Source of the DNA: Desulfurellaceae bacterium bin18
Lineage (GTDB): Bacteria > Desulfobacterota > Binatia > Bin18
Length of the DNA stretch: 64,000 bases
Reading direction: 5' to 3'
Assembly: GCA_002238415.1 (NCBI GenBank)
Contig: MPMI01000012.1
Span: 1 to 64,000 of the forward strand
Position 1 is the stretch's first letter. Each line of letters starts with the position of its first letter. The notes beneath the pieces are model-generated. The model saw only the letters and a program-made list of their open reading frames with translations. It had not been told where the DNA came from and did not search any database. Both the position numbers and the translations under genes were made by a program. This document shows, one piece after another, positions 1-64,000 of the stretch.

Positions 1-476
1 ACACCGTCGTCGCCTACGATGATGGCGAGGAGTTTGCCGAGAGTACCTTCACGGTGACAACCCCTGGGGCGGAATTCCTCACAGGAGCGAGCAAGCAGGT
101 GACCGTCGATGATTTTCCCAATCCCGGTGACACCACGGTACTGGAGTGGAATGAGGCCACTCAGCATTTCGAGATCGTGGATTTCATGGGGAGTGAGTGT
201 ATGGAGGGATTGACTCTACATCCGGGAGAAATGTGCAGTGGCTCCATAATGGTCTTCGGGCATGAGATTGACTTTAGTTTTGCTGTTGAGGCCGACGGAC
301 AGGGGTGTGTGGAAGTTGATCTTCCTCCCGATTTTCCGACAGGTATAGGAGAAATTCCTTGCTTTAATACTGGTCAGCAATTTGAGGATTTCCTCGAAAG
401 TTTCCAAATTTCCGGTGCCTCCATCACCAGGAATGACGACGACAGTTGGACGATTAACAGCTTCCCCGATTTCTGA
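1..476 (+). CDS. 3' part of a secreted beta-rich repeat protein (5' end outside window)
   Basis: The reading frame is open from position 3 and ends at TGA 474-476, so the gene starts upstream of the window. About 157 residues are visible. They align along their length with the next gene: both have a stretch ending STFTVTT followed by EFLTGA, then an (E/W)WN-ATQH segment, a C-x-x-LT-PGE-C-GSI motif, a FSF/SFAVEA-G-GC motif and a closing R-DD-SWTI segment. This is a tandem paralogue, probably also exported, with conserved paired cysteines. I do not know its function. A GTG at 54 could be mistaken for the start, but homology to the neighbour continues upstream of it. Confidence 0.7.
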   Translation, partial: TVVAYDDGEEFAESTFTVTTPGAEFLTGASKQVTVDDFPNPGDTTVLEWNEATQHFEIVDFMGSECMEGLTLHPGEMCSGSIMVFGHEIDFSFAVEADGQGCVEVDLPPDFPTGIGEIPCFNTGQQFEDFLESFQISGASITRNDDDSWTINSFPDF

Positions 477-480
477 GAAG

Positions 481-1539
481 ATGCTGACGTCTTTCCTGCT
501 TCGTCTTTGCCTTGGGTTCACGGTCCTGGTTCCGTCTCTGGCGCACGCCCAACTCACCGGTGTCCTTGAGATTCCCGGCAACGGGACCACCGTGTCGGGC
601 GTCGGGATGATCTCGGGCTGGAAGTGTGAGGCCGGGGACATCACCATCAGTCTCAACGCTGGAGACCCTATTCCCGCGACGTATGGGTTGCCCCGTGCAG
701 ATACCAGCGGGGCCTGTGGTGATGATGGGAATAACGGATTCTTCAGCTATACGAACTGGGGCAACCTTGGCGATGGAGAACACACGGCCGTCGTCTACGA
801 TGATGGCACGGAGTTTGCCCGGAGCACGTTCACGGTGACAACCCTTGGGACGGAGTTTCTGACAGGAGCGAACGCCCAGGTCAGTGTCACGGACTTTCCT
901 CAGGCCGGTGAGACCACGACCTTTGAGTGGAATCCGGCGACTCAGCATCTGGAAGCGGTCTCGCGGGACCCGGCGTGTAGAGAGACGCTCACGATGAAGC
1001 CGGGAGAGGCGTGCCGTGGCTCCATCTCGCTTGAGCTTGATACCTCCCGCCTGGGTACGGTCAGCACCGGCTTTAGTTTTTCTGTTGAGGCCGAGGGCCG
1101 GGGGTGCATAAGCATCAGCGGCATTCCTGCATTCAATTATTGCTATTCAGCCAGTCTGCCGGATGTTCTGGATAAGATCGATATTTCTGTCATCAGGAAT
1201 GAGGATGGGAGTTGGACCATTGATGACTTCCCGCTTGTTGATCTTGGGGAGTGTGTTATCGACTTAAAGGTGAAGCCGGGGGCGAAGTGCAGTGGCTCTA
1301 TAGATCTTCCCATTGGCGAGCTCGACTTCGCTTTTTCTGTTGAAGCCGACGGGGAGGCGTGTATAGAGGCCGAGGTGGATTTGGATATACCTCTAGTGGA
1401 TGGTAAGGAAATCGATGCGTGCTTTGATACGCGTAAGGATTTCCAAAAGGTTCTTGACAAGATCGACGATGTTATCGAAATCGGCGCTTTTGCCGCCAAG
1501 AATGCGGATGACAGTTGGACTATTCTCGACTTCCTGTAG
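481..1539 (+). CDS. secreted repeat protein, tandem paralogue of the preceding gene
   Basis: The 352-residue protein starts at ATG 481, four bases after the upstream stop. The frame is open back to 382, but only the ATG at 481 is followed by a signal peptide: a short N-region, a hydrophobic core and an AHA-Q cleavage site near residue 23. The mature part opens with a domain of about 120 residues containing ISGWKCEAG and DTSGACGDDGNNGF, of a beta-sandwich type seen in exported proteins of several phyla. Two diverged copies of a cysteine-bearing unit follow (C-x-LT/LK-KPG-x-C-GSI, FSVEA-G-GC/AC, DGSWTI/DDSWTI). The function is unknown. Extracellular or surface localisation is inferred from the signal peptide. 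Confidence 0.75.
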   Translation: MLTSFLLRLCLGFTVLVPSLAHAQLTGVLEIPGNGTTVSGVGMISGWKCEAGDITISLNAGDPIPATYGLPRADTSGACGDDGNNGFFSYTNWGNLGDGEHTAVVYDDGTEFARSTFTVTTLGTEFLTGANAQVSVTDFPQAGETTTFEWNPATQHLEAVSRDPACRETLTMKPGEACRGSISLELDTSRLGTVSTGFSFSVEAEGRGCISISGIPAFNYCYSASLPDVLDKIDISVIRNEDGSWTIDDFPLVDLGECVIDLKVKPGAKCSGSIDLPIGELDFAFSVEADGEACIEAEVDLDIPLVDGKEIDACFDTRKDFQKVLDKIDDVIEIGAFAAKNADDSWTILDFL

Positions 1540-1569
1540 GTGCGTTCCCCTGTAGCCGGTCTCTGAACC

Positions 1570-2706
1570 TCATGGCTCAGGCGCCGGCTGCTCACCAAGG
1601 GCCACGAGCAATTCCTGGCGGACGTAGGCGTCTCGTTCGCGCTTCAGGGCAGTCTTGAGACTATCAGTGTGCGCCAGGCGGCCCAGCGCCCAGGCTGCAT
1701 GACCACGAATCAGGGGTTCGGGGTCGTGGAGAGCTGCTTGTAGCGGGCCGACCGCGGCGGGGTTGTCGCTATTGCCCAGGGCAACGGCGACATTGCGCAG
1801 CAAACCGCGGCGCTTGGTGCGCCATACCGCGGAGCGCCGGAAACGGGCTCGAAAGCCGTCTTCGTCCAGCCGTAACAACTCGGGCAGGGACGGAAAGAGT
1901 TTGTCCATCAAGTCGTGGCGAGGCTGGCCGAACTTGGTATTCCACGGGCAGACTTCCTGGCAGATATCGCATCCGAAAATCCAGTTGCCGAGCTTGGGGC
2001 GCAGCCCGTGTGGAATCGGACCGCGATGCTCGATCGTTAAGTAGGAAATACACAAAGGGGATTTGAGGACATAGCCCGCTGCCAGGGCGTCGGTCGGACA
2101 ATCATCGAGGCAGCGTGTACAGCTACCGCAATGGGCGCTGGGTATGCCTTCGCCCTCAAGGTCGAGGCTGACAAGAATCTCGGCCAGAAAAAACCATGAG
2201 CCCATGGCTTTATGCAGCAGCATGGTGTTTTTGCCGAACCAGCCCAGGCCGCTGCGATACGCCCAGTCGCGTTCCAGCAACGGACCGGTGTCCACATAAG
2301 GCCGGGCCCAAATCCCCGGCTGTTGGTCTTTCAGAAAGGCAACAAACTGTTTCAGCTTCTTTTGAATGACATCATGATAATCCGCTCCAGCCGCATAGGC
2401 GGCCATACGGCCCCGCAGTTCGTGTTGCCAATTCACCTCAGGCAGAACGGGCGGAGAGTAAGGGAAGCCCAGGCAGATGACGCTGCGGGCCTCCGGAAAC
2501 GGAATATGCGGGTCAATGCGTCGTTGGGGTTCTCTGGCTAAATACTGCATCTCTCCGGCAAAGCCCTGGGCCAGCCAGTCATTGAAAAACGACGCGCGTG
2601 GCAGTACCGACAGACGCGTGAAACCACACAGGGTAAAGCCGAGTCGTGCCGCGTATGTCCGGATTGCGTTTTCGAGTGACACGGCTTTGTGGTAGCATAG
2701 ACGCAT
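1570..2706 (-). CDS. queG: epoxyqueuosine reductase QueG
   Basis: QueG reduces epoxyqueuosine to queuosine in tRNA, the last step of Q synthesis, using cobalamin and two 4Fe-4S clusters. The clusters are visible as CGSCTRCLDDCPTDAL and CDICQEVCPWN. The RPYVDTGPLLERDWA region and the C-terminal HEAT-like segment (NPAAVGPL, IRGHAAWALG) also match the family, and the length of about 378 residues is typical. The start is uncertain: ATG at 2706 is used, with GTG 2682 and GTG 2724 as alternatives and no clear Shine-Dalgarno for any. Two other Q genes, queA and tgt, lie 22-26 kb away in this window. The gene is transcribed away from erpA. Confidence 0.9.
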   Translation of the reverse strand: MRLCYHKAVSLENAIRTYAARLGFTLCGFTRLSVLPRASFFNDWLAQGFAGEMQYLAREPQRRIDPHIPFPEARSVICLGFPYSPPVLPEVNWQHELRGRMAAYAAGADYHDVIQKKLKQFVAFLKDQQPGIWARPYVDTGPLLERDWAYRSGLGWFGKNTMLLHKAMGSWFFLAEILVSLDLEGEGIPSAHCGSCTRCLDDCPTDALAAGYVLKSPLCISYLTIEHRGPIPHGLRPKLGNWIFGCDICQEVCPWNTKFGQPRHDLMDKLFPSLPELLRLDEDGFRARFRRSAVWRTKRRGLLRNVAVALGNSDNPAAVGPLQAALHDPEPLIRGHAAWALGRLAHTDSLKTALKRERDAYVRQELLVALGEQPAPEP

Positions 2707-2729
2707 CCGGGTCAAAACGGGCACAGGGA

Positions 2730-2758
2730 TTGACGCAGAGCAAGATAGACCTTATCTA
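2730..2758 (+). promoter_or_regulatory. sigma70-like promoter candidate upstream of erpA
   Basis: TTGACG at 2730-2735 is followed after 17 bp by TATCTA at 2753-2758. The -35 matches 5 of 6 consensus bases and the -10 only 3 of 6. The -10 lies inside the palindrome at 2742-2762, so a protein bound there would block it. The call rests on spacing and position only. Confidence 0.35.
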
Positions 2759-2762
2759 TCTT
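2742..2762. promoter_or_regulatory. perfect inverted repeat (operator-like) upstream of erpA
   Basis: AAGATAGA at 2742-2749 and TCTATCTT at 2755-2762 are perfect reverse complements separated by five bases. The site ends 16 bp before the erpA ATG and overlaps the proposed -10. It could be an operator for an iron-sulfur regulator or a 5'-UTR hairpin. No regulator gene lies nearby. Confidence 0.45.
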
Positions 2763-2778
2763 CTTTGAGGAGGCCGGT

Positions 2779-3180
2779 ATGGACAATCTGGATCAAGAGA
2801 CACAAATCCAATCCAATGATACGCCGCAGGAGGCGGCTCCCCCATCTGATGGGCCGGCCCTGTCGCTGTCTGACCTGGCAGTCGAAAAAGTGAAAGAAAC
2901 CATGCTCAACGAAGGCATGGCGGAGGGTGGGTTACGGATCTCGGTGGTCGGCGGTGGCTGTTCCGGCTTTCAGTACAGCCTCGGTCTTGATGCCGCTGCG
3001 CGGGAAGATGACATTGTGGTCGAACAGGGTGGTGTCAAACTGTTCGTTGACCCCATTAGTCATCAATACGTGCATGGGACCATGCTTGATTATGTCAACG
3101 GGCTGCATGGGGCGGGCTTCAAGTTCGTCAACCCGAATGCGACCCGGACCTGCGGCTGCGGCTCGTCGTTTGCCGTCTAA
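2779..3180 (+). CDS. erpA: iron-sulfur cluster insertion protein (ErpA/IscA family)
   Basis: A-type carrier of 133 residues that accepts Fe-S clusters and passes them to apoproteins. The three ligand cysteines are visible as GGGCSGFQY and the C-terminal TCGCGSSF, with the intervening VDPISHQYVHG region typical of the family. About 30 residues of acidic, proline-rich N-terminal extension (SNDTPQEAAPPSDG) precede the core and are longer than usual. The start is supported by GAGGAGG eight bases upstream of ATG. A strong terminator follows the stop. Cluster-bearing proteins nearby (QueG, NuoI) are possible clients, but that is inference. IscA, SufA and ErpA cannot be separated without phylogeny. 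Confidence 0.88.
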   Translation: MDNLDQETQIQSNDTPQEAAPPSDGPALSLSDLAVEKVKETMLNEGMAEGGLRISVVGGGCSGFQYSLGLDAAAREDDIVVEQGGVKLFVDPISHQYVHGTMLDYVNGLHGAGFKFVNPNATRTCGCGSSFAV

Positions 3181-3210
3181 ATCTCTACTTCCCCAACTGA
3201 AGAAATAGGC

Positions 3211-3238
3211 AAGGGCCTGGAACTCTCCAGGCCCTTTT
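3211..3238 (+). terminator. rho-independent terminator after erpA
   Basis: A perfect 10-bp stem (3211-3220 with 3227-3236) closes a six-base loop and is followed by a short T run. It separates erpA from the ATG of the next gene only 8 bp downstream, so gph needs its own promoter or read-through. Confidence 0.8.
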
Positions 3239-3245
3239 GCTTTCC

Positions 3246-3911
3246 ATGCCCCGCTTCGCTCATCTCATTTTCGATCTCGACGGGACCCTGGTTGATACCA
3301 AGGCCGACCTGGCGGCAGCAACCAACTATATGTTGCAGAAGTTGAACCTTCCGCTCTTGTCCGTCGCCCAGGTTGAAAGCTTTATCGGGCTCGGCGCGCG
3401 TGTGCTGATCGAACGGGCGCTGGGCCAAGAGCGGGCCCATCTGGTGGCGGACGGCTTCGCGCTCTTTATGGACTATTACAACGCTCATCTGCTCGATCAG
3501 ACCAGACCCTATCCAGGTGTGGAAACGCTCCTCACGGCTGCCCGCGCCCAGGGGATGAGCCTGTCTGTGTTGACGAATAAGCCGGAACAGCCAAGCAGGG
3601 CAATTCTGTCGGGCCTGGGTTTGATGAATTATTTTAGTGCGGTCATTGGCGGGGATACCCTGCCGAAGAGAAAACCCGATCCGGGAGGGATTTTCGTGCT
3701 ACAGCAGGGGGCTGGCCGTGCTCTCACTGAGACGCTGCTGATCGGCGACTCTGAGATTGATATGCGCACGGGCCGGGCCGCGGGCATTGCCACCTGTGGG
3801 GTGACGTGGGGATTTGGACACGCGGGTTTCGAGAGTTGCCCCCCCACGTTTCTGGTTGAAACGGTACCGGCGCTTCAGCAGATTGCTGTGGGGTGGTCGC
3901 TACCCCCCTAA
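3246..3911 (+). CDS. gph: HAD-family phosphoglycolate phosphatase
   Basis: HAD hydrolase of 221 residues. Motif I is DLDGTLVDT near the N-terminus, motif II is the SVLTNKP threonine, and motifs III and IV are the K in KPDP and IGDSEIDM. The cap domain between motifs I and II is helical, as in phosphoglycolate phosphatases, which remove 2-phosphoglycolate. ATG 3246 is chosen over TTG 3237 because the HAD strand begins right after it and 3237 lies in the terminator. The 3' end overlaps folP on the other strand by 12 bp. Substrate specificity in HAD proteins is hard to read, so another small phosphomonoester is possible. Confidence 0.82.
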   Translation: MPRFAHLIFDLDGTLVDTKADLAAATNYMLQKLNLPLLSVAQVESFIGLGARVLIERALGQERAHLVADGFALFMDYYNAHLLDQTRPYPGVETLLTAARAQGMSLSVLTNKPEQPSRAILSGLGLMNYFSAVIGGDTLPKRKPDPGGIFVLQQGAGRALTETLLIGDSEIDMRTGRAAGIATCGVTWGFGHAGFESCPPTFLVETVPALQQIAVGWSLPP

Positions 3912-4772
3912 CGGCCTGCGCAGTCGCTCGGCCATGCGGACCGCTTCCATCGTCTCTTTGACATCATGGGCGCGGATGATGTGGGCTCCGTTAGCCACCG
4001 CGATGGCAGCGCAGGTCAGCGAGCCAATGAGGCGATCCTGGACCTTGGGTTGGTCCAGAATTTTCCCAATAAAGGATTTGCGCGAGGCTCCGACGAGGAG
4101 GGGAAATCCTAACGACCGCAAATCTGCGAGCGCCCGCAGCACCAGGCAATCCCACTCGTCCCAGGCAATCCCAGGCTCACGAAAAAATCCAATCCCGGGG
4201 TCGAGCACGATCTGCTGCCGAGGAATGCCGGCCTGCTCCGCGCGCGCCAGACTGTCCCGCAGGGCGTTCCGAATGCGCTCCAAAGGCGGTCCGCTTTGGG
4301 GGTGCTGTTCGCTCGCCATCAGAATCGCACCAACTCCGGAACGGGCAATCAGCGCAGCCATAGCCGGATCATTCCTCAAACCACTGACATCGTTGACAAT
4401 CCGGGCGCCCGCTCGCAGGGCGGCCTGGGCAGGCTGAGACCGCTTGGTATCAGCCGAAATTGGAATCGAAACAGCCGCCGCAGTGGCTTCAACGGCCTGG
4501 GATAAACGTTCGGTTTCTTCTGCTTCTGAAATATCAGTTTTTAGGTACGGGGCGGTGGACATAGCCCCAATATCAATGATATCAGCTCCCTCACCTGCCA
4601 GTGCATTCGCCGTTTCCGCTATCTGCTCACGATTGGTATGGATTGAGTCCGGGTAAAAAGACTCAGGGCTGACGTTCAGAACGGCTATAATCCGGACCGG
4701 CAGTGTGTCGCCGACCGGAATGCCGGCCAATTGTGCAGAAAGGGAGGGGGGGATGTGGCTCATGAGGGGCAT
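3900..4772 (-). CDS. folP: dihydropteroate synthase FolP
   Basis: FolP joins p-aminobenzoate to dihydropterin pyrophosphate in folate synthesis. The 290-residue protein has the TIM-barrel landmarks: IAVLNVSPESFYPDS, DIIDIGAMSTAP, ISADTKRSQPA, IVNDVSGLRNDP, VLDPGIGFF, LLVGASRKSFIG, and the C-terminal IIRAHDVKETMEAVRM. In the first motif FY-PDS replaces the common FSDGG, and MSTAP replaces the usual ESTRPG-type loop, so two pterin-site loops are unusual. It converges on gph. It could be a divergent DHPS paralogue, but the overall fold signature is clear. Confidence 0.85.
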   Translation of the reverse strand: MPLMSHIPPSLSAQLAGIPVGDTLPVRIIAVLNVSPESFYPDSIHTNREQIAETANALAGEGADIIDIGAMSTAPYLKTDISEAEETERLSQAVEATAAAVSIPISADTKRSQPAQAALRAGARIVNDVSGLRNDPAMAALIARSGVGAILMASEQHPQSGPPLERIRNALRDSLARAEQAGIPRQQIVLDPGIGFFREPGIAWDEWDCLVLRALADLRSLGFPLLVGASRKSFIGKILDQPKVQDRLIGSLTCAAIAVANGAHIIRAHDVKETMEAVRMAERLRRPLGG

Positions 4773-4898
4773 GCTATACCGTTACTGAGCAGAAGTTGAG
4801 ACCGGCCTGCGGTAGAGACGGCAGGAGCGGCATTTTTTGTTTGCGGGCTCCTATATTTTTCACTACACTACCGTGGCATGAGATAGGAGAGTAGAACT

Positions 4899-5516
4899 AT
4901 GAAATTGTACGACTTCCCCCTCAGCCCCTACTGCCAGAAAGTACGCCTCGTGCTGGCTGAAAAAGAGTTATCGTACGATAAAGTCTTTGTTGATCTGACC
5001 AAGAGCGAACAGCGCAGCCCTGAATTTCTCCGGCTGAATCCGTACGGCAAGGTGCCGGTCCTGATTGATGACGAAGAAGTCATTTACGACTCGACGTTTA
5101 TTAACGAATATCTGGATGATGAATATCCGCACCCGCCATTGCGACCCGAGCCTTCCGGGGACCGGGCCCAGGTGCGGATGTTTGAAGACTTTGCTGACAC
5201 GTCCTTCACGGCACAGTGTGGGCTGCTGTATGCCGAACTGCGGAAACCCGAAGAGCAAATCGACCAGGAGCGGGTGCAGCACTATCAGGGAGACCTCATT
5301 CGTGTGCTCGAATTTCTTGATCGGCATCTGAATGGCAAGGAATATCTGGTTGACGAATTTTCGTTAGCCGACCTTGCGTTTACCCCACGGCTGTTGATTC
5401 TGTCGCAGCTTGGGGTTGAACTCCCGTCGCGGCTCAGACATGTCTCTGCGTGGATTAAACGCTTATCCCAACGTCCGTGCGTGGTACAATTGTTGAAAGA
5501 ACTCAACATGGCATAG
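4899..5516 (+). CDS. glutathione S-transferase family protein
   Basis: A 205-residue protein with an N-terminal thioredoxin-fold GST domain (MKLYDFPLSPYCQKVRL, NPYGKVPVLIDD, and the DSTFINEYLDD glutathione-binding edge) and a C-terminal helical domain (FSLADLAFTPRL, the N-capping motif). The SPYCQK cysteine resembles SspA/omega-like members more than tyrosine-type GSTs. AGGAGAG lies 8 bp upstream of the ATG. It probably conjugates glutathione to electrophiles or acts in the stringent response. The substrate is unknown. Confidence 0.85.
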   Translation: MKLYDFPLSPYCQKVRLVLAEKELSYDKVFVDLTKSEQRSPEFLRLNPYGKVPVLIDDEEVIYDSTFINEYLDDEYPHPPLRPEPSGDRAQVRMFEDFADTSFTAQCGLLYAELRKPEEQIDQERVQHYQGDLIRVLEFLDRHLNGKEYLVDEFSLADLAFTPRLLILSQLGVELPSRLRHVSAWIKRLSQRPCVVQLLKELNMA

Positions 5517-5594
5517 CCTCCGGTATGATCCCGGAGTAGGGAAATCTCGACCGCTTGGATATTTCGTGTTCCCAGTGAGAAAAGCGAGGCTGCT

Positions 5595-6242
5595 GTGTCT
5601 GAACTACCCGACATTATTCCAGTTTTTCCGTTGCCGAATGTCGTCCTTTTCCCGTGTGTCCAGCTTCCGCTGCATATCTTTGAGCCGCGCTACCGTGCCA
5701 TGGTGCGCGATGCCATTGAGGCCGAGCCCCCGCTCATCGGCATGGCCCTGCTCCGGGGTGACTGGCAAGAACAGTATGAAGGCAATCCCCAAGTGTTTCC
5801 GATAGGCTGTGTAGGGAAGGTGGTGAAGACCGTGCCGCTCCCGGACGGACGGTTTAATATCCTCCTGCAAGGGCTGCGGGAATATCGTATTCAGGAAGAA
5901 TTTCACGATAAGAGTTATCGTCAGGCGCGGGTAGAATGGCTCCCCGAGAGAAACCAGACGCTTGAGCCAACGCAACGTGAGGCCATCGGCAGTCTGTTAG
6001 CGTCCTATTTGCAGAAGGATGAGATTGTCCGGAAATTCTTGGCAGACCCCAATATCAACGACGAATTCTTCATTAATTTCTTTGCCTTCCAGCTCGATCT
6101 CCTGCCTATCGAGAAACAAAGCCTGCTCGACGCCGCAACGCTCGACGAACGGGCGACCTGCTTACGGGATATTCTTGACTTCAAGTTGTCAGAAAGTCGC
6201 TTACCCGAAGGCGGGGGCGGGAGAAAAGATCGTCTCCACTAA
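5595..6242 (+). CDS. Lon N-terminal (substrate-binding) domain protein
   Basis: A 215-residue protein that is essentially the Lon N-terminal PUA-like domain with no ATPase or protease part: IIPVFPLPNVVLFPCVQLPLH then IFEPRYRAMVRDA, IGCVGKVVKTVPLPDGRFNILLQG, and a helical C-terminal half. The family occurs as stand-alone proteins in many bacteria, with an unproven role in binding unfolded or damaged protein. The start is GTG at 5595; the upstream ATG at 5566 lies in another frame. Confidence 0.85.
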   Translation: MSELPDIIPVFPLPNVVLFPCVQLPLHIFEPRYRAMVRDAIEAEPPLIGMALLRGDWQEQYEGNPQVFPIGCVGKVVKTVPLPDGRFNILLQGLREYRIQEEFHDKSYRQARVEWLPERNQTLEPTQREAIGSLLASYLQKDEIVRKFLADPNINDEFFINFFAFQLDLLPIEKQSLLDAATLDERATCLRDILDFKLSESRLPEGGGGRKDRLH

Positions 6243-6250
6243 AAACTGCC

Positions 6251-6278
6251 TTGACAAACATCGGTCCCCTCATAATAG
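6251..6278 (+). promoter_or_regulatory. possible promoter upstream of nuoI
   Basis: A perfect TTGACA at 6251-6256 is followed after 16 bp by TAATAG (6273-6278), a weak -10. CATAAT at 6271 is a better -10 but would leave only 14 bp of spacing. An imperfect inverted repeat (GTATAGT at 6302-6308 with an ATTATAC-ending arm) follows before the Shine-Dalgarno. Confidence 0.3.
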
Positions 6279-6345
6279 TGAAGTGCAGTACTGCGGCATG
6301 TGTATAGTGGCGAGTCTACTATTATACGGAGGTAGCTAGGACCCC

Positions 6346-6954
6346 ATGCAACGTAAAGAAGAGATGACTTGGTGGGAGCGGCTGTATATCCCGGAAATCG
6401 TTCGGGGTCTTCTTGTCACCATGTCCCACTTCTGGAGGAACCTGACCCTGCATATCCTGCACGCGCTCGGATTTGCCAAGGAAACGCGCGCCGCGTATAC
6501 GGTCCAGTATCCGGAAGAGCGCAAGCGCTACCCGGACGTCTACCGTGGAAGTCATCGTTTGACGCTCAAGGAAGACGGCTCGGTCCGCTGCACCTCGTGT
6601 TTTCTGTGTGCAACGGCCTGCCCGGCCAACTGCATTCATATCGAGGCCGGGGAGCATCCCGACCCTGACGTGGAAAAATTCCCGTTGCGCTATGAAATCG
6701 ATACCTTGCGCTGCATTTACTGCGGGATGTGCGTCGAAGCCTGTCCGTGTGACGCGATCCGGATGGATACCTATGTGCATCCGCGTATTTGGGGCTATGA
6801 CCGCCAGGATTTTATCGAATCCAAAGAAGTTCTTATGAATCGTTCCCGAACCCTGGCGACGGGGGGACGGGATTCCATCATGACTGAAATGCTGGAAAGC
6901 TACCAGGAAGCAGAGCAGAGAGTGGCCCGGGATATCGGCGCTCCTGGAGCCTGA
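6346..6954 (+). CDS. nuoI: NADH-quinone oxidoreductase subunit I (NuoI), stand-alone
   Basis: A 202-residue two-cluster ferredoxin subunit of complex I. Both 4Fe-4S motifs are present: CTSCFLCATACPANCI and CIYCGMCVEACPCDAI. The N-terminal segment (PEIVRGLLVTMSHFWRNL, then YPEERKRYPDVYRG) is typical of NuoI, where it anchors the protein to the membrane arm and orients electrons toward quinone. No other nuo gene lies within 6 kb on either side, so the rest of complex I is elsewhere or this is an extra copy. A GGAGG lies 11 bp upstream of the ATG. It is followed 22 bp later by the sulfur-transfer genes. Confidence 0.88.
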   Translation: MQRKEEMTWWERLYIPEIVRGLLVTMSHFWRNLTLHILHALGFAKETRAAYTVQYPEERKRYPDVYRGSHRLTLKEDGSVRCTSCFLCATACPANCIHIEAGEHPDPDVEKFPLRYEIDTLRCIYCGMCVEACPCDAIRMDTYVHPRIWGYDRQDFIESKEVLMNRSRTLATGGRDSIMTEMLESYQEAEQRVARDIGAPGA

Positions 6955-6976
6955 GGCTCTCTCGCGGAGGCAGAAT

Positions 6977-8155
6977 ATGGCAAAGACCTATCAGGAACTC
7001 ATGACCGAGGCCCGAGAGTCCGTACCGGAAGTCACGATTGACGAGGTGCAAGCCCAAATGGAAAACGGCGCGCGGCCAACCCTGCTCGATGTCCGCGAGC
7101 GCGAAGAGTACCGGGAGGGCCACCTCGAAGGCTCGGTTCCGCTCCCACGCGGATTTCTCGAAATGCGAATCGAAGAGGCTGTGCCGGATAAGAGTGCGCC
7201 CATCGTGGCGTATTGCGCCGGTGGCGTCCGCTCGCTCATCGCTGCTCGGACGCTCAAGGAAATGGGCTATGAACATGTGACTTCCATGTCCGGTGGTTAT
7301 ACCGCCTGGAAAAATGCCGGCTATAAATGGGTGGCGGACCGCCAGTTTACCCCAGAGCAGATCACGCGCTATGCGCGTCATTTTACTCTGCCGGAAGTCG
7401 GGGAAGCGGGCCAGGCCAAACTGCTTGACGCCAAAGTGCTCTGCGTCGGGGCGGGCGGCCTCGGGTCGCCGGTGGCCTTATATCTGGCCGCGGCCGGGGT
7501 CGGTACGATCGGGATTGCCGACCATGACACCGTTGATATGAGCAATCTCCAACGCCAGATCCTGCACACCAATGACCGGGTCGGTATGCCCAAGGTGGAA
7601 TCGGCGCAACTGACCCTGAACGCGCTCAACCCCGATGTGGACGTTGTCCAGTTCAAAGAACGCCTCTCTTCCGAAAACGTCATGCGCATTATCGACGGGT
7701 TTGATATCGTGGTGAATGGCTGTGATAACTTCCCGACCCGTTATCTCATTAACGATGCCTGCATCATGGCCAAGAAGACCCTCGTCGATGGGTCGATCTT
7801 CCAGTTTGAAGGTCAGGTCACGGTTGTCGATCCGACCGAAGGCCCGTGCTATCGCTGCCTGTTCCCTGAGCCTCCACCTCCGGGGATGGCCCCGAGCTGT
7901 GCCGAAGCCGGGGTACTCGGTGTTCTGCCCGGACTCGTCGGCTGCATGCAGGCGCTCGAAGTGATCAAGATCATTCTCGGCGCTGGTAATCCGCTTGTCG
8001 GACGAATGATGCATTTTGACACGCTTAGCTCGGAAATTCGGGTGTTAAAACTGCGCAAAGATCCAAACTGCCTGGTGTGCAGCGAAAACCCGAAAATCAC
8101 GGAACTGATCGATTACGAAGAGTTCTGTGGTTTGCGACCGGTCAACGCCGCCTAG
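6977..8155 (+). CDS. moeZ: rhodanese-ThiF/MoeB fusion: sulfur-carrier adenylyltransferase/sulfurtransferase
   Basis: A 392-residue protein. Residues 18-115 form a rhodanese domain with the active loop CAGGVRS (Cys80). Residues 125-392 form an E1-like ThiF/MoeB domain with the nucleotide loop GAGGLGSP near 158-165, DxxxxSNLQRQ, and Zn-binding cysteines in CYRC and CLVC. Such proteins adenylate the C-terminal Gly-Gly of MoaD/ThiS carriers and charge it as thiocarboxylate. The domain order (rhodanese first) is the reverse of the usual MoeZ. Thirty-one bp downstream lies its likely partner, a MoaD/ThiS-like protein, probably in the same operon. The product could be molybdopterin, thiamine or cysteine sulfur; no dedicated genes nearby decide it. 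Confidence 0.88.
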   Translation: MAKTYQELMTEARESVPEVTIDEVQAQMENGARPTLLDVREREEYREGHLEGSVPLPRGFLEMRIEEAVPDKSAPIVAYCAGGVRSLIAARTLKEMGYEHVTSMSGGYTAWKNAGYKWVADRQFTPEQITRYARHFTLPEVGEAGQAKLLDAKVLCVGAGGLGSPVALYLAAAGVGTIGIADHDTVDMSNLQRQILHTNDRVGMPKVESAQLTLNALNPDVDVVQFKERLSSENVMRIIDGFDIVVNGCDNFPTRYLINDACIMAKKTLVDGSIFQFEGQVTVVDPTEGPCYRCLFPEPPPPGMAPSCAEAGVLGVLPGLVGCMQALEVIKIILGAGNPLVGRMMHFDTLSSEIRVLKLRKDPNCLVCSENPKITELIDYEEFCGLRPVNAA

Positions 8156-8186
8156 CTCGAAGGGGTCTGTCTCCGCACCACTGCCT

Positions 8187-8444
8187 ATGGCCGATTCCGT
8201 CACCATAAGCGTCAAGCTTTTTGCGGCGCTGAAAAAATACATCCCGCACGGGAGTACGGATGGGATCTCGCTCTCCCTGCCCGCTGGGGCAACTGTCCAG
8301 GATGCGGTCGATATGCTAAACATGCCGCGCGAGCAGGCGGGTATGCTTGTGGTGGGCGATACCTATGTCGAAATTGGAACGGTCCTTGAAGATGGGCTGG
8401 AACTGAGCATCTTTCCGCCGCTTGCCGGTGGGGTGCGTGGGTAG
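8187..8444 (+). CDS. MoaD/ThiS-family sulfur carrier with residues after the Gly-Gly
   Basis: An 85-residue ubiquitin-fold protein starting MADSVTISVKLFAALKKYIP. It shows the family hydrophobic pattern and the terminal IFPPLAGG, but the stop comes three residues later, giving PPLAGGVRG. MoaD and ThiS normally end exactly at Gly-Gly, which is adenylated. This one would need removal of VRG, as known for some carriers trimmed by JAMM-type proteases, or it may not be activated at all. The E1-like enzyme lies directly upstream. The start is ATG 8187, 31 bp after the preceding stop. A strong terminator ends the unit. Confidence 0.8.
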   Translation: MADSVTISVKLFAALKKYIPHGSTDGISLSLPAGATVQDAVDMLNMPREQAGMLVVGDTYVEIGTVLEDGLELSIFPPLAGGVRG

Positions 8445-8485
8445 CCACAGACAAGAAGTGCGCATGCCGGAGTATGGGATAGTAG

Positions 8486-8516
8486 AAAGGGGCACGGTAG
8501 ACCGTGCCCCTTTTTT
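8486..8516 (+). terminator. rho-independent terminator after the sulfur-carrier operon
   Basis: A perfect 10-bp GC-rich stem (8489-8498 with 8501-8510) with a tight loop, flanked by AAA and TTTTTT that extend the pairing. It ends the nuoI/sulfur-transfer unit before tkt. Confidence 0.9.
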
Positions 8517-8540
8517 CAATTCCAGGGGGAGGGACAAATC

Positions 8541-10382
8541 GTGAGGGTTGATCTCAACGCTTTACAGGCGACCGCGGATACATTGCGTATCCATTCACTG
8601 CGTGCCACAGCCGCGGCAGGGTCGGGCCACCCGACATCGTGCATGTCCGCTGCTGACATCATGGCGGCCGTATTCTTTGCCGATATGCGTTTTGACCCTG
8701 CCAATCCGGCCCACCCGGCTAATGACCGGTTTGTGCTGTCAAAAGGCCACGCCGCTCCCATCCTCTATGCCGCCCTGGCAGAGGCCGGTGCCCTGCCGCT
8801 GGAGCAGTTGCCCTCACTTCGCAAGTTCTCCAGTGATCTGGAAGGCCATCCAACGCCGCGCATCCCCTGGGTGGGTGCTGCAACCGGCTCACTCGGGCAG
8901 GGGCTCTCGGTTGGTGTCGGTATGGCGCTGAACGGCAAACGCCTGGATAAGCTTGACTACCGCGTATACGTCCTGTTGGGCGACGGAGAAGTCGCAGAAG
9001 GCGGCGTCTGGGAAGCGGCGGCCATGGCGTCGTACTATCAGCTCGATAACCTCATTGGCATTGTCGATGTGAATGGCCTGGGGCAGAGCGAACGGACCAT
9101 GTACAATTTTGACGTGGAAACCTATCAGCGCCGTTTTGCCGCATTTGGTTGGAACGCGCTGGTGGTTGACGGCCATAATATCGAAGAGGTCATAGCCGCG
9201 CTCGATCAGGCCCACGCCACCACAGACCGGCCAACCATGCTGGTTGCCAAGACCTTCAAGGGCAAAGGCGTCTCTTTTCTTGAGGATAAACCCGGCTGGC
9301 ACGGAAAGCCGCTCAAGGGGGACGATCTGGACAAGGCGCTGGACGAGTTGGCACTCAGCGGAAGTGCAAATGTGCCCGACGTAACGCGGCCGCAAACCAA
9401 TGGGTTTTCCCCGGCCAGTGCCAGCGAAAGTGTCCCCGCCCCGGCCTATGAATTGGGGGAGAAGGTTGCGACCCGCGTGGCCTACGGGACCGCCTTGGCC
9501 AAGCTCGGAGCCGTGGACCCCCGGGTGGTCGCTCTCGACGGTGACACCAAAAATTCGACGTTCGCCGAAACCTTTCTCAAAGCCCACCCGGAGCGGTATT
9601 TTGAGAGTTATATAGCCGAGCAAAACATGGTCGGGGCTGCGGTCGGGCTGGCGGCCTGTGGCAAGATTCCGTTTGCCTCGACGTTTGCGGCCTTTCTTAC
9701 CCGCGCGTTTGACCATATCCGTATGGCTGCCATCTCCGGCGTGACTATCAAATACGTTGGCTCGCACTGTGGGGTCTCGATTGGGGAAGACGGCCCGTCT
9801 CAGATGGGGTTGGAAGATTTGGCGATGATGCGGGCCATTCCGAATTCGGTCGTGCTCTACCCCAGCGATGCAGTCGCCACCGAATGTCTGGTGAGCGCCA
9901 TGCCCGACCTGCCCGGCACGACCTATCTGCGCACGACCCGTCCGGCAACGCCGGTGCTCTATCCCAACACCGAGGAGTTTCCCATTGGTGGCAGCAAACT
10001 GCTCCGGTCCAGCGCTAACGATGTACTGACGGTCGTTGCCGCCGGGGTAACGCTGCACGAGGCGCTTGCGGCCAGCGAAACGCTGAAAAGCGAAGGGGTG
10101 GCTATCCGTCTGATTGACGCCTATTCGGTCAAACCGATTGATGCCCAGGGCCTACTGGCGGCGGCCCGGCAAACGAATAATACCCTGCTCGTGGTTGAAG
10201 ACCATTATTACGACGGCGGTTTGGGCGACGCCGTGCTGAACGCGGTTGCAACTCACGGGGTCAAGGTTCACAAACTCGCTGTGAACGGCGTCCCTCGTTC
10301 CGGCGCGCCGGCAGAGTTGCTGGACGCCTTTGGCATCAGCGCTCAACATATTGCCGCCCACGTCAAAAAGCTGGCCGCCTGA
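8541..10382 (+). CDS. tkt: transketolase
   Basis: A 613-residue TPP enzyme moving two-carbon units between sugar phosphates (pentose phosphate or Calvin pathway). Visible are the N-terminal SLRATAAAGSGHPTS, the LSKGHAAP histidine, GSLGQGLSVGVGMALN, the TPP motif GDGEVAEGGVWEA through GIVDVNGLGQS, the second-domain ALDGDTKNSTFAE, and YIAEQNMVGAAVGLA with the catalytic glutamate. The length is that of the short (vertebrate/archaeal-like, about 620) class rather than the 660-residue E. coli class. The start is GTG 8541 after GGGGGAGGGA. Interestingly the E1-like signature is continuous in one chain rather than split into two subunits. Confidence 0.93.
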   Translation: MRVDLNALQATADTLRIHSLRATAAAGSGHPTSCMSAADIMAAVFFADMRFDPANPAHPANDRFVLSKGHAAPILYAALAEAGALPLEQLPSLRKFSSDLEGHPTPRIPWVGAATGSLGQGLSVGVGMALNGKRLDKLDYRVYVLLGDGEVAEGGVWEAAAMASYYQLDNLIGIVDVNGLGQSERTMYNFDVETYQRRFAAFGWNALVVDGHNIEEVIAALDQAHATTDRPTMLVAKTFKGKGVSFLEDKPGWHGKPLKGDDLDKALDELALSGSANVPDVTRPQTNGFSPASASESVPAPAYELGEKVATRVAYGTALAKLGAVDPRVVALDGDTKNSTFAETFLKAHPERYFESYIAEQNMVGAAVGLAACGKIPFASTFAAFLTRAFDHIRMAAISGVTIKYVGSHCGVSIGEDGPSQMGLEDLAMMRAIPNSVVLYPSDAVATECLVSAMPDLPGTTYLRTTRPATPVLYPNTEEFPIGGSKLLRSSANDVLTVVAAGVTLHEALAASETLKSEGVAIRLIDAYSVKPIDAQGLLAAARQTNNTLLVVEDHYYDGGLGDAVLNAVATHGVKVHKLAVNGVPRSGAPAELLDAFGISAQHIAAHVKKLAA

Positions 10383-10410
10383 TCAACCACCCTCATGTGG
10401 GGGACATCTT

Positions 10411-10449
10411 CTCCCTCGCCCCTTGGGGGAGAGGGCTGGGGTGAGGGGA
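10411..10449. repeat. dispersed CCCTCACCC-type GC-rich palindromic repeat, copy 1
   Basis: An intergenic GC-rich element built from CTCCCTC, CCCTTGGGGGAGAGGG and GGGGTGAGGGG. The same element recurs at 24760, 50665 and 55061. It can fold into a short stem and lies between tkt and the 3' end of trmB, so it may also end transcripts. Confidence 0.7.
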
Positions 10450-10456
10450 AAGAGCC

Positions 10457-11101
10457 CTATACTGTCTTGCAGAAGCCGGCGTAGTGGATGGGCTTGCCCG
10501 CGTCCATAAACTGACGTTCAAAGTCGGTCAGGATCAACTTGCCGTTCCGATTTCGCTGGTCCCGTTGCCAGGGAAATCGAGTCAACTCCGTGACTGCTTC
10601 CAACTGTCTGACCATTTCGATGAAATACGTATGGACATCTGTGGCGATCAATATCTTTCCGCCGGGAACGAGCGCGCGGGTGAGCGCAACACAGAAGTCG
10701 CCTTGAAACAGACGCCGGCGTTGATGCCGCCGCTTCCACCATGGGTCCGGGAAGTAGAGGTGGAAAATCGTCACGGATTCGGGCCGAATCAGGGTGTTGA
10801 GCACGCAACCGATATCGGCGGCAAGGGCGAGCACATTGCCCGGCTGTTCGCGCTCAATCAGCTCTTTGATCCGGTACACCCGCCGTCTGGAGAACTCGAC
10901 CCCAAAGAAATTATGCTCCGGCGTGTTTTGAGCCGCCGCCAGGAGAAAGGAGCCTTTCCCAGGACCGATTTCGACTTCAACCGGATTGGCGTTGCCGAAT
11001 ATATCCTCCCAGGCTGGGGGAGTCGGCAGGGGTAATTCGGAGAACTTAGGGCTCATAGTGGGGAGGGAGAACGTTTTCTGCGGAACGGTATCATACGTCA
11101 T
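10457..11101 (-). CDS. trmB: tRNA (guanine-N7-)-methyltransferase TrmB
   Basis: A 214-residue SAM-dependent enzyme that methylates G46 of tRNAs. It shows the SAM loop VEVEIGPGKGSFLLAAA, the FFGVEFSRRRVYRI acidic strand, and the diagnostic FHLYFPDPWWKRRHQRRR motif, plus LTDFERQFMDAGKPIHY at the C-terminus. The ATG at 11101 is used; a second ATG 45 bp inside is possible, since the first residues are not conserved. The gene runs into the repeat that follows tkt. Confidence 0.92.
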   Translation of the reverse strand: MTYDTVPQKTFSLPTMSPKFSELPLPTPPAWEDIFGNANPVEVEIGPGKGSFLLAAAQNTPEHNFFGVEFSRRRVYRIKELIEREQPGNVLALAADIGCVLNTLIRPESVTIFHLYFPDPWWKRRHQRRRLFQGDFCVALTRALVPGGKILIATDVHTYFIEMVRQLEAVTELTRFPWQRDQRNRNGKLILTDFERQFMDAGKPIHYAGFCKTV

Positions 11102-11103
11102 GA

Positions 11104-11244
11104 AAATTGGAACGGATATGGTATCTCAGAGTGCATCTCTCGCCTGAGATGGCGCTGAAGATTGAGAAGGCGTCTGGAGTGTCAATGGATGCGCTGATAA
11201 GGATGCAGAACAGCTACGACATTACCCAAGCACGTTACTCTTGA
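11104..11244 (+). pseudogene. C-terminal remnant of a HigA-family antitoxin
   Basis: Reading in frame from 11104 to TGA 11242-11244 gives a piece with LSPEMALKIEKASGVSMDAL followed by an RMQ-SYDITQAR stretch. This is the C-terminal half of the HigA/VapA-type HTH antitoxin signature (SPEMALRLEKA ... WLRMQ-AYDLAQAR). The N-terminal helix-turn-helix is missing: the frame is closed by TGA at 11101-11103, immediately after trmB begins on the other strand. No HigB toxin lies upstream. It is a decayed toxin-antitoxin scrap at the left edge of the accessory islet. Confidence 0.6.
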
Positions 11245-11273
11245 GACATATGGGAGTAAAGAAAGGCACCTCT

Positions 11274-12944
11274 ATGAAGCCGGTTAGAGAATGGTCAAAG
11301 GCCGAACACTTCGTGTGGGAACAAACTTGTGCCGGTAAAGAAGCCGATTTCAATGAACGGGAGAAAAAGAAACTTGCTCCGGCCTCGTCACCCTGCTGGG
11401 GTGAGAGCCGGAGAATTTCGTCGGAGTTTCTCGAAACGATCCTATTCGAGCAATGGTTTCGAGAGGATGTGACACGAAAAGGCGTGATTATTACTGGCGC
11501 CTATTTCCCCGATAAGCTCGACCTGGAAGATGGACACCTGCCTTGGCCGTTAAACCTCGATCATTCGCGTTTGAAGAACGGGTTGATCATGAGCGGGTTG
11601 CAAGCAGATAGATCTGTCTCGCTTTCTGGTTCATGCGTGATGGGCAAGCTGGACATGAATATTATCTCAATCGGTAGCTCTCTATACATGAACGACGGAA
11701 CTTTCGAAGAAATTTCCCTCCGGGGAGCGCAGATCGGTGGCCAGTTGAATATGAGCAGCGCTACGGTTACAGGCGAACTGGATATGGATGCTGTCTCGAT
11801 AGGCAGAATCCTATTAATGAGCAAAAAACCTACTGAAGAAGCTAATAAAGGGGCTACTTTCGAAGAGGTTCATCTCCGGGGAGCGCGGATCGGTGGCCAG
11901 CTTGGCATGGACGGTGCCACGGTTAGAGGTAAGCTAAACATAAACGCCGCCTCGATCGGCACCTCTCTATACATGCGCGACGGGGCTACTTTCAAAAAAG
12001 AGGTTAATCTCGGCAGAGCGCAGATCAAGAGCCATCTTGACATGACCGGTGCCACGGTTGAGGGTAAGCTGGACATGGAGGCCTCTTCTATTGGCGGTGA
12101 TCTATTTATGAGAGACGGTAACTTTGCCGATGTTAACCTACATTTCGCAAGGGTTGGATTGAGCCTCGACTTCGCAGGCGGGACTTTCCAGACGCTGGGT
12201 CTGACAGGAGCGACCGCGGAGGAGGGGTTACGGTTAATCCCGAACAAAGAAAAGCCAGTCAAATGGTCCGACCTCGGGGACCAGTCCAATAGGATTCAGC
12301 TCAATCTACAGAATACTAAGGTCGGTGCGCTGGTCGACACGCTTGGGTCCTGGCCGGATAGAATCAAACTCAGTGGTTTCACCTATAATCGACTTGGTGG
12401 ATTCGGTCAGGAAAACAGAAACGAACCGACCGAACGGCCAGCGAGTGACTTTATCGACTGGCTATCTCGCGACAAGTCTTTCTCATTTCAGCCCTACCAG
12501 CAGCTTGCTACTGTCCTCCGCAATATCGGCAAGTCCGGTGCCGCAGACAAGGTGTTATTCGCAGCCAAGGATCGCGAGCGTCAGAATGCTCCATTCTGGA
12601 AACGCATAGGGTTGAGGATTCTTCAGTGCGGTATCGGTTATGGCATCGGCACCTACACCTTTCGGGTGCTTTACTGGGCGCTTTTTTTCGTCTGTCTTGG
12701 CTGGTTTGTTCTCTGCTGGACGGAAGGGAGCCTGAGCCACAAGGCGGGATCTCAGGAATCTATTGGGTTTTGGTTTAGCCTCGATTACCTTTTGCCGATT
12801 ATACAGCTAAATGACGCCCATTATGAGAATGAGGTTCTGAATTTCTGCGCGCGCGTGTACTTTTATTTCCACCAGATTATCGGCTACATACTGGCGTCCT
12901 TGTTGGTCGCCGCCCTCAGTGGGACCACCAAACCTGGGAAGTAG
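11274..12944 (+). CDS. beta-helix repeat protein with C-terminal membrane domain, function unknown
   Basis: About 556 residues in three parts. A globular N-terminal part covers residues 1-85. From about 90 to 310 there are repeating units of roughly 20 residues of the form GAQIGGQLNM-SATVTGELDM-AVSIG-LLM, which suggests a right-handed beta-helix. After a linker, residues 455-550 hold hydrophobic helices (YTFRVLYWALFFVCLGWFVL and VYFYFHQIIGYILASLLVAA) around FWFSLDYLLPIIQLND, a re-entrant-looking segment. I recall this C-terminal pattern (LLP-x-L at the middle, LSG at the end) in uncharacterised membrane proteins. The start is ATG 11274 with GAAAGG upstream; ATG 11250 is the alternative. Codon use is more AT-rich than its neighbours. 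Confidence 0.7.
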   Translation: MKPVREWSKAEHFVWEQTCAGKEADFNEREKKKLAPASSPCWGESRRISSEFLETILFEQWFREDVTRKGVIITGAYFPDKLDLEDGHLPWPLNLDHSRLKNGLIMSGLQADRSVSLSGSCVMGKLDMNIISIGSSLYMNDGTFEEISLRGAQIGGQLNMSSATVTGELDMDAVSIGRILLMSKKPTEEANKGATFEEVHLRGARIGGQLGMDGATVRGKLNINAASIGTSLYMRDGATFKKEVNLGRAQIKSHLDMTGATVEGKLDMEASSIGGDLFMRDGNFADVNLHFARVGLSLDFAGGTFQTLGLTGATAEEGLRLIPNKEKPVKWSDLGDQSNRIQLNLQNTKVGALVDTLGSWPDRIKLSGFTYNRLGGFGQENRNEPTERPASDFIDWLSRDKSFSFQPYQQLATVLRNIGKSGAADKVLFAAKDRERQNAPFWKRIGLRILQCGIGYGIGTYTFRVLYWALFFVCLGWFVLCWTEGSLSHKAGSQESIGFWFSLDYLLPIIQLNDAHYENEVLNFCARVYFYFHQIIGYILASLLVAALSGTTKPGK

Positions 12945-13246
12945 CACCTCAGTGAGGGTATCAAAAAGTAATCTTTCACTCCAAACGCTCAAGGTCGTGG
13001 ACGACGGCGGGGTCGGGCGCTACCGGAGCGAGGTTCAGAAACTCCGTCCGTACAGCGTCACCACCGTGCCATATAGCTCGGCTGGTCCCTCTCGGCAGAT
13101 GAGACGGTTCGTCACGTTGCAGCGGCGGTGTATCAGGTTCCGCTTCGCTAATCTAAAGTGCACCACCGAGAAAGGGGACTTAGGAGATTTGCACAGCCAT
13201 TGGCTTGGGAATGATCAACCCGAGAGAGAAAACATGCAACGCTAAG
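12945..13246. other. non-coding stretch before the IS element
   Basis: About 300 bp between the beta-helix gene and the left IS end. A plus-strand frame is open through part of it but starts inside the upstream gene and shows no motif, so I see no convincing gene. It may be remnant sequence. Confidence 0.5.
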
Positions 13247-13289
13247 TTAACGTGCGTTCGGGCTAAGGGGCTCCGAATGAGGTAAGGTT

Positions 13290-14220
13290 ATGGGTGCCTA
13301 CACCAAAGTCTTATCTCACAGGAGTCCCTCACTGCGCAGCCTACTGGAAGTGTTCTGTGATGCCGATGATTTCTGTCAGCAGTTTGAGCCCGTCTGGCGC
13401 CAGCATCTCGTAGCGAGCGGTCGTCTCCAGCGCCAGCGCGCCCGCCGCCTGAGTTTGAGCGAGGTGAGGACGATCCTGATCGTCTTCCACCATTCGCACT
13501 TCGCACTACCGCACCTTCAAAGCCTTCTACACGACCCACGTCCTGCGGCACTGGCGGACGGAGTTTCCCGGCCTAGTGAGCTACTCCCGCTTTGTGGCGT
13601 TCATTCCCTCGACCCTAGGGCCACTGTGTGCGTATCTCCGCCAGTGCTATGGCTCCTGTACGGGTACCTCCTGTGTGGAGGCGACGGCACTGGCGGTGTG
13701 CCATAACCGCCGGATCGCCCAGCCTAAAGTCTTTGCGGACTTGGCGGCGCAGGGCCGCACCTCGGTCGGGTGGTTCTTTGGCTTTACACTCCACCTCGTC
13801 GTCAATGACCGGGGCGAGGTACTGCGGGGAGCGCTCACGCCAGGTAATACCGACGACCGTAAGCCGGTGCCTAAACTCGCTCACTCGCTCTTTGGCAAAC
13901 TCTTCGCGGACAAAGGCTATCTCTCTGCCGCGGTGACCCAGGAGTGGCTGACCACGTTGGGGGTCCACGTACTGACGCCGCTCAAACGCAAGATGAAACC
14001 GTGCCGCCTCTTGTGGACGGACAAGCTATTGCGGCGGAAACGCGCGATGGTCGAAACCATCTTCGATCAACTCAAAAATAGCTCCCAGATCGAACACTCC
14101 CGCCCCCGCCGCCCCAGCAACTTCCTCGTCAATCTCCTCTGTGGCCTTATCGCCTACTGCCATCAACCCAAGAAACCTGCCCTTCACCTTCCCGCCTGCC
14201 CCACCTTCCCCCTGGCTTAA
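13290..14220 (+). pseudogene. IS982-family transposase, interrupted by a 7-bp duplication
   Basis: The first frame runs from ATG 13290 ([33 protein letters not shown]) and the second continues after about 13507 with [25 protein letters not shown], the [10 protein letters not shown] region, the DKGYLS acidic residue, and [12 protein letters not shown] near the end, all typical of IS982. Deleting the duplicated TTCGCAC at 13500-13506 joins the two frames into one protein, reading [11 protein letters not shown]. So the break is a single tandem duplication and not programmed frameshifting. Otherwise the protein looks complete, so the damage is probably recent. Confidence 0.85.
13493..13506. repeat. 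7-bp tandem duplication inside the transposase
   Basis: TTCGCAC occurs twice head to tail (13493-13499 and 13500-13506). Its length is not a multiple of three and it lies exactly where the transposase changes frame. Confidence 0.9.
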
Positions 14221-14311
14221 CCCGAACTCAGGTTAAATTATTGTCCGTCTGCGGTGGGCATGTTAGGACACCAGCAACCCGTAGATGAGACAACCAACGA
14301 GGATTTTCGCA

Positions 14312-15826
14312 ATGGCAGAAAACAAAGCAAGAAAATTAATTGTATGCTGCGACGGAACGTGGAACACGCCTAAGCAGGAAGACAACGGGGTACCCTCTCC
14401 AACGAATGTTTACAAGCTCTACCGGGCAATAAGTGACATACCCGAGCAGCTTACGTATTATCACCCAGGCGTCGGAACGGAGGGGCACGCTATCGAAAGG
14501 ACACTGGACGGAGCATTTGGAAATAGTCTTGGCGAGCACATTCAGAGTGCGTATTATTGGCTGGCTGAGAATTATCGCCAAGACGATCAAATATACTTAT
14601 TTGGTTTTAGTCGTGGGGCGTTTACCGTAAGAAGCCTGGCTGGAATGTTGGGTCTTTGTGGATTGTTGAACTTTAGCAAATTGGTGGTTCGAAAGAGATG
14701 GGTCAGAGTCAAGGCTGCCTATAAGGCTTATCGGCAAGAGGACCTATCCTTTCCGAAGGACAAAGAAGTCGCGATCAAATTTTTAGGTGTGTGGGATACT
14801 GTTGGGGCGCTAGGAATTCCCGACGATGCGGAAATTCTTAATGCTCTCTTCGACAATAAGCGCAAGTGGGGGTTCCACAACACCGCCTTGGGAGGCCATA
14901 TCAAGATTGCCCGCCACGCCATCGCGCTGGACGAAAAACGTTCGAGTTTTACGTGTACAAGGTGGAAGAATGTGAATCAGCACGAGAACGCCCAGGAGGT
15001 GTGGTTTCCTGGTGTTCATAGCGACGTAGGCGGTGGCTATGAACACTCTTCATTGTCGGATATCGCGCTGGACTGGATGTTGAAGGAAGCAAAGAAAGGC
15101 GGACTAGAATTCAAGGATGTAGGGGACCAAATAAAACCAAACTGGCGAGGTCCGATGCACGACTCCTATAAAGGAGTATTTGCCGCCTTGCGTTCTCGAC
15201 CCCGAAATATACCTTGTATCGATAAGTCCAACAAAAATTTACTGCACGATTCCGTTTTGGAAAGACAAAAAGAAACATTGATTAAATACCCGGACTATTG
15301 GCCCACTAGACGATTAAAGAGAGGTGAAAGTTGCGAGGTAAACGTTTACGCCTCTGAACGTTGGAACTATACAGGCGTATACATGAAAGAGGGTGAGCGA
15401 TATACTTTCAGTGCTTCAGGCGAATGGGTTGATAAAAGCGATAGCTGCGGTTGGCGCGGTACAGAGAATGATAGGAATTCTACGAAGGGAGACGTTGTTA
15501 GGCTTATCGGCTCCCTTCTTGGGAAGCTCGAGCCATCATTCGAGAGGAGTAACCGGTCACCCGACCTATGGATGACCAAGAGAGTTGAGTCCGCCGATTG
15601 GTTTTCAATGGTTGGGGCTATCGCCAATGATTCCGGGAACCCTCACGTGGTTGATAATGATGGTAGTCCTATACCACATGAATATATTGAATTGCCTAAG
15701 CACCAAAAAGGAAATCCGGTAAAGATTACCTCACCAGGGTATTTTTATGCCTTTGCAAACGACGCATGGCATTTTTATAAAAATAATAAGGGTGCGATAC
15801 GACTAAAGATTAAACGGACCTTGTGA
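14312..15826 (+). CDS. DUF2235 (Tle1-like) alpha/beta hydrolase with a C-terminal lectin-like domain
   Basis: About 504 residues. Residues 8-330 match DUF2235, the phospholipase fold of type VI effectors and other hydrolases: LIVCCDGTWNTP, the nucleophile elbow GFSRGAFTVRS (Ser100), GVWDTVGALGIP and VWFPGVHSDVGGGY with aspartate and histidine. Residues about 345-504 are separate: GVYMKEGERYTFSASGEW, CGWRG and a final NNKGAIRLKIKR resemble the PA-IL/LecA beta-sandwich. No signal peptide or PAAR/VgrG neighbour is seen, so secretion is unproven. The start at ATG 14312 is preferred over ATG 14285 because of AGGA upstream and the catalytic strand that follows. It lies just after the IS element. 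Confidence 0.8.
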   Translation: MAENKARKLIVCCDGTWNTPKQEDNGVPSPTNVYKLYRAISDIPEQLTYYHPGVGTEGHAIERTLDGAFGNSLGEHIQSAYYWLAENYRQDDQIYLFGFSRGAFTVRSLAGMLGLCGLLNFSKLVVRKRWVRVKAAYKAYRQEDLSFPKDKEVAIKFLGVWDTVGALGIPDDAEILNALFDNKRKWGFHNTALGGHIKIARHAIALDEKRSSFTCTRWKNVNQHENAQEVWFPGVHSDVGGGYEHSSLSDIALDWMLKEAKKGGLEFKDVGDQIKPNWRGPMHDSYKGVFAALRSRPRNIPCIDKSNKNLLHDSVLERQKETLIKYPDYWPTRRLKRGESCEVNVYASERWNYTGVYMKEGERYTFSASGEWVDKSDSCGWRGTENDRNSTKGDVVRLIGSLLGKLEPSFERSNRSPDLWMTKRVESADWFSMVGAIANDSGNPHVVDNDGSPIPHEYIELPKHQKGNPVKITSPGYFYAFANDAWHFYKNNKGAIRLKIKRTL

Positions 15827-15845
15827 AAGCCAACGCAGACGGGCT

Positions 15846-16577
15846 TTACGTCAGACCCCGTCCCCCATCCACCGAAAACACCGCGCCCGTACTGAAATCG
15901 GACTCCGCCACAAAGACCACGAGCTGGGCAACTTCCTCGGGAGTTCCGGCGCGTTTGACCAGGGTCTTTTCGATTTCGCGGCGCTGGACCTCCTGGGGCG
16001 TATCGTCCTGGAAGAGGACTGGTCCCGGAATAACCGCATTGACCATGACTTCGGGGGCGAGTTCCATGGCCAGCCCCTGACTGAAAGCCAGTACGCAGGC
16101 TTTTGAGACAGAGTAGGGCACGTAGTCGGCCCACGGGCGCTGCCCTGCCACATCGGCCATGTTGATTATATTCCCCCAGCCCCACTCCTTCATGCGCAGA
16201 CCGATTTTATGCGCGCAATAGAAGGTGCCGTCCACGTTCACGTCCATAATCTGTTCCCAGTCATCAAATGTGACCGTATCAATCGGGGTACGGTAAAAGA
16301 GAGCGGCGTTGTTGACTAACACGTCGATGCGCCTGAAATGCCCAAGCGCTTGTTCGATCATCCTGTCAACATCTGTTTCGCGGCTAATGTCAGCCTGAAG
16401 GGCGAGTGCCTCATGACCAGCGTTCTGGAGTTCTCGAACGGTTTCTTCCGCTTCGGTCTGAGAGGTGTAGTAGTGGACCACCAGCTTGCAGCCTCGTTGG
16501 GCAAGCGCAAGGACGATGGCCTTCCCTACACGCTTTGCTCCACCGGTGACGAGGGCGACTTTGCCGCTGAGGTCCAT
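15846..16577 (-). CDS. SDR-family oxidoreductase (pteridine-reductase-like)
   Basis: A 243-residue NAD(P)H-dependent reductase. The cofactor motif is TGGAKRVGKAI, the adenine/NNAG-type strand is NNAALFYRTPI, and the active site is YSVSK with the upstream serine replaced by NMADVAG, so the catalytic serine is absent or shifted. The TGGAKRVGKAI form is typical of pteridine reductase and FolM-type SDRs rather than FabG. It follows a second SDR gene by 17 bp on the same strand, probably one operon. Substrate unknown. Confidence 0.8.
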   Translation of the reverse strand: MDLSGKVALVTGGAKRVGKAIVLALAQRGCKLVVHYYTSQTEAEETVRELQNAGHEALALQADISRETDVDRMIEQALGHFRRIDVLVNNAALFYRTPIDTVTFDDWEQIMDVNVDGTFYCAHKIGLRMKEWGWGNIINMADVAGQRPWADYVPYSVSKACVLAFSQGLAMELAPEVMVNAVIPGPVLFQDDTPQEVQRREIEKTLVKRAGTPEEVAQLVVFVAESDFSTGAVFSVDGGRGLT

Positions 16578-16594
16578 AGGATAACACTAGGAGT

Positions 16595-17329
16595 TTACGT
16601 AAACGGCTCGAATTGGGGCTGTAGAATCACTTCAGCAGGACAGGCGCGCGGCGAGGAGGTGACAATCTGATAGGCTGCCTCTGCTACGTCATCCGGACTG
16701 AGGAGCTTCTCGCGATTCAGCCGCTTATTATACGGAATGAGAGCGGTGTCAACCGAGCCCGGACAGAGCAATGAGACCTTGATACCGCAGCGCCGCACCT
16801 CCTCAAATAACGCTTGCGTAAACCCACGCAGGCCAAACTTACTGGCTGCATAGGCGGCCTCGCCCGCCCGTCCACTCAAACTGGCCGTTGACCCCAACAT
16901 GATGACTGTGCCGTGTCGGCGTTCGATCATGGCTGGAAGGACCTGCTTGGTGAGGGACATGGCCGCGAACAGATTCACCCGTAAGACGGATTCCCAGTCG
17001 GTGAGGCGCGATTTCACGATGGGTGTGCGCGGCGATCCACCACCGGCATTATTGACCAGGATGTCAATGCGTTTGTAGCGCGCGAGCGTTGTCTCCACGA
17101 GCGTCGTAATCTGCTCATCCTGCTGTAAGTCCGTCGGAACCGAGAGCGCCTCGCCGCCAGTGTCCTGAATACTCCGTACCGTTGCCTGGAGTTCCTGTTC
17201 GGTCCGGGCGGCCAGCACGGTCTGCGCTCCCGCCTGAGCGAGCCTGAGGGCGATGGCTCTGCCGATGCCGCGGCCCGCGCCGGTAATCAGGGCAACCTGT
17301 TCTGACAGAGGGGAGGGGTGAGACGCCAT
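16595..17329 (-). CDS. SDR-family oxidoreductase (FabG-like)
   Basis: A 244-residue classical SDR: ALITGAGRGIGRAIALRLA cofactor loop, LVNNAGGGSPRTP, IMLGSTASLSG with the serine, and YAASKFGLRGF with the tyrosine and lysine. The start at ATG 17329 puts the cofactor loop about 14 residues in, as expected; the frame is open upstream to 17653 but overlaps the divergent enoyl-CoA hydratase. It is the first gene of a two-SDR unit. The last residues (AEVILQPQFEPF) resemble SDRs of lipid metabolism, but the substrate cannot be named. Confidence 0.82.
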   Translation of the reverse strand: MASHPSPLSEQVALITGAGRGIGRAIALRLAQAGAQTVLAARTEQELQATVRSIQDTGGEALSVPTDLQQDEQITTLVETTLARYKRIDILVNNAGGGSPRTPIVKSRLTDWESVLRVNLFAAMSLTKQVLPAMIERRHGTVIMLGSTASLSGRAGEAAYAASKFGLRGFTQALFEEVRRCGIKVSLLCPGSVDTALIPYNKRLNREKLLSPDDVAEAAYQIVTSSPRACPAEVILQPQFEPFT

Positions 17330-17431
17330 TTTGTTGCTTTTACCACGACGGAACGGTAGTATCCAATCCGCTTTTGGCCACGCCAAACACCGCTGGTCAG
17401 ATGAAAACCGACAGTGAATGAGGGAGGAACT

Positions 17432-18208
17432 ATGACGTACGAATATGCACTCTATGAAAAGGACGGCCATGTTGCCACCATCACCATGAACCGCCCGGAG
17501 CGGCTGAATGCTGTCCACCCACCGGCTGCCGAGGAGTTGTCGGCAATCTGGGATGACGCGCTCGCCGACGACAATACCTGGGTGATTGTCCTGACCGGTG
17601 CTGGGGAGAAAGCGTTTTCGGCCGGGAACGATCTCAAATACACCGCAGAACACGGCTTCCCGAAAAAGCGGGTCAAAGGCGGCTTTGGGGGCTTAACCGA
17701 CCGTACCGATATCTGGAAACCAACCATTGCTGCAGTGAATGGTTTTGCCCTGGGTGGCGGGTTTGAGATGGCGCTGGCGTGTGACATCATTGTGGCCGCC
17801 GACCATGCGCGGCTCGGGTTGCCTGAGCCGCGCGTCGGTTTGGCCGCTGCCGCGGGTGGCGTCCATCGTTTACCGCGCCAAATGCCGCTCAAGATTGCGC
17901 TGGGCTATATGCTGACCGGCAAGCATATGACTGCCCAGGAAGCGCATCGCTGGGGCGTCGTGAATGAAGTCGTTCCATTGGCAGACCTCAAGGCGACGGT
18001 GAAGCGCTGGACGGAGGAAATTCAGGAATGCGCCCCCCTGTCGGTCCGGGCGACCAAACAGTGCGCCATGATGGGGGCGGGGCTGACCTTGGACGAAGCC
18101 TTTGCCCAGTCCTACCCGGCGCTCAAGCAGATGATGAACTCCGAAGACGTAGTCGAAGGCCCCCGGGCGTTTGCCGAGAAGCGCAAACCGGACTGGAAGG
18201 GGAAGTAG
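17432..18208 (+). CDS. enoyl-CoA hydratase/isomerase family protein
   Basis: A 258-residue crotonase-fold protein. Visible are ATITMNRPERLNAVHPPAA, the oxyanion-hole segments AFSAGNDLK and NGFALGGGFEMALACDI, the catalytic glutamate region LGLPEPRVGLAAAAGG, and EAHRWGVVNEV. ATG 17432 is preceded by GGGAGGA. Hydration of 2-enoyl-CoA is the default reading, but the family also covers isomerases and dehalogenases. Divergent from the SDR pair and 33 bp upstream of the thioesterase, which suggests an acyl-CoA operon. Confidence 0.85.
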   Translation: MTYEYALYEKDGHVATITMNRPERLNAVHPPAAEELSAIWDDALADDNTWVIVLTGAGEKAFSAGNDLKYTAEHGFPKKRVKGGFGGLTDRTDIWKPTIAAVNGFALGGGFEMALACDIIVAADHARLGLPEPRVGLAAAAGGVHRLPRQMPLKIALGYMLTGKHMTAQEAHRWGVVNEVVPLADLKATVKRWTEEIQECAPLSVRATKQCAMMGAGLTLDEAFAQSYPALKQMMNSEDVVEGPRAFAEKRKPDWKGK

Positions 18209-18241
18209 GGGTTAGGGATCAGGGGTTGGGGACTAGGGTTC
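18209..18241. repeat. short GGGTTAGGG-type G-rich imperfect repeat
   Basis: The gap between the hydratase and thioesterase genes is built of imperfect repeats of a GGG-TTAGGG-ATCAGGGG-TTGGGG-ACTAGGG kind. G-rich units of this sort could fold as a quadruplex, but the stretch is short. Confidence 0.4.
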
Positions 18242-18679
18242 ATGGCAAAGACCGAGCAATCTCCTTCCCCAACCCCTCCCTCTCATACCCACACCCTGCG
18301 TGTCCGTTACGCCGAGACTGATCAGGCAGGGATGGCGCATCATGCCGCCTATCTGCCCTGGTTTGAAGAGGGGCGGGTGGCGCTCTTGCGCGCGCTGGGT
18401 AAGCCGTACCGCGAGCTGGAAGCGGAAGGGTTTCACTTTCCTGTTCTGGAAGTCCAGTGTCGCTACCGGGCCGTCGCGCTGTTCGATGACGTCCTCAAGA
18501 TGACGACGACGATTGAGGCGGTCGGCGGAGCGAGTATTCGATTCGGCTACCGGCTTGTTCGCCCGGCTGACGATATGTTGGTCGCAGAGGGGGCGACGCA
18601 GCACGCCTGTGTTGATGACGCAGGGAAAGTGAAACGCTTGCCCCGCGAGTTAAGGGAGATGCTAGGCAGGCGGCTTTGA
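18242..18679 (+). CDS. ybgC: YbgC-type acyl-CoA thioesterase
   Basis: A 145-residue hot-dog thioesterase. The signature RVRYAETDQAGMAHHAAYLPW carries the catalytic aspartate, here in the YAETD-Q-AG form, and FEEGRVALLRALG follows. The C-terminal half (GGASIRFGYRL) matches the 4-hydroxybenzoyl-CoA thioesterase family. It hydrolyses short acyl-CoA or aryl-CoA. It begins 33 bp after the hydratase and shares its direction, so the two likely act together on acyl-CoA. The first 15 residues (EQSPSPTPPSHTH) are low-complexity. Confidence 0.85.
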   Translation: MAKTEQSPSPTPPSHTHTLRVRYAETDQAGMAHHAAYLPWFEEGRVALLRALGKPYRELEAEGFHFPVLEVQCRYRAVALFDDVLKMTTTIEAVGGASIRFGYRLVRPADDMLVAEGATQHACVDDAGKVKRLPRELREMLGRRL

Positions 18680-18723
18680 CCGTTGGTTGGGTCGGTTGTC
18701 GGATCCCGCCGCTATGCCATGCT

Positions 18724-19263
18724 CTACCGCTCCCGTAGCTGTCTCAGATATTTTTTGCGGGCTTGTTTCAGGAAGTCGTGCGTCTCCGGCCAGCGATAAT
18801 CTTCGTAGGTGTACACAAAGGGATGGTAGGCTGCGTGATGATAGAGGAGGGTCACCTCGGCATAAATACCCCGCGAGAGGTAGAGCCGATGGGCCTGGTC
18901 TTTGGTTGAGGCCAGGACCAGCTTCATCGCATCAATATAGCCGGGGTCGAGATTTACGCGCCGTGGCGAAGCCGGACCCGGTGGAGTGGCAAAGGCGTAT
19001 TCCAGCTCGTTGGCTTCGAGCTTCAAGCGAATCAGGTCTTCAGGCGTGATGAGTTGCTCAAACGTCACAAAGCGCCGCAGCAGATGACCGCCCATCTCCG
19101 CTCGATAATAGTCTGTAGTCTCCCAGGCAAAAACGGCGCTTTCCAAATCAATCCGACCATAGGCCGACTCCAGCCGCGCAGTTGCCTGGTTGAAGAGCGC
19201 CGTATCGGCGGCAAGCAGAGCCATCAATAATTTCACTGGCTCGGGAAGGCTCGGCGTACCCAT
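18724..19263 (-). CDS. DUF4416 family protein
   Basis: A 179-residue protein with the DUF4416 pattern: KLLMALL at the start, TDYYRAEMG, RRVNLDPGYID, KDQAHRLYLSRGIYAEVTLLY and YPWPE-like ending HPFVYTYEDYRWPE. The family is conserved in delta-proteobacteria-like and Aquificae-like lineages; function is unknown. The conserved histidine, tyrosine and lysine residues suggest a GTP/nucleotide-free binding fold, but nothing catalytic is proven. It lies immediately downstream of coaBC on the same strand (22 bp), so it may be co-transcribed. Confidence 0.8.
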   Translation of the reverse strand: MGTPSLPEPVKLLMALLAADTALFNQATARLESAYGRIDLESAVFAWETTDYYRAEMGGHLLRRFVTFEQLITPEDLIRLKLEANELEYAFATPPGPASPRRVNLDPGYIDAMKLVLASTKDQAHRLYLSRGIYAEVTLLYHHAAYHPFVYTYEDYRWPETHDFLKQARKKYLRQLRER

Positions 19264-19285
19264 AGGCGAGGCTCGATCGCGGGAA

Positions 19286-20485
19286 CTACGGAGATTTTTT
19301 CAGAGCGAGGAGTCGATCGTAGACCGCATGGGCGACGGCGTCTTTGGACATCAGGGGGAGCGGTTCTTGCTGGCCGGTTCGGTCCAACAGGGTCACGATG
19401 TTGGTATCGCCAGCAAAGCCAGCCCCTTCCTGCATCACATCGTTGGCCACGATCATATCGAGGTTTTTCGCGCGTAGCTTGCGCTCGGCGTTTTGGAGGA
19501 CGTCTTCCGTTTCCGTGGCAAAGCCGACCAGGAATCGGTTACCTTTGTCCCGGCCGAGTCCGGCCAGAATATCCGGATTGCGGTCAAGCGCGATCGAAAA
19601 GTCACCGTCCTTTTTTTTGATCTTCTGAGTAGCAATTTGGGCCGGCCGATAGTCGGCAATGGCCGCGGCTGAGACGACTATGGTGGCCCGCGGGTAGTGG
19701 GTGAGGACGGCCTGCTGCATTTCGAGTGCGGTGCGCACCGAACACAGCCGCACCCCGAGCGGTGCGGCCAGTGCGGTCGGCCCACTGACCAAGGTAACCT
19801 CGGCTCCCCGCTGGTGGGCAATGCGAGCCAGGGCAAAACCCATTTTCCCAGTCGAGCGATTGGTGATAAAGCGAACCGGATCAATGGGTTCGCAGTTGGG
19901 ACCGGCCGTCACGATGACATGTTCGCCCTGCATATCTTTTTTTGTCAGTGTGGCTTCCACACACTCGACGATCTGTTCAGGCTCAGCCAAACGGCCTTTG
20001 CCTTCGTAGCCGCAGGCGAGCTCTCCCTCCGCCGGCTCGATAACGTGGTGGCCAAAACGCTGTAAGGTCTTGAGGTTTTCTTGCGTTGCCGGGTGGGCAT
20101 ACATGTGGACATTCATGGCCGGAGCAATGACGACCGGAGCGCGCGCGACTAAGAGCAGGGTTGAGAGCAGATCGTCGGCGAGTCCGTGCGCAAGCTTGGC
20201 CAGAATATTGGCGGTTGCTGGCGCAATAAGAACAAGGTCGGCCGTATCCGCCAGTCGGATATGGCCGATTTCGGATTCTTGAGTCAGGTCAAACGTGTCC
20301 GTGGAAACGGGATTGCCGGACAGCGATTGCAGGGTGAGCGGCGTAATGAACTCCTGGGCGTTTCTGGTCATTACGACACGAACTGTGGCTCCTGCCTTGA
20401 CCAGGAGGCGGACGATCTCTGCCGCCTTATAGGCGGCAATACCGCCGCTTACTCCAAGAAGGATGTTTTTGTTTTGTAGTACCAT
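19286..20485 (-). CDS. coaBC: bifunctional phosphopantothenoylcysteine decarboxylase/synthase CoaBC
   Basis: A 399-residue protein in two halves. Residues 1-180 are the flavin decarboxylase CoaC (KNILLGVSGGIAAYKAAEI, PAMNVHMY, the substrate-cysteine region VIEPAEGELACGYEGKGRL). The second half is the CoaB synthase (VIVTAGPNCEPIDPVRFITN, RSTGKMGFALA, AAIADYRP, KIKKKDG). Together they make 4'-phosphopantetheine for coenzyme A. ATG 20485 starts right at the flavin strand; a longer frame upstream is non-conserved. The gene is divergent from the polyprenyl synthase. Confidence 0.93.
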   Translation of the reverse strand: MVLQNKNILLGVSGGIAAYKAAEIVRLLVKAGATVRVVMTRNAQEFITPLTLQSLSGNPVSTDTFDLTQESEIGHIRLADTADLVLIAPATANILAKLAHGLADDLLSTLLLVARAPVVIAPAMNVHMYAHPATQENLKTLQRFGHHVIEPAEGELACGYEGKGRLAEPEQIVECVEATLTKKDMQGEHVIVTAGPNCEPIDPVRFITNRSTGKMGFALARIAHQRGAEVTLVSGPTALAAPLGVRLCSVRTALEMQQAVLTHYPRATIVVSAAAIADYRPAQIATQKIKKKDGDFSIALDRNPDILAGLGRDKGNRFLVGFATETEDVLQNAERKLRAKNLDMIVANDVMQEGAGFAGDTNIVTLLDRTGQQEPLPLMSKDAVAHAVYDRLLALKKSP

Positions 20486-20716
20486 GCTGATAGCGGCGCC
20501 CGAGGCTCCCTCCACTTTATTTAACCGTATTTTGCATAATACGAGGGAAACGAGGCGGGGGGCAAGGTCTTGAGGCAGGACCGAAGTTCCTCGTGCCGTT
20601 GGACATTTCACCTTAATTACAAGATATTTGCACTCCTTGACGTTTTCCCCCCCTTTGGCATTATGTGAGGAGCCTCAGGACGGGTCTGAGGGAATGTTGC
20701 CTGATTTGAGTGTAAT
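20486..20716. promoter_or_regulatory. divergent intergenic region coaBC / polyprenyl synthase
   Basis: About 230 bp that must hold both promoters. A 6-bp inverted repeat, CGTATT-TTGCAT-AATACG, lies at 20526-20543. A C-rich run (CCCCCCC) sits near 20645. No riboswitch or RNA gene is recognised here. Confidence 0.35.
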
Positions 20717-21703
20717 GTGTCTGCCAAAGCCAACCTCCCGCAACCAGATTCCTTTTCTCCACAAGACTGCGTCGCTGCCGAGCTTGAGAAAGTTGAAGAA
20801 CGGCTCGCCGGGCTCCTCCAATCTCGCGAACAACTGCTGAGTGACATCGGGAATTACCTTGTTGGGGCAGGCGGGAAACGTGCCCGGCCGACCGTGGCCC
20901 TCATGGTGTTTCGCGCCTGCGGCGGAAAAAATGTGGATGACATCATCGATGTCGCCGCCGCCCTGGAACTCATTCATTCCGCCTCTCTCCTGCATGACGA
21001 TATTATTGATGAAGCGGAGACCCGGCGTGGGAAAGAGTCGGCCCTGCACCGCTTCGGGTTGGCCGAGACCTTAATAGCCGGGGATTTTTTATTCGGACGG
21101 GCCTTTGCGCTGTGCGGCCGTTTTGAGGAAAAGGTCATTACCTGGGCGACGGATGCCTGTATCAGTCTGACTGAAGGAGAAGTCCTGCAAGACCGTTTGC
21201 GCCACGACCCGAGCGTGACGCGAGACGACTATCTGGAAATTATCGAACGCAAAACGGCCTCACTGTTTGCCCAAGGGGCGCGTATGGGCGCTCATCTTGC
21301 TGGGGCCTCGCTGGAGGTGGTTGAGGGCCTGGCCGAGTCTGGCTACTGCCTGGGTATGGCCTTTCAGATTGTTGATGATGTCCTTGATGTGGCTGGCGAT
21401 GGCAACCGGACCGGTAAGCCCACCGGGGCTGATCTCAGGGACGGCAATCCGTCTTTACCACTTGTGCTGGCGCTTGCCCATGCGCCTGAGGTCAAACGGG
21501 TCTTTGAGAAACAGTCGCCGAGTCAGCAGGAAATCGACGGCGCACTGGAGCAGGTGCGTCGCTCCGGGGTGCTGGACGAAGCCACACGTATGGCCCACGC
21601 CTACGGCAAACAGACGCTGAAGGCGTTAGAAGTGCTGCCGCCGTCTCCCTATTACGACGGTCTTGCTTTTTTTGTGTCCCAGCTTGTCAATCGGACTGCC
21701 TAG
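20717..21703 (+). CDS. ispB: polyprenyl diphosphate synthase (IspB-like)
   Basis: A 328-residue trans-prenyltransferase that builds long isoprenoid chains for quinones. The two aspartate-rich motifs are LLHDDIIDEAETRRG and the second FQIVDDVLD, with GGKRARPTVALM and the KTASLF region between. The chain-length-determining residues just before the first motif (LIHSASLLHDD) are small, in keeping with a long-chain product such as octaprenyl. The start is GTG 20717, with an overlapping ATG in another frame at 20715. The next gene begins 18 bp after the stop. Confidence 0.9.
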   Translation: MSAKANLPQPDSFSPQDCVAAELEKVEERLAGLLQSREQLLSDIGNYLVGAGGKRARPTVALMVFRACGGKNVDDIIDVAAALELIHSASLLHDDIIDEAETRRGKESALHRFGLAETLIAGDFLFGRAFALCGRFEEKVITWATDACISLTEGEVLQDRLRHDPSVTRDDYLEIIERKTASLFAQGARMGAHLAGASLEVVEGLAESGYCLGMAFQIVDDVLDVAGDGNRTGKPTGADLRDGNPSLPLVLALAHAPEVKRVFEKQSPSQQEIDGALEQVRRSGVLDEATRMAHAYGKQTLKALEVLPPSPYYDGLAFFVSQLVNRTA

Positions 21704-21721
21704 GCATATCCTCGACAGGTA

Positions 21722-22567
21722 ATGGTCACTGACTCGCCACACGCATTACTGGCCCAGGTTACCCACTCCCTGCACGCGTATGCACAGGAGTTGCAGGCTG
21801 GCGGAGTCGAAGGCTTCCCTCCCGCTCCGGCCTCTTCGACGACACCGGTTGACGAGGGCTCCCCAGGACCGGTTGCCGACAGTCGTGTGGAATCTGTCGA
21901 GCATCAGCCACGGCAGGCCGCTGACGCGCCCGCACCGCCCGCGGCTTTTCCGGCTTCGCCCCCGGACACGCTTGCCCCACCAGCCCCAGCCGAGGAGGCT
22001 TCTCTGGCTGCCGTCCACACGCTCACAGAACTCCGCGCCGAAATCGGCGATTGTCGCCGCTGTCGGTTGTGTGAAAAACGCAATACTATCGTCTTTGGGG
22101 TCGGCAATCCCGACGCAGAGATTATGTTTATTGGTGAAGGGCCAGGCTACGAAGAGGATAAACAGGGCGAACCCTTTGTTGGACGGGCCGGGCAGTTGCT
22201 GACGCAGATCATTACCAAAGGCATGCAAATGCAGCGCTCGGATGTCTATATTGCCAATGTCGTCAAATGCCGTCCGCCTGAGAACCGGAATCCTGAACCT
22301 GATGAGATTGCGGCCTGTGAGCCCTTTCTGGTTAAACAACTAGAGATCATTCAGCCCAAGATTATTGTTGCCTTAGGGAAATTTGCCGCCCAGACGTTAC
22401 TGAAAGATACGACCCCCATTACCCGCTTGCGCGGTAAGTGGCAGTCCTATCACGGGATAAAACTGATGCCGACCTTGCATCCGGCCTACTTGCTGCGCAA
22501 CCCGAAAGATAAGCGTCTGGTGTGGGAAGATATTAAAGCGGTACTCCGAGAAATAGGACGTCTTTAG
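21722..22567 (+). CDS. family 4 uracil-DNA glycosylase
   Basis: A 281-residue DNA-repair enzyme that removes uracil. Residues 1-95 are a proline- and alanine-rich low-complexity tail (PAPPAAFPASPPDTLAPPAP). The catalytic core follows: CRRCRLCEKRNTIVFGVGN, the motif IMFIGEGPGYEEDKQGEPFVG, NVVKCRPPENRNPEPDE, and the LHPAYLL histidine near the end. The four cluster cysteines (two in the CRRCRLC segment, one in KCRPP, one in AACEPF) mark the 4Fe-4S family 4/5. The long disordered N-tail is commonly seen in this family and may vary in length. Start ATG 21722. Confidence 0.92.
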   Translation: MVTDSPHALLAQVTHSLHAYAQELQAGGVEGFPPAPASSTTPVDEGSPGPVADSRVESVEHQPRQAADAPAPPAAFPASPPDTLAPPAPAEEASLAAVHTLTELRAEIGDCRRCRLCEKRNTIVFGVGNPDAEIMFIGEGPGYEEDKQGEPFVGRAGQLLTQIITKGMQMQRSDVYIANVVKCRPPENRNPEPDEIAACEPFLVKQLEIIQPKIIVALGKFAAQTLLKDTTPITRLRGKWQSYHGIKLMPTLHPAYLLRNPKDKRLVWEDIKAVLREIGRL

Positions 22568-22568
22568 C

Positions 22569-23912
22569 GTGCGAAAACATTGCCGTACGGTGCGGTCCGT
22601 CCGCCTCTTTTCCTGGGTCTGTCTCCTGACGGGCCTGGGTATGCTCATTGGTGCATCCGCACAAAGTCAGTCTGCCCATATCAACCGGATTGTTATCGAC
22701 GCCTCGATCAATCCGGCCGTGGGTGACTTTATTCACGAGAATATCGATCAGTCCGCCCAAGAGGGAGCCCTGGCGCTGATTATTCAGCTCGATACCCCAG
22801 GTGGATTGCTGAATTCAACCAAGAGCATCGTCAAGGACATGCTGGGCGCTCCGTTGCCCGTTCTGTTATACGTCTCTCCCAGCGGGGCGGGGGCTGGCTC
22901 GGCCGGCGTGTTTATTACGTTGGCCGGTCATATCGCCGCCATGGCTCCGGGCACAACCATAGGCGCGGCGCATCCGGTTGCCAGCGGCGGGCAAAACATC
23001 GAAGGCGACATGCGGGAGAAGATTGAGAATTTCACGGTTTCGTTTATCGAATCGATTGCGCAGCGCCGGGGCCGCAACGTCGAGTGGGCAGAGAAGGCGG
23101 TCCGGGAAAGTGTCTCGATCACCGAGGTCGAAGCGCTGGAGAAGAATGTCGTTGATTTTGTTGCGACGGATGTGCACGATTTGCTGACCCAGGCCAGTGG
23201 CCGCGCTGTTGAGGTGGGCTCGGAAAAGGTCACCCTGGATTTTAGCGCCGCCCAACTGGGTGAGGGCCGCTTCAATATCGTTACGGTCGAGATGCGGCTG
23301 AAGCATAAGGTGCTGAATATCCTGGCCGATCCCAATATCGCCTACCTGCTCATGATGGCGGGTATGCTGGGCCTGTATCTTGAATTCTCTAACCCCGGTC
23401 TGCTGCTCCCCGGTCTGGCGGGCGGCATTTGTTTGATTCTCGCGCTGACGGCCTTTCAGGTCTTACCCATTAATTACACCGGTCTGGTCTTAATCGGACT
23501 CGGCATGGCGCTGCTCATAGCCGAGATGTTTCTCCCGAGTTTCGGCATCCTGGGCGTCAGCGGTATTGCGGCCTTTGTGCTAGGCTCGTTGTTCTTATTC
23601 GATACGCCGGACGCCGAGCTGGCGGTTGATCGCGGCATTATTTTTGCCGCTTCGCTGGCTGTGGGGACATTCATGTTTGTTGTCGGCTCGCTGGCTGTGC
23701 GGGCGTGGCGCCGCCCGGCAGTCTCAGGCGTAGAGGGCCTGCAGGGTGAAATCGGCGAAGTACGCACCCCGCTGGCTCCACAGGGAAAGGTCTGGGTGCA
23801 CGGCGAGTATTGGACGGCTCAGAGTGACGAAGAGATTGAAGTTGGCCAGAAGGTCCAGATCATCGCGGTTGATCATATGATACTGCGGGTCCGCCGCGCA
23901 GCGAATGCATGA
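22569..23912 (+). CDS. nfeD: NfeD family membrane protease-like protein
   Basis: A 447-residue protein. A signal peptide begins at GTG 22569 (VRLFSWVCLLTGLGMLIGAS). The ClpP-like serine-protease domain has DTPGGLL and YVSPSGAGAGSAGVFITLAG with the serine, and the later lysine-rich EKIENF region. The C-terminal part has several membrane helices and the soluble NfeD OB-fold (GLQGEIGEVRTPLAPQG, VGQKVQIIAVD). NfeD partners with stomatin-like proteins, and the slipin follows after 15 bp, so the pair is an operon acting in membrane-microdomain quality control. Confidence 0.9.
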   Translation: MRKHCRTVRSVRLFSWVCLLTGLGMLIGASAQSQSAHINRIVIDASINPAVGDFIHENIDQSAQEGALALIIQLDTPGGLLNSTKSIVKDMLGAPLPVLLYVSPSGAGAGSAGVFITLAGHIAAMAPGTTIGAAHPVASGGQNIEGDMREKIENFTVSFIESIAQRRGRNVEWAEKAVRESVSITEVEALEKNVVDFVATDVHDLLTQASGRAVEVGSEKVTLDFSAAQLGEGRFNIVTVEMRLKHKVLNILADPNIAYLLMMAGMLGLYLEFSNPGLLLPGLAGGICLILALTAFQVLPINYTGLVLIGLGMALLIAEMFLPSFGILGVSGIAAFVLGSLFLFDTPDAELAVDRGIIFAASLAVGTFMFVVGSLAVRAWRRPAVSGVEGLQGEIGEVRTPLAPQGKVWVHGEYWTAQSDEEIEVGQKVQIIAVDHMILRVRRAANA

Positions 23913-23927
23913 GAAAAAGGAGGACGT

Positions 23928-24722
23928 ATGTTTGACTTTGGTCCGGTCGTCACGTTTCTGATTATAGGTCTGGTACTCCTTGCGAGTGGCATCAAGGTTC
24001 TGCCCGAATATGAGCGGGGGGTTATTTTTCGACTTGGACGACTAGTGAAGCAGCGTGGTCCAGGACTGATCTATGTTATCCCCGTGATTGAACGCATGGT
24101 CCGTATGGACATGCGAACGATTACCCTGGACATTCCTTCACAAGACGTTATTACCAAAGACAACGTTTCGGTCAAAGTCAATGCTGTCCTCTATTTCCGT
24201 GTCTTAGAGCCCAGTAGCGCAACGATTGAGATCGAGAATTATCTGTTTGCCACCTCGCAACTCGCCCAAACGACGCTGCGGAGTGTCTGCGGTCAAGCCG
24301 AACTGGACGAGTTGCTCTCCGAGCGGGATAAGATCAATTCCCATCTGCAAGAGATTGTTGACACGCAGACGGACCCGTGGGGGGTTAAGGTCTCATTGGT
24401 TGAGGTCAAACATATTGACCTGCCTCAGGAGATGCAGCGGGCGCTGGCAAAACAGGCCGAGGCCGAGCGTGAACGCCGGGCCAAAGTGATTAACGCCGAG
24501 GGCGAATTCCAGGCCGCCCAGCGGCTGGCCGATGCCTCTGCCATCATCGAACAGCATCCGGTCGCGCTCCAACTGCGGTATCTGCAAACGCTTTCTGAAG
24601 TAGCCACCGAGAATAATTCAACCACGCTCTTCCCGATACCGATTGATCTCTTGCAGCCGTTCCTACGCGGGATAGGTGGATCGGCACCAACGGACAGCCC
24701 GCCAGATAATTCGACAACGTAA
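23928..24722 (+). CDS. slipin / stomatin-like SPFH-domain protein
   Basis: A 264-residue protein. One N-terminal helix ([18 protein letters not shown]) anchors it, then the band-7 domain carries [21 protein letters not shown], the [25 protein letters not shown] stretch split into the usual segments, and [21 protein letters not shown] helical region with [17 protein letters not shown] follows and ends with LPIDLLQPF-like [11 protein letters not shown]. Stomatin-family proteins oligomerise in membranes and are processed or regulated by NfeD proteases. AAGGAGG sits before the ATG. This is the second gene of the pair. Confidence 0.9.
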
Positions 24723-24759
24723 GAGGTCTTTCTTGCGAGTCGTTGTTTGAGCAGTTATT

Positions 24760-24796
24760 CCCCCTCACCCTGACCCTCTCCCTCAAGGGAGAGGGG
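24760..24796. repeat. dispersed CCCTCACCC-type GC-rich palindromic repeat, copy 2
   Basis: CCCCCTCACCCTGACCCTCTCCCTCAAGGGAGAGGGG arranged as CTCACCCTGAC then CCTCTCCCTCA and AAGGGAGAGGGG, closing a hairpin (CCTCTCCCT with AGGGAGAGG). It lies between the slipin and queA and may end transcription. Confidence 0.75.
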
Positions 24797-24813
24797 ACTG
24801 TTATCTCTTCTGA

Positions 24814-25851
24814 ATGGAACTTTCTGATTTCGACTACGACCTGCCGGCCGAGTTAATCGCCCAAGAGCCGGCAAAACAACGCGATCAGTCCCGCCTGCTG
24901 CACGTTGGGCGAGGCGACGCTTCCCTCTCGCATCATCGGTTTTCGGACCTGCTCGGCCTGCTGCCCAAAGACTGTGTGCTGGTCTGTAACAACACCCGCG
25001 TTATCCCGGCCCGCTTGCGCGGGAAGAAGACGACGGGCGGGAAAGTCGAACTCCTCCTCGTTCGACGTACCGTGGCTGAGGGAGAAGTCTGGCAGGTCTT
25101 GTGTAAAGGCGGTCAAAAACAGAAAGTCGGCGGGCGCATTAATTTTGCGGATAAATTTTGGGGCAAATGGGTGGAAGTGCCGAGGGCCGGTCAGGGGAGT
25201 ATACGCTTTTTCCCGGAAAAGGACTTTCAGCGACTTGTAGAACAACACGGAGAAGTCCCGCTGCCGCCGTATATCAGGCGCTCGCCGGGCCGGCACGCGA
25301 TAGACCAGGAGCGCTACCAAACGGTGTATGCCCAGCAATCTGGTGCGGTCGCCGCTCCGACTGCCGGGCTGCATTTTACGCCGGCATTACTCGACAAGCT
25401 GGTCCAGAGTGGCATTCAGCTGTGTTTTATCACTCTGCATGTTGGTCTGGGCACGTTTCAGCCTATCCGGGTGGAGCAGGTTGAGACGCATACGATGGGA
25501 ACCGAATCATACGAAATCGATGCGGCCACCGCAGAATGTATCAACACGGCTAAAGCCTCCGGGAGAAAAATCATTGCGGTTGGGACAACCACAACACGCG
25601 CGCTCGAATCATCCGCTCAACAGACGGGCCACGTCCAGCCCGGATCGAATCAGTCCGATTTGTTTATTTATCCCGGCTATGAATTTCAGGTAATAGACGG
25701 CTTGATCACCAATTTCCATCTGCCCCGTTCGACCCTGCTGCTGCTGGTGTCAGCCTTCGCCGGACGCGAGCGCATGCTGCACGCCTATGCGGAAGCGGTG
25801 AAGCGGCGCTACCGGTTTTACAGTTACGGGGATGCGATGTTGATTGTGTAG
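24814..25851 (+). CDS. queA: S-adenosylmethionine:tRNA ribosyltransferase-isomerase QueA
   Basis: QueA (345 residues) transfers and isomerises the ribosyl of SAM to preQ1-tRNA, giving epoxyqueuosine. Family signatures: SDFDYDLPAELIAQEP at the start, VCNNTRVIPARLRGKK, PLPPYIRR, AAPTAGLHFTPALL, and the C-terminal LITNFHLPRSTLLLLVSAFAG. The start is ATG 24814, right after the repeat. queG and tgt of the same pathway are elsewhere in the window, and only queA/tgt are near each other. Confidence 0.95.
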   Translation: MELSDFDYDLPAELIAQEPAKQRDQSRLLHVGRGDASLSHHRFSDLLGLLPKDCVLVCNNTRVIPARLRGKKTTGGKVELLLVRRTVAEGEVWQVLCKGGQKQKVGGRINFADKFWGKWVEVPRAGQGSIRFFPEKDFQRLVEQHGEVPLPPYIRRSPGRHAIDQERYQTVYAQQSGAVAAPTAGLHFTPALLDKLVQSGIQLCFITLHVGLGTFQPIRVEQVETHTMGTESYEIDAATAECINTAKASGRKIIAVGTTTTRALESSAQQTGHVQPGSNQSDLFIYPGYEFQVIDGLITNFHLPRSTLLLLVSAFAGRERMLHAYAEAVKRRYRFYSYGDAMLIV

Positions 25852-25902
25852 GTGGGAGGGGGCGCTCATGGATTGAAGCCGTTCTCCCGTAATGAAGCCG
25901 GA

Positions 25903-26172
25903 CTATGCTGCTATCCGTTCTGTGGGTAGCGGAACTTCCACGTAGGCAAAGACCAGTTCTTGAAATTCGGGATTCTCCAGATGGTGCTCAACTGATTGAC
26001 ATTCGGGGACCGCCTGGCCAGCTTCCGGATACGCCTCCACATTGATCCGGATCGCTTCACTGGCTGCTTGCTTTGCTGCTTCGATCGTTTCTCCGTATGT
26101 CACGATTGCTAAATCGGGCACTTGTACGGCAAATCCTGCGTCCGTTTGTTCCAGCATAATGAGGTATCGCAT
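25903..26172 (-). CDS. HicB-like small protein, second gene of a HEPN-phosphatase pair
   Basis: An 89-residue protein beginning MRYLIMLEQTDAGFAVQVPD, with ETIEAAKQAASEAIRINVEA after it. That is the HicB partial RNase H-like fold (YxVxxE---G-AxxPDLxG-TxxEA---A-EAI). The start at ATG 26172 gives the exact family N-terminus. No HicA gene lies on either side, so this is not a standard hicBA pair. Instead it follows the upstream phosphatase gene by 19 bp. I recall HicB-like proteins next to this phosphatase type, where they may act as its regulator. The tail (PLPTERIAA) differs from DNA-binding HicB C-termini. Confidence 0.7.
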   Translation of the reverse strand: MRYLIMLEQTDAGFAVQVPDLAIVTYGETIEAAKQAASEAIRINVEAYPEAGQAVPECQSVEHHLENPEFQELVFAYVEVPLPTERIAA

Positions 26173-26191
26173 TACGGAATCTGCGGTCTGA

Positions 26192-27271
26192 TCACTGTAA
26201 TACGGGAGCCACGGCAAAGTTTTTTATCCAGTTGCTCTGTTCAAGAGTATCTGGGACTACACATCCCCGAGCCTGACTGATTTGGGCCAGGGCAGCTTCC
26301 GGGTCTATCCCGGCTGATACAAGTAAGAGGGCTGCTATAAGGCCTGAACGTCCAATCCCTTGCCGACAATGGACAGCTACGGATTTGCCAGCTTCAAGTA
26401 TTTTCTCCAATTCCTTTACTAGATCAGCCGTTGCTCTTCGTGACGCGGGAACTCCTCGATCAGGTATCGGATAGGCGTAGAATTGGATGTCCTGTGCCTG
26501 GCACAAAAGTTCTTCCTGATTCAGTTCAAGTTCGATGTTTTCATCGTGGGTGAGCAGCGAAACTACCACATCGAGTCCGGCTTCCTGCCAGAAACGGACT
26601 TCCTCTTCGAGCCAGTCGCCTCCGCGCGGACGCGGGACGATGGCCAGGCGACCGGTCCAGGGGACTTCTATCCAATACATTGCGAGTAGATTATACCAAT
26701 TGAGAAGAAATTGCCTGAAACCGCTAACAGGGATGTCTAGGTATTTATATCCGGGTACAGGACCCACGGGTTGTCCACACGTTTCACATTTCTTCTTCTT
26801 ACGCTTCTCTGAATAGAGCCTTAACGATTGTATTGGTGGGTCCCCTGTTGAGGGATTACCATCTGTAAAGAGATTGCCATGTGCGAGAGCATTACGAATT
26901 ATAGCCAGCACTTCTGAAACATCTTTCTTTCTGACACTTATGGTAGGGGGCTCCCAAGAACTTGGTCCATTACCGAAGTGCTTTGTAAACCCGGATAGCC
27001 ACTCTCCCGTATCTCTGAACAATAAACTTTTGCTCCACGTCGTGTTAAGTTCCTCTTTCTTAAAGCCCAACAGGTCCTCTTCGAAGAACGCCGAGTCCGA
27101 GTCTGGATGCCTACCCTGCGTCCGCTCACGAGGAATAAGGAATGCGGATGATGCGGCCATTAAGAGCAAAGTCACTTCCCTATCCTGCGTCTTTGCATCT
27201 GACTCAAAGCGCTCAAGAATATCAATGCAACGTCCTGGTAAATCGACAATATAGCCGCGATACGCGGTCAT
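26192..27271 (-). CDS. HEPN-like domain fused to a dual-specificity protein phosphatase
   Basis: A 359-residue two-domain protein. Residues 1-195 contain DREVTLLLMAASSAFLIPRE and IRNALAHGNLF, the R-x4-H motif (RNALAH, 126-131) of HEPN domains, most like the pEK499_p136-type family. A CETC pair (162-165) may bind metal with others. Residues 198-359 are a cysteine phosphatase: RLAIVPRPRGGDW, an acid-loop PIPDRGVPASR, the P-loop HCRQGIGRSG (Cys302, Arg308) and a helical end. Homologues of the second half usually stand alone and begin at the internal Met198 (M-YWI-x-x-PW-GRLAI). No stop separates the halves. A strong AAGGAGA supports ATG 27271. The HEPN assignment rests on motif and length and is the less certain half. 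Confidence 0.75.
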   Translation of the reverse strand: MTAYRGYIVDLPGRCIDILERFESDAKTQDREVTLLLMAASSAFLIPRERTQGRHPDSDSAFFEEDLLGFKKEELNTTWSKSLLFRDTGEWLSGFTKHFGNGPSSWEPPTISVRKKDVSEVLAIIRNALAHGNLFTDGNPSTGDPPIQSLRLYSEKRKKKKCETCGQPVGPVPGYKYLDIPVSGFRQFLLNWYNLLAMYWIEVPWTGRLAIVPRPRGGDWLEEEVRFWQEAGLDVVVSLLTHDENIELELNQEELLCQAQDIQFYAYPIPDRGVPASRRATADLVKELEKILEAGKSVAVHCRQGIGRSGLIAALLLVSAGIDPEAALAQISQARGCVVPDTLEQSNWIKNFAVAPVLQ

Positions 27272-27367
27272 AGATTCTCCTTAGAATTTGGTAGGGAACA
27301 CTTTATCAATGTTTTTCTACACATGATCTCGCAAATATCACACTGCACCATCCATTCTGCAATGTAG

Positions 27368-28931
<1,564 letters not shown>

Positions 28932-28932
<1 letters not shown>

Positions 28933-30497
28933 TGCCCCAGGGTCTGCGGTATCGTATCCTTTTGATTGTCGCTCTCACGCTGTGGGGGAGCCTCTATCTG
29001 ATCCCGTCTTTCAGTCCCGCATTGCCGAGTTGGTGGCCGTCCTTTCTGCCCTCCCACCAGATTCGTCTGGGCCTTGATCTACGGGGTGGTACGTATTTGT
29101 TGTTGACGGTTGACCTGGAGAAGGCCGTGGAAAACAGCCTGGACCGGTATGCCGAAGAATTCCGGCGGGCGCTGAGCGAGGCCGAGGCCGGCATCGTCGA
29201 TATTCGGCGCGAAGGCAATACTTTGCGCTTTTCCGCCACCTCCGCATCAGACCGAACGACAGTACGCGAAATTCTGGCCGATCGCTTCCCCATTCTCGAA
29301 CCCCGGATTAGCACAGGTTCAAGCTCGGATATTGTGGCTGATCTCGATAGCCGCCAGGTCGAAGCGCTCCAACAGTATGCGGTCGATCAATCCCTGGAAA
29401 CCATTCGCAACCGGATTGACCAATTCGGTGTGGCCGAGCCCGTGATCCAACGTCAGGGCGATCGGGATATTCTGGTCCAACTGCCCGGCATACAGGACCC
29501 TGAACGTGCCAAGGAATTGATCGGCAGAACCGCGGTATTGGAATTCAAGCTGGTGGCGGAAGAGGGCAGTACGCGCGAAACCGAGACCCTGAACGGGCAA
29601 GATCGCGACCCGCTGAGCGGAGAGCCGATTCGGACCACCTACACCCTGGAAAGACAGACCTTGCTCTCCGGCGATGGGGTAGCCGATGCTCGCGTGCGCC
29701 CCAGCGTAGACATTGAGGGGCCCTACGTCGAGCTAATCCTGAACAATCGCGGGGCCGAGACCTTTGAAGAAGTAACCGGAGCCAATGTCGGCCGCCGTTT
29801 GGCCATTGTGCTCGATAATACCGTCTATTCGGCCCCCGTGATTCGTGACCGGATCGGCGGCGGACACGCCTCCATCACGGGCGGGTTTGACATTAGGGAA
29901 GCCCGTGACCTGGCTATTGTCTTACGCGCCGGTGCGCTACCCGCGCCCGTCACCATCGCCGAAGAACGGACGGTCGGACCGTCTCTCGGGCGGGACTCGA
30001 TTGAACAAGGAACCATGTCCTTTATTATTGGCGGGGTCTTAGTCGTGGTCTTCATGGTCGTGTACTACAATCTGGCCGGCCTGCTGGCCGACCTCGCCCT
30101 GGCGCTGAATATCCTGTTGCTCCTGGCTGCCCTGGCCATGTTTGATGCCACCCTGACCCTACCGGGCATCGCCGGCATTGTCCTCACCGTGGGCATGGCG
30201 GTGGACGCCAATGTGCTGATCAACGAACGCATGCGCGAAGAGGTACGCCTCGGCAAAGGGGCGCGGGCCGCGGTGGACTCCGGCTATGAACGCGCCTTGC
30301 CGGCTATTTTTGACTCGAATATCACCACGTTTTTGTCGGGCCTGATTCTGTTTCAGTTTGGCTCCGGCCCGATCAAAGGCTTTGCTGTCACCCTGTGTAT
30401 CGGGATTATGAGCACGGTGTTCACCACGGTGTTCTGTACGCGGGCGGTGTATGACTATTTTCTGGCGCGGCGGCGTCTCAACGCCCTGAGCATCTGA
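28932..30497 (+). CDS. secD: protein translocase subunit SecD
   Basis: A 521-residue RND-type subunit using proton motive force to finish protein export. The first membrane helix and the large periplasmic domain (LGLDLRGGTYLLLTVD, NRIDQFGVAEPVIQRQG, VQLPGIQDPERAKELIG) precede five more helices with the family motifs ALPAPVTIAEERTVGPSLGRDSIEQG and GMAVDANVLINERMREE. The end shows FAVTLCIGIM. Coupled to yajC by overlap and 29 bp ahead of secF. Confidence 0.95.
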
Positions 30498-30526
30498 GCC
30501 GAGTGGGTAGCCAAGAGTGTAAGACC

Positions 30527-31429
30527 ATGGAATTGATTAAAGCTGGAACAAAGATTGATTTTCTGCGCTACGTCAAAGGTGCGTACCTGTTTTCCGCTCT
30601 GCTCATCCTGCTCGGTATCATCGCCTTCTGGTATCGGGGCGGCTTGAACTATGGGGTTGATTTTGCGGGCGGGACCATTGTCCATGTCAAATTCAGCCAG
30701 CAAACCGATGCGGCGAGCATTCGTGCGGTTGTCTCCCAAACGGATATTTCAGACATTACGGTCCAGGACTTCGGACAAAACGGAGATGAATTCCTGATTC
30801 GTATTCCCAAGTCGGAAACGGGCGCGGAAAATTTCTCGAATCGGATTCGTCAGAGTCTGGCCGACGGCTACGGGCCTGAGGCATTCGATGTCCAACGGGT
30901 TGAAAGCGTCGGCCCGAAAGTCGGCAGAGACCTGCGGCGGAAAGGCATTCTGGCCGTTGTGTTCGCCACCTTCATGATGGGTGGCTATATTGCCTTCCGG
31001 TTTGAGCCCCGGTTTGGAGTGGGTGCGGGGGTCGCGCTGATCCATGATATCCTGGTGACCACCACCGTTTTGCTCGTGGCTGATATTGAGTTCGATCTGA
31101 CCGTTGTGGCCGCGCTGTTGACCGTCATCGGCTATTCGGTCAACGATACGGTCATTGTGTGTGACCGCGTGAGAGAAAATATGCGCAAGCTGCGCCGTGA
31201 AACCATGCGGACGATCATCAACCGCAGCATTAACGAAACCCTGAGCCGCACGGTGATTACGACCGGGACGGTCCTGATGGTCATCCTGGCTCTTTTCTTT
31301 TTGGGTGGATCGGTGATCCATGCCTTTGCGCTCGTTCTGCTGGTCGGGATGACGGTCGGAACGTATTCATCCATCTATGTCGCCAGCCCGGTTGTCCTGC
31401 TGTGGGAAAGAGGGGCTACCCGGCAGTGA
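30527..31429 (+). CDS. secF: protein translocase subunit SecF
   Basis: A 300-residue partner of SecD. Visible are DFAGGTIVHVKF, the periplasmic domain, VGPKVGRDLRRKGILAVVFA, YSVNDTVIVCDRVRENMRK (proton pathway region) and GTYSSIYVASPVVLLWE at the end. ATG 30527 is used; GTG 30503 would add eight residues. The stop overlaps the recJ start (GTGA), so the two are translationally coupled. Confidence 0.93.
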   Translation: MELIKAGTKIDFLRYVKGAYLFSALLILLGIIAFWYRGGLNYGVDFAGGTIVHVKFSQQTDAASIRAVVSQTDISDITVQDFGQNGDEFLIRIPKSETGAENFSNRIRQSLADGYGPEAFDVQRVESVGPKVGRDLRRKGILAVVFATFMMGGYIAFRFEPRFGVGAGVALIHDILVTTTVLLVADIEFDLTVVAALLTVIGYSVNDTVIVCDRVRENMRKLRRETMRTIINRSINETLSRTVITTGTVLMVILALFFLGGSVIHAFALVLLVGMTVGTYSSIYVASPVVLLWERGATRQ

Positions 31430-33177
31430 ACGGGGCTGGCGCTCGGCTCGAAAAACGCTGGTGCCTGCGGCCGGCAGACCCGAGTCAGGTCCAGAACCTG
31501 ATCGAGTCAATCCAGCCCGAACCGCTCTCTCCGGTTACGGCGCGGCTGCTCGTCAACCGTGGTATCGATACTGCGGAAAAGACGGCCACATTTTTATCTC
31601 CAACCCTGCGTACGGGCCTTCGTTCACCCATGCTCTTCCCGGATATGCGGCGCGCGACAGACCGCTTGCTCCAAGCCCGCGAGCGCGGCGAGCGCGTGTG
31701 TATATGGGGCGACTATGACGTTGATGGCGTGACCGGCAGCTCTCAGCTCATCCTGTTCTTGCGGGAAATCGGTATGGACCCGAGGCTGTATATTCCCCAC
31801 CGGACCCGTGAAGGATACGGACTGAACACACCGGCTATTGAGCAACTGGCAGGTGAGGGCACACGGGTCTTGGTGACGGCCGACTGCGGGGCAAGCAATC
31901 ATCAGGAGATTGCTCGGGCGCAGCAACTCGGTATCGATGTGATCGTGTGTGATCATCATCACGTCCCGGAGGAAAAACTGCCGGCCTATGCGGTGCTGAA
32001 TCCTATGGAAGCGGGCTGTCCTTTTTCTTTCTCTGGGCTGTCCGGGGCAGGCGTTGCGTTTTATTTGCTGATGGGGCTGCGGATGCAACTGCGTGAGCAG
32101 GGGGAGCAGCCCGTTCCTGACCTGCGGCTCTATTTGGATTTAGTCTGTTTGGGGACGGTGGCTGATCTTGTGCCCTTGACCGAAGAAAATCGTGTGCTGG
32201 TCACCCACGGTCTGAGACAAATCGCACACAGCCAACGCCCCGGTATTCGCGCCCTGCGGGCAGTGAGTGGCGATGACGAGGTGACGGCGAGTTATATCGG
32301 CTTTCGTCTCGGACCGCGCATCAATGCCGGCGGGCGGTTGGCCGAGGCGCAGAAGGCGGTGGAACTGCTCACGACAACGGATGCCGAACGTGCCCGGTTG
32401 CTGGCGGCTGAGCTGGACCAGGAAAACATCGATCGCAGAGCCATCGAAGAAAAAATCTTGCAACAGGCGCTCGCCCTGGCGCAGGCTCAACTTGAACAGG
32501 GCCTACGCTATAGCTTTGTCTTGGCCTCTCCCGAATGGCATCCTGGGGTGATTGGCATTGTTGCGTCCCGCTTGGTTGAGCGCTTTGGGCGCCCGACCAT
32601 CCTCATTGCGATTGACGGCAATATGGGTAAAGGGTCGGGGCGGAGCCCCGCAGCTTTCCACCTCTACAAAGGGATACAGGCATGTGCCGAGTACTTGGCC
32701 GGTTACGGTGGGCATCGCCAGGCAGCCGGGCTGTCGATCCGGGCGGCGTCAATATCGGCCTTTGCAGACCAGTTCGAGGCGGTTGTGCGTCAGCAGCTGA
32801 CGCCTGACGATCTTGTCCCCATTATTGAGTTTGACGCTGATATGGATGTCGGGCTGGTCGGACCGGAACTGCTGGATGAACTGCATCGTCTGCAGCCGTG
32901 TGGGTCGGGCAATCCGGAACCGGTATTTCGGTCTTCGCAGACTGAAGTGGTCAGTGCCCGTATCGTCGGCGATCAGTCCCATGGAAAGGCCGGACACCTC
33001 AAGCTCGTGCTGCGCTCTGCCCAGGGTGGACGGCCTGTCGATGCTATCGGGTTCGGGATGGGTGACCGTCCTATTGTCCCCCGCCAGCAGGTTGATGTGC
33101 TCTACACGCCAACACTGAACGTCTGGAACGGGCAGGCGAGTCTCCAGCTTCGCCTGCGCGACCTGAAAGTGCACTAA
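31426..33177 (+). CDS. recJ: single-stranded-DNA-specific exonuclease RecJ
   Basis: A 583-residue 5'-3' exonuclease for recombination and mismatch repair. DHH-family motifs: GDYDVDGVTGSSQ, RTREGYGLN, VTADCGASNHQEI, CDHHHV, then the DHHA1 half with GPRINAGGRLAEAQKAVELL and GKGSGRSPAAFHLY-GI, and HRQAAGLSI, plus the C-terminal OB-like region (ELHRLQPCGSGNPEPVF). The start is GTG 31426 overlapping the secF stop; GTG 31402 is possible. The position after secF is common in delta-proteobacteria-like genomes. Confidence 0.95.
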   Translation: MNGAGARLEKRWCLRPADPSQVQNLIESIQPEPLSPVTARLLVNRGIDTAEKTATFLSPTLRTGLRSPMLFPDMRRATDRLLQARERGERVCIWGDYDVDGVTGSSQLILFLREIGMDPRLYIPHRTREGYGLNTPAIEQLAGEGTRVLVTADCGASNHQEIARAQQLGIDVIVCDHHHVPEEKLPAYAVLNPMEAGCPFSFSGLSGAGVAFYLLMGLRMQLREQGEQPVPDLRLYLDLVCLGTVADLVPLTEENRVLVTHGLRQIAHSQRPGIRALRAVSGDDEVTASYIGFRLGPRINAGGRLAEAQKAVELLTTTDAERARLLAAELDQENIDRRAIEEKILQQALALAQAQLEQGLRYSFVLASPEWHPGVIGIVASRLVERFGRPTILIAIDGNMGKGSGRSPAAFHLYKGIQACAEYLAGYGGHRQAAGLSIRAASISAFADQFEAVVRQQLTPDDLVPIIEFDADMDVGLVGPELLDELHRLQPCGSGNPEPVFRSSQTEVVSARIVGDQSHGKAGHLKLVLRSAQGGRPVDAIGFGMGDRPIVPRQQVDVLYTPTLNVWNGQASLQLRLRDLKVH

Positions 33178-33198
33178 CTCTGCGAAATTACACGGACA

Positions 33199-33227
33199 TT
33201 GACGATTAAGGGGGGGTGTGGTATACC
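33199..33227 (+). promoter_or_regulatory. sigma70-like promoter candidate for the HTH/methyltransferase pair
   Basis: TTGACG (33199-33204) and TATACC (33222-33227) are separated by exactly 17 bp, with a G-rich spacer. The start codon of the HTH gene lies 40 bp downstream, allowing a short leader. Confidence 0.5.
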
Positions 33228-33266
33228 CCAGCCCACCAATCTGAATCGTGCGGGAAATAGAAAGCT

Positions 33267-33458
33267 GTGGAAGATAAGGAAGAAGTGCTGCTCAATAGCC
33301 GACAGGTAGCCGCGCTGCTTGAGTTGAGCCCGGATACGGTCAACGAGCTTGCCCGGAAGAACGTATTCCCAGGTGTCAAACGGGGGAGGCAGTGGCGGTT
33401 TCGTCGGCAGGACATCACCCTTTTTAAGAAACAGCAGCAAAAGCAGGAAGCCGCCTAG
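33267..33458 (+). CDS. small excisionase-type helix-turn-helix protein
   Basis: A 63-residue DNA-binding protein: LLNSRQVAALLELSPDTVNEL is a MerR/excisionase-style winged helix, with GVKRGRQWRFRRQDI as the wing, followed by a glutamine/lysine tail. GTG 33267 is the start. Such proteins act as small regulators or as recombination factors. It is 20 bp ahead of the methyltransferase, so it may regulate it or itself. No integrase is nearby, so excisionase activity is unlikely. Confidence 0.75.
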   Translation: MEDKEEVLLNSRQVAALLELSPDTVNELARKNVFPGVKRGRQWRFRRQDITLFKKQQQKQEAA

Positions 33459-33478
33459 ACTTTGAGGGAGGATAGCGG

Positions 33479-34192
33479 GTGCTGGCTACACAGAATGAGC
33501 GGGATACCCGGCACGCTCACGAGAGTAAGATTTACTCCGAGTTTTCCCATCTCTACGATAAAATCTTCGCGCGCTTCTTTACCGACCGTATCTCTGCGGT
33601 CATCCAGGGGCTCAACATTCAGCCCAACGCCAGCGTGCTCGAGGTGGGAGTCGGAACCGGCCTGTCCATGGAGGCCTACCCGGCCCATTGTGAGGTGACC
33701 GGGGTAGATCTTGCTCCCGACATGTTAGAGCGTGCCCAGCAACGGGCGGACGAGAAGCAGTGGCGCCATTTTCACTTATTGACGATGGATGCCCTGAACC
33801 TCGACTTTCCGGACAACTCTTTTGACTATGTGACCTCCTTTCACGTCATTAGCGTCGTGCCTGACCCGGTACGGATGATGCGTGAGATTCATCGGGTCTG
33901 TAAACCTGGCGGAAAAATAGCCATTATCAACCATTTCCGATCGACCAAGCCGGTTATTGGCGCCTTTATTGGCGCCCTCGACCCTCTCACCAGACGGCTG
34001 GGCTGGAGCGCCGCACTGCGTCTGAAACAAGCCTTTGACGATGTTCCTATCCGTATTGAGAAGCGCTATAAAACCCACCCGATGTCCTTGTTTACCGTGG
34101 TGTTGGCCGAAAATCTGAAGAATGGTGTTGCCCCGGAAAACAGTCCGGACAGGCAACTTGGCGCCGACCGGAACGGCATCCATCTCACGTAA
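33479..34192 (+). CDS. SAM-dependent methyltransferase, PmtA-like
   Basis: A 237-residue class I methyltransferase. Motifs: VLEVGVGTGLSMEAYP (SAM binding), VTGVDLAPDMLERAQQRA, FDYVTSFHVISVVPDPVRM and KPGGKIAIINHFR. The pattern VLEVGVGTGLS plus the N-terminal YDKIFARFF matches PmtA-type phosphatidylethanolamine N-methyltransferases of Rhodobacter kind, which make phosphatidylcholine. GTG 33479 is the start, after GAGGGAGGA. The tail past residue 215 is not conserved. Other small-molecule methyltransferases share the motifs, so the lipid role is probable only. Confidence 0.78.
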   Translation: MLATQNERDTRHAHESKIYSEFSHLYDKIFARFFTDRISAVIQGLNIQPNASVLEVGVGTGLSMEAYPAHCEVTGVDLAPDMLERAQQRADEKQWRHFHLLTMDALNLDFPDNSFDYVTSFHVISVVPDPVRMMREIHRVCKPGGKIAIINHFRSTKPVIGAFIGALDPLTRRLGWSAALRLKQAFDDVPIRIEKRYKTHPMSLFTVVLAENLKNGVAPENSPDRQLGADRNGIHLT

Positions 34193-34250
34193 TTATACCC
34201 CCCCAAGCCTGTCCCAGACTGACCGGAACACGGTTTCCCTCGATCGGATA

Positions 34251-34964
34251 TTAGAAATTTGCCGGTCGGCCAACCGCGGCCAAGAGCAGATGGGGGAAAT
34301 CCACGGTCATACCGTCAACCCCTGCGTTAATGGCCGCACGCATCATATCGGGGTCTTTTATGCCCCACGCCCGGACTTCGAGGCCCGCAGCTTTCCAGGC
34401 CGTGACCATCTCACGCGAAAGAAATGGAGCCGGCGGACAGATTTGATCAAACCCGGCGTCCAGCACGCGCTGGGTGGTTTCCGGTTTGGCATCGATCGTC
34501 AGCTGGCCGACTTTCGCCGTAGGTGCGTGGGTCTTGAGATTATGGACAATGGAAAAGAAGAATGATGAGAAGGTGACCTGGGCCAGCAGGTCCATGTCGC
34601 GGACCATGTCGAGCACCCGGAGTTCTATACCGCGTTGCTTGACTTCGAGCACGAAGTGGGTCCGTTTGCCGTAATGGGCAAGTGTCTCCCGGAGTAAGGG
34701 GATCCGCGCGCCAGCATAGCCTTCGCTAAACCAGGATCCCGCATCGAGCTCTTTCACGACTGACCAGGGGGTATCGTGTACAACTCCCGACCCATCGGTC
34801 GTCCGGCTCAGGTTTTTGTCATGAATCAGGACCAGCCGACCGTCGCTGGTGGAATGCACATCGGTCTCGATTGCGTCAACGCCGATCGAGACCGCCCGGT
34901 CAAAGCTGGCCCAGGTGTTCTCCGGCGCGAGTGCCGCCGCGCCGCGATGTCCAATCACTTGCAT
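34251..34964 (-). CDS. ugpQ: glycerophosphodiester phosphodiesterase
   Basis: A 237-residue TIM-barrel enzyme releasing glycerol 3-phosphate from deacylated phospholipids. The catalytic motifs are GHRGAAALAPENTWASF and ETDVHSTSDGRLVLIHD, followed by RTTDGSG and VRAWGIKDPDMMRAAI. It ends convergent with the PmtA-like methyltransferase, so two phospholipid genes share this spot by chance or design. No signal peptide, so it is cytoplasmic. Confidence 0.92.
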   Translation of the reverse strand: MQVIGHRGAAALAPENTWASFDRAVSIGVDAIETDVHSTSDGRLVLIHDKNLSRTTDGSGVVHDTPWSVVKELDAGSWFSEGYAGARIPLLRETLAHYGKRTHFVLEVKQRGIELRVLDMVRDMDLLAQVTFSSFFFSIVHNLKTHAPTAKVGQLTIDAKPETTQRVLDAGFDQICPPAPFLSREMVTAWKAAGLEVRAWGIKDPDMMRAAINAGVDGMTVDFPHLLLAAVGRPANF

Positions 34965-35005
34965 GATACAAACTGCTGCCCAGACAAATCGCCACTTCCC
35001 GTGTC

Positions 35006-36250
35006 TTAGTTCAACTCCTGACTCGAATAGCCCAAAATACGCCGGGCAATAATGAGCAGGTTGATCTGCTGGGTGCCCTCATAAATATCGCTGATCTTGG
35101 CGTCCCGCATCCATTTTTCGAGTAAGGTTTTGCGCGAATAACCCAACGGGCCAAGCAGTTCGACCGCCTTCTGCGTGACCTGGGTCACCATACTGCCGGC
35201 TTTGGCTTTGGCCATAGACGCTTCGAGATTATTCTGGATGCCCTGATCGAGCATCCAGGCCGCCCGCCAAGTCAACAGCCGCGCCGCCTGGAGATTGGCT
35301 TCCATCTCCATAAAGTCCCGCTCAAGCGTGGTCAGCTTTGTCGGCGGAGTAGTGTAACGAATGGTGATCCCTGCTGCCTCAATCGTCTCGCGGACATAGT
35401 CCACCGCGGCCCGCGCCACCCCAATCGCGCTGGCTGCAACCAGTGGCCGTGTGGCGTCAAACGTGGCCATGACCCCCTTGAAGCCTGTGGTTGATTGTTT
35501 GACTTCGGCCTGGCCGAGAATATTATCGAGCGGAATCCGACAGTCTTCAAAGACGAGCATCGCCGTGTCTGAGGCGCGGATACCCATCTTGTCTTCCACC
35601 TTGGCGACCGTCATGCCGGGGGTGTGGTGATCGACCACAAAGGCTTTGATTCCCGCGCGCCCGGCCGATTTGTCCAGCGTGGCCCAGACGACCACAAAAC
35701 CCTCCGATTTTTCGGCAGCCATAAGCCCGCTGGTGCAGAATATCTTGGTGCCATTAATGACCCATTGGTCCCCATCCTGCACCGCGGTTGTGGTAAGAGC
35801 GGCTGAGTCCGAACCACAGCCCGGCTCCGTAATCGCCATTGCTCCCCATTTTGGTTCCCCGTCACGGAAGCGAGACAGAAAGCGCTCTTTCTGCTCCGGC
35901 GTACCGGCCGCGGCGACCGCTGCACCGCCGAGTGCCGGATGGGGGATACTGAGATACAGACCGACGTCACCCCAGGATAGCTCTTCGATCAGGACCGCTG
36001 AGCGGATAGTGCGTTCCGATGGGTGTCGTTCGACCATCTCCGCCTTCCGGTCGGCTCCCTTCTTCTGCTTGCCCTCCCCGAAGCTGACCATGTCTTTGGA
36101 GGCTTCCCACATCATGTTCAGCCATTCCGTCGGCTTTTCATGTTCGCGCTCGTCGTACTCGCGCGAGATCGGGCGCATGGTCCCGTCCGCAACGGCGTGG
36201 ATCAGGTCGCGATTCTTTTTTACTGCCGGGGAAAGGGAGAAGTCGATCAT
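35006..36250 (-). CDS. acyl-CoA dehydrogenase
   Basis: A 414-residue flavoprotein introducing a double bond into acyl-CoA. Seen: GAMAITEPGCGSDSAALTTTA, KIFCTSGLMAA, GFKGVMATFDATRPLVAASAIGVA split by the flavin segment, and the C-terminal LLGPLGYSRKTLLEKWMRDAKI with DIYEGTQQIN. The catalytic base region precedes IYEGT. Start ATG 36250 follows AGACAGACC; the longer frame upstream belongs to the next gene. It and the next dehydrogenase are separated by 29 bp and share direction, likely one operon. Confidence 0.92.
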   Translation of the reverse strand: MIDFSLSPAVKKNRDLIHAVADGTMRPISREYDEREHEKPTEWLNMMWEASKDMVSFGEGKQKKGADRKAEMVERHPSERTIRSAVLIEELSWGDVGLYLSIPHPALGGAAVAAAGTPEQKERFLSRFRDGEPKWGAMAITEPGCGSDSAALTTTAVQDGDQWVINGTKIFCTSGLMAAEKSEGFVVVWATLDKSAGRAGIKAFVVDHHTPGMTVAKVEDKMGIRASDTAMLVFEDCRIPLDNILGQAEVKQSTTGFKGVMATFDATRPLVAASAIGVARAAVDYVRETIEAAGITIRYTTPPTKLTTLERDFMEMEANLQAARLLTWRAAWMLDQGIQNNLEASMAKAKAGSMVTQVTQKAVELLGPLGYSRKTLLEKWMRDAKISDIYEGTQQINLLIIARRILGYSSQELN

Positions 36251-36279
36251 GGTCTGTCTCCAATGGGTCGGTTGGGCCG

Positions 36280-37362
36280 TTAGATTATGGCTAATCCCTC
36301 GAACGTCGCAAATCCGCGCCCGTTGCGGAGCCACAGCTCAACCGGATGGTCCCGAATATAGCCGTGCCCGCCCAGGGTTTGGACGGCATTATCCGTCACG
36401 GTGAGGACCATAGTGGCTGCGTAGTTCTTGGCCAAACACGCTTCGCGGGTCGCATCTGCGCCCGTGTCGATTTTCCAGGCCGCCTCCCAGACGAGTAAGC
36501 GGGCCGCGTCAATTTCCGTGGCCATCTCGGCCAACATAAAAGCGATGGCCTGTTTCTGGGCAATGGCCGTGCCAAAGGCCCTCCGCTCCTTGGCATACTC
36601 CCGCGCATACTCGTAGGCGGCTCTGGCGACCCCAACGGCCATGGCCGAGAGGGCGACCCGCGAGCGGTTCAACACGGGCTGGATATCGCCTTGTAGTTGG
36701 GAGGAAGCCGGGACGCGACAATTGTCCAAACTCAGCTCATACGTGGCCACCGCCTTGAGGCCCATATTTTTCTCTCGTTCGCCTATGCTCAGGCCTGGTG
36801 TATCCTGAGGAAGAAGAAAGGCGGTGATACCATTGTCTCCCCTGGCATAGACCAGGAGATGCGTTGCATCGGCGGCAAGCGGCACAAAACACTTGGTGCC
36901 GTTCAGCACAAACTCGCCGTTGTGTTGCTCGGCTGTTGTGGTGAGGGCATTGAGGTCAAAGTCGAAGCGAGGTTCCATCACCGCGGCGGTGCCGGCTGTG
37001 AAGTGGGGGCCGGCATAGCAACTGAGAATCTGCGCCTTTTGTTCGGGGGTCCCCAACATTATGACCGGATAGGTCACCAGTTGGGGCGAGAGAATATGCA
37101 GGGCCAGGGCCAGGTCACCCCAGGCCAACTCTTCGCAAATAAGTGATCCGGTGACCGCCGAAGACTCGGCGCCGACACCACCGTAGGCTTCAGGAATCGT
37201 GCTTTGTACCAGGCCGAGGTCCCAGGCCTGCCGGACCACGGAGGGGGGGGATAGACCAGTCTCGTCCGCATCGTGGGCAAGCGGGCGGATTTGTTCGCGG
37301 GCAAATTCCGCGACCGTGTCTCGAATCAGCTGTTGTTCGTCGTCGGGTTGAAAACCAAGCAT
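36280..37362 (-). CDS. acyl-CoA dehydrogenase, second copy
   Basis: A 360-residue member of the same family: FQPDDEQQLIRDTVAEFAREQ at the N-terminus, the GTAAVMEPRFDFDLNALTT segment, FVLNGTKCFVPLAADA, RSRVALSAMAVGVARAAYEYA and the end QTLGGHGYIRDHPVELWLRN. The glycine-rich CTG-type motif is EPRFDFD here instead of EPxxGSD, so substrate contacts differ from the first copy. First gene of the pair. A palindrome (37483-37513) lies upstream in the divergent region. Confidence 0.9.
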   Translation of the reverse strand: MLGFQPDDEQQLIRDTVAEFAREQIRPLAHDADETGLSPPSVVRQAWDLGLVQSTIPEAYGGVGAESSAVTGSLICEELAWGDLALALHILSPQLVTYPVIMLGTPEQKAQILSCYAGPHFTAGTAAVMEPRFDFDLNALTTTAEQHNGEFVLNGTKCFVPLAADATHLLVYARGDNGITAFLLPQDTPGLSIGEREKNMGLKAVATYELSLDNCRVPASSQLQGDIQPVLNRSRVALSAMAVGVARAAYEYAREYAKERRAFGTAIAQKQAIAFMLAEMATEIDAARLLVWEAAWKIDTGADATREACLAKNYAATMVLTVTDNAVQTLGGHGYIRDHPVELWLRNGRGFATFEGLAII

Positions 37363-37482
37363 CCCAGCCGTCTCCTTGCGGATTCTGTCTCTGCGCCTGA
37401 AGGGGCGACACCTGCGTCGCTCCTCCCTCTCGGCAGTCTAACATAAAAAGAGAGTATTGAACCTTGACTCTCATATGCTCAA

Positions 37483-37513
37483 GTGGAATGTTGACACATC
37501 AATACTATTCCAC
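37483..37513. promoter_or_regulatory. extended inverted repeat in the VOC/acyl-CoA dehydrogenase divergent region
   Basis: GTGGAAT (37483-37489) pairs with ATTCCAC (37507-37513), and inside it TTGA (37491-37494) pairs with TCAA (37499-37502). The site lies 15 bp before the VOC start and could be an operator or a leader hairpin. No regulator gene adjoins. Confidence 0.4.
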
Positions 37514-37528
37514 AAGGGAGGGAAGACT

Positions 37529-38218
37529 ATGGGCCTACCGAATGGCGTGCATCATCTGGCGATTTGCACCAAGGACATGAAAGAGCAGATAGAGTTTTTC
37601 ACCCAGGTCGTCGGTATGGAACTGGTTGCGCTGTACTGGATGCATGGTGTGAAAAATACCTATCACGGCTTTGTCCGGCTGGGCGACAGTTCATCAATTG
37701 CCTTTGTCCAGGGACCGGAGAGTGGTGAGATTCAGCCCCAAACCGGAGTCTCCCATGCGAGCTGGACCGCGGGTCTGGTGGCGCCTGGCACCATGCAGCA
37801 TCTGGCCCTCAACGTAGACACGGAAGAAGATCTGCTAACCATGCGGGACCGCGTCCGCTCGCACGGGCACTGGGTCATGGGGCCGCTGGATCATGGTTTT
37901 TGCAAGTCCATTTATTTTGCCGGGCCGGAGGGCATGATGCTCGAATTCTCGACTTCCGAGGGCGAAACGATTGACGCCGAGTCGTGGATCGATCCCGAAG
38001 TCGTAAAGCTCAACGGCATCAGTCTGGAAGAGCTGGAAAAGTATAAAAATCCGCCGACATTCGAGTCCCAAGGGGGCAGCGTCCAAAACCCCGAGGTGGA
38101 TTTGAATAACCCCCCGATGCAGTTCCCGCCGGGCCAAGAGGTCGTCTATTCGATGTCGGACAAGGACGTGACTGAAAAATTGAGTGAGACGACACCGCCC
38201 GTCCAGCCGAATCAGTGA
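37529..38218 (+). CDS. VOC-superfamily (glyoxalase/dioxygenase fold) protein
   Basis: A 229-residue protein with two paired-beta-alpha units: GVHHLAICTKDMKEQIEFFTQ with the first histidine ligand, VALYWMHGVKNTYHGF, then MQHLALNV with another histidine, FAGPEGMMLEFSTS with the glutamate. The spacing of His-His-Glu matches a divalent metal site. ATG 37529 is preceded by AGGGAGGGA. The C-terminal 50 residues (PEVDLNNPPMQFPPGQEVV) are proline-rich. Extradiol dioxygenase or lyase are both possible. Probably linked to the bicupin 56 bp downstream. Confidence 0.82.
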   Translation: MGLPNGVHHLAICTKDMKEQIEFFTQVVGMELVALYWMHGVKNTYHGFVRLGDSSSIAFVQGPESGEIQPQTGVSHASWTAGLVAPGTMQHLALNVDTEEDLLTMRDRVRSHGHWVMGPLDHGFCKSIYFAGPEGMMLEFSTSEGETIDAESWIDPEVVKLNGISLEELEKYKNPPTFESQGGSVQNPEVDLNNPPMQFPPGQEVVYSMSDKDVTEKLSETTPPVQPNQ

Positions 38219-38274
38219 CGCCGCGTTTCTGGTTGGTTCGTTCTTGAGCACGCAGCGCGACCGCAGGAGGGGAT

Positions 38275-38955
38275 ATGGCAGCACAGCAAGAGAGCCCGCA
38301 ATCACAGCTTATTGCCGTCAACGACTGTGCCTGGCAGGAATTGATGCCGGGTGTGCAGGCCCGCAACCTGTGGGTTGACGAAAAAACCAATCGGCGGGCG
38401 CTGATGACGCGGATCACTCCCGGCCTGCACATGCCCACCCACAAGCATGTGGGTGATGAACTGGTCTATATCATCGAAGGAACCCTGTCGGACGAGTTTG
38501 GCACGATAACCGCAGGCAATATGGGCTATCGGCCTGACGGCTGCGTCCACAGCGTGTCGAGCAGCACCGGGGCAACGGCTATTGCGATTCTCACCGGTGG
38601 GGTGGAGCCCGTGACCGAACGGGGGGAGGCCCCACCGTCCCAGGTCTTTTCGCTGAGTGGGCTGGAATGGGTTGAGGCGCGGCCGGGTATCCGCCTGAAA
38701 TCCGTTTGGGAAGATCCGGCCGCCGGCCGCCGGGCAGTGCTCGCGCGTTTTGAGCCGGGGTCGGTATTGCCCTTGCATCGCCATAACGGGGATGAACTCA
38801 TCTTTGTGATCGAAGGAGAAAACGAAGATGAGTCCGGCCCCGTGCCAACCGGTAATATGAGCTACCGACCCAACGGGTGTACCCACACGGTGACGAGCAA
38901 AAACGGAGCGACGGCCCTGAATTTCGTCTGGGGCGGGGCAGAGATGATCGAGTAG
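38275..38955 (+). CDS. two-domain cupin protein (ChrR-like)
   Basis: A 226-residue protein with two cupin halves. Repeat 1 has HMPTHKHVGDELVYIIEGT and GYRPDGCVHSV; repeat 2 has VLPLHRHNGDELIFVIEGE and YRPNGCTHTV. The G-H-H-E metal triad is duplicated. The half-repeats (LRNLW and LKSVW; TRITPG and ARFEPG) resemble ChrR-type zinc cupins that sense oxidative stress, but no ECF sigma gene adjoins. GCAGGAGGGG precedes the ATG. A convergent hairpin follows. Confidence 0.8.
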   Translation: MAAQQESPQSQLIAVNDCAWQELMPGVQARNLWVDEKTNRRALMTRITPGLHMPTHKHVGDELVYIIEGTLSDEFGTITAGNMGYRPDGCVHSVSSSTGATAIAILTGGVEPVTERGEAPPSQVFSLSGLEWVEARPGIRLKSVWEDPAAGRRAVLARFEPGSVLPLHRHNGDELIFVIEGENEDESGPVPTGNMSYRPNGCTHTVTSKNGATALNFVWGGAEMIE

Positions 38956-38996
38956 GCGTCTGCGTCAAAAAATTCCAACCCGAAGCCGCACTGTCC

Positions 38997-39034
38997 GCCG
39001 GGGCTGGACGACTCTTGCAGTCGCCAGCCCCGGC
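38997..39034. terminator. strong hairpin between convergent genes
   Basis: CCGGGGCTGG (38998-39007) pairs with CCAGCCCCGG (39024-39033), extended by G38997/C39034, and inside by CGACT with AGTCG around a five-base loop. It separates the cupin and NhaC genes, which face each other. There is no adjacent T run, so termination would be imperfect. Confidence 0.5.
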
Positions 39035-40569
39035 TATGAATCGGATGTCTCACCCGTTCGTCCTAAACCCCATACCAGCGCGGCACCCAGGCCAACTCCC
39101 AGAGGGAGTAGAATAAAAGGCGAAACGCCAAAACCGGCCGGCAGATAGCCCAGACACAGTGAAAGCGCCCCAACGCTGAGTGCATACGGTAACTGCGTCC
39201 GCACATGGGTGATGACCTCGACTCCGCTGGCGGTAGCGGACAATATTGTCGTGTCCGAAATCGGTGAGATATGGTCTCCAAAGCAGGCGCCGGCGAGGAC
39301 AGCCCCGACCGTGGCCGGGACCGGCGGGCCGGCTGTCCCAGCTGCCAGGGTAACGGCCAGGGGAACAACCAATGGGATGAGAATGGCCATCGTACTGAAT
39401 GAGCTTCCCGTGGCAAAAGAGACCGCCGCTGCCACCAGAAATGTCAGCGTGGGCAGGCTCCACGCGGTCACGCTATTGGTGAGTAGATTGGTCAGAGCGT
39501 GAGCCGTGCCTATGGTTTCGAGAGCCTCCCCTAATCCCCAGGCCAGATACAGAATCACCAGTGCTCCAAGAATACGCCGCATGCCGTGCCAGCTCGCCCG
39601 TAGCGCTCCGGGGAACGTGAGAGTCCGACTGGATAAGGACAGTGCGATGGAAACAAGGAGAGCAGTGCCAGCACCCAATGCCATGGACCGATAGGCATTG
39701 GCAGCCCCCATAATCGACAGGAGCGTGGGATTGGCTGGACCGCTCACGCCTGCACTGGCTCGGCCGTCCAAATACAAACAGGCCAAGGTTGCCAGCAGGA
39801 GGCTCAGAATCGGGCCTGCCGCCAACCACGCAGACCGAGCCGGCTCGAGTGTAGTACGCTGTTCGAACGCGAGCGTTGCAGCTCGCGTTTTGTGTTCCAG
39901 ACGAGCCATGGGCCCAAAGTCCCGGCCTGATAGGGCAACTGTGCCCACGAAAGCCAAAGAATAGATGCTGTAAAAACGAAACGGCAGGGTGCTCACAAAG
40001 AAGACCAGGAGACCACCGGCAAGCGGAACGCCTTCGAGTGCATCGGCGAGCAGCCCCAGCTCGTAGCCGATCCAGGTTGAGATAATGGCAAACGAAGCAA
40101 CCGGAGCCGCGGTTGAATCCACAATATAGGCGAGCTTGGCGTGCGAGAGCTTGTGCCGGTCGTAGAGAGGCCGAAAGGTAGTGCCGACCATCAGGCAGTT
40201 GGCATAATCGTCGAAGAAGACGAACAGACCGGCTAACCAACTGGCAGCCATAGCGCTCCGTGGGCCGCGCACGACCCGTTCGGCCCTGCGGACAAGCGCG
40301 ATGGTTCCGCCATTGTGTTCAATGACCGCGACCATGCCGGCAACGAGGAGGGAAAAAGCCGTAATGAGGATATTGTCGGTAGCAAGCGCCACGTGGAAGA
40401 GTAAACCGGCCGTCAGCGTGGCCGCAGCCAGAGGGTCGAGTTGGGTGGCGAGGAGCGCCCCGAACCCCAGGCCGACGCTCAGTGAGAGACGGACCCGTTG
40501 GGTGACAATCGCCAGGCCAATCGTGACCAGCGGCGGGAGGGGGGGGGGGGGCGAGCCATACCATTCCAT
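39034..40569 (-). CDS. Na+/H+ antiporter, NhaC family, with a poly-G tract in the 5' end
   Basis: A 511-residue membrane protein with about 11-12 helices. Family motifs are FFDDYANCLMVGTTFRPL, KLAYIVDSTAAPVASFAIIS, TWIGYELG and, late, FATGSSFSTMAILIPLVVPL with GDHISPISDTTILSA. It exports Na+ for H+, but NhaC members also carry tricarboxylates or amino acids. The start ATG 40569 is followed by MEWYGSPPPPLPPL: four prolines come from a 13-C coding tract, where most homologues have a hydrophobic pair instead. Confidence 0.88.
   Translation of the reverse strand: MEWYGSPPPPLPPLVTIGLAIVTQRVRLSLSVGLGFGALLATQLDPLAAATLTAGLLFHVALATDNILITAFSLLVAGMVAVIEHNGGTIALVRRAERVVRGPRSAMAASWLAGLFVFFDDYANCLMVGTTFRPLYDRHKLSHAKLAYIVDSTAAPVASFAIISTWIGYELGLLADALEGVPLAGGLLVFFVSTLPFRFYSIYSLAFVGTVALSGRDFGPMARLEHKTRAATLAFEQRTTLEPARSAWLAAGPILSLLLATLACLYLDGRASAGVSGPANPTLLSIMGAANAYRSMALGAGTALLVSIALSLSSRTLTFPGALRASWHGMRRILGALVILYLAWGLGEALETIGTAHALTNLLTNSVTAWSLPTLTFLVAAAVSFATGSSFSTMAILIPLVVPLAVTLAAGTAGPPVPATVGAVLAGACFGDHISPISDTTILSATASGVEVITHVRTQLPYALSVGALSLCLGYLPAGFGVSPFILLPLGVGLGAALVWGLGRTGETSDS
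40539..40551. repeat. 13-base G homopolymer in the antiporter 5' coding region
   Basis: Thirteen consecutive Gs on the given strand (Cs on the coding strand) at codons 7-10 of the NhaC gene. Slippage by one base would frameshift the whole antiporter. It is the longest homopolymer I noticed in this window. Confidence 0.9.
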
Positions 40570-40590
40570 CGGGTGTGCACCCCGGAGTGC

Positions 40591-41331
40591 TTACAGGCCC
40601 AGGCTCATGCCTCCATCAGCGATCAACATTTGGCCGGTGAGATACGCCGCCAGCGGCGAGGCAAGAAACAGCGCAATCCCGCCCATGTCCTCCGGCGTCC
40701 CCCAGCGTTTCATGGGAATAGAGTCAAGCGAATCCTGATAGCGGCGCGGATGACCCCAGGTGACCTTGGTGATCTTGGTGGCAATCAACCCTGGGGCAAT
40801 CCCGTTGACCCGGATGCCATCAACGGCCCAGGCTTCGGCCAGGGTTTTGGTCAGGGTGACGAGCGCGCCCTTACTGGCACTATACGCAGGATTCCCCAGC
40901 ACGGAGAAAAAGCTCGCTCCCGAGCCGAGCATAATGATGCTGCCCTGTGTTTTGGCCAGCATGGGATGGAACTTGGTGCAACTACTCATGACGCTCATGA
41001 GATTGACGTCCAGCACTTTTCTGAAGGTTGGCATCTGAAACTCAGCCCGCTTATACTCGACGATGCCCTGTGAGACGACCAGCACGTCGAGTGAGTCAAA
41101 GGGCGGTTGCAGGGCGGCCACCTTGCCGTCGCTTGACACGTCCCATTGGAAATAGTGCAGGCCGTCCAGTTCGGAGCCTTCTTCGTCCGCGTAATCTTTC
41201 GCCCCGGCACGAGTGCCGGAGACAAAAACCCGCGCCCCGTGGTCGCGAAACCGTCGCGCTATACCGTTTCCTATCCCGCTCGACCCGCCAATGACCAGAA
41301 CCGTTTTATTACTGAAATCGATTTCATTCAT
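40591..41331 (-). CDS. SDR-family oxidoreductase
   Basis: A 246-residue SDR: VLVIGGSSGIGNGIARRFRD, a VVSQGIVEYKRA strand in place of the usual NNAG, IMLGSGASFFSV with the serine and YSASKGALVTL with the tyrosine and lysine. The NNAG-to-SQG change is seen in some SDRs. It ends with GGMSLGL. It lies just 21 bp upstream of NhaC on the same strand, so the two may be co-transcribed. Confidence 0.82.
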   Translation of the reverse strand: MNEIDFSNKTVLVIGGSSGIGNGIARRFRDHGARVFVSGTRAGAKDYADEEGSELDGLHYFQWDVSSDGKVAALQPPFDSLDVLVVSQGIVEYKRAEFQMPTFRKVLDVNLMSVMSSCTKFHPMLAKTQGSIIMLGSGASFFSVLGNPAYSASKGALVTLTKTLAEAWAVDGIRVNGIAPGLIATKITKVTWGHPRRYQDSLDSIPMKRWGTPEDMGGIALFLASPLAAYLTGQMLIADGGMSLGL

Positions 41332-41496
41332 GGCTGATTGTCCTTCTTCCTAAAGTTGTTTACCTGTAGAGAAGCCAGGCTACTGTAGCGAGTGCTACTC
41401 GGCTGAGAAAGGGCAGGGGAGGACACGAGCGGCTTGCATCACGACGCAAGGACAGGCATGTAAAGAGGCACGACTTACAGAAGGAGGGAGGATACT

Positions 41497-42024
41497 ATGG
41501 CTCTACCGCAAGAGATTCGTCCGATTAACAGCGAATTGATGGATACAATTACGCAGTCGTCCGAGGCGGACTGGATTCCTAATCCGGATGACCCGGAACG
41601 CGCGTTCATGAGGGTGCTCTGGACCGGAGAAGAGAGCGGTCGCTGGATGGTACATTTCCGTTGGCTGAAGGGCTATGTTGCCCCTCCGCATAAACATTTG
41701 AGTGCGGCGCATACCTATATTCTTTCGGGTAAGCTTAAAGTCCGGGGTGGTACGTTTAATGCCGGCGATTATGTCCATGAGGCTAACGGTATGGTCCACG
41801 GCGCCACTACGGCCATGGAAGACACGGAATACCTGTTCATGTGTGACGGCCCGGTCATCTTCTTTGGTAAAGACGAATTCACTGGCTATCTCGGTTGGGA
41901 AGAGATTCGGCGTATGCAGCAAGCTCATGAAGCGTCCAAAAAGAAAGCCGCGGCGCGGAAAAGAGCATCCTCGAAAAAACGAGTGACAGCCAGAAAGCGA
42001 ACCTCCAAGAAGAAAGCGGCCTAG
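41497..42024 (+). CDS. cupin protein with lysine-rich, histone-H1-like C-terminal tail
   Basis: A 175-residue protein. Residues 45-125 are a single cupin (VAPPHKHLSAAHTYILSG, GDYVHEANGMVHGATT), with His65, His67, His94 and His101 as likely metal ligands, resembling acetylacetone-cleaving Dke1-type cupins. Residues 145-175 are almost only K, R, A and S (ASKKKAAARKRASS then TARKRTSKKKAA), like histone H1 or AlgP tails. AAGGAGGGAGG precedes the ATG. A DNA- or RNA-binding role for the tail is inferred. Confidence 0.8.
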   Translation: MALPQEIRPINSELMDTITQSSEADWIPNPDDPERAFMRVLWTGEESGRWMVHFRWLKGYVAPPHKHLSAAHTYILSGKLKVRGGTFNAGDYVHEANGMVHGATTAMEDTEYLFMCDGPVIFFGKDEFTGYLGWEEIRRMQQAHEASKKKAAARKRASSKKRVTARKRTSKKKAA

Positions 42025-42162
42025 GCAGCCTCGCTGCCGAACGGCGCGTCGGTCTCCAACGCCCAGAGTTCTGATGGATGGGCTCTGGGTAGTGTCTTTG
42101 GGACGGCAGAGTGCTCACCACGTGCTCTGACCCTCGGGCCACCTCTCGGGTACATTCGATCC

Positions 42163-42873
42163 ATGTCAGAAAACAAAACGACGCCACCCAGCGCAGTCCC
42201 CGCCGCCACCGTCATCGTGCTCCGGGATGCGGACAGCGAGCCAAAAGGCATCGAAGTCCTGTTATTACGCCGGAACGCAAAAACGGTCTTTCATGGTGGG
42301 GCCTGGGTGTTCCCCGGCGGCCATATTGATCCCGAAGATTACAGCCCGGCCGCGCCGGACGATATGCTGGCTGCTGCCCGGCAGGCCGCCGTCCGCGAGG
42401 CCGAGGAAGAAGCCGGCCTCAGCCTCGCAACAGAGACTCTACTTTATTTTTCACACTGGACTACACCGCTGATTCGCCCGAAGCGTTTTTCAACATGGTT
42501 CTTCGTTGCCCAGGCCGGTGGGGATGCTGTCCAGGTTGACGGCACGGAAATCAGTGACCATGCATGGATGTACCCACACGAGGCGCTGGAGGCACGGCAG
42601 GCCGGTGAGATCGAGCTGCCACCGCCAACATTTGTCTCGCTGACTAAGCTCTCTGCTTTTAGCACGGCCAAGGACGCGCTTGCATATGTCAGTGGACGTG
42701 AGCCGGACACCTTTTTCCCCAAGCTTGAGAAAGTCAAGGACGGCTATTGTTCGCTATACCACGGCGATGCCGGATACGAATCCTCGAAGGTCGCCGCACC
42801 GGGAAGGCGGCACCGGTTATGGATGCTCAAAAGTGGTTGGCACTATGAGCGTGCACGCGAGTGTGCCGGCTGA
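42163..42873 (+). CDS. Nudix hydrolase
   Basis: A 236-residue Nudix protein. The Nudix box is stretched: GGHIDPEDYSPAAPDDM then AARQAAVREAEEEAGL, with an insert between the glycine and the REAEEEAGL core as in NUDT19-type CoA diphosphatases. N-terminal VLLLRRNAKTVFHGGAW and C-terminal YCSLYHGDAGYE are conserved. It may hydrolyse acyl-CoA, which would fit the acyl-CoA genes nearby, but another diphosphate is possible. Confidence 0.78.
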   Translation: MSENKTTPPSAVPAATVIVLRDADSEPKGIEVLLLRRNAKTVFHGGAWVFPGGHIDPEDYSPAAPDDMLAAARQAAVREAEEEAGLSLATETLLYFSHWTTPLIRPKRFSTWFFVAQAGGDAVQVDGTEISDHAWMYPHEALEARQAGEIELPPPTFVSLTKLSAFSTAKDALAYVSGREPDTFFPKLEKVKDGYCSLYHGDAGYESSKVAAPGRRHRLWMLKSGWHYERARECAG

Positions 42874-42904
42874 GATCTGTTTCATTTTTCAGGAGGACAT
42901 GAAC

Positions 42905-43783
42905 ATGGCGGTGTCGTTCTCAAAAATTACGGATGTCTTTGGGGCAGAAATCGAGGGCGTGGATATCGCGGCTGGGGTCAGCGAAACGGCCATGTGTGAC
43001 ATCGTCGATTTATTTAACGAGTATTCCATCCTGATTTTCCACGACCAGAAAATAAACGACGCGCAGCAGCTTCGTTTCAGTCGGCTCTTTTCCGAGATCG
43101 GCAACTTTGGCGGACTGGAGAAAACCGTCGTCCAAAATGCCGGCGGCGGAACCGAGATTGCCGACCTCTCAAACATTGAGCCTGGGACGAAGAGCATTAT
43201 CCCGCCGACAGACAAGCGCATGGTCTTTAACTCCGGCAACGAAATGTGGCACACCGACAGCTCGTTCAAGCGTGTTCCGGCGACCGCTTCTCTACTGTCC
43301 GGCCGCGAAGTGCCGCCGACCGGGGGAGAGACCGAATTTGCGACCGAGCGGGCCGCCTACGCCGACCTGCCCGCAGCCATGCGCGAGCGGATCGATCCGC
43401 TGATTGCCATTCACGATTTTGCGTATAACCGCAGCCTGATTGATCCGAAGCTGATGACCGAGAGCCAGAAGCGGGAGACCCCACCGGTACCGCAGGCGGT
43501 GGTCCGGGCCAACCCGGCCAACGGCCGCAGGAATTTCTATGCCGGAGCCCACGCGTCACATGTCCGCGGGATGCCGCTCGAAGAAGGCCGGGCGCTGCTC
43601 AGAGAACTGACTGCCCTAGCGACTCAGCCTCAATACACCCTTCGCCACACCTGGCGCGACAACGATCTCGTGATCTGGGACAACCGCTGCTGTCTTCACC
43701 GCGGTCGCCCCTGGGACAAATCCCGCTACCGCCGGATCATGTATCGCACGACGGTCGCGGGGATCGGGCCTACCGCGGAGTAG
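42905..43783 (+). CDS. TauD/TfdA family alpha-ketoglutarate-dependent dioxygenase
   Basis: A 292-residue Fe(II)/2-oxoglutarate oxygenase. The iron ligands are EMWHTDSSF (HxD) and the second histidine in LHRGRPWDKSRYRRIMYRTTV, with the arginine binding 2-oxoglutarate. The N-terminal FGAEIEGVDIA and the PTGGETEFA region match 2,4-D and taurine dioxygenases. ATG 42905 has AGGAGG with the best spacing; ATG 42899 is only 2 bp from it. The substrate is unknown. Confidence 0.87.
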   Translation: MAVSFSKITDVFGAEIEGVDIAAGVSETAMCDIVDLFNEYSILIFHDQKINDAQQLRFSRLFSEIGNFGGLEKTVVQNAGGGTEIADLSNIEPGTKSIIPPTDKRMVFNSGNEMWHTDSSFKRVPATASLLSGREVPPTGGETEFATERAAYADLPAAMRERIDPLIAIHDFAYNRSLIDPKLMTESQKRETPPVPQAVVRANPANGRRNFYAGAHASHVRGMPLEEGRALLRELTALATQPQYTLRHTWRDNDLVIWDNRCCLHRGRPWDKSRYRRIMYRTTVAGIGPTAE

Positions 43784-43873
43784 GAAACGGTCGGGATCGA
43801 GTTCCTTCCTTGGGAAGGGCAGCCGAGAGCTGAAGTAGCTACCTGATGTCCATCCGATGCAGACCGGAGAGAT

Positions 43874-45133
43874 TCATGCAGCGTTCTCCCCTGCCAGCTC
43901 CTTCACCTTCTCTTCTTCCACTAAAACCCCGGCCTCGGTGAGCCGGGCAATCTCGGCTGCGGGATAGCCCAGGTGCGTGCTGAGAATCGCCGCATTATGC
44001 TGGCCAACGAGCGGCGCCGGACCCTGAACCTCACGCGGCGTTTCGGAAAAGACGAACGGCGTATTGGTAATCTCCATCCGGCCAAACACTGGATGCTCGA
44101 TCTCGGTGACCATGCCGCGCGCTCGAATATGCGGGTGGTGAAGGGCCTGGCCCACATCAAGAATGGGCGCGCAGGGAATGCGCGCTTCCGCCAGCGCGTG
44201 CAGGGCCGCGTCATTGCTCGGGAAGGACTGGAGCCAGGCTTCGATCATGGCGACGAGTTCGTCCCGGTTCTCGAGACGCTGCTCGTTGGTCCCGAACTTT
44301 GGATCGGTCACCAGGTCTTCGCGACCCATGGCCTTTGCCAGTTGGGGGAATTGATGCTCAACCGCCTGGAGCACGACATAGCCCTCTTTGCCCTGGAAGA
44401 CGCCCAGGGGAGCGACCCCAAAATGATGCGCGCCAAAGCGCTTCGGGTTCTGCTCGCCATTTGTGAGCGCGTACAGGGGCACGTTGATCATATCCATAAA
44501 GAAGAGCGAATCGACCTGGGCGATATCGATCAGCTGCCCCTTGCCGCTGCGGTCCCGGTAGAAGAGCGCTGCGCACACCGCCAGGGCCGCATGCACGCCG
44601 GTGTTGGTGTCTCCAATATAATTGCCGACGTATTGAGGCGGGCCATCCGGGTCGCCGGTCATATGCATCACGCTGCTCATGGCCTGTCCAATGATGTCGT
44701 AGCTGGTATTTTTCGATAACGGACCGGTCTGGCCAAAGCCCGAACAGGAAGCCATGATGATCTTGGGATTGATCCGGGCCACACTTTCATAGTCCAGGCC
44801 GAGACGCGCCATGACTCCGGGCGCGAAGTTTTCAACCATCACGTCCACCTTGGCGATCAGTCCGGTGGCGATTTTCATGCCGTCCGGCTTTTTCAGATCG
44901 ACGCACAGACTTTTCTTGCCGGCACAGGTGTAGAGAAACATCGAACCCAGGCCGCCCTGGACTGGAAAAAGACTCCGGCCAAATTCCCCGTTCGGCGCTG
45001 GCTCAAGCTTGATGACCTCGGCTCCAAGATCGCTCAGAATCCGGGTGCAGGTTGGCCCGGCCAAGGCATGGGTAAAGTCGAGTACGGTGATCCCGCTGAG
45101 TAGCTTTGAACGGTCTGGATTGGACGCTGCCAT
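43874..45133 (-). CDS. CaiB/BaiF family (class III) CoA transferase
   Basis: A 419-residue enzyme moving CoA between carboxylic acids. Signature stretches are LSGITVLDFTHALAGPTCTRILSDLGAEVIKLE (in two parts), LCVDLKKPDG, DVMVENFAPGVMARLGLDYE with the aspartate that forms the anhydride, QTGPLSKNTSYDIIGQAMS and MVTEIEHPVFG. The divergent partner on the other strand is a luciferase-like monooxygenase. The presence next to acyl-CoA and SDR genes suggests a catabolic role. Confidence 0.92.
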   Translation of the reverse strand: MAASNPDRSKLLSGITVLDFTHALAGPTCTRILSDLGAEVIKLEPAPNGEFGRSLFPVQGGLGSMFLYTCAGKKSLCVDLKKPDGMKIATGLIAKVDVMVENFAPGVMARLGLDYESVARINPKIIMASCSGFGQTGPLSKNTSYDIIGQAMSSVMHMTGDPDGPPQYVGNYIGDTNTGVHAALAVCAALFYRDRSGKGQLIDIAQVDSLFFMDMINVPLYALTNGEQNPKRFGAHHFGVAPLGVFQGKEGYVVLQAVEHQFPQLAKAMGREDLVTDPKFGTNEQRLENRDELVAMIEAWLQSFPSNDAALHALAEARIPCAPILDVGQALHHPHIRARGMVTEIEHPVFGRMEITNTPFVFSETPREVQGPAPLVGQHNAAILSTHLGYPAAEIARLTEAGVLVEEEKVKELAGENAA

Positions 45134-45260
45134 GTCAGTTCTCCCTTTGGCTATCTCGCTGCTGTCATCTCATCTGTTCATGAATGGACGGCCCTCGTGT
45201 TTCTCTATATATCTCGTGTGGGCATCGCAAAAGTCAACGCACGGAAGAAAGGATACACGG

Positions 45261-46172
45261 ATGCGTATTGGTATGATGATCGGCGAAGGGGCGGGTGAGT
45301 CGCCCAGTATGGATGAAGTCATTCGGCGGGCGCAGCGCGCTGAGGAGGTCGGGCTCGACACCGGCTGGCTGGCGCAGATTTTTTCACACGACGCCATTAA
45401 TCTGCTCGCCCTGGTGGGTCGGGAGACCTCCCGCATCGAACTCGGCACGGCTGTCGTGCCGACCTATCCGCGCCACCCCGTGGTAATGGGCCAGGCCGCA
45501 CTGACTACCCAAGCGGCGTGTAAGGGGCGCTTTACGCTAGGAATTGGGCTGTCGCATCAAATGGTGATCGAGGGCATGTTCGGCATGTCGTATACCCGCC
45601 ATATGGCGCATATGCGCGACTATCTGAGCGTTTTGAAACCGGTATTGCGCGGCGAGGCGGTGAAGTACCAAGGTGAAGAATATCGCGCCAATCTTGAAGT
45701 TGCGGTTCCAGGCGCCGACCCGGTCCCACTCGTGCTGGCCGCGCTCGGACCCAAAATGCTCGACCTGTGTGGACGTGAGGCCCAGGGCACCGTCACCTGG
45801 ATGGCCGGCCATAAGGCGCTCAAAGAGCATGTCGTGCCACGCATCACCGCGGCGTCCCAGGCGGCCGGCGCGCCGGCGCCGCGCGTCATTGCCGGTGTAC
45901 CTATGGCCATCACCAACGATCGGCAAAACACCCTTGAAGTGGCGGCAAAGGTCTTCGCCATTTATGGCCAACTGCCCGCCTACCGGGACATGCTGGATCG
46001 AGGGGGAGCCCAGGCTCCGGTTGACATGATTCTGGCCGGCGACGCCAGTGTCCTCAAGGATGAGGTCAAGCGCCTGGAAGATATCGGGGTCACCGACCTG
46101 TGCGCCTTTGTCTTTCACGCCGACGATACGGCGTTTGAGCGAACGATTGATTTCCTGGGTTCGCTGAACTGA
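45261..46172 (+). CDS. luciferase-like (LLM) flavin- or F420-dependent oxidoreductase
   Basis: A 303-residue TIM-barrel protein: MRIGMMIGEGAG, DTGWLAQIFSHDAI, RIELGTAVVPTYPRHPVVMG, GRFTLGIGLSHQMVIEG and PLVLAALGPKMLDLCGREAQG. These match the F420-dependent subgroup more than FMN-dependent bacterial luciferases. Start ATG 45261 with AAAGGA upstream. Three more LLM or nitronate genes follow within 9 kb. Substrate unknown. Confidence 0.85.
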   Translation: MRIGMMIGEGAGESPSMDEVIRRAQRAEEVGLDTGWLAQIFSHDAINLLALVGRETSRIELGTAVVPTYPRHPVVMGQAALTTQAACKGRFTLGIGLSHQMVIEGMFGMSYTRHMAHMRDYLSVLKPVLRGEAVKYQGEEYRANLEVAVPGADPVPLVLAALGPKMLDLCGREAQGTVTWMAGHKALKEHVVPRITAASQAAGAPAPRVIAGVPMAITNDRQNTLEVAAKVFAIYGQLPAYRDMLDRGGAQAPVDMILAGDASVLKDEVKRLEDIGVTDLCAFVFHADDTAFERTIDFLGSLN

Positions 46173-46192
46173 ACGGCAGTTTCCCATCTGCG

Positions 46193-47650
46193 ATGACCAT
46201 CGGCGTGAAAACCCTTGCCCGCAGCCTCCTGTGCCTGATCGTGCTGAGTACCGCATATACAGGCCTGTACGCCTTTCTGTTGGCCCGCCACGAGCGAGCC
46301 GTCCAGCACGCGGCCCTGCAACAGGCCACATTTTTCTCTCTGGTCGGTGCGGGGAATAAGGGCGCGCTTGAAACCGGCATGCAGATGTTTGACCGGGTCC
46401 GCAGACTGGAGGTTCGGCCAGCCCCTCGTTTTGGGGACTTTCTGTGGTACGCACCCGAAACCGAAACGCCGAACGCGCGCGTGCTTGAGGACTGGGCCGA
46501 GCGTTTCTTTTCTTCGTGTGAGGACACTGTCTGTCAGGACCTGTCTCTGAGTGGGCTGAGTCTCCAGGGAATACGCCTGAGCGGCGCCCGTTTAGTCCGA
46601 GCCGACCTGAGCGGCAGCGACCTACAGGAGGCTGATCTCTCCACAGCGGATTTGAGCGAAGCCGACCTGCGTGGAGCGAACCTGACCGGGGCAGGTCTGG
46701 CTGGAACGCGCCTGCGCTACGCTAATTTTCTGGATGCCCAGCTAACGCAGGCTGACCTGGAGAACGCAGACCTGTCGGATGCCGAACTCCAGGGCGTCAA
46801 TCTCGGACAGGTCAACCTCCAATGGACGAAGCTGAACCGGACCAATCTGACCGGGGCGAATCTGGCCGGAGCCAATCTGTACGGCGCTGACCTGCGCGGG
46901 GCAAAACTCGAAGGGATCAAGCTGCCCGGAGCCGTTCTGGTAGGTGTCGATCTCATTAACGCTGGTCTTATAGAAGCGGACCTGCAAGGAGCCGACCTTG
47001 AAGAGGCCGATTTGATTGGGGCCAGGCTGCGTGGCGCAAACCTGGCCGGAGCGAACCTGAAAGCGGCGAACCTGCACAAGGCGCATCTGTTTCAAGCCAA
47101 CCTGACCCAGGCAACGCTTGCTGGCGCGGACCTGTTTCACACCAATCTGGTGGGCGCAAGCTTAGCCGGTGCTGACCTGAGCGGGGCGGAATTGAGGCAG
47201 ACCGACTTCAGCGGAGCCAACCTGAAAGGGGCGAATCTGTCGGGAGCCAATCTGGCCGGTGCCGAGTTGTCCGGCGCGGAGATCGACGGCCACACTCAAC
47301 TAGACGAAAAATGGCGTCTGGTTTGGAATATCGTCAACGAGAAGGGTAAGGTGACTGGCTTGGCCGGTGCCAACCTGCGTGACGCCGCTCTGGCCGGTGT
47401 CACCTTGGAAGGTGCCAACCTGAATGGCGCCGACCTGAGTGGCGCCATCCTGCGCTATGCCATCCTCACCGATGCCGATATGACCGGCAGTTCACTGCAA
47501 CGGGCCGATTTGCACGAGGCCGACCTGGCTGGGGCGAATCTGGCTGGCGCCGATTTAAGCGAAGTGCAGGGACTGACCAGAGAACAGCTCGAATCGGCCA
47601 AAACGTATACGGCCGCGCGGCTACCCGACTATCTCAACGGGCGGGAGTAA
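46193..47650 (+). CDS. pentapeptide-repeat protein with N-terminal membrane anchor
   Basis: A 485-residue protein. An N-terminal helix (SLLCLIVLSTAYTGLYAFLLA) acts as anchor or signal. A 60-residue linker with a Cys pair (SSCEDTVCQDL) precedes about 60 A(D/N)LxG-type pentapeptides from residue 120 to 470, broken once near residue 365 by a short insert (DEKWRLVWNIVNEKGK). Pentapeptides stack as a right-handed quadrilateral beta-helix. Many such proteins protect DNA gyrase; others have no known role. The gene starts 20 bp after the LLM gene. Confidence 0.85.
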   Translation: MTIGVKTLARSLLCLIVLSTAYTGLYAFLLARHERAVQHAALQQATFFSLVGAGNKGALETGMQMFDRVRRLEVRPAPRFGDFLWYAPETETPNARVLEDWAERFFSSCEDTVCQDLSLSGLSLQGIRLSGARLVRADLSGSDLQEADLSTADLSEADLRGANLTGAGLAGTRLRYANFLDAQLTQADLENADLSDAELQGVNLGQVNLQWTKLNRTNLTGANLAGANLYGADLRGAKLEGIKLPGAVLVGVDLINAGLIEADLQGADLEEADLIGARLRGANLAGANLKAANLHKAHLFQANLTQATLAGADLFHTNLVGASLAGADLSGAELRQTDFSGANLKGANLSGANLAGAELSGAEIDGHTQLDEKWRLVWNIVNEKGKVTGLAGANLRDAALAGVTLEGANLNGADLSGAILRYAILTDADMTGSSLQRADLHEADLAGANLAGADLSEVQGLTREQLESAKTYTAARLPDYLNGRE

Positions 47651-47672
47651 ACTGACGTAGACAGACCGTCCG

Positions 47673-48236
47673 TCAGATCAGAACGCTCAGCCCGACCAGA
47701 CCGATAAGGAGGGGCGTGGCGAGCATGAGGGCACCGCACAGCGACCAGCCGACAAAAGCGAGCCGGTCAGCGCCCTCGGCCCGTGGTGGTGAGGTCGTGA
47801 GCCCGAGGCGTTGGCGTAACTCACCAATTGGAGTTGAAAACAGGGCATCATTCAGCTCGGCTCGATAGAGATTGGTACAGTGCCGCCCGCGGACAAAGGC
47901 CCGATACACGGCGGCCGGGTTGAGCAGCAAGCCGATGGCCGTGACCTGGAGGTTGAGAAACCAAGCCGCATAGTGGTGCGCGCAATTGGAGGAGATCTCC
48001 CAGGCGGAAATCTCGGCCTCGCCAGTCCAACTCGTGGTGTATTCAGTCAGGACGTGATGAATATCGTGAAAGCGGACCGCCCGAATACGGGCCTGGGTAT
48101 TCGGAAGAAAGAGGGGCAGGGGGCCGACCTTGAACCTGATCCATCGGTCGCTATAGCCGCCATCGCCTAATTTGTTGACGCGAAAGTACTGAGTCCGTCC
48201 GTCTCTCACAGTAAGATTATCAGCGTACTGGCTCAT
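47673..48236 (-). CDS. Coq4-motif-like small membrane protein, unassigned
   Basis: A 187-residue protein with RFHDIHHVLTEYTTSWTGEAE in the middle. The HDxxHxxT-x-E arrangement resembles the Coq4 zinc motif, and the pattern FLNLQVTAIGLLLNPAAVYRAF plus a C-terminal hydrophobic pair (ALMLATPLLIGLVGLSVLI) indicates a membrane protein. I recall it only as an uncharacterised family. It is 6 bp from the epoxide hydrolase, upstream of it on the opposite side of the gap: both are on this strand, so an operon is likely. Function unknown. Confidence 0.6.
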   Translation of the reverse strand: MSQYADNLTVRDGRTQYFRVNKLGDGGYSDRWIRFKVGPLPLFLPNTQARIRAVRFHDIHHVLTEYTTSWTGEAEISAWEISSNCAHHYAAWFLNLQVTAIGLLLNPAAVYRAFVRGRHCTNLYRAELNDALFSTPIGELRQRLGLTTSPPRAEGADRLAFVGWSLCGALMLATPLLIGLVGLSVLI

Positions 48237-48242
48237 CCTTGC

Positions 48243-49211
48243 TTACGCGAACTGCTTCAGAAAGCCCAGCAGTGCCTCGGTCACCTGTGTCGGGCGTTCC
48301 ATTTGCACCCAATGGCCGGCGCCCTCGATATACACCTTACCCCGTAAATCCGTCACAAAGTGATCCATCAGATCAACCCAGCCGCCGCCGCCAAAAGACA
48401 GGACCGGGTCTTTCTCCCCGGCAATAAAGAGTGCGGGTCGTTCGATCCTGGCGTTTTCCAACTGTGGGGTCAGCTCAAGATTGCGATCAATATTACGGTA
48501 CCAGTTGAGCGGACCACGAAAACCACTCTGCTCGTACTGGGTGACATAGTAATCGAGGTCCTCTTCCGTCAACCAGGCCGGGAGCGTTTCCGGCTCGGGC
48601 AGGCCATCGAGAAATTGTGCGGTTGCGGGTTTCTGCATCAGCATGGCATTAGCCGGGGCATCGCCGGACGCGACATAATAGGTCTGGCGTAAGGTCTTCC
48701 GAATATCCGTTTCAAACTCCGCTTCCGCCACCCCCGGCGTTTGGAAGTAGACGATATACCAGAAATTATCCCCGAAATTCTCTTGTCTGGTCATGGTCCC
48801 GGCCTGACCGCGCACATAAGGGACGCTCAGGCCGGCAACGGCTCTGACCCGCTCCGCGTGGAACAGGGCCGTATGCCAGGCAACGGGTGCCCCCCAATCG
48901 TGGCCGACAACGAGAAACTGCTCGTGGCCCAGGGCGGTTGCCAGGCCGGCAACATCATGGCTGAGGTCTACGATATTATAGGCGTCTACGGCTTCGGGGC
49001 GATCACTGCCGCCATAGCCACGTTGGTCCGGGACCGCAACCTGAAAACCGGCCTCGACCAGGGGATCGATCTGATGTCGCCATAAATACCAGCACTGCGG
49101 AAAGCCGTGGAGGAGAATGACGAGCGGTCCATCGCCCTCAACAACCGTGCGTAGGCGAACGCCGTTGGTATCAATCATCTGAAAGTTCCGGTTTTGCATG
49201 GACGAACTCAT
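48243..49211 (-). CDS. alpha/beta hydrolase, epoxide-hydrolase type
   Basis: A 322-residue hydrolase. Motifs: LLHGFPQCWYLWR oxyanion loop, VPDQRGYGGSDRP and GHDWGAPVAWHTA with the nucleophilic aspartate, YYVTQYEQSGFRGPLNWYR with the cap tyrosine, and GHWVQMERPTQV with the histidine. The Asp nucleophile favours epoxide hydrolase or haloalkane dehalogenase; the tyrosine fits the former. It begins 6 bp upstream of the next gene on this strand. It probably detoxifies an epoxide. Confidence 0.88.
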   Translation of the reverse strand: MSSSMQNRNFQMIDTNGVRLRTVVEGDGPLVILLHGFPQCWYLWRHQIDPLVEAGFQVAVPDQRGYGGSDRPEAVDAYNIVDLSHDVAGLATALGHEQFLVVGHDWGAPVAWHTALFHAERVRAVAGLSVPYVRGQAGTMTRQENFGDNFWYIVYFQTPGVAEAEFETDIRKTLRQTYYVASGDAPANAMLMQKPATAQFLDGLPEPETLPAWLTEEDLDYYVTQYEQSGFRGPLNWYRNIDRNLELTPQLENARIERPALFIAGEKDPVLSFGGGGWVDLMDHFVTDLRGKVYIEGAGHWVQMERPTQVTEALLGFLKQFA

Positions 49212-49259
49212 GAGAACTGCATCCCTCCAGGTCAGGCCGTATTCGTTTGTCTACTGATT

Positions 49260-49292
49260 CGCTTCACCCCACCCCCAAGGCGGGGGTAGGGT
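49260..49292. repeat. GC-rich CCCCACCCCC/GGGGGTAGGG hairpin, related to the dispersed repeat
   Basis: CACCCCACCCCC followed by AAGGC and GGGGGTAGGGTAG forms a short stem and resembles, but does not match exactly, the CCCTCACCC repeat at 10411, 24760, 50665 and 55061. Confidence 0.4.
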
Positions 49293-49300
49293 AGCGCCGC

Positions 49301-50506
49301 CTACTTCGCGTTGGGCTGGCCTTGGGCGATATCGGCGATGGCCGGACGATAGCCGGTGTCTTTTTCGTAGCGCTCGATTTCCTTTGCCACGGCGTTCATG
49401 GCTCCACCAATCAGCGTGTCGTGGTCTGTCCGGCACCACTCTCTGGAAGACACGGCTCGATCGGCGGAACTCTGAACGTGGGGAAAGACTTCTTTAGCCA
49501 ACAGCTCATAGGAGTTGAGACAGGCCTGACGCTCGGCCCAGTCATTCGCCATCAGCATATAACAGCCAAAACCACCGGACTGTTTGGTCAGCCGTTCGAG
49601 TTGAGCGACCGCATCGTCCGGCGTGCCAATGACCGCCGTTCCGGACTCAATCAGCGCTTGGGGCCATTTGCGCGGGTCTGTTTCCTCGGGGGCGAGGGGC
49701 AAGGCCACTACGTTCTGGAAGTAATCGACCCAGTCATAAATGCCGTACTCGACCTCTTTGAAAGCCTGTTCGCGGGTAGGCGCGATATGCATCGGTCCGA
49801 CTAAGCGCCAGTCTGACCGATCAACTGTATGGCCGTATTCCTCGGCCTGGTCGTTCCAGACCTTCCAGTGATCGCCCAGAACGGCAAAGCCGCCCATGCT
49901 GGTCGCGCCCAGTGAAAGCAGGCCGGCACCATAGCGGCCGGCAGTCCGGGGGCCGGCCGGCGACACGGTTGCGGCGACCGCAATTTCAAAGTGCGGGTAG
50001 GTGTACGGCCGGAGTTGGAGGCGGGCGTCTTTCAGTGTGAACCAGTCGGTCTCCATATTGACTGGTTCGTCCGAGGTCAGCAACTGTGTGATCGCGCCGA
50101 GTGACTCTTCCATGCGTATGCGTTGTGTGTCAGGTGGGATGCCCATCATATACGCGTCCGACGGCAAGGCTCCCGGACCAACGCCGAACATGGTCCGCCC
50201 GCGCGTCATATGGTCGAGCTGAACAATACGGTCGGCCAGGATCAACGGGTGGTGATAGGGCAGCGAGCTCACACCGGTGCCTAAGCGAATATGGTTCGTC
50301 CGCTGGGCTGCCGCGGCAATAAACACCTCGGGCGAGGCAATGATTTCCAAACCGGCCGAATGGTGTTCGCCGATCCAGGCTTCGTCATAGCCTAGCTCGT
50401 CCAGGCGAACGATCAGCTCCAGGTCACGCTCAATGGCGAGTGTGGGGTTCTGACCCGCGGGGTGAAACGGAGCCATAAAAATACCAAAACGTAACGGGCG
50501 TTCCAT
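49301..50506 (-). CDS. LLM-class flavin-dependent monooxygenase
   Basis: A 401-residue protein: RFGIFMAPFHPAGQNPTLAIE, DEAWIGEHHSAGLEIIASPEVF, RLGTGVSSLPYHHPLILADR, MTRGRTMFGVGPGALPSDAYM and IAVAATVSPAGPRTAGRYG. The W-IGEHH motif places it with FMN-dependent LLM of the bacterial luciferase/limonene monooxygenase kind, about 60 residues longer than many. GGAGGAAAG precedes ATG 50506. The frame is open further upstream but no conserved start is there. It needs a reductase partner, not seen here. Confidence 0.88.
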   Translation of the reverse strand: MERPLRFGIFMAPFHPAGQNPTLAIERDLELIVRLDELGYDEAWIGEHHSAGLEIIASPEVFIAAAAQRTNHIRLGTGVSSLPYHHPLILADRIVQLDHMTRGRTMFGVGPGALPSDAYMMGIPPDTQRIRMEESLGAITQLLTSDEPVNMETDWFTLKDARLQLRPYTYPHFEIAVAATVSPAGPRTAGRYGAGLLSLGATSMGGFAVLGDHWKVWNDQAEEYGHTVDRSDWRLVGPMHIAPTREQAFKEVEYGIYDWVDYFQNVVALPLAPEETDPRKWPQALIESGTAVIGTPDDAVAQLERLTKQSGGFGCYMLMANDWAERQACLNSYELLAKEVFPHVQSSADRAVSSREWCRTDHDTLIGGAMNAVAKEIERYEKDTGYRPAIADIAQGQPNAK

Positions 50507-50664
50507 ACTCTTTCCTCCAGTTCCCGAGCGTGACGGCCAGCCCCTATTGGTCAGGCTGCCGTTCCAACTCGGTGGTAACACGGGACAATCGAACAACGTA
50601 AGCAAACCATAGCGGACTCTCTGCTGGGCCTCAATGCGCGACGTGGCGTCTCAGCTTGCATTTT

Positions 50665-50698
50665 CCCCCTCACCCCGACCTCTCCCCCAGGGGAGAGG
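50665..50698. repeat. dispersed CCCTCACCC-type GC-rich palindromic repeat, copy 3
   Basis: CCCCCTCACCCCGACC then TCTCCCCCAGGGGAGAGG: a clear stem (TCTCCCC with GGGGAGA). It lies downstream of the serine hydrolase gene. Confidence 0.75.
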
Positions 50699-50708
50699 AA
50701 GCAGCTCT

Positions 50709-51884
50709 TCACGCCTCAAGCAAACCTAAAGCCTGGTAGGTCGCGCGTTCAAAGCGCTCATACACGGGAATGGCCTTGACATCAAAAAAGGGCAAAATCT
50801 GCATCATGATGACGCCGGCGACTCGCTTGGCCGGATCAATCCAATAATAGGAGTTGAAAATGCCGGCCCAACTCAGGCTGCCCGCCGAGCGTGCCTCCGG
50901 CAGCGCGCTGGTATTAATCAAAAATCCCAGGCCGTGTTTATGCACGATACCGGGGGAGAATCTCACATCGTTGGAGAGCGGCGGGACAGCGGTGGTCATG
51001 TCTCCGGCAGCGAGGTCGCCGATATGGTTCTCTGACATCAGCGCAACCGTCTCGGGCTTGAGGAGCTGCTGCCCGTTGTGACTGCCGCCCTTGAGCATCA
51101 TCTGGACAAAAGCCAGATAGTCGGCCGCGGTAGAACTCAGTCCGTGTCCACCGCTCTGGTATTCGGCGTCGGGAGTCACCAATTCAATATCCGCCGGGAC
51201 GAGCGTGCCGTCTTCACCACGCTGATGGACGCTGACCGTGCGGGTCTCCTGTTCCGCAGAACGTGTAAAACCGGTGTCCGTCATGCCCAGCGGCTCAAAC
51301 ACATTCCGGGCCAGATAGTCGCCCAGCGTTTGGCCGCTGACGGCCTCAACCAATTGACCGACCCAATCCGTGTTAATCCCGTACTCCCAGCGTTCTCCCG
51401 GATCGCCTACCAGCGGCATATGCAGAGCTGCCTTTTTGCCGCTACCAATGCCCGGTTCCCCGGTGGCTTCCTGGTATTGGCCGAGACCGGGATTCCAGAT
51501 CTCATAGCCAAACCCGGCGGTATGGGTCAGAAGCTGACGGGCGGTGACGGGTCGTTTGGCCGGACGGAGTTGGGGTTGGCCGGCGGCGTCAAATCCTTCC
51601 AGCACCTCAAGCTGAGCGAGGGCAGGCAGGATTTCGCCCAGCGGCTGATCAAGGCCGAATTTCCCCTGCTCGTAGAGCTGCATGGCCGCGACCGAGGCAA
51701 CCGCTTTGGTCATGGACGCGATGCGAAAGACGGTGTCCGTGGTCATGGCCGGGCCGGCATTGAGCTTGCGCGTCCCAAACGCGCCGGCGTAGACCGGCCC
51801 CGAGTCAGTGGCGACCATGGCGACCACGCCCGGAATATCTCCGGACTCTACAGCCTGATTCAAAACGGCATCAATCTGTTGCAT
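50709..51884 (-). CDS. beta-lactamase-family serine hydrolase (family VIII esterase type)
   Basis: A 391-residue enzyme: FRIASMTKAVASVAAMQLYEQ carries the SxxK nucleophile (SMTK), WEYGINTDWVGQLVEAVSG holds the tyrosine, and LPEARSAGSLSWAGIFNSYYW fits the late motif with the tryptophan-glycine. This is the class C beta-lactamase-like esterase fold. No signal peptide, so it is cytoplasmic. It runs in the same direction as the exported flavin protein 15 bp upstream. Ester or amide substrate unknown. Confidence 0.88.
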   Translation of the reverse strand: MQQIDAVLNQAVESGDIPGVVAMVATDSGPVYAGAFGTRKLNAGPAMTTDTVFRIASMTKAVASVAAMQLYEQGKFGLDQPLGEILPALAQLEVLEGFDAAGQPQLRPAKRPVTARQLLTHTAGFGYEIWNPGLGQYQEATGEPGIGSGKKAALHMPLVGDPGERWEYGINTDWVGQLVEAVSGQTLGDYLARNVFEPLGMTDTGFTRSAEQETRTVSVHQRGEDGTLVPADIELVTPDAEYQSGGHGLSSTAADYLAFVQMMLKGGSHNGQQLLKPETVALMSENHIGDLAAGDMTTAVPPLSNDVRFSPGIVHKHGLGFLINTSALPEARSAGSLSWAGIFNSYYWIDPAKRVAGVIMMQILPFFDVKAIPVYERFERATYQALGLLEA

Positions 51885-51899
51885 GGCTTTCCCTTCCTT

Positions 51900-52376
51900 T
51901 CATTCCTGTGTGGTATCCGGTGTGACTTTGATGGCTACGGTCTTGCCCGACTCCACGCGGCTAACACGTGGCCGCGCAAAGCCCAACCAGGCAAGCCAGT
52001 ATTTGTTGTTATAGGCTTCACCCATGCGTTCGACGATAGCCGCGTCCGTAAAAATCTCGGCCTTGCCGATAAACGTAGGACCGTCTTTCCCTCCGACGGC
52101 GATACGCACCGCGTTGCGACCGCTTGTAATACGCTTGGCTTTATACGAGCTTGGTGAGGCGGTGAGATAGATCACCTCATCGGCATACCAGAACCAGACC
52201 GGCGCCGCGCTGCTCCACTCGCCGCTCTTGCGTGTGGTGGAAACATAGATCTCCTTTGCCGTCTGGAGCTGCGCAATCGTATCGCTATCCAGAGCCGCTG
52301 CCGTCCGGACCATGCCTGGAATGAGTCCGGTCAGGCAGAGCATGAGTAGGATAAGCAGTGCGGAAAAGATAGACAT
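51900..52376 (-). CDS. exported pyridoxamine-oxidase-like flavin-binding protein
   Basis: A 158-residue protein. A signal peptide (SALLILLMLCLTGLIPGM) leads into a small split-barrel domain: IYVSTTRKSGEWSSAAPVWFW, EVIYLTASPSSYKAKRI and AVRIAVGGKDGPTFIG, of the PNPOx fold. Export is unusual for this fold, which is normally cytosolic. It has no flanking reductase. Start ATG 52376 with GGAGGA upstream. Confidence 0.7.
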   Translation of the reverse strand: MSIFSALLILLMLCLTGLIPGMVRTAAALDSDTIAQLQTAKEIYVSTTRKSGEWSSAAPVWFWYADEVIYLTASPSSYKAKRITSGRNAVRIAVGGKDGPTFIGKAEIFTDAAIVERMGEAYNNKYWLAWLGFARPRVSRVESGKTVAIKVTPDTTQE

Positions 52377-52397
52377 CGTATCCTCCAGGCGAGCGTA

Positions 52398-53543
52398 TTA
52401 TTCTGCTTCGAGCGCGTCCGACAGGCGCACGAAGGCGTTAAAAAAATCTTCTTTGAATTCCTGGACAACAGCAGCGGCTGACATCTGGAGATTCATCAGT
52501 CCGACCCCCTGGCCGACCCAATAGGTTGCCAAGTCCTTGGCCCCGGCATGACCACTCTGGGAGAGTTTGTCCACTCTGCCCAGGGCAGGCTCGGTGACCA
52601 GGGATTGCAGCGGCATCGGCAGGGGCGCGGGGCTGTCCTCAGTCTCCCAGGCATCTGTCCACGGAGACCTGAGTTGACGAGAATACTTGCCCGTACGGGC
52701 TTTTGATCGCACGGTATCGCGGGATGAGGCGTGCAACATTTTTTCCTTGACGACCGGATTGGTCTCCGCCTCGCTCGTCGTCAGCCACACCGAACCCGTC
52801 CAAGCCCCCGCGGCTCCCATGGCCATACAGGCGGCCATTTGGCGACCTGTCACAATACCGCCCGCGGCTAAAATCGGGATATTGCCATACGGCTGAATGG
52901 CTGCATGAATTTCGGGAATCAGCACCAGGGTCGAGACATCGCCGCAATGGCCGCCGGCCTCTCCGCCGGCCGCAATCAGAATGTCCACCCCGGCCTGCAC
53001 CTGGCGGATGGCATGCTTTTTTGCGCCAACCAGGGCGGCGACTCGCACGTCGTGTCGTTTGCCCATCTCCAGCATGATCCTGGGCGGGACGCCCAGCGCG
53101 TTGGCCACGAGTTTGATCGGATGCGAAAAGGCCACCTCCAGGGTTTCGGCCGCGCCGCTGGCCTGCATATTCTGGCTGGCACGAAAGGTCTCGTCGCGAA
53201 AGCTGTACAGCCCCTCCGCCGAGATATCGTGCTGGGCCAGAATCCCGGCTGCGAACTGAAAATATTCTTGAGGAATAGCCGCCTCGACCTTGTTGCGATT
53301 CAGTCCGCCAACACTCACCTCGGCCATCTTGTTGGGGACAATCAGATCGATGCCGTACGGCTTGCCCTCAATGTGCGCATCAATCCAGCGCAACTCTTCT
53401 TCCAGGCGGTCCGGCGGATGGGCGACCGCGCCAAACACCCCCATGCCGCCCGCCTTGGAGACCGCCACCACAACATCGCGACAGTGGGTAAACGCAATCA
53501 GGGGAAACTCAATGCCAAACATTTCGCAAATGGGAGTGTTCAT
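52398..53543 (-). CDS. nitronate monooxygenase family protein
   Basis: A 381-residue FMN TIM-barrel enzyme: FGIEFPLIAFTHCRDVVVAVS, GGMGVFGAVAHPPDRLEEEL, DILIAAGGEAGGHCGDVSTL, PILAAGGIVTGRQMAACMAMG and WTGSVWLTTSEAE. The histidine in GGHCG binds the nitronate. It detoxifies propionate-3-nitronate in characterised members, though the family also reduces fatty acids. ATG 53543 follows a 12-bp repeat array; a longer frame upstream (with RSVTRSVTRSVT) is an artefact of that array. Confidence 0.88.
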   Translation of the reverse strand: MNTPICEMFGIEFPLIAFTHCRDVVVAVSKAGGMGVFGAVAHPPDRLEEELRWIDAHIEGKPYGIDLIVPNKMAEVSVGGLNRNKVEAAIPQEYFQFAAGILAQHDISAEGLYSFRDETFRASQNMQASGAAETLEVAFSHPIKLVANALGVPPRIMLEMGKRHDVRVAALVGAKKHAIRQVQAGVDILIAAGGEAGGHCGDVSTLVLIPEIHAAIQPYGNIPILAAGGIVTGRQMAACMAMGAAGAWTGSVWLTTSEAETNPVVKEKMLHASSRDTVRSKARTGKYSRQLRSPWTDAWETEDSPAPLPMPLQSLVTEPALGRVDKLSQSGHAGAKDLATYWVGQGVGLMNLQMSAAAVVQEFKEDFFNAFVRLSDALEAE

Positions 53544-53544
53544 G

Positions 53545-53580
53545 GTTACGCTCCTAGTCACGCTCCTGGTCACGCTCCTG
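53545..53580. repeat. 12-bp minisatellite between the NMO start and the LLM stop
   Basis: Three head-to-tail units, GTTACGCTCCTA, GTCACGCTCCTG, GTCACGCTCCTG. On the coding strand they encode the final QERDQERD of the upstream LLM gene and the ribosome-binding region of the nitronate gene. Since 12 is a multiple of 3, unit number changes add or remove four residues (QERD) without frameshift. Confidence 0.85.
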
Positions 53581-54333
53581 GTCAACGAGGGCTCTGACTT
53601 CAGCCGGACTCGGGCCGCCTGGACGGAGGAGGACGATGGCGTCGTCAAACCCGGCTTGGGCAAAACGCTGGAGAATTGCTCTGGTCTGTCCCAGATCGTG
53701 ATCGGCCGTCAACTGAATGGTGGAAACCATGGCTCTTCGCCCGCCGGCGGCGCGATAGCGTCCGAGGGAGTCTATGACTTGGTCGGCGGTCCGGTAGAAA
53801 GCGGAAGCAACCCAGCCGTCAAAGTCTTTTGCGGCCCGCTCTACCCCAGCGCCCCAGCTACCGAAAATGAGGGGTGGACCGCCCCTGAGCGTTTTCCACG
53901 GCGTCAGGTCACAGTATTCATTCTTCCCCTCGGCCAGCAGTCGTTTCAATTGCGCCAGGCTGGTATCGAAGGTTTTGAACCGATCCGCATAGGAGCGCTC
54001 GAAGGCGATGAAGTCCGTTTCCGTAGACCCCGCCCCAAGGCCGAGCGTGAGACGATCCCCACAGATTTGCATCAGAGAGAAAACGCGATGCGCCAGTTCG
54101 GTCGGCTGGTACAGCGGAAGCTGGAGAACCGCTGTCCCCAGTTCGACCTCCCTGGTTGCCGTTGCCGCGCTTGCCAGCGCTGTAAACGGGTCCGGCAGCA
54201 TAAACCCTCGGCCCACCGCCTGAGCCACCCACAGACTGTCGAAGCCCTCTTCGGCATAGCGTTTTGCCTGCTCCGCCAGATCGGTTGGCTGGGGCTGCGA
54301 TGATAAGAGACCGATGATTGCGCCGAGCCGCAT
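53554..54333 (-). CDS. LLM-class F420-dependent oxidoreductase
   Basis: A 259-residue protein: MRLGAIIGLLSSQPQ, GFDSLWVAQAVGRGFMLPDPF, VELGTAVLQLPLYQPTELAHR, GDRLTLGLGAGSTETDFIA and PLIFGSWGAGVERAAKDFDGW. Shorter than FMN-type LLMs, like F420-type. The last eight residues come from the minisatellite. It is 12 bp from the DOPA-dioxygenase-like gene and 10 bp from the nitronate gene, an operon. Confidence 0.83.
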   Translation of the reverse strand: MRLGAIIGLLSSQPQPTDLAEQAKRYAEEGFDSLWVAQAVGRGFMLPDPFTALASAATATREVELGTAVLQLPLYQPTELAHRVFSLMQICGDRLTLGLGAGSTETDFIAFERSYADRFKTFDTSLAQLKRLLAEGKNEYCDLTPWKTLRGGPPLIFGSWGAGVERAAKDFDGWVASAFYRTADQVIDSLGRYRAAGGRRAMVSTIQLTADHDLGQTRAILQRFAQAGFDDAIVLLRPGGPSPAEVRALVDQERDQERD

Positions 54334-54345
54334 GTCACTCCAACC

Positions 54346-54711
54346 CTATTTCTTTTCCTTCTTCTCCAGGTCGCGCAAAAACTGAATGTTCAGCTCAAGT
54401 CTTTCCCCCAGCCACAGGGCGCGGTGCGAATGGTCGGCGATATCATCGTCAGTCCGCGGGTGAATCAGGACGTTGAGACCGGAATGATTCAACATCAACC
54501 AGGGAACGAGGGTCTCAAACTGCTCCGGCTGAAAGGCGACCTGATACATGGATTGCGGATGCGGCCCCACCGGCTTGTCGCGCCAGCGGCCCATTTCGAC
54601 CTCGAATTGATCGCTTATGGCTTCACGTATGCCCGCCGCAGTCGCGCGGGTGGACTCATCATAATACACATGCGCGTGGAACCCTTTGATTTCGCTCTTG
54701 TCCTGTTGCAT
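54346..54711 (-). CDS. DOPA 4,5-dioxygenase family protein
   Basis: A 121-residue protein: FHAHVYYDESTRATAAGIREA, the GRWRDKPVGPHPQSMYQVAF signature and LMLNHSGLNVLIHPRTDDDIADH. The three histidine-rich segments match fungal DOPA dioxygenases and their small bacterial homologues. It may open aromatic rings, but bacterial members lack proof. Co-directional with the LLM and nitronate genes, first gene of the unit. Confidence 0.88.
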   Translation of the reverse strand: MQQDKSEIKGFHAHVYYDESTRATAAGIREAISDQFEVEMGRWRDKPVGPHPQSMYQVAFQPEQFETLVPWLMLNHSGLNVLIHPRTDDDIADHSHRALWLGERLELNIQFLRDLEKKEKK

Positions 54712-54757
54712 GGGGCCTCCCTTGTGGCTGGAATGGTGTTATCGAACGCCGCGCGTA

Positions 54758-54898
54758 TTATCGCCGGCCGGCTCTCCGGGCTGCGGCTGCATAGAAGTGA
54801 TTGGGCACCGCGCCTTCCATTTCGGTGACCCAACTGAAGATTTCCTGAATGATCGGATCGTCAATACGCTCTGGTTTATTGATTGCCACACGGGCCAT
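54758..54898 (-). pseudogene. truncated carboxymuconolactone-decarboxylase-like fragment
   Basis: A 46-codon frame starting MARVAINKPERIDDPIIQEI, with a good Shine-Dalgarno-like GGTGGTG, reads on through FSWVTEMEGAVPNHFYA, which resembles the start of peroxidase-like carboxymuconolactone decarboxylase proteins (MAR...EGAVPNHFY). It then runs into AAAARRAGRR and a stop, so the catalytic CxxC part is missing. Either a truncation or a small orphan gene. The family call is from memory of the N-terminus. Confidence 0.45.
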
Positions 54899-55023
54899 AC
54901 GTCACCACCTGTTGATTGTTGATTGGAGCGCTACGGGTGTTTGGTCGGTCCGGCCTCCGTTCTTTAATACCCCGCTACGGACCTGTGTGCAAAGCCTTTG
55001 GATTCTGCGGGGTGAAAGCAGGC

Positions 55024-55050
55024 CGGGCAACCACAGGGGGTTGCCCCTAC
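55024..55050. repeat. GGGCAACC hairpin repeat
   Basis: GGGCAACC-ACAGGG-GGTTGCCC followed by CTAC forms an 8-bp stem. Elements with GGGCAACC and GGTTGCCCCTAC are common intergenic repeats in many bacterial phyla. Adjacent to a CCCTCACCC repeat. Confidence 0.6.
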
Positions 55051-55060
55051 GACCTGCGTT

Positions 55061-55097
55061 CCCTCTCCCCTGGAGGGAGAGGGCGAGGGTGAGGGGG
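55061..55097. repeat. dispersed CCCTCACCC-type GC-rich palindromic repeat, copy 4
   Basis: CCCTCTCCCCTGGAGGGAGAGGG followed by CGAGGGTGAGGGGG, in inverted orientation to the copies at 24760 and 50665. Located 10 bp from the hsdR stop, so it may terminate the operon. Confidence 0.8.
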
Positions 55098-55105
55098 CCA
55101 ATCGG

Positions 55106-58100
55106 TCAGGCGGCAGCGACGGTTTCGTAATACGGCGAGGGGAGGGTGGGGTAGACCTGGAAGACGTGGCGGAATACCTCATCCGAGCGCTTTTCCACTT
55201 CCCCCTCCGTATAGCTTTGCGGCAAACCGGTGGTATCACTCCACAGAAAGTCTTGGATGGTAACGCGCACCGCGTCGCAGGTCGCCTGCTTGTCGCGCCA
55301 CTGATCGACGCGCAGTTTCTCGCCCTTCAGCGTCGCTAGCAACTCGGTGGCAACGGTCTTAATGCGCCGGATGTCGGATTTGCTCAGGTGCGGTTTCTTG
55401 AGAAGGTCAAAGACGGCCAACGACTCTTCATCAAGGCCCTCACGGGCCGCTCGGCTCTGCTCTTCATCCAACTCCTGCACCAGCTTGAGCAGCGCCTCAA
55501 AGGTCTGCTCAATCGTCACGCGGTCCTTCTCTCGGTTGTATTGGGCAACGATCTCTTCGTAGTGGCGCTGAAAATCGGTCCGCAACGGGTTCTGTTGCAA
55601 TAACCGCCGCAGCCGGCTTTCTACACTGTGGCGCAGGTTCTGGACAACAGTGTTTCTGGTCGGGCTGCGCGCAAACTCGTGCTTCAACCGCTCGAAATCA
55701 ATCCGGCTGATGTCATAGGGCTCCTGTTTTTCGGTCACGGCATCAGGCTGGACATCAATGGCCTCGTCCACCACTTGGTGCAGAGTGCGAATGATGGCGC
55801 TGATATCAGCCTGCTCGCGGTCCTGTTGCAGGCTCTTGTAGATAATGTTGATGGCATCGCGTTCACGGCGGTAGACATTCACGCCCGACACATTCAGGCA
55901 GGCCCGGAACTTCTTGAACACCTCCCGGCATAAGACCTCGAAGCGCTTACGGGCCTCGTCGTTCTCATTCGCCGCCTCCTTGCAGGCCACAATGGCGGCG
56001 TTACGCTCGAAGCCGGACAGTTCGATCACGTCGTCCAGTGGTGCGCCACGCTCGTTGAGAAAGGTCCGCACCAGGGCAATCGCCTCGGCCAGGTCAGCCA
56101 GCAACTCTTCCTTTGGTCTGGCCGGATCGATTGCCCCACCGTCCGGCCGGGTGCCGGCGAAGATCGCCAGTGCTTTCCGCAGGTGAGTCAGGATGCCGCA
56201 GTAATCCACGATCAGACCGTTGTTTTTCCCTTCGTTGACCCGGTTGGCGCGAGCAATGGCCTGCATCAGCGTATGGGCCTTGAGGGGTTTGTCGAGATAC
56301 AGCGTGGACAGGCTCGGTACGTCGAAACCGGTCAGCCACATGGCGCACACAATGGCGATGCGGAAGGGGTGTTCCTCTTCTTTGAAGGCTTCGTCCAGCG
56401 CCATTCGCTGCATATTGCGAAAGCGTGGCTGGCTGCGCATGGATTCAGGCAGTTCCATGCCGTCCTTGATGAGGCGGCGGTGCGGGGTGATGTCCAACTC
56501 CCATTTACCGAACTTTTCTACCTCGCCCTGCTCCTCGCTCACCACTACCGCCGCGCGGGTCTCACCCATCCAGTTGATTTGCTGCGTCAGATGGCTCTCC
56601 TCTTGCTCGTCGGTAGCCGCCGACTTCTTCGTAGCCAACTCCCTGATGCGCTCTTGCCAGTAGAACTCGATCAGCCGGTGCATCCGCACGCAGGTGATTT
56701 TATCAATACACACCAGCATGGCCTTGCCCGTCTCCCAGGCCGTTGAATAATGCTGCACGAAGTCTCGGGCTACCTGGTCGAGGCGTTTATGTGCGGTAAT
56801 GATGTGATAGTCGCGCTTCAGTTCCCGTTCCAGCCGCTGTGCTGTGTCGATGCCGTCGATTTCCAGTTCATCCAGCTTGTCGGCAATCCGCTCGTTCAGG
56901 TCGCCGATGGCCACGCCCAGGTTCTCGCCTCGGGCGTCGTAATAGAGCGGCACGGTAGCCTTATCCTTCACTGCTCGCTGAAAATCGTAGGTTGAGACGT
57001 AGTTGCCAAAGACCTGCCGCGTGATTTCGTCGTCCTTGAACAGTGGCGTGCCGGTGAAGCCGATATAGCTGGCGTTCGGCAGGGCATTACGCAGGTTGAG
57101 CGCCAGCGTGCCGTACTGGGTGCGGTGGGCCTCGTCGGTGATAACGATGATATCGTCGCGTGCGGTATAGTGCTCGCCCTGGCCCAGGTCCCGATTGAAT
57201 TTCTGGATCAGCGAGAAGACGTATGCCTTATGCTGGGCCAACAAGTGGCGCAAATCTGCGCCGCTGGCGGCCCGGCAGGGGTCTTTGTCGTGATCCACCA
57301 CCCCGCAGCCGGCAAAGGTCTTGTAAATCTGGGTGTCGAGATCGTCACGGTCGGTCAACACCAGAAAGGTGAAGTTGCCGCCGAGTTTCCGGTGTACCTT
57401 GCGGGCAAACATCACCATTGAGTAGCTTTTGCCGGCCCCCTGAGTATGCCAGAAGACACCCAGCCGACGCTGGCGTATCTCTCGTTCACGTACCGCCTCA
57501 ATAGCCCGGTTGACACCGAGGAACTGGTGATTGCGGGCCAGGATTTTCTTTGGCTCGCCCGAGGACTCATCAAAGAGAATGAAATTCTCCACCAGGTCCA
57601 TGAAGTTCCGCTTGTCACAGACGCCCTTGAGCAGCGTCTCCATGTCCACCACGCCGGGGTCCGCCTCGTCGAGCCGCTTCCACTCGTGGAAATGCTCCCA
57701 CTTGCTGGTGATGGAACCGAGCTTGGCCTTCTCACCGTTGCCGAACAGGACAATGGCGTTGTGGTGGAACAGGTGAGGAATAGTGTCGCGGTAGTCGGAG
57801 TAGTTCCGCTCAAACGCGGTCTGAAGGTTGCGATGGATGTTCTTGCACTCGATAAACAGCAGCGGCAGTCCGTTGACAAAGCCGACAATATCGGCCCGGC
57901 GGCGATACAGGTCGCCCCGCACCCACAGCTCGCGCACGCACAGAAAGTGGTTGTTCTCCGGCTCATCAAAGTCGAACGCCCGCAGGCGTTCCCGCACCAG
58001 CTCGTCTTTGTCGTTGCGAAAGGCGACCTGCACGCCGTCACGGATAAGGGCGTATTGCTCGCGGTTGGCGGCGACCAGGGTTTGTGAGGTCACAGGAGTG

Positions 58101-58342
58101 GTGAGCTGGCGCACGGCCTCAGCATAGGCGGCCTCGGGCAGACCCGGATTCAGGGCTCTCAGTCGCTCGCGTAGTATACGGGTCAGCACCACCTCGCGGT
58201 CGGAGGCACGGCCCAGCAGGCTGTCCGGTCCGAAGTCTTCGTTGTTATGGGCATAGACCGACTCCCAGCCGAGCTGGTGTTCCATATAATCGGCGGTCGT
58301 TTGCTGAACGAGCGTGTCTTCGGTGTAGGCTGTTGATGTCAT
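55106..58342 (-). CDS. hsdR: type I restriction enzyme subunit R (HsdR)
   Basis: About 1078 residues. The N-terminal nuclease is RRADIVGFVNGLPLLFIECK, the D...ExK catalytic set. The motor follows with Walker A HTQGAGKS (near 303-309), DEAH at about 405-408 (VITDEAHRTQYG), YIGFTGTPL and the later IAIVCAMWLTGFDVPSL and MQAIARANRV of helicase motifs V and VI. It cuts DNA and translocates it when complexed with HsdM and HsdS. ATG 58342 is chosen; GTG 58348 also is possible. The hsdS and hsdM parts are about 4 kb upstream, with unrelated genes in between. Confidence 0.93.
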   Translation of the reverse strand: MTSTAYTEDTLVQQTTADYMEHQLGWESVYAHNNEDFGPDSLLGRASDREVVLTRILRERLRALNPGLPEAAYAEAVRQLTTPVTSQTLVAANREQYALIRDGVQVAFRNDKDELVRERLRAFDFDEPENNHFLCVRELWVRGDLYRRRADIVGFVNGLPLLFIECKNIHRNLQTAFERNYSDYRDTIPHLFHHNAIVLFGNGEKAKLGSITSKWEHFHEWKRLDEADPGVVDMETLLKGVCDKRNFMDLVENFILFDESSGEPKKILARNHQFLGVNRAIEAVREREIRQRRLGVFWHTQGAGKSYSMVMFARKVHRKLGGNFTFLVLTDRDDLDTQIYKTFAGCGVVDHDKDPCRAASGADLRHLLAQHKAYVFSLIQKFNRDLGQGEHYTARDDIIVITDEAHRTQYGTLALNLRNALPNASYIGFTGTPLFKDDEITRQVFGNYVSTYDFQRAVKDKATVPLYYDARGENLGVAIGDLNERIADKLDELEIDGIDTAQRLERELKRDYHIITAHKRLDQVARDFVQHYSTAWETGKAMLVCIDKITCVRMHRLIEFYWQERIRELATKKSAATDEQEESHLTQQINWMGETRAAVVVSEEQGEVEKFGKWELDITPHRRLIKDGMELPESMRSQPRFRNMQRMALDEAFKEEEHPFRIAIVCAMWLTGFDVPSLSTLYLDKPLKAHTLMQAIARANRVNEGKNNGLIVDYCGILTHLRKALAIFAGTRPDGGAIDPARPKEELLADLAEAIALVRTFLNERGAPLDDVIELSGFERNAAIVACKEAANENDEARKRFEVLCREVFKKFRACLNVSGVNVYRRERDAINIIYKSLQQDREQADISAIIRTLHQVVDEAIDVQPDAVTEKQEPYDISRIDFERLKHEFARSPTRNTVVQNLRHSVESRLRRLLQQNPLRTDFQRHYEEIVAQYNREKDRVTIEQTFEALLKLVQELDEEQSRAAREGLDEESLAVFDLLKKPHLSKSDIRRIKTVATELLATLKGEKLRVDQWRDKQATCDAVRVTIQDFLWSDTTGLPQSYTEGEVEKRSDEVFRHVFQVYPTLPSPYYETVAAA

Positions 58343-58348
58343 CGCCAC

Positions 58349-58729
58349 TTATGCCGCCATCGTGCGGACGCCGTAGAGCGGGATGCGGGCGTCCCTGGTG
58401 ACGAGAATCAGTCCTTCGGCTTGGGCCTGGGCGACCAGCATCCGGTCGAACGGGTCGCCGTGGTGCGGCGGAAGGGCGCCGGCCTGCTCTGCGTGAAAAA
58501 ATGTAAGGGATAGCGGTGTAAAGCCCTGCTCTTTTATGCTCGCTTCCAGGTTGTCCGGGGCCTGAAGCTTCCCCAGCGCACGCTTGACAGCGATTTCCCA
58601 GACGCTGACAGGGCTAACGAAGACTTCGTTTTGCGCATCCTCTAAGGCTGCACGGGCGCGCTTGCTCAACTTCCGGGGTTCGGTGAGCGTCCATAAGAGG
58701 GCATGGGTGTCCAGCAGGAAACGCTCCAT
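58349..58729 (-). CDS. vapC: PIN-domain ribonuclease toxin VapC
   Basis: A 126-residue toxin: MERFLLDTHALLWTLTEP with the first acidic residue, SVWEIAVKRALGKL with the second, and GDPFDRMLVAQAQAEGLILVTRD with the third and fourth, the four-acid PIN site that cleaves RNA. The TAATG overlap with vapB places it in one operon, translated just after the antitoxin. It ends 6 bp before the hsdR ATG. Confidence 0.92.
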   Translation of the reverse strand: MERFLLDTHALLWTLTEPRKLSKRARAALEDAQNEVFVSPVSVWEIAVKRALGKLQAPDNLEASIKEQGFTPLSLTFFHAEQAGALPPHHGDPFDRMLVAQAQAEGLILVTRDARIPLYGVRTMAA

Positions 58730-58983
58730 TATTCGTCTTCATCCGGGAATATCTTTGAGTTGTAGAACGAGTCGATAAACTCCTGGGGTGTCTCGTCAAA
58801 GTCCGGGGCAATCCAGATTTGGCCCTTCAACGCCCCGAGTTTCCGTTTGGTCTTCGGCTTGCGATACGGCTCCAGCCGCAGGTAGGGCTCACCAGCCTTG
58901 GCGATGACGATTTCCTCGCCCTCCCAGGCCAATTTGCCCAGCTTCGAGAGCTGTGACTTTGCCTCGTGCATATTTACTTTCAT
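58729..58983 (-). CDS. vapB: Phd/YefM-type antitoxin VapB
   Basis: An 84-residue antitoxin: MKVNMHEAKSQLSKLGKLAW and EEIVIAKAGEPYLRLEPYRK form the Phd/YefM DNA-binding fold; the C-terminal DFDETPQEFIDSFYN is the toxin-binding helix. It normally represses its own operon and blocks VapC. The stop overlaps vapC. The promoter likely lies between 58984 and 59076. Confidence 0.9.
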   Translation of the reverse strand: MKVNMHEAKSQLSKLGKLAWEGEEIVIAKAGEPYLRLEPYRKPKTKRKLGALKGQIWIAPDFDETPQEFIDSFYNSKIFPDEDE

Positions 58984-59076
58984 CAGGCTCTCCAGATAGC
59001 TAAGTTGGGCTAAGGCTATAAGGATGCTCTAGCTCCGTCAAGGTGAGAAGCGAGTCGTTTGGGTATCTTCAGCACG

Positions 59077-59115
59077 TCAGTGATCGATCCAGACCGCAGT
59101 ATCGACAAGGATCAT
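59077..59115 (-). pseudogene. 12-codon remnant of a second VapC
   Basis: From ATG 59115 the frame reads MILVDTAVWIDH and stops. This is the near-universal start of VapC PIN toxins (M-I-L-V-D-T-S-V-W-I-D-H) including the first catalytic aspartate. The rest of the toxin is missing. The scrap lies between vapB and the AlbA_2 gene. Confidence 0.5.
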
Positions 59116-59136
59116 GTGGGGCGTTGAAGGAGACTC

Positions 59137-59367
59137 CTAACTTGTAGGGTACTTGCAGGGTAGCTTGTGGGGTACTTGGTCCCGACTTGGTCCCGACTTG
59201 GTCCCGACAATCTCGCCCTTATCCGTGACCCCAAGCAGGATGACGCCCCCGGAGGCATTGGCAAAGGCGCACATCTCTCGTCCAAGGTCGGACGGCATGG
59301 AACGTTTGAACTCGGATGTGAATCCTTCGCCTTGGGCAAGCAAGGCCTGGAACTCTTGCGCGTTCAT
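59137..59367 (-). CDS. truncated AlbA_2 (Schlafen-like) domain protein
   Basis: A 76-residue protein: EFQALLAQGEGFTSEFKRSM and AFANASGGVILLGVTDKGEIVG are the start of AlbA_2-type ATP-binding proteins, which are normally 350-500 residues. After GEIVGTKSGPSRDQV the frame runs through an 11-bp repeat array and ends in CKYPTS. A change of unit number would reopen other frames. The start at ATG 59367 is the usual family start. Probably non-functional as it stands, or switched by the repeats. Confidence 0.65.
   Translation of the reverse strand: MNAQEFQALLAQGEGFTSEFKRSMPSDLGREMCAFANASGGVILLGVTDKGEIVGTKSGPSRDQVPHKLPCKYPTS
59141..59207. repeat. 11-bp tandem repeat array, two unit types
   Basis: Units CTTGTAGGGTA (59141), CTTGCAGGGTA (59152), CTTGTGGGGTA (59164, after one extra G), then CTTGGTCCCGA three times (59175, 59186, 59197). 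The unit is not a multiple of three, so each change in copy number shifts the AlbA_2 frame. In protein the array reads SGPSRDQVGTK-like. Confidence 0.85.
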
Positions 59368-59486
59368 GTCGGCTCGGTCCGCTGTTCGCGGAGGATGCTC
59401 AGTCCTCCATCTTATTGACGAATCACACGGACAGCATACCATACATCAATGGCGAAGATGATAATCTCTTAAAAAGGAAGCGCAAA

Positions 59487-59732
59487 ATGTCAGAGGAATA
59501 TCAGTTGCACCTCCAGATCAAGCGGCTGGAGACCGGAGAATATCTTGCAACAGCAGACGATTTCCCCGGTCTGGTGGCTCAGGGGAGGACCGTAGCCGAA
59601 GCGGTGGAAATTGCTCAGGACGTGGCGAGAAAGCTGATTGAGTCCTACCGGGAACATGGCGACCTCTTGCCAAAGGGCTTGCGCCCCATGAACAGGGCGG
59701 TCGTAGAGTTGGATGTCTCTATTGGTGTCTGA
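59487..59732 (+). CDS. hicB: HicB-family antitoxin
   Basis: An 81-residue protein: YQLHLQIKRLETGEYLATADDFPGLVAQGRTVAEAVEIAQDVARKLIES in its parts (LETGEYLATADDFPG then LVAQGRTVAEAVEIA), the classic HicB partial RNase H fold, with PKGLRPMNRAVVELDVSIGV as the C-terminal strand. AAGGAAG precedes ATG 59487. HicB blocks HicA mRNA interferase. The downstream overlapping frame starts exactly like HicA but is otherwise different, so HicB appears orphaned. Confidence 0.85.
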   Translation: MSEEYQLHLQIKRLETGEYLATADDFPGLVAQGRTVAEAVEIAQDVARKLIESYREHGDLLPKGLRPMNRAVVELDVSIGV

Positions 59733-60082
59733 TGGGGCGTCTGGCCGGTTTCACTATGAGCGATTTGAGTTTGCTGAGATGCCTTTACGCGAGTGTCGAG
59801 GCATATGGGACCCTGATAGATAGAGCTATTCAACAGCTTGGGCAGGGGAGGGTTGATCCGACCGGGCCAGATCAGAAGCAACTCGCTCAGCTCCTTATCA
59901 ACGCAAGCGATCAAGGTCTGGAATCCCAGTCGCTTGACGCCTTGATGCTAGACAGCCTGCTCAGAACAAATACGGGCGAGCCTTTATCGGACTGGAAACG
60001 GCTTGGTGAGCAACTTCAGAACGGTGATGTAGACCAAGCCTACCTGAGACAACTCGAAGTGCTTGCTCAAGGATTAGAGTAA
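59732..60082 (+). CDS. unknown ORF carrying the first codons of hicA
   Basis: A 116-residue frame that overlaps the hicB stop by TGATG. Its first seven residues, MGRLAGF, are the usual N-terminus of HicA toxins coupled to this HicB type, but from residue 9 (MSDLSLLRCLYASVEAYGTL) it shows no HicA dsRNA-binding fold, no histidine motif G-S-H. So hicA is cut after about 8 codons and joined to other sequence. That sequence (LIDRAIQQLGQGRV, LLRTNTGEPLSDW, QLEVLAQGLE) is helical and unknown to me. A start at ATG 59756 would make it an independent gene of 108 residues. Confidence 0.55.
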   Translation: MGRLAGFTMSDLSLLRCLYASVEAYGTLIDRAIQQLGQGRVDPTGPDQKQLAQLLINASDQGLESQSLDALMLDSLLRTNTGEPLSDWKRLGEQLQNGDVDQAYLRQLEVLAQGLE

Positions 60083-60162
60083 GAGCGAGTGGGGGTAGCC
60101 GTAGCCCACCTATATGTATGAGATGAGTTCTAATAATCAATTCAGACTAAAAAATGGTGATT

Positions 60163-62616
60163 CTAACGAAGAAGTCTTCTCCTATATGGTATTTTTAGTT
60201 TGGAGCACATGGCCTGAGTGATATTTTCCCTAATGGTATGCGTATTCATATAGTTCTGAGTTTTTAGGGATATCATCCGTTCTATGACTTTATTTCTCTT
60301 GTGAGTGGCAAATAATTTTTCAAAATATCTCTTTTCCTTGTCTTCAAAATTTTCAATTGAGTCCAACATAGCAGCGTAGCCGACCAAGTCGTAAGCTGGT
60401 GTTGATTTAGTCTTAACTATTTCCTCCACCAATCCCCTAATTTCTGGCTTATTTACAGCAGTTGCCGTTTTGTCGATGAGAGTAAGCGTTGCAATAAACA
60501 TTAAAAACTGAACATCTTTGCGGATTTGTTCTATAGTAAATTCCGGGCTTCTTTGACGTACGAAGTGGGCAAAATCGTTGATCTGTTCTTCGTCAAGAAG
60601 AATGAGCTTGATTATACGAAGGCCCCCATCAGTAACGATCTCAATAATTTCCTTTATCTTACTTTTCTCTAGATTCCCGTATTTATTCCTGAGTATCTGA
60701 CCAAGTATTTCGTTACTTTTAAGTATACGGTAGATTTCCTTGAAGGATTCATGGACACCTTCCTCATCGTGGTCGAAGCCTGTATCTCGACCGTCTTGTA
60801 AATCTCGCTGTTTTCGGACTTCCTGCCTCTCGTGCTCCACACTGTTATTTGAGGATACGTCCTCCGGTATGGTTTTTACGATTTCCTGGAAAGTCTTGGT
60901 TTCTTGATCATTCAGAATAGCCGGTTTGACATTATCCAGAGAAGTCAACGTTCGAAGCAAAATTTCATCTATAATATTATTATCCCTACTATGATGGATG
61001 ATAAAGATTAAGGTTAGACAGTTCGTATTGACGAAACTTTTATAGGCCATTTCCTCGATGATGCCTTTGTGCGCTATGGAGTTATCCGATAAATATTTAC
61101 CCAGGAAATAATAGTACATATAAGGATTTCTGAATTTTCTATTTTTAATAATGCCATAGTCTTGATTCTGTAATCTGTTGATTATCGTATCCTTGATAAG
61201 GAATTGCTTTCCGTAGATCGTCTTAAAATCGTCAAATTCATCTTCGCTAAGTGAGTGCGCTCCATCTCTCCCTTTTCTATGAATGTAAAAAGCTAGGTGA
61301 CAGCTAAAATTGATGCAGGCGTTAATTTCACTGTCTTCCTCTCGTATCCCTGATTTCAACAGGTGCGCGAGTATCATCACATAATAGCAGTGACCATAAG
61401 ATGTTATACCAAGATTCCGCGGCATGAATCCTTCATATGTTTGTAATATTGAGAGAATGTAAAATGGGTACCTGGGAAGGATTTTGTTGCTGAGAATTAT
61501 GGAATTGATATTGTTTTCTATCTGATCAACTCTCCCGTCGGTGATTGCCTGGCTCTCGTCCGACAACTCGGACCATTTCCTGAGCAACTTCTCTTGTTTT
61601 ACTTGGGTCAATGGGTTGATTTTGATATGGGTGAAATCGGCCAGATGTGGTTCGTTCATCCAGTAGGTGCTGTATACATCAGAAGAGACCGTAACAATAA
61701 CATTACGGAAATGCTTCTTGGCGAACACTATATGGTCCATTGATTTTCGTTGATCAGAAAGATTGTCAAATAGAATAGTGATGTTCTCTTGCTCTCGCCA
61801 TAAAGAGAAATCGCCACGAAATTGATTTCTATAAATTCCTTCATAAACCCTCTCTGTTGGGGTCTTTCTTTCTATTTCCTTCAGGTCAATCAGCAGTGCT
61901 GGCTTTTGCTGTTTAGCGAGGGTGAGGAAAATATGGCGGCAAAGAGCGGTTTTTCCACTCAGTCCCTCTCCGTCAATCAAAACATATTTTTCGTCAATTA
62001 TTTGATTTGCATCTTCGAAAATCAGGGTTCTCTTTTCGCTCAAGCTGTGGATGGATGGAAATACGAATAGATCGTCTAAAGTGATGTTCTGCTTTCGTTG
62101 CGAAATAAAATCTGTGCCGGATATCTCTGATATGTATTCTTTTTTCGGAGTAAGGTTCATTCTAATATCGTTAATCACGCTCTTTATGCCTTCATAAATT
62201 TGTTGCCAAGCTATATCTCTGTCATTGAACTGAGTGACTGGCTTTCCATCCTGCGGTAGGACCAGAAATTCTCTCATGTCATCAAAATCTCTCCAGCTAC
62301 ATTGCCTGATAATGATAGGGATGATTCTTGCTTTCCCATCTTGGGACAGTTGTTTTGCATAACTCCACTCTTTTTTACATTCTTCTGAAGCAAGAAAATT
62401 TCGGCTAATTAAAAACGTAAAAATATCTGACTCTTCCATGTTCCGATTTATCGTATCGTCTATACGCTGACCGGGGAGTATGCATCCATCGCTCCATTGT
62501 TTAAGGCCATCATCTTCCAGCAGTTTTAGAGTGCTTTCCATCGTTTCCTTGAAACTGGAATCCTTATGGCAATAGCTATAAAATAGCCTCATTGGAAATA
62601 ATGAATCTTTCCTCAT
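60163..62616 (-). CDS. TIR-domain/STAND-like NTPase, probable anti-phage protein
   Basis: An 817-residue protein. Residues 9-150 form a TIR domain: RLFYSYCHKDSSF, ILPGQRIDDTI, FLASEECKKEWSYAKQL with Glu83 as candidate catalytic residue, and the closing LPQDGKPVTQFNDRDIAW. Residues about 205-330 form a P-loop NTPase: GEGLSGKT (216-223), then ITILFDNLSD (Asp284) as Walker B and VIVTVSS. The remaining 480 residues are helical without clear repeats. TIR plus STAND modules in bacteria deplete NAD+ on infection. AT content is much higher than the neighbours, a sign of transfer. GGGGGAAAGAG supports ATG 62616. It sits between hsdS and hsdR. Confidence 0.85.
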   Translation of the reverse strand: MRKDSLFPMRLFYSYCHKDSSFKETMESTLKLLEDDGLKQWSDGCILPGQRIDDTINRNMEESDIFTFLISRNFLASEECKKEWSYAKQLSQDGKARIIPIIIRQCSWRDFDDMREFLVLPQDGKPVTQFNDRDIAWQQIYEGIKSVINDIRMNLTPKKEYISEISGTDFISQRKQNITLDDLFVFPSIHSLSEKRTLIFEDANQIIDEKYVLIDGEGLSGKTALCRHIFLTLAKQQKPALLIDLKEIERKTPTERVYEGIYRNQFRGDFSLWREQENITILFDNLSDQRKSMDHIVFAKKHFRNVIVTVSSDVYSTYWMNEPHLADFTHIKINPLTQVKQEKLLRKWSELSDESQAITDGRVDQIENNINSIILSNKILPRYPFYILSILQTYEGFMPRNLGITSYGHCYYVMILAHLLKSGIREEDSEINACINFSCHLAFYIHRKGRDGAHSLSEDEFDDFKTIYGKQFLIKDTIINRLQNQDYGIIKNRKFRNPYMYYYFLGKYLSDNSIAHKGIIEEMAYKSFVNTNCLTLIFIIHHSRDNNIIDEILLRTLTSLDNVKPAILNDQETKTFQEIVKTIPEDVSSNNSVEHERQEVRKQRDLQDGRDTGFDHDEEGVHESFKEIYRILKSNEILGQILRNKYGNLEKSKIKEIIEIVTDGGLRIIKLILLDEEQINDFAHFVRQRSPEFTIEQIRKDVQFLMFIATLTLIDKTATAVNKPEIRGLVEEIVKTKSTPAYDLVGYAAMLDSIENFEDKEKRYFEKLFATHKRNKVIERMISLKTQNYMNTHTIRENITQAMCSKLKIPYRRRLLR

Positions 62617-62659
62617 CTCTTTCCCCCTATATCCACCGAAATCGTTTATAGCGTGGAGG

Positions 62660-63907
62660 CTATGGGAATATTTCTCTAGGGTCTACTACTATTAGACTTC
62701 CGGCACCGTCCCCACTCATCAGCCGTGGCAACAACAACTCGCGAGCTTGAGCGAGTTTCCGTGTTTCATGCGAGAGCGCGTCAATCTGTCGTATCATCGG
62801 AGTGACATGGTTCGAGAACATCCGAATGACGGATTCGTCTGGAACTAGGAAGGGAATCTGTCTGAAGGTGTCGCGGATAATGGCGTCGAAGACAGACCCG
62901 ACAGCCCGACTACGGAACTGCTCAACGCCTTCAACGAGCGCAAAGTAGAGAAAATGCTGGTTGAGGGGTGGTTGAGCAATTAGCGCGTAGCATGTCTGAT
63001 TCATAGCCATGTCGGTCTGCGCGAGCGTTAGTTTGCCAACGGTGCCGCGTGCGGTGATGAAGAGCGTGTCCTTGGGATACAATCTGCTGCTACAGTTGCG
63101 GAGACCGTCTTCCGTTAGGGTCCTTTCGGTGCTGAACGTGTAGAGACAATCAGTTGCATCCTTTGGGGTGAAGAAGGGAATATCGTCCCCCCAGTAGCTG
63201 GGTACGCTTGTCTTGGGGGTGCCTCCGCTAAGGACATCCATCACTTCAAATGCAGTCCTCCTCTCCCACCCCTCCGGCACCCCATCTTTAACCCTGACGT
63301 GCTCATACCCAGGGAACCGAAGCCGCACGAACCACTCCTTGTACAGCAGCCGCGCCGCCTGCTCCAGCAATTGAATCCGTCGCCGGTTGTTTTCAATCAG
63401 GGTGTCGTAGGCGGAGATTATTTCTGAAACCCGCTTTTGAGTCGGCAAGGGTGGGAAGGGAAAACCAATTTCGGCGATCCTATAAAGCGCTAGCTTCGGT
63501 TGAGAGGTCCCGCCTGTAAGGTTTGCAATCTGCCCTTGGCCAACCGATCCGCGCAAAAAGCACATCAGGTATCTATGGTCAACTTCATCCGAGAAGTTAG
63601 TGATTTTGGCTGCGTTCTCTGTAAGGCTTGCCCCCGATAGGTCTTCAGGCACGATGCCAACACGACCAATTGTCCCTGCGATACTGATGTAAACATCGCC
63701 TGCTTGAATCGTGTAGCGTTTTATCGCCTCAAATGTTTCTTCGTCGATGTACTTGAGATTTGAACGGTCAATACCATCATCGGCAAAGTCCACAACACGG
63801 AGATACGGATGAGCAGTTGGCCCGTCTAGTACAGATTTGCCTTTGGGTAGTCTCTTTCCTCCTTTTACCGTTGCAATCTCACCGATTTTCTTCACACTGA
63901 TACTCAT
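62660..63907 (-). CDS. hsdS: type I restriction enzyme specificity subunit S (HsdS)
   Basis: A 415-residue protein of two target-recognition domains and two helical spacers. Target domain 1 is about residues 5-150 (GKRLPKGKSVL, AGDVYISIAGTIGRVG), the first spacer is IIENNRRRIQLLEQAARLLY-like LIENNRRRIQLLEQAARLLY at 165-190, target domain 2 is 205-355 (WGDDIPFFTPKDATDC, TLFITARGTVG), and the last spacer is 365-395. It defines which DNA sequence the complex recognises. The second half of each HsdS evolves fast. It follows hsdM by 12 bp. Confidence 0.93.
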   Translation of the reverse strand: MSISVKKIGEIATVKGGKRLPKGKSVLDGPTAHPYLRVVDFADDGIDRSNLKYIDEETFEAIKRYTIQAGDVYISIAGTIGRVGIVPEDLSGASLTENAAKITNFSDEVDHRYLMCFLRGSVGQGQIANLTGGTSQPKLALYRIAEIGFPFPPLPTQKRVSEIISAYDTLIENNRRRIQLLEQAARLLYKEWFVRLRFPGYEHVRVKDGVPEGWERRTAFEVMDVLSGGTPKTSVPSYWGDDIPFFTPKDATDCLYTFSTERTLTEDGLRNCSSRLYPKDTLFITARGTVGKLTLAQTDMAMNQTCYALIAQPPLNQHFLYFALVEGVEQFRSRAVGSVFDAIIRDTFRQIPFLVPDESVIRMFSNHVTPMIRQIDALSHETRKLAQARELLLPRLMSGDGAGSLIVVDPREIFP

Positions 63908-63919
63908 CCGCCCAATTCC

Positions 63920-64000
63920 TCAACCTTCATGCTCGGATGTATCCTTCAACAAATCCCCGTACATTTCCGGGTCCGGCTCAATTTCCACGACTTTTCCATC
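63920..64000 (-). CDS. hsdM: C-terminal end of type I DNA methyltransferase subunit M (HsdM), cut by the window edge
   Basis: The last 26 codons before TGA 63920-63922 are visible: KVVEIEPDPEMYGDLLKD and TSEHEG, with the proline-aspartate-rich ending typical of N-6 adenine HsdM. The stop is 12 bp before the hsdS start, as in hsdMS operons. The identification leans on this context; the catalytic NPPF part is outside the window. Confidence 0.65.
   Translation of the reverse strand, partial: DGKVVEIEPDPEMYGDLLKDTSEHEG

Follow-up and report, generated by a model that had tools for sequence, protein, structure and literature searches.

The window, a stretch of 64,000 nucleotides from contig MPMI01000012.1 of Desulfurellaceae bacterium bin18 (assembly GCA_002238415.1), carries one open reading frame that joins a HEPN-like half to a dual-specificity-type (DSP-type) phosphatase, followed by a HicB-like gene (Table 1). 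Both lie on the strand opposite to the flanking genes queA and tgt, beyond which are genes resembling yajC, secD and secF by sequence. The first-pass annotation had described this single 359-residue frame with its RNALAH and HCRQGIGRSG motifs and, after it, a HicB-like gene with no adjoining HicA in the window. Our analysis confirmed both points: the HicB-like ORF begins 19 bp past the fusion stop and scores 53.1 bits against Pfam PF15919 (cut-off 27). For tgt, the listed TTG start probably lies too far upstream; an ATG before FQFTTIQ fits better. Rfam gave zero matches in the window, PADLOC matched none of its proteins, NCBIfam matched them only at low scores far under the cut-off, and a promoter and terminator scan found sites no more numerous than in shuffled sequence.

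Table 1. Features of the fusion locus, with positions in the window, and ParB-like ORFs at related loci, with positions in those loci.
Feature	Position	Strand	Length	Basis or remark
Fusion ORF, HEPN-like + DSP-type phosphatase	26192..27271	-	359 aa	
HEPN-like domain, residues 1-197	26681..27271	-		alignment, model, weak PF18736 match
RNALAH, HEPN R-x4-H motif, residues 126-131	26879..26896	-		
Phosphatase domain, residues 199-359	26195..26677	-		homology to standalone relatives from Y199 on
P-loop HCRQGIGRSG (C-x5-R), residues 301-310	26342..26371	-		
IPDRGVP loop, residues 269-275	26447..26467	-		holds probable general acid Asp
AAGGAG ribosome-binding site for fusion ORF	27277..27282	-		sequence
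HicB-like antitoxin gene, orphan in the window	25903..26172	-	89 aa	
Possible trace of lost hicA	26173..26182	-		about ten bases aligning with the G001 hicA end
Variable cargo slot between queA and tgt	25857..27363	.		homology to relatives restarts either side
queA, conserved flank	24814..25851	+		
tgt, conserved flank	27368..28585	+		listed TTG start
ParB-like ORFs upstream of phosphatase	L019:7992-8240, L021:8485-8727, L022:1212-1448			

The second half of the fusion is a DSP-type phosphatase by Pfam, by PDB sequence and by fold, as had been proposed from its motif. It combines the C-x5-R P-loop with the PTP fold that together define DSP/PTP cysteine phosphatases, and the Asp of the IPDRGVP loop is, by analogy with the PTP family, the probable general acid. 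The best fold matches are protein phosphatases, among them Tk-PTP, KAP and SsoPTP (Foldseek E-values of roughly 2e-6 to 2e-5 across ~150-170 residues), and the matches include RNA 5'-phosphatases (1yn9, 1i9s). Standalone phosphatases of the same genus are 82-85% identical to this half, and two viral contigs carry a standalone phosphatase that is 46% identical. Purifying selection acts on the phosphatase: three methods put its dN/dS at 0.16-0.24, near the 0.13-0.20 of an unfused pair from two same-genus genomes (G005 and G006).

In three genera the phosphatase is immediately preceded by a small ParB-like ORF with a DGHHR motif. Two of these sequences were tested and had no Pfam or NCBIfam match. 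In two other genera of the family the ParB-like gene adjoins the phosphatase away from queA and tgt in the DNA examined, and it is possibly the ancestral partner of the phosphatase.

The first half matched PF18736 (HEPN pEK499_p136) weakly, at 17.3 bits (E 0.004), with membership set at the curated Pfam cut-off of 26.6 bits. The window half was aligned with three rhizobial plasmid proteins, and a search of genome contigs with this alignment identified 23 HEPN relatives. Across 21 aligned sequences M1, P12, R14, P47, R50, H55 and R126-NALAHGN are invariant, so that the catalytic R-x4-6-H pattern (R126-NALA-H131) is present in every one of them. PF18736 was matched at E<=0.1 by 11 of the 21, and the best scorer, L031, reached 28.7 bits, over the cut-off. 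The AlphaFold2 model of this half is confident (mean pLDDT 89.6) and mainly helical with a strand insertion. Foldseek found no significant match for it among solved structures in the PDB, its VIA-align Z values all stayed below 5, and the HEPN alignment used as a profile against PDB sequences gave zero matches; the lack of a fold match does not speak against a HEPN fold. By its sequence the first half is likely to be a HEPN-type protein, in line with the first reading of the RNALAH motif, and is predicted from its sequence to keep RNase potential. As the closest standalone HEPN relative is 47% identical over the first half and the standalone phosphatases 82% over the second, the resemblance of both halves to these families is more than chance.

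The window HEPN half is without a C-terminal tail of roughly 15-20 residues that is present in its relatives. Most of these relatives (L029-L051) have an Ala right before the stop, and 14 of the 22 complete ends have Ala-Ala. Such ends recall SsrA-type degradation tails, and the fusion does not have one.

The join between the halves is clean. HEPN homology extends to residues 195-197 and phosphatase homology opens at Y199, and in the structure model the last HEPN helix (182-197) meets the first phosphatase strand (199-202) with no linker. The same-genus standalone phosphatases start M-R-T-V/T-A and then share Y-W-I-E, which begins at Y199 in the window; their start codon and next four codons are missing from the fusion. 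The first-pass annotation took Met198 to be the normal start of the phosphatase, which proved mistaken, as this residue aligns with the relatives' Ala5. Internal translation of the phosphatase from Met198 was considered and is not favoured, since no ribosome-binding site is visible before it. As far as the sequence can tell, the phosphatase would be translated solely within the fusion.

Standalone versions of both halves were found in other genomes. No other HEPN-phosphatase fusion was found in plasmids, in 58 relatives or in 395 genomes of the phylum, nor with the HEPN half as the query in 148 genomes of the class and phage records. The phage records held no HEPN relative, and the viral contigs no relative of the fusion or of the HEPN half. 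Every relative at the 23 HEPN loci is either a standalone or a partial gene, and no phosphatase is attached to any of them. A Streptomyces plasmid match that reached query residue 136 was rejected: the stretch lies upstream of the annotated phosphatase start and has no HEPN motif. Our searches of the open-access literature turned up no title or abstract describing a HEPN-phosphatase fusion.

Read by eye, the neighbours of several HEPN relatives look like type I or III restriction-modification genes. A 2013 survey of HEPN proteins gives restriction-modification and NamA-like partners for the pEK499_p136 family (Anantharaman et al. 2013, PMC3710099). The rhizobial relative on a Shinella plasmid precedes an Abi_C protein (PF14355). 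At L036, in a Caldithrix MAG (4001-4889), the HEPN gene is followed directly by a HicB/UPF0150-like gene with no HicA, the two sitting between genes resembling lpd and lipB; at none of the other 22 HEPN loci was an adjacent HicB-like gene recognised. Six loci (L030, L032, L033, L034, L038 and L042) have a protein of ~145-180 residues adjoining the HEPN gene, which it overlaps in several of them. It starts near FYPxC...DIxEP...DEVIFCD; three of these proteins were searched against Pfam and two against NCBIfam and PADLOC, all without a match.

The history of the locus was approached by comparing the window with six genomes of the same genus (G001-G006), making seven genomes of one genus. Their flanks share about 89-96% DNA identity (90-95% for G002-G004), and HEPN, phosphatase and HicB are all variable cargo of a single slot that queA and tgt enclose. 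In G001 it contains a complete HicA-HicB pair and a HEPN gene that an internal deletion and a frameshift have disrupted, and no phosphatase of the window's kind was found in that genome. In G002 and G004 the slot is empty, with queA and tgt almost touching, while G003 has a HicB 3' remnant beside queA (the queA side was examined). G005 has a HEPN 3' stub (81% identical to G001 over 85 bases), DUF433, a DUF5615 PIN-like gene and a standalone phosphatase, and G006 has a small ParB-like ORF and a standalone phosphatase of 166 residues, 85% identical to that of the window. Toxin-antitoxin and defence genes thus turn over at the queA-tgt slot of the genus.

The window's genome has no HicA gene beside this HicB; its HicA matches are all on other contigs, and a search of the genome for DUF1902 (PF08972) found none. 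The window HicB protein, which ends in IAA, is identical to that of G001 (the DNA differs at 2 of 267 bases), where it stands directly behind a complete HicA (PF07927, 51 bits) at the same site. In alignment with G001, about ten bases ahead of the window hicB correspond to the end of hicA. As G001 shows that the cargo of the slot can include this same HicB with its HicA, the window HicB most likely belonged to a HicA as its antitoxin and was orphaned; it would not be a neutraliser of the HEPN protein, with which it presumably does not interact.

The first-pass annotation had read the locus as a new toxin-antitoxin or anti-phage module, in which a HEPN RNase is coupled to a phosphatase switch and neutralised by the HicB. 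The gene order in the window is consistent with this, and the HEPN and HicB-like pair without HicA at L036 leaves some room for a link between the two. However, the HicA partner in G001 argues against it, as do close HicB relatives with no HEPN alongside in G011 and in G008, the latter beside a broken HicA. The window hicB has no visible ribosome-binding site, while in G001 hicA overlaps hicB. The phosphatase stands alone at the same site in G005 and G006. With no second fusion in any other genome searched and a HicB-like neighbour at L036 only, a designed module of these three parts is unlikely, and we consider the neutraliser reading very improbable.

Divergence at the locus is uneven. Against G006 the phosphatase has a dS of 0.42 (NG86), where queA and tgt have 0.21-0.22, or about half as much; against G001 hicB has a dS of 0.03, under the 0.12-0.17 of the flanks. 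These contrasts, over 155 and 89 codons only, suggest exchange between lineages. Another reading is that the joined ORF is an assembly chimera of two strain variants, one of the HEPN-HicA-HicB type and one with a standalone phosphatase. The fusion is present in a single draft assembly of 83 contigs, and sister genomes carry arrangements resembling both presumed parents. Such a chimera would need two independent joins, between HEPN and phosphatase and between phosphatase and HicB. The window shares only about 13 bases with relatives at the junction, none of the junction 12-mers is repeated elsewhere in the window, and the two halves meet in frame at the edges of their domains. We regard an assembly chimera as quite improbable.

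The fusion is probably an accidental product of recombination in a turnover slot, with the HicB an orphan and not its antitoxin. We infer the following order of events. A HEPN-family gene, cut close to its 3' end by recombination or deletion, would have become fused to a standalone phosphatase already resident in the slot; the phosphatase would have lost its start codon in the join, leaving a single reading frame. The loss of hicA, which made an orphan of the antitoxin gene hicB, probably belongs to the same history. On the simplest account, the slot would once have contained HEPN, phosphatase and HicAB genes and then undergone two losses or recombinations. The product would most likely be an accidental bifunctional protein with HEPN RNase potential and phosphatase activity, both predicted from sequence.

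Counted against an accidental origin are the open ORF and the two intact active-site motifs of the fusion, while the HEPN gene of G001 is broken; for this reason selection may be keeping the fusion. The intact motifs, the AAGGAG site and a phosphatase dN/dS near that of the unfused pair also make it possible that the fusion is a bifunctional enzyme. A selected two-enzyme effector, in which the HEPN half cuts RNA, the phosphatase either processes the RNA ends or, by taking off a phosphate, switches the RNase on and off, and HicB is irrelevant, would fit with these features, with the in-frame join behind a good ribosome-binding site, with purifying selection on the phosphatase and with the RNA 5'-phosphatases among its fold matches. 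Yet the best of those matches are protein phosphatases, the fusion was seen once and the domains have no linker, and the selection figures cover the phosphatase only, the nearest HEPN relative being just 47% identical. We think such an effector unlikely, and a functional single chain, in which a HEPN domain of the pEK499_p136 type is coupled for good to a cysteine phosphatase so that RNA cutting and dephosphorylation are concerted, or one controls the other, rather improbable.

Seven genomes of one genus indicate how gene turnover in a toxin-antitoxin slot can give rise to a fusion protein and to an orphan antitoxin, which is a caution against taking neighbours in such slots for a designed module. 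If the fusion is active, an RNase and a phosphatase in one chain would be a new pairing.

The locus recalls several known systems. It shares with HEPN-MNT (type VII) toxin-antitoxin systems a HEPN protein as a possible toxin, but its neighbours are queA and tgt, with no MNT nucleotidyltransferase adjacent. HEPN-MNT toxins require the Tyr of R-x4-H-x-Y, whereas the window motif, RNALAH-G-N, has no Tyr after R-x4-H-x. The pEK499_p136 HEPN family (PF18736; Anantharaman et al. 2013, PMC3710099) is closer, sharing the R-x4-H motif and a weak full-length profile match, with one relative (L031) over the cut-off and several near restriction-modification-like genes as that survey reports; the window protein differs in scoring under the cut-off, in having lost its C-terminal tail and in being fused to a phosphatase. 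The second half shares the C-x5-R P-loop and the conserved D-R loop of standalone DSP-type phosphatases (PF22785, PF00782; Tk-PTP, SsoPTP, KAP), but is without their native start codon. The HicB protein is that of a complete HicAB toxin-antitoxin pair at the same site in G001; in the window HicA is gone, and HicB and about ten possible hicA bases are what remain of the pair.
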